From Nitrospirota bacterium (GTDB taxonomy: Bacteria; UBA2233): a DNA stretch of 7,098 nt. Positions 1-7,098 of this stretch are shown one piece after another (within the stretch, counting starts at the first letter, position 1; every line of letters begins with the position of its first letter). The translations under genes were made by a program, and so were the position numbers. The DNA is taken from assembly GCA_011620345.1 (NCBI GenBank), contig WOZJ01000050.1, forward strand, positions 28,614-35,711. The letters are read 5' to 3'. The notes beneath the pieces were generated by a model. It had not been told where the DNA came from. It was given only the letters and a program-made list of their open reading frames with translations, and ran no database searches.

Positions 1-3
1 AAT

Positions 4-11
4 AAGGAGGT
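4..11 (+). promoter_or_regulatory. Shine-Dalgarno site of the first gene
   Basis: AAGGAGGT is a near-perfect anti-16S match, ending 8-9 nt before the ATG at 20. It fixes the start of the small first gene: no other start codon lies in frame between the window edge and 20. A TAA at 3-5 overlaps this site and could be the stop of an upstream gene, but too little sequence is present to tell. No promoter can be seen because the window begins here. Confidence 0.8.
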
Positions 12-19
12 TAAATAGA

Positions 20-403
20 ATGAAACTTTGGTCTAAAGGTTTAGGTCGAACCGAGCTCGAAATGGACTTCCGCTGCTACGAGGTCGTCGGCGAGAAGCGC
101 TCGAATGGCAACGGCAGCTCGGGCGAGGGGATCGTTGGCGTGTACGGGACGATCACGACGCCCGTCAACTGGGACTTCCGCGTGGAGTTTGGACCTGAGG
201 ACGTTCCCGGCCTTATCCGAATCGCGCTCACCCCGCCGTTCTTGAAGATGATCTTTAGGAATTTCTTGCTCTACTTCTCGTTCCTTAAAAACCGGGACCA
301 GTTCCGTCAAGGAAAAAGGGACGAGGTTCTCGCCAAGGTCAAGAAGACGCACGCGACGATGGTCATGGGGGTAAGGAATCGGAGAAGCGCTGTAGAAGCT
401 TGA
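20..403 (+). CDS. Small unrecognised protein, first gene of the block; C-terminus possibly frameshifted
   Basis: The 127-residue product is not one I can assign to a named family, and no function is proposed. The first 60 residues look beta-rich and soluble, with alternating polar and apolar residues and a Gly/Ser/Asn-rich loop at about 29-37. Residues 63-90 are strongly hydrophobic and aromatic (LIRIALTPPFLKMIF, then FLLYFSFL) but are interrupted by Pro and Arg, so this looks more like an amphipathic or lipid-facing helix pair than a clean membrane span. A basic helix follows at 97-110. There is no signal peptide. The strong AAGGAGG site supports the ATG at 20. It precedes two flavoproteins in the same direction with a 66-nt gap, longer than any other gap here. 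The last ten residues (VRNRRSAVEA) look unlike a natural end; protein-like sequence continues in other frames to 450 or beyond. That it is coding is fairly sure; the position of its end is not. Confidence 0.7.
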   Translation: MKLWSKGLGRTELEMDFRCYEVVGEKRSNGNGSSGEGIVGVYGTITTPVNWDFRVEFGPEDVPGLIRIALTPPFLKMIFRNFLLYFSFLKNRDQFRQGKRDEVLAKVKKTHATMVMGVRNRRSAVEA

Positions 404-450
404 GAACGGCCAGCCGGAAAACGGCTATCGAGAACGTATCTTTGGATTGA
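367..450 (+). other. Possible frameshifted C-terminal tail of the first gene
   Basis: After the GGGGG run at 367-371, the next frame reads GKESEKR and continues open to a TGA at 448-450. That would leave a 19-nt gap to the next gene, matching the 10-26 nt gaps elsewhere in the block. In the third frame, codons from 396 read KLENGQPENGYRERIFGLKK, which also looks like real protein, but that frame runs into the next gene and has a TAG at 393. A lost G in the homopolymer, natural or a sequencing error, would explain the first option; two indels would be needed for the second. An ordinary 66-nt spacer remains possible. Confidence 0.3.
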
Positions 451-469
451 AGAAGCAAAGGAGAGTGGA
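404..469 (+). other. Longest intergenic gap in the block
   Basis: This 66-nt stretch separates the first gene, as called, from the first flavoprotein. It holds a short inverted repeat (AGCCG 412-416, loop GAAAA, CGGCT 422-426) with no T-run after it, so it is a poor terminator. It also has a repeated GAGAACG at 402-408 and 430-436. The ribosome site AAAGGAG at 457-463 sits 6 nt before the ATG at 470. No convincing promoter is visible. Some or all of it may be displaced coding sequence of the first gene. Confidence 0.4.
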
Positions 470-2209
470 ATGCCGGATTATGACGTGATCGTGGTCGGGG
501 GAGGGGGGGTCAACGGGCTAACGTGCGCCTCCTACCTAGGAAAGGCCGGACTAAAAGTACTTGCACTCGAAAGACGAGGACAGTGCGGGACGCACTGCGA
601 TACGCTGGAGCCTGGGATACCCGGCTTTTTGCACAACCTGCATGCAACGTGGATTGTGGCCGGAAATTCCTCGGCTATGGCGGATTTAGAGCTCGAGAAG
701 CACGGGCTTGAGCTGCGAACGACGAACTACGCCTACGCCAAGACTTTCTTGGACAAAAAAAACGCCCTTCTTGGGTACTTTACGGACGATACCATAGCGA
801 ACTGGGCAAAGCTATCCAAAAAGGATGCCGAGACATTCGAAAAAATGGTGAACGCCGTTTTTAAAGATATTCCGAGCGCTATCGAAGCGTTCCATGAGAT
901 GTCGGAAAGACCCCCTTCGTATGCATCCACCAAGAAGGCGAGCGACGCCCTTTTATCGAACGCACTCGGTTCTGTGGGTGTTCATTTGGGTTTTTCCGAA
1001 ATTTGGCAGATGAACGGGTTTGAGCTGCTGAACCTGCTTTTCGAATCCGAACATGTTAAAACGATGCTCGCCTCCCTTGCCTGGATCGCCGGCTTCCCGC
1101 CCATTCATAGGGCTGTGGGTTCTTTTGCTGGAGCTGTCTCTGCCCTTTTTGGAGGCCCTTTGGTTGCGATCACGCAAGTCAAGGGGGGTTCGCATGGGTT
1201 GGCTCATGCTCTCGTAAAGTCTTGCGTGGCCAATGGGGTGGAGATCCGCACGTGCTGCCCGGTTAAAAAAATCCTTGTCGAAGACGGCAAAGCGGTAGGC
1301 GTGGAGCTCGAAGACTACGCCCTGTTCCCCTCCGAGAAAATCACGGCCAAGGCCGTCGTTAGCAATTGTACGGCCGTTCCCACGTTTATTCACATGATCG
1401 GAGAAAATCATCTGCCTGAAGAAATCGCGGAGAGGATCAAGACGTTCGTTTATGACGAACAAGTCCTGTTTGGGGCCCATTACGCCATTAAAGAACCTCC
1501 CGTATGGACATCGGCCGACTTTGATCCTGGCGTTCAGAGGGCATTTATGGGGTACATGGGCGGTGAAACGATGGAAGAGATGGAGGGTTATGCGGCAAGC
1601 CTCGTGAGTGGGCGTATTCACGATAAGGTGATTGCCAACTGGTTTGTTCCCACGCTTGCCGACCCCACGCAGGCGCCGGACGGCTGTCATACGATGTTCG
1701 TGTGGTTTGACGTCCCGCCATGCCCGGGATCATGGAAGAACAGAAGGCTGGAAGGGAACCTGGAAGTCTGGCACAAGATCAAGTATGAGATGATGGACGA
1801 AATTACGGAAGGTATCGAGCAGTTTGCGCCGGGATTCAAGAAGTCCATCATTGAGAGGTTCCCCTATACTTGCGCGGACGTCTTCAGGAACAACCCCTCG
1901 GCTATCAAGGGTTGTTGGGACGGAGGAAGCGCCATCCCCGATCAATTCTTTGCCAACCGGCCCGTTCCTGGGGTCATCAAGCCTTTATCGGGATCTCGGA
2001 CGTTCATTGACAACCTTTATCTTTCGAATTCAATCCACCTTCATGGAAACTCATCGCTTAGTTCTGGGTATATATGCGCTAGCGAAGTTGCAGAGGATTT
2101 CGGTGTTCGAAACAAAGACTGGTGGAAATCAAGGGCAGGCGAGTGGTATGTGGAGAACCTCTACAGGATCCCGAAGGACTTGGGCGTAAAAGACCAGTGG
2201 AAAGGCTAA
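470..2209 (+). CDS. FAD-dependent oxidoreductase, phytoene desaturase / PYROXD2-like (divergent paralogue)
   Basis: This 579-residue flavoprotein should oxidise, desaturate or isomerise C-C bonds of an apolar substrate; the substrate cannot be read from sequence. The N-terminal Rossmann dinucleotide motif is clear: GxGxxG at G11, G13 and G16, then an acidic residue, E34, ending the second strand. The family's next signature follows at about 39-61, ending PGFLHNLHATW. Residues 236-300 hold the second FAD-side block (KGGSHGLAHAL, then VVSNC). The C-terminal FAD segment at 514-546 (LYLSNSIHLHGNSSLSSGY) is recognisable but has Asn520 and Asn527 where the neighbouring paralogue has Gly490 and Gly497, and Thr41 where it has Gly47. 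There is no signal peptide or membrane span, so it is probably cytosolic. It is about 40 residues longer than its neighbour. AAAGGAG at 457-463 supports the start. Family assignment is sure; specific activity and full FAD-binding competence are not. Confidence 0.9.
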   Translation: MPDYDVIVVGGGGVNGLTCASYLGKAGLKVLALERRGQCGTHCDTLEPGIPGFLHNLHATWIVAGNSSAMADLELEKHGLELRTTNYAYAKTFLDKKNALLGYFTDDTIANWAKLSKKDAETFEKMVNAVFKDIPSAIEAFHEMSERPPSYASTKKASDALLSNALGSVGVHLGFSEIWQMNGFELLNLLFESEHVKTMLASLAWIAGFPPIHRAVGSFAGAVSALFGGPLVAITQVKGGSHGLAHALVKSCVANGVEIRTCCPVKKILVEDGKAVGVELEDYALFPSEKITAKAVVSNCTAVPTFIHMIGENHLPEEIAERIKTFVYDEQVLFGAHYAIKEPPVWTSADFDPGVQRAFMGYMGGETMEEMEGYAASLVSGRIHDKVIANWFVPTLADPTQAPDGCHTMFVWFDVPPCPGSWKNRRLEGNLEVWHKIKYEMMDEITEGIEQFAPGFKKSIIERFPYTCADVFRNNPSAIKGCWDGGSAIPDQFFANRPVPGVIKPLSGSRTFIDNLYLSNSIHLHGNSSLSSGYICASEVAEDFGVRNKDWWKSRAGEWYVENLYRIPKDLGVKDQWKG

Positions 2210-2214
2210 GGGGG
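2209..2214 (+). promoter_or_regulatory. Shine-Dalgarno site of the second flavoprotein, touching the preceding stop
   Basis: AGGGGG (one mismatch to AGGAGG) begins on the last base of the upstream TAA and lies 5 nt before the ATG at 2220. With only 10 nt between the genes, a ribosome finishing the first flavoprotein is well placed to restart on the second. This suggests translational coupling and roughly matched amounts of the two proteins; the coupling is an inference. Confidence 0.6.
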
Positions 2215-2219
2215 AAAGA

Positions 2220-3833
2220 ATGAGCGTTTGGCTGCAAGAAGGAAAAGTATACGACGCAATCGTCATAGGAGCTGGGATTAACGGTTTGACATGCGCGGCG
2301 TACCTGGCGAAGGCGGGGCTCAAGGTCGTCGTGCTGGAGTCTAGGCATGAAGCCGGGGGCGCGCTCGTCACGGAGGAGTTCTCGGGCTTTAAGTTCAACC
2401 TTCATGCGACTTACCACATGATGGCCGAATACATGCCCCTCTACCACGACTTTAACCTAAAGTCCTATGGGTTGAGATATGTGTTCCCGGAAGTCCAAAC
2501 GGCCTTCCTTTACAAGAAAGAGAAGCCCCTTGTGTTCTACAGGGATCCAAAGAAAACGATAGAGTGTTTTAAGGCCGTCCTAGGGGAGGGCGAAGCCAAG
2601 AAATTCGAGCGGATGTACGAAGAATTCAAGCAGATGACGGAAAAGGTGCTAATCCCCCTTACATACGTTCCTCCCGTTCCTCCCGTCGACATGGTCCAGC
2701 TATTACAAGACTCCAAGGACCCGATGGTGAGGAAATTCAACGAGATTTCCGAAATGCGGCCGATCGACATCTTGGAGGAATACGGGCTTAGTTCTAGGGC
2801 CAAGGCGGCCGTCTTGAGCCTCATGACTTTATGGGGGGTTTCCCCCTTCGAGGCGCTGGGCTATCTTTTGCCCTTGTACGTCGTCAGGATGACGGATGCA
2901 GGGCTCTGTCTGGGCGGATCGCACAGGCTTTCATCGGCGCTTTGCAAGGCGCTGATCAAAGAGGGTGGGGAGATCTACGAGAAGGCCGAGGTGGTGAAAG
3001 TCTCAATGAGCGGGGGTCGGGTGGATGGCGTTCACCTCGAGGACGGAACCTTGGTAAAGGGTAATTGCATTATTTCAACGCTCGACCCAAAACAAAGCTT
3101 TCTCGATTTCTTCGAGGGGGGGCAAATCGATAATGTTCTCCAGGAAAACGCCAAGAATTGGAAGTGGGAAGAGCGGACGTTCTTCACCGTCCATCTTGGC
3201 CTCAAGCAGGCCCCCGAATACACGTCAGCCCAAAAGAACCCCGACGTGAACCGGGCGCTTAGCTGCATCCTTGGAATAGAGGAGATCGATGAGTTGCTCG
3301 AAAACATCGAACGCATCGAGGGGGGCGCGCTGCCCGAAAAGATCGAGGCACGGGCTACTTGCACGACAGTGTTCGATCGCCTTCAGGGGCCGATCGGGTA
3401 CCATACAGGCAGGTTTGAGACTACTGTACCCTTCGATATGGACTGGGAAAGTTTGAAGGACGGCTTCGCCGACAAGTGCCTTGAAACCTGGAGGGCCTAC
3501 GCCCCCAACATCGTCGACCCAGTGCATACCTATGCCTACCCCCCGACCTACATCGAAAAGAAGTTCAAGACGATGGTCCGGGGCTCTTTCAAGCATGGTT
3601 CCTACGAGCCCCTCCAGATGGGCTATTTCAGGCCAAACGATCTATGCTCCCAGGTAAGGACCCCGATCGATGGGTACTTCGTTTGCGGTTCTAGCGTGTA
3701 CCCTGGCGGAATGATCCTTGCCGGCCCCGGTTATATAGGAGCTAACGTCGTTTGTGAAGAGCTTGGGGTGAAAAAGGCATGGGAAGAGCCAGCCATAATC
3801 AAAGAAGCCAGGAAGTCGGGGATTATCGAATAA
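2220..3833 (+). CDS. FAD-dependent oxidoreductase, phytoene desaturase / PYROXD2-like (canonical paralogue)
   Basis: This 537-residue flavoprotein is a paralogue of the gene just upstream: the two share the NGLTCA core of the Rossmann motif, KAGLKV after it, NLHAT near residue 60, a GGSH segment and a GYI...E.LGV ending. All family landmarks are intact here: GxGxxG at G17, G19 and G22; acidic E40; the double glycine G46-G47; and the C-terminal FAD segment at 484-511 (FVCGSSVYPGG, then GPGYIGAN). The length is normal for the family. It probably acts in the cytosol on an apolar, perhaps isoprenoid or fatty, substrate with FAD as redox carrier. The likely electron acceptor (quinone, NAD(P) or O2) cannot be told. 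Tight spacing suggests co-production with its paralogue, possibly as a heteromer. A carotenoid role is not favoured because no phytoene synthase or prenyl synthase gene is nearby. Confidence 0.92.
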   Translation: MSVWLQEGKVYDAIVIGAGINGLTCAAYLAKAGLKVVVLESRHEAGGALVTEEFSGFKFNLHATYHMMAEYMPLYHDFNLKSYGLRYVFPEVQTAFLYKKEKPLVFYRDPKKTIECFKAVLGEGEAKKFERMYEEFKQMTEKVLIPLTYVPPVPPVDMVQLLQDSKDPMVRKFNEISEMRPIDILEEYGLSSRAKAAVLSLMTLWGVSPFEALGYLLPLYVVRMTDAGLCLGGSHRLSSALCKALIKEGGEIYEKAEVVKVSMSGGRVDGVHLEDGTLVKGNCIISTLDPKQSFLDFFEGGQIDNVLQENAKNWKWEERTFFTVHLGLKQAPEYTSAQKNPDVNRALSCILGIEEIDELLENIERIEGGALPEKIEARATCTTVFDRLQGPIGYHTGRFETTVPFDMDWESLKDGFADKCLETWRAYAPNIVDPVHTYAYPPTYIEKKFKTMVRGSFKHGSYEPLQMGYFRPNDLCSQVRTPIDGYFVCGSSVYPGGMILAGPGYIGANVVCEELGVKKAWEEPAIIKEARKSGIIE

Positions 3834-3840
3834 CACGCTT

Positions 3841-3848
3841 AAAGGAGG
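3841..3848 (+). promoter_or_regulatory. Shine-Dalgarno site of the aldehyde dehydrogenase, with long spacing
   Basis: AAAGGAGG is the strongest ribosome site inside the block. It lies 11 nt before the ATG at 3860, longer than the usual 5-9. The GTG at 3850 is out of frame, and no alternative in-frame start lies between, so the ATG at 3860 is the best choice. Confidence 0.65.
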
Positions 3849-3859
3849 GGTGATAGGGT

Positions 3860-5383
3860 ATGTTCTTACCCTCGGGTGTTTATGGGCTTTTTGTGGATGG
3901 GCAGTACATTGAGTCGGTTTCCGGCGAAACGTTCGATGTTATCGACCCCTCGATGGGTTTTGCCGTGGCCCAGGTGGCCAAGGGCGGTGCTGAGGACATC
4001 GATCGCGCCGTGAAGGCGGCGAGGAGCTCTTTCGAGTCGGGCGTTTGGAGCCGTGTCTCCCCCAAGGAACGGGCGAGCGTTTTGGATAACATCGCCAAGA
4101 AGATCATGGAGTATGCCGAACAGATGGCCCTTTTGGAGGTTCAGAGCTCCGGGGCCACGATCCGGAGGGTGATGAGTTCTGACATCATGCTGGTCGTAGA
4201 CCTCTTCTTGCAGATGGCGAACTTTACGAGAGATTTCCCCCATAAGGAGCCCCTTGCGGCCATCCCTTTGCCTGGGCCGTCCCACAACTTCGTCATCCGT
4301 GAACCGGTTGGGGTCTGCGGGGCGATCTCGCCATGGAACTTCCCGTTGATCTTGGGTTGCTGGAAGATTGCGCCCGGCCTTGCCATGGGCAATTCGATGG
4401 TCGTCAAGCCGGCCAGTTATACTCCCCTTTCCACTCTCTTAATGGGGCAGATCTGCAAAGAGGCTGGCCTACCGGATGGCGTTCTTAACATCGTCCCGGG
4501 TCCAGGCTCGACGGCCGGTGAGACCCTGGCAAGCCATCCTGACGTTGATAAAATCGCGTTCACGGGCTCGACGGTCGTGGGCAGGAGGATCATGCAACTT
4601 GCCGCTGGCACGATCAAAAAGGTCACGCTGGAGCTCGGCGGAAAGTCCCCTAATATCATCCTGGAGGATGCCGATTTAGACATCGCCGTTCCGGGGTCTT
4701 GCTTTGCGTTCCTTCTGCACAACGGCCAGGTATGCGAGTCGGGTACGAGGCTGCTCGTCCCCCAAAAGCTCCACGACGAAGTCGTCGAACGGATGTGCCA
4801 CGTGATAGGGAGGCTCAAGGTCGGCAATCCGTTGGACCTCGAAACCGACCTTGGTCCGGTCATCTCCGCCCAGCAGCTCGAAACCGTCCTTTCCTACATC
4901 GAGGCGGGCAAGCAAGACGGGGCTAAGCTCATGGTCGGCGGCAAGCGTATAAGGCCAGAAGGGTTTGAAGAGGGCTACTACGTGGAGCCCACTGTGTTCA
5001 CGAACGTCAACAACGACATGAGGATCGCCAAGGAGGAGATCTTTGGGCCGGTCTTAAGCGTCATCCCTTACAAAGATTTGGACGACGCCTTGCGTATTGC
5101 CAACGACACGATCTACGGGCTTGCGGGCGGGGTATGGACGAAAGACCCCAAGAAGGGCCTCGAGGTGGCCAGGGCGATCAAGGCGGGGACGGTATGGATC
5201 AACGACTGGCACCTTTTGAGGAACGATGCGCCGTTTGGGGGCTACAAGCAAAGCGGCATCGGCAGAGAGCTCGGCCACTTTGGGCTTGAGGAGTACACCC
5301 AGGTCAAGCATATTCACCAATCGATGGTCCAGGACCGCCAAAGGCGCTTCTGGTACGACCGCATCGTAACGCTCAAAGAGTAG
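3860..5383 (+). CDS. NAD(P)-dependent aldehyde dehydrogenase
   Basis: This 507-residue enzyme of the ALDH superfamily oxidises an aldehyde to the carboxylic acid with NAD(P)+. Everything needed for catalysis is visible: N160 in PWNFP, which holds the oxyanion; K183 in VKPAS for cofactor binding; the FTGSTVVG glycine-rich turn at 234-241; the general base E258 in LELGGKSP; the nucleophile C292 in NGQVC; E393 and F395 in EEIFGPV; and the closing PFGGYKQSGIGRELG at 458-472. The position usually held by a cofactor-discriminating Glu after KPA is Ser186, so NADP+ use is possible. Length is typical, with a roughly 20-residue basic-aromatic tail after the last family motif. No signal peptide is seen; it is probably cytosolic. 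It is followed after 10 nt by an alcohol dehydrogenase, making an alcohol-aldehyde-acid pair. The substrate and subfamily are not identified. Confidence 0.95.
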   Translation: MFLPSGVYGLFVDGQYIESVSGETFDVIDPSMGFAVAQVAKGGAEDIDRAVKAARSSFESGVWSRVSPKERASVLDNIAKKIMEYAEQMALLEVQSSGATIRRVMSSDIMLVVDLFLQMANFTRDFPHKEPLAAIPLPGPSHNFVIREPVGVCGAISPWNFPLILGCWKIAPGLAMGNSMVVKPASYTPLSTLLMGQICKEAGLPDGVLNIVPGPGSTAGETLASHPDVDKIAFTGSTVVGRRIMQLAAGTIKKVTLELGGKSPNIILEDADLDIAVPGSCFAFLLHNGQVCESGTRLLVPQKLHDEVVERMCHVIGRLKVGNPLDLETDLGPVISAQQLETVLSYIEAGKQDGAKLMVGGKRIRPEGFEEGYYVEPTVFTNVNNDMRIAKEEIFGPVLSVIPYKDLDDALRIANDTIYGLAGGVWTKDPKKGLEVARAIKAGTVWINDWHLLRNDAPFGGYKQSGIGRELGHFGLEEYTQVKHIHQSMVQDRQRRFWYDRIVTLKE

Positions 5384-5389
5384 GGGGTG
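5382..5389 (+). promoter_or_regulatory. Shine-Dalgarno site of the alcohol dehydrogenase, overlapping the preceding stop
   Basis: AGGGGGTG (one mismatch to AGGAGGTG) begins inside the TAG stop codon of the aldehyde dehydrogenase and ends 4 nt before the ATG at 5394. This favours the ATG at 5394 over the in-frame ATG four codons later at 5406, and suggests coupled translation of the two dehydrogenases. Confidence 0.6.
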
Positions 5390-5393
5390 TTCC

Positions 5394-6590
5394 ATGCCAA
5401 CGACGATGTCCCAGTATTTCCTCAAAACGGCCATCTACCAAGGTTCGGGAACTATTGCCATGATTCCAGATATGCTCTCGAGCCTAGGGGCTAAAAGGGC
5501 CGTGCTGTACACGGACGAGGGGATTGTAGCCTCCGGGGTTCTGGATAAGGTAAAGACAATGTTCGAGCTTCCGGGGAAAGGCCTTGCCTGCGATCTTGCG
5601 GGGGTTTTTGATAAGGTCCCGCAAGATGCCGAAATGGCCTCCGTAAACGAAGGGGCGCGGTTTTTCCGTGAGCGCGCCGCCGATGCGCTCGTTGCGCTCG
5701 GTGGCGGGAGCGTCCTCGATTTTGCAAAGGGCGTCAAATACCTCCTCTATAAAGGGGAGGACGATATTAGGGCGCTCATGCCGGGCAATATGGCGATCGT
5801 GACCTGGCCAAAGGCCGAGCCCATTCCCATCCCGCACGTCGCCATAAACACGACGGCCGGTACGGGGGCCGAGATCTCCCCGATCGCCGTGATCTACAAC
5901 GCCGCAGATAAGGTCAAAGGGGTCTTGCTCCATCCGTTTCTCAACTCAGACGTGACCATCCTTGACCCCGATTTGACGACCGGGATGCCAAAGGAGTTTA
6001 CAGCAGGAAGCGGTTTCGATGCACTCACCCATGCCATCGAAGGAATAGCAAGCCCTGGAGCCTTTGGAATTTCTGATGCCAACGGCTTTGAAGCCATCAA
6101 GACGATCAACAGAAGGCTCCCCGTGGTCCTCGAAGAACCGGGAAACGTCTCGGCGCGCAACGATATGCTGGGCGCCTCGGCGATGGCGATCATCTCGTTC
6201 TTTTACTCGGGCATGAGCCAGATTCCCGTACACAATTTTGCCCATGCCTTCGGGGGCAAGTACAGGGTTCCGCACGGGTATGCCAATGGGGTGTTTTTAA
6301 CGCATGTCATGGAGGCTATGCCCGAGCTTTACTTGCCGAAGGTCAAGGATTTGGCTAAGGCATTCGACCTCGAAGACCTAAAAAAAGAACCTGATGGCCT
6401 ATTGAGTGATGTGATTTCAAGGATTCGGCAGCTTCAGAAGCTTGCCGGTATCCCCGAGGATTTGAAGAGTTACAACATACCAAAAACCGCGCTGGATGAC
6501 ATGACCAAGGCCGTCATGATGGACCCCTCAGGGATCCTGTTCCCGATTCCGGAAGAGACCATAAGAAAAGTGATTCAGAGGGTCATCTAA
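5394..6590 (+). CDS. Iron-containing (group III) alcohol dehydrogenase
   Basis: This 398-residue Fe-ADH family protein interconverts an alcohol and an aldehyde or ketone with NAD(P)(H). The N-terminal nucleotide domain carries GGGSVLDFAKG at 103-113 and the family's TTAGTGAE at 153-160. The four expected metal ligands are all present: D209 and H213 in GFDALTHAIEG, H280 in VHNFAH, and H294 in VPHG, with the 14-residue spacing of the last pair seen in FucO-type enzymes. H284 matches the additional conserved His of that motif. Length is normal. There is no signal peptide; it is cytosolic. Enzymes of this family often use Fe(II) and are oxygen-sensitive, which suits low-oxygen life, though other divalent metals occur. 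Its position straight after the aldehyde dehydrogenase suggests the two share an aldehyde intermediate. Direction and substrate cannot be read; hydroxyacid-oxoacid or butanol-type activities remain possible. Confidence 0.95.
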   Translation: MPTTMSQYFLKTAIYQGSGTIAMIPDMLSSLGAKRAVLYTDEGIVASGVLDKVKTMFELPGKGLACDLAGVFDKVPQDAEMASVNEGARFFRERAADALVALGGGSVLDFAKGVKYLLYKGEDDIRALMPGNMAIVTWPKAEPIPIPHVAINTTAGTGAEISPIAVIYNAADKVKGVLLHPFLNSDVTILDPDLTTGMPKEFTAGSGFDALTHAIEGIASPGAFGISDANGFEAIKTINRRLPVVLEEPGNVSARNDMLGASAMAIISFFYSGMSQIPVHNFAHAFGGKYRVPHGYANGVFLTHVMEAMPELYLPKVKDLAKAFDLEDLKKEPDGLLSDVISRIRQLQKLAGIPEDLKSYNIPKTALDDMTKAVMMDPSGILFPIPEETIRKVIQRVI

Positions 6591-6608
6591 CAAAACAAAG
6601 GAGAAGCT

Positions 6609-7001
6609 ATGAGAGTTTTAAGCGACGAGTGGGTTAAAGCGGCAATCGAATCCCTCAAAAACGATGCAGATTACCAAAAGAAGGCAAAGGGGTTCGATTC
6701 CACACTACAGTTCATTGTGACTGATGTTCCCGGAGAGGCATCAGAAAAAGTATTCGGAGCGAAGGCGCCACAGATTGATGAAGTTTGGATCGGACAAAGG
6801 CGTGAAGGGTGCGATTATACAATAAATGTTACCTACCCGATTCTTAAAGATCTCCTTGCAGGGAATCTCTCTGCCACAATGGCTCTGATGCAGAAAAAAA
6901 TCAAGATTGAGGGCAACATGTCGAAGGTCATGAAGTACGTCGGGGCCGTCAACCGCATGATCGATCTCATGAAAACCGTCCCGAGCGAGTGGCCGGCCTA
7001 A
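6609..7001 (+). CDS. SCP2 sterol-carrier-domain protein
   Basis: This 130-residue single-domain protein matches the SCP2 sterol-binding fold. The diagnostic part is residues 78-110, where ILKDLLAGNLSATMALM is followed by KKIKIEGNMSKVMKY, the usual SCP2 order of helix, strand carrying the K-x-x-G step, and helix. Before it come an N-terminal helix (5-27) and beta strands (31-38, 57-62, 69-75). SCP2 domains bind lipids, fatty acyl groups or sterol-like molecules in a hydrophobic tunnel and present them to enzymes. No signal peptide, targeting tail or fused domain is seen, so it is a free cytosolic carrier of usual size. AAAGGAG at 6597-6603, 5 nt before the ATG, supports the start. As last gene, it probably delivers or holds the apolar substrate of the enzymes upstream. 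Its 5' three-quarters is visibly more AT-rich than its last 100 bases. Ligand unknown. Confidence 0.88.
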   Translation: MRVLSDEWVKAAIESLKNDADYQKKAKGFDSTLQFIVTDVPGEASEKVFGAKAPQIDEVWIGQRREGCDYTINVTYPILKDLLAGNLSATMALMQKKIKIEGNMSKVMKYVGAVNRMIDLMKTVPSEWPA

Positions 7002-7014
7002 AGAAGGAATTCTT

Positions 7015-7035
7015 GGCCCCCTTATCAAGGGGGCC
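7015..7035 (+). terminator. Hairpin after the last gene, probable transcription terminator
   Basis: GGCCCCCTT (7015-7023) pairs perfectly with AAGGGGGCC (7027-7035) around a three-base loop. This 9-bp GC-rich stem begins 13 nt after the SCP2 stop codon. The following sequence is TTGACGTTGGG, so the T-run of a textbook intrinsic terminator is missing. It may still end transcription, perhaps with help from Rho, or protect the 3' end of the message. Its position supports the operon ending here. Confidence 0.55.
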
Positions 7036-7098
7036 TTGACGTTGGGTTGATCCGGGCTGCGATGTCTTTTTGGTTTCAATAGACATTCTAGGATACCA
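7036..7098. other. Downstream non-coding end of the window
   Basis: These 63 bases follow the hairpin. I see no start codon with a ribosome site, no RNA gene and no convincing promoter. A TAGGAT at 7089-7094 could serve as a weak -10 for a gene beyond the window, but no good -35 is placed before it. Confidence 0.4.

Follow-up and report, generated by a model that had tools for sequence, protein, structure and literature searches.

What compound would be oxidized by the products of a gene run that places two flavoproteins beside an aldehyde dehydrogenase (ALDH), an iron-dependent alcohol dehydrogenase (Fe-ADH) and a lipid carrier? The run lies in a 7,098-nt stretch of DNA, hereafter the window, whose host is a bacterium of a barely known lineage. 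In the model that fits best, the window forms the 3′ portion of a gene block for the oxidation of a hydrophobic compound.

Gene content of the window and its flanks

A sequence-only reading had described five contiguous genes in one direction, separated by 10, 26, 10 and 18 nt, and the ORF coordinates agree with this in every element (Table 1). Pfam likewise returned the expected families, namely two FAD/amino-oxidase-type flavoproteins, Aldedh, the N and C domains of Fe-ADH, and SCP2 (43.0 bits against a cut-off of 21.3 for PF02036). The flavoprotein count, on the other hand, has to be raised from two to four and a small conserved protein added, since that reading had overlooked the first ORF of the window and two further flavoprotein genes 5′ of it. 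The window is a single contig piece flanked by two 100-N scaffold gaps; as scaffolded, the second flavoprotein pair (A2/B2) lies just upstream, beyond the gap, and the downstream join is consistent with a sister genome, in which the same gene follows SCP2. Co-transcription of the block appears probable. The predicted hairpin after the last gene is present, and the 61-nt stretch around it has a z-score of -2.28; no T-run follows on its 3′ side, so it does not qualify as a canonical intrinsic terminator. No Rfam RNA was found across the 18-kb region. Values of dN/dS relative to the sister genome (0.03 for SCP2, 0.10 for Fe-ADH and 0.08 for ALDH, the last from part of the gene only) support selection acting on the three 3′ genes.

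Table 1. Positions of genes, codons and the hairpin in the window
Feature	Position	Strand	Remarks
WSKGLG protein, 127 aa	20..403	+	Begins MKLWSKGLG; strong Shine-Dalgarno-like sequence at about 4-10
A1, alpha-type flavoprotein, 579 aa	470..2209	+	Covalent-flavin motif GFLHNLHA
A1 His58 codon	641..643	+	Aligns with the flavinylated-His motif of CtmAB/Δ24-SD; motif residues 52-59; invariant column
B1, beta-type flavoprotein, 537 aa	2220..3833	+	Motif GFKFNLHA
B1 His62 codon	2403..2405	+	Invariant across all nine aligned alpha and beta proteins
ALDH, NAD(P)-type, betaine-ALDH-like, 507 aa	3860..5383	+	Pfam Aldedh, E 1.9e-171
Fe-ADH, 398 aa	5394..6590	+	Pfam Fe-ADH N and C domains
SCP2-domain lipid carrier, 130 aa	6609..7001	+	Pfam SCP2 (PF02036), E 5.9e-11
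Hairpin	7015..7035	+	9-bp stem, 3-nt loop; after the last gene

Flavoproteins of a probable covalent-flavin clade

To which flavoproteins are A1 and B1 related? They share a Rossmann FAD fold and superfamily with PYROXD2 and the CrtI-type desaturases, and had been labeled PYROXD2-like. This label is imprecise, because both proteins fall within a separate, supported clade that is sister to the PYROXD2-type proteins and is marked by the histidine that in limonene dehydrogenase and Δ24-sterol desaturase binds the flavin covalently, found in 38 of its 39 rows as opposed to none of 12 PYROXD2-type rows. On tree position and motif together, a PYROXD2 identity was rejected. An identity as CrtI phytoene desaturase was rejected as well, the best NCBIfam matches of the flavoproteins being CrtO/CrtI-type profiles with scores far below cut-off. 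The broader reading of A1 and B1 as flavoenzymes acting on an apolar substrate is nevertheless one that their sequences would support.

The published consensus for covalent flavin attachment is G-F-L/R-X-N/S-T/L-H-A (PMC11061730). A1 matches it exactly, B1 deviates at one position, and A2 and B2 retain the His-Ala while differing at other positions of the motif. It is therefore the pair in limonene dehydrogenase, CtmAB of Castellaniella defragrans, and in Δ24-sterol desaturase (Δ24-SD) of Sterolibacterium denitrificans that the window proteins resemble. The former is encoded by adjacent FAD-type genes of similar size in alpha-beta order (ctmA and ctmB, 1698 and 1650 bp; products 27% identical; PMC4109377), the latter is an alpha/beta pair of 63- and 57-kDa subunits, 26% identical (PMC11061730), and the histidine motif is common to both, near the N terminus in Δ24-SD. 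A1 and B1 are likewise adjacent and divergent, with comparable lengths of 579 and 537 aa and an identity of about 28%, within the 25-28% range of such subunits, and each carries the histidine in its N-terminal motif. Motif, size and gene order thus point to kinship with CtmAB and Δ24-SD; A1B1, and similarly A2B2, would form an alpha/beta heterodimer, with a flavin probably bound covalently by the conserved histidine of each subunit. Within the clade, A1 is the orthologue of the A1 proteins of two other genomes (G341 and G211, about 50%), and B1 groups as sister to the beta subunits of quartets with the order A-B-WSKGLG-WSKGLG. A short-motif scan of genome contigs returned mostly His-less PYROXD2-type proteins, and neither the window organism nor Castellaniella. 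When plasmids were searched with B1 and with two WSKGLG proteins, the result was either no match or matches of 25-27% only.

A recurrent small protein and the wider neighborhood

The product of the first ORF has no match in Pfam, NCBIfam, PHROG or PDB. Its family, named here after the WSKGLG motif, has 11 members, spread over 6 of 386 genomes, and each of these six encodes alpha/beta flavoprotein pairs; in five of the six, the gene lies immediately 3′ of the pair. To judge by sequence, this is an undescribed family of small proteins that recurs beside such flavoproteins in further deep-branching bacteria, and we consider it a candidate for a missing subunit, with a putative role as a partner in the flavoprotein complex. 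A low-confidence AlphaFold model (pLDDT 60) has three strands followed by a long C-terminal helix. The CtmAB locus contains two small hypothetical genes, ctmC and ctmD, next to ctmAB; the block in the window has the WSKGLG gene. No WSKGLG match was detected in 369 genomes belonging to the same class as a Woeseiaceae genome, a result with no bearing on CtmC/CtmD, or in eight further genomes from the phylum of G168.

Acyl-CoA enzymes had been noted as absent, which holds inside the window but fails for the wider region. Upstream, at a distance of roughly 5-9 kb from the first flavoprotein gene, there are two AMP-binding genes of the acyl-CoA synthetase type; some 8 kb downstream comes a thiolase/ChsH2/MaoC/ACAD cluster. 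A TRAP transporter is also encoded near the block. In relatives, the flavoprotein pair (A-B) and two WSKGLG genes (W1-W2) are followed by ACAD-ACAD-ACS-ECH-ALDH in one operon (G168) and by CoA-transferase III-SDR-ACAD-methylmalonyl-CoA mutase in another (G151); a third genome (G289) repeats this arrangement of flavoprotein and WSKGLG genes, and the ORFs that come after them are similar. These operons run on into what appear to be carboxylate activation and beta-oxidation, and hence are catabolic by their gene content. None of the relatives examined has the exact ALDH/Fe-ADH combination beside a flavoprotein pair.

Might the block instead serve the synthesis of carotenoids or other isoprenoids, by CrtI-like desaturases in a staphyloxanthin-like scheme of CrtN/CrtP plus AldH? 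The CrtO/CrtI-type profiles, for all that they score far below cut-off, are the best in NCBIfam. Phytoene/squalene synthase (SQS_PSY, PF00494), however, was detected in none of seven genomes, the window's and six others, with controls positive in 7 of 14, making carotenoid synthesis unlikely; given also the covalent-flavin histidine and the catabolic operons of relatives, we regard this explanation as very improbable.

A predicted route from alkene to acyl-CoA

The earlier proposal that ALDH and Fe-ADH connect alcohol, aldehyde and acid is supported by their sequences. In Fe-ADH, the metal-ligand motifs FDALTH, HAFG and PHGYANG are conserved in alignments with 3bfj, 8zrl and 9ldl; from general knowledge of the family, we take an Asp and three His at these positions to be the ligands. 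The best PDB matches of ALDH and Fe-ADH are the respective halves of BdhE from Halomonas eurihalina (PDB 9LDL; PMC12454647), in which a betaine-ALDH-like ALDH and an Fe-ADH are fused in one chain as one functional unit that oxidizes ethanol and choline, whereas the window has two genes within a block of hydrophobic-substrate type.

It is conceivable that ALDH and Fe-ADH, with or without SCP2, constitute an independent module for small alcohols or aldehydes such as ethanol, choline or lactaldehyde, in effect a BdhE in unfused form, whose position beside the flavoproteins is incidental. Such independence would suit the match to BdhE, and also the paralogous ALDH-Fe-ADH pair that in both genomes adjoins TRAP-transporter genes without flavoproteins. 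The sister genome likewise retains ALDH-Fe-ADH-SCP2, but no flavoprotein of the A1/B1 kind was found there (the genome is 93% complete, and its contig ends inside ALDH). Yet the module follows B1 on a single strand with gaps of only 26 and 10 nt, an operon of a relative (G168) also contains ALDH, and the run includes SCP2, whose family adjoins such flavoproteins in six other lineages (loci G025, G172, G310, G150, G288 and SZAS-1), as the previously suggested partnership would predict. We therefore rate an independent module as unlikely, albeit the most serious of the alternatives.

The earlier statement that no such named pathway was known is not supported: the logic of the block is shared by the terpene pathway of ctmAB/geoA/geoB/geoC (PMC4109377) and by the degradation of the stigmasterol side chain under anaerobic conditions (PMC11061730). 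CtmAB with GeoA, GeoB and GeoC leads from alkene to alcohol, aldehyde (through an ADH), acid (through an ALDH) and CoA ester, and Δ24-SD acts on an isoprenoid chain before an alcohol dehydrogenase, an ALDH and a CoA ligase take over. We propose the following model, toward which we lean with moderate confidence as a whole. Two heterodimeric systems of the CtmAB/Δ24-SD type, A2B2 upstream and A1B1 in the window, would oxidize, without oxygen, an isoprenoid-like substrate at a C-H bond next to one of its double bonds, yielding an allylic alcohol (with oxygen from water) or a conjugated diene. Fe-ADH and then ALDH would convert alcohol to aldehyde and acid, one of the nearby acyl-CoA synthetases may activate the acid for beta-oxidation, SCP2 may hold or shuttle the apolar intermediates, and the small WSKGLG protein would be associated with the membrane and act as a partner to the flavoprotein complex. 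Reaction, substrate and direction are all predictions of this Ctm/Geo-type model.

The block differs from the CtmAB locus in its two flavoprotein pairs, its Fe-ADH as alcohol dehydrogenase, the inclusion of ALDH and ADH, and its SCP2 carrier. Unlike ctmABCDEFG, it has no 2Fe-2S ferredoxin or reductase genes (counterparts of ctmE and ctmF) among its annotated neighbors, and its host lineage is isolated. Alternatively, the flavoproteins may only desaturate, as Δ24-SD does, with a pre-formed alcohol such as phytol or another terpenoid alcohol entering at the ADH/ALDH step, the block thus combining desaturation with oxidation to an acid. CtmAB and Δ24-SD have features in common (PMC11061730), hydroxylase and desaturase cannot be separated by sequence alone, and two flavoprotein pairs are present; an ADH, an ALDH and a nearby acyl-CoA synthetase, however, are the set expected after methyl hydroxylation, and desaturation alone strikes us as unlikely, somewhat less probable than an independent module.

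The pathway of Δ24-SD hydroxylates by a molybdenum enzyme (PMC11061730); the block described here has a second flavoprotein pair. We speculate, as a tentative and rather unlikely extension of the Ctm/Geo-type model, that A2B2 desaturates the isoprenoid chain and A1B1 hydroxylates an allylic methyl group with water in place of the molybdenum hydroxylase of anaerobic sterol degradation, and that the WSKGLG proteins, predicted counterparts of CtmC/CtmD, are a new kind of subunit in this enzyme class that serves membrane anchoring or electron transfer.

What is the relevance of such a block? Limonene dehydrogenase was described in 2024 as the only characterized enzyme with significant similarity to Δ24-SD (PMC11061730), which leaves two examples on which the covalent-flavin class is based. 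The ability to oxidize C-H bonds of terpenes and sterols independently of oxygen is relevant to anoxic carbon turnover and to biocatalysis. The locus suggests that uncultured bacteria of deep-branching lineages make use of the class and couple it to ADH/ALDH and to lipid carriers.

Gene content and setting of the block

The sequence-only reading proposed five genes in one direction followed by a hairpin. All five open reading frames were recovered on the same strand at the positions claimed, with intergenic gaps of 10, 26, 10 and 18 nt, and Pfam assigns them to two Rossmann-FAD flavoproteins (A1 and B1), an aldehyde dehydrogenase (ALDH), an iron alcohol dehydrogenase (Fe-ADH) and an SCP2 domain protein. 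The hairpin is likewise present and strong, with no T-run; an ORF at the window start, encoding a member of the small WSKGLG protein family, had been overlooked. The window is a contig piece in a 258-kb scaffold (G000:C26:28614-35711), with a 100-N gap on each side. Its genome (1.8 Mb, 97% complete) represents an isolated lineage, since a single congener was found and all other sampled genomes match it at domain level only.

Two additional flavoproteins of the A1/B1 type, A2 (580 aa) and B2 (557 aa), are encoded across the upstream gap, giving the order A2-B2-[gap]-WSKGLG-A1-B1-ALDH-FeADH-SCP2. The upstream minus strand encodes an acyl-CoA synthetase of this general type and a TRAP transporter that includes TatT. 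Further out come a sigma-54 activator and another acyl-CoA synthetase-type gene. On the other side, some 8 kb past SCP2, a thiolase/ChsH2/FAS1-DH/MaoC/ACAD cluster resembles gene sets for sterol side-chain degradation. The individual parts of the block are of known kinds; as far as our searches show, the gene combination, the doubled flavoprotein pair and the WSKGLG family are undescribed.

Coordinates of features in the window and at other loci
Locus	Position	Strand	Feature
Window	20-403	+	WSKGLG family ORF, 127 aa
Window	470-2209		A1
Window	2220-3833		B1
Window	3860-5383		ALDH
Window	5394-6590		Fe-ADH
Window	6609-7001		SCP2
Window	7015-7035		Hairpin
L011 (G000:C26 43.8-47.6 kb)	3810-7588		Consecutive thiolase, ChsH2-type OB/zinc ribbon, two MaoC-like hydratases, ACAD
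L055 (G000:C31)	5007-8775		Second ALDH-FeADH pair
L056 (G001:C4, sister genome)	9198-12993		Second ALDH-FeADH pair
L059	12067-12555		Second small protein
L154	11005-11547		Second small protein
L158	9807-10310		Second small protein
L156	2-1723		Flavoprotein G087_a
L162 (G151; G289 similar)	13033-18416		Alpha/beta-WSKGLG operon leading into CoA-transferase III, SDR, ACAD, methylmalonyl-CoA-mutase-type pair
L164 (G211:C4)	132-1709		A2/B2 chimera

Kinship of the flavoprotein pairs

Two relatives of such pairs have been characterised, limonene dehydrogenase CtmAB (PMC4109377) and a Δ24-sterol desaturase (PMC11061730). The desaturase carries flavin covalently on a His in each subunit, within the consensus G-F-L/R-X-N/S-T/L-H-A, which is also present in each CtmAB subunit (PMC11061730). 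The motif reads GFLHNLHA in A1 and GFKFNLHA in B1, and its His is invariant across an alignment of nine proteins. In a tree of 51 homologues, the His occurs in 38 of the 39 rows of one clade, and the 12 separate rows without it are PYROXD2-type; within the His clade, A1 and A2 fall in an alpha group and B1 and B2 in a beta group, names of our own assigned by size and order. The A1/B1 pair thus resembles CtmAB and the desaturase in the features that sequence can test, the comparison with CtmAB being one of motif, size and gene order. One long-branch row of the clade, G087_a, has Cys replacing the covalent-flavin His, and ORFs resembling a xanthine-dehydrogenase-type enzyme separate it from the second flavoprotein.

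Strong matches to the flavoprotein profile occur in 47 of 386 sampled genomes. Family f70 comprises A2-B2-A1 in genome G341; in G211 it takes the form of an A2/B2 chimera with A1 behind it. The chimera, whose N-half is 61% identical to G341 A2 and C-half 67% to G341 B2, either arose naturally through a deletion that fused two genes or reflects an assembly error. Relatives of the window's SCP2 protein flank flavoprotein pairs in G025, G172, G310, G150, G288 and SZAS-1, and in G048 a CoxG/START-like protein sits between the two flavoproteins. Three loci (L158, L059, L154) each encode a second small protein, hydrophobic at its C-terminus, whose gene lies either between the flavoprotein genes or behind them; a weak SCP2 match, slightly under the Pfam cut-off, was obtained for one of these proteins and none for the other two.

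The WSKGLG family

WSKGLG proteins were found in six of the 386 genomes, all six also carrying flavoprotein pairs; the chance figure of ~2e-6 overstates this association because four of the six supplied search seeds, only G168 and G341 being independent. In G341, the WSKGLG match pointed to a flavoprotein pair that was new to the survey. An alpha and a beta flavoprotein form a quartet with two WSKGLG proteins in each of G341, G211, G151, G289 and G168. Two WSKGLG subtypes stand in tandem directly 3' of the alpha/beta pair in five genomes besides the window's. The family matches no entry in Pfam, NCBIfam, PHROG or PDB. In 8 of 11 members, the hydrophobicity of a C-terminal stretch is high enough to allow association with a membrane (a mean of at least 1.6 over 19 residues); the window's protein falls below this threshold at 1.16.

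A proposed oxidation pathway

Most likely, the block couples flavin-dependent allylic oxidation to beta-oxidation. The flavoproteins would oxidise an isoprenoid-like substrate at an allylic C-H, by hydroxylation or desaturation, outcomes that sequence cannot separate; Fe-ADH and then ALDH would act on the product, CoA activation and beta-oxidation would follow, and SCP2 would serve as carrier. Operons of relatives extend into CoA activation and beta-oxidation, and the operon content in G151 and G289 hints at a branched acid product. A role in carotenoid biosynthesis is unlikely, because no enzyme of the squalene/phytoene synthase family (SQS_PSY) was detectable in seven genomes.

The main doubt about the allylic oxidation pathway is that ALDH and Fe-ADH may serve small polar alcohols rather than the flavoproteins' product. 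Their common top PDB match is the fused enzyme BdhE (9LDL), whose substrates are ethanol and choline, and a second ALDH-FeADH pair adjoins TRAP-transporter genes in both the window's genome and its sister. ALDH-FeADH-SCP2 is retained in the sister genome, where purifying selection on it is strong; no flavoprotein of the A1/B1 kind was found there, a provisional absence because the contig ends inside ALDH. The Fe-ADH of the second pairs shares ~56% identity with that of the window; each pair is followed by a gene that resembles one for a solute-binding protein, and TRAP transporter-like genes lie opposite.
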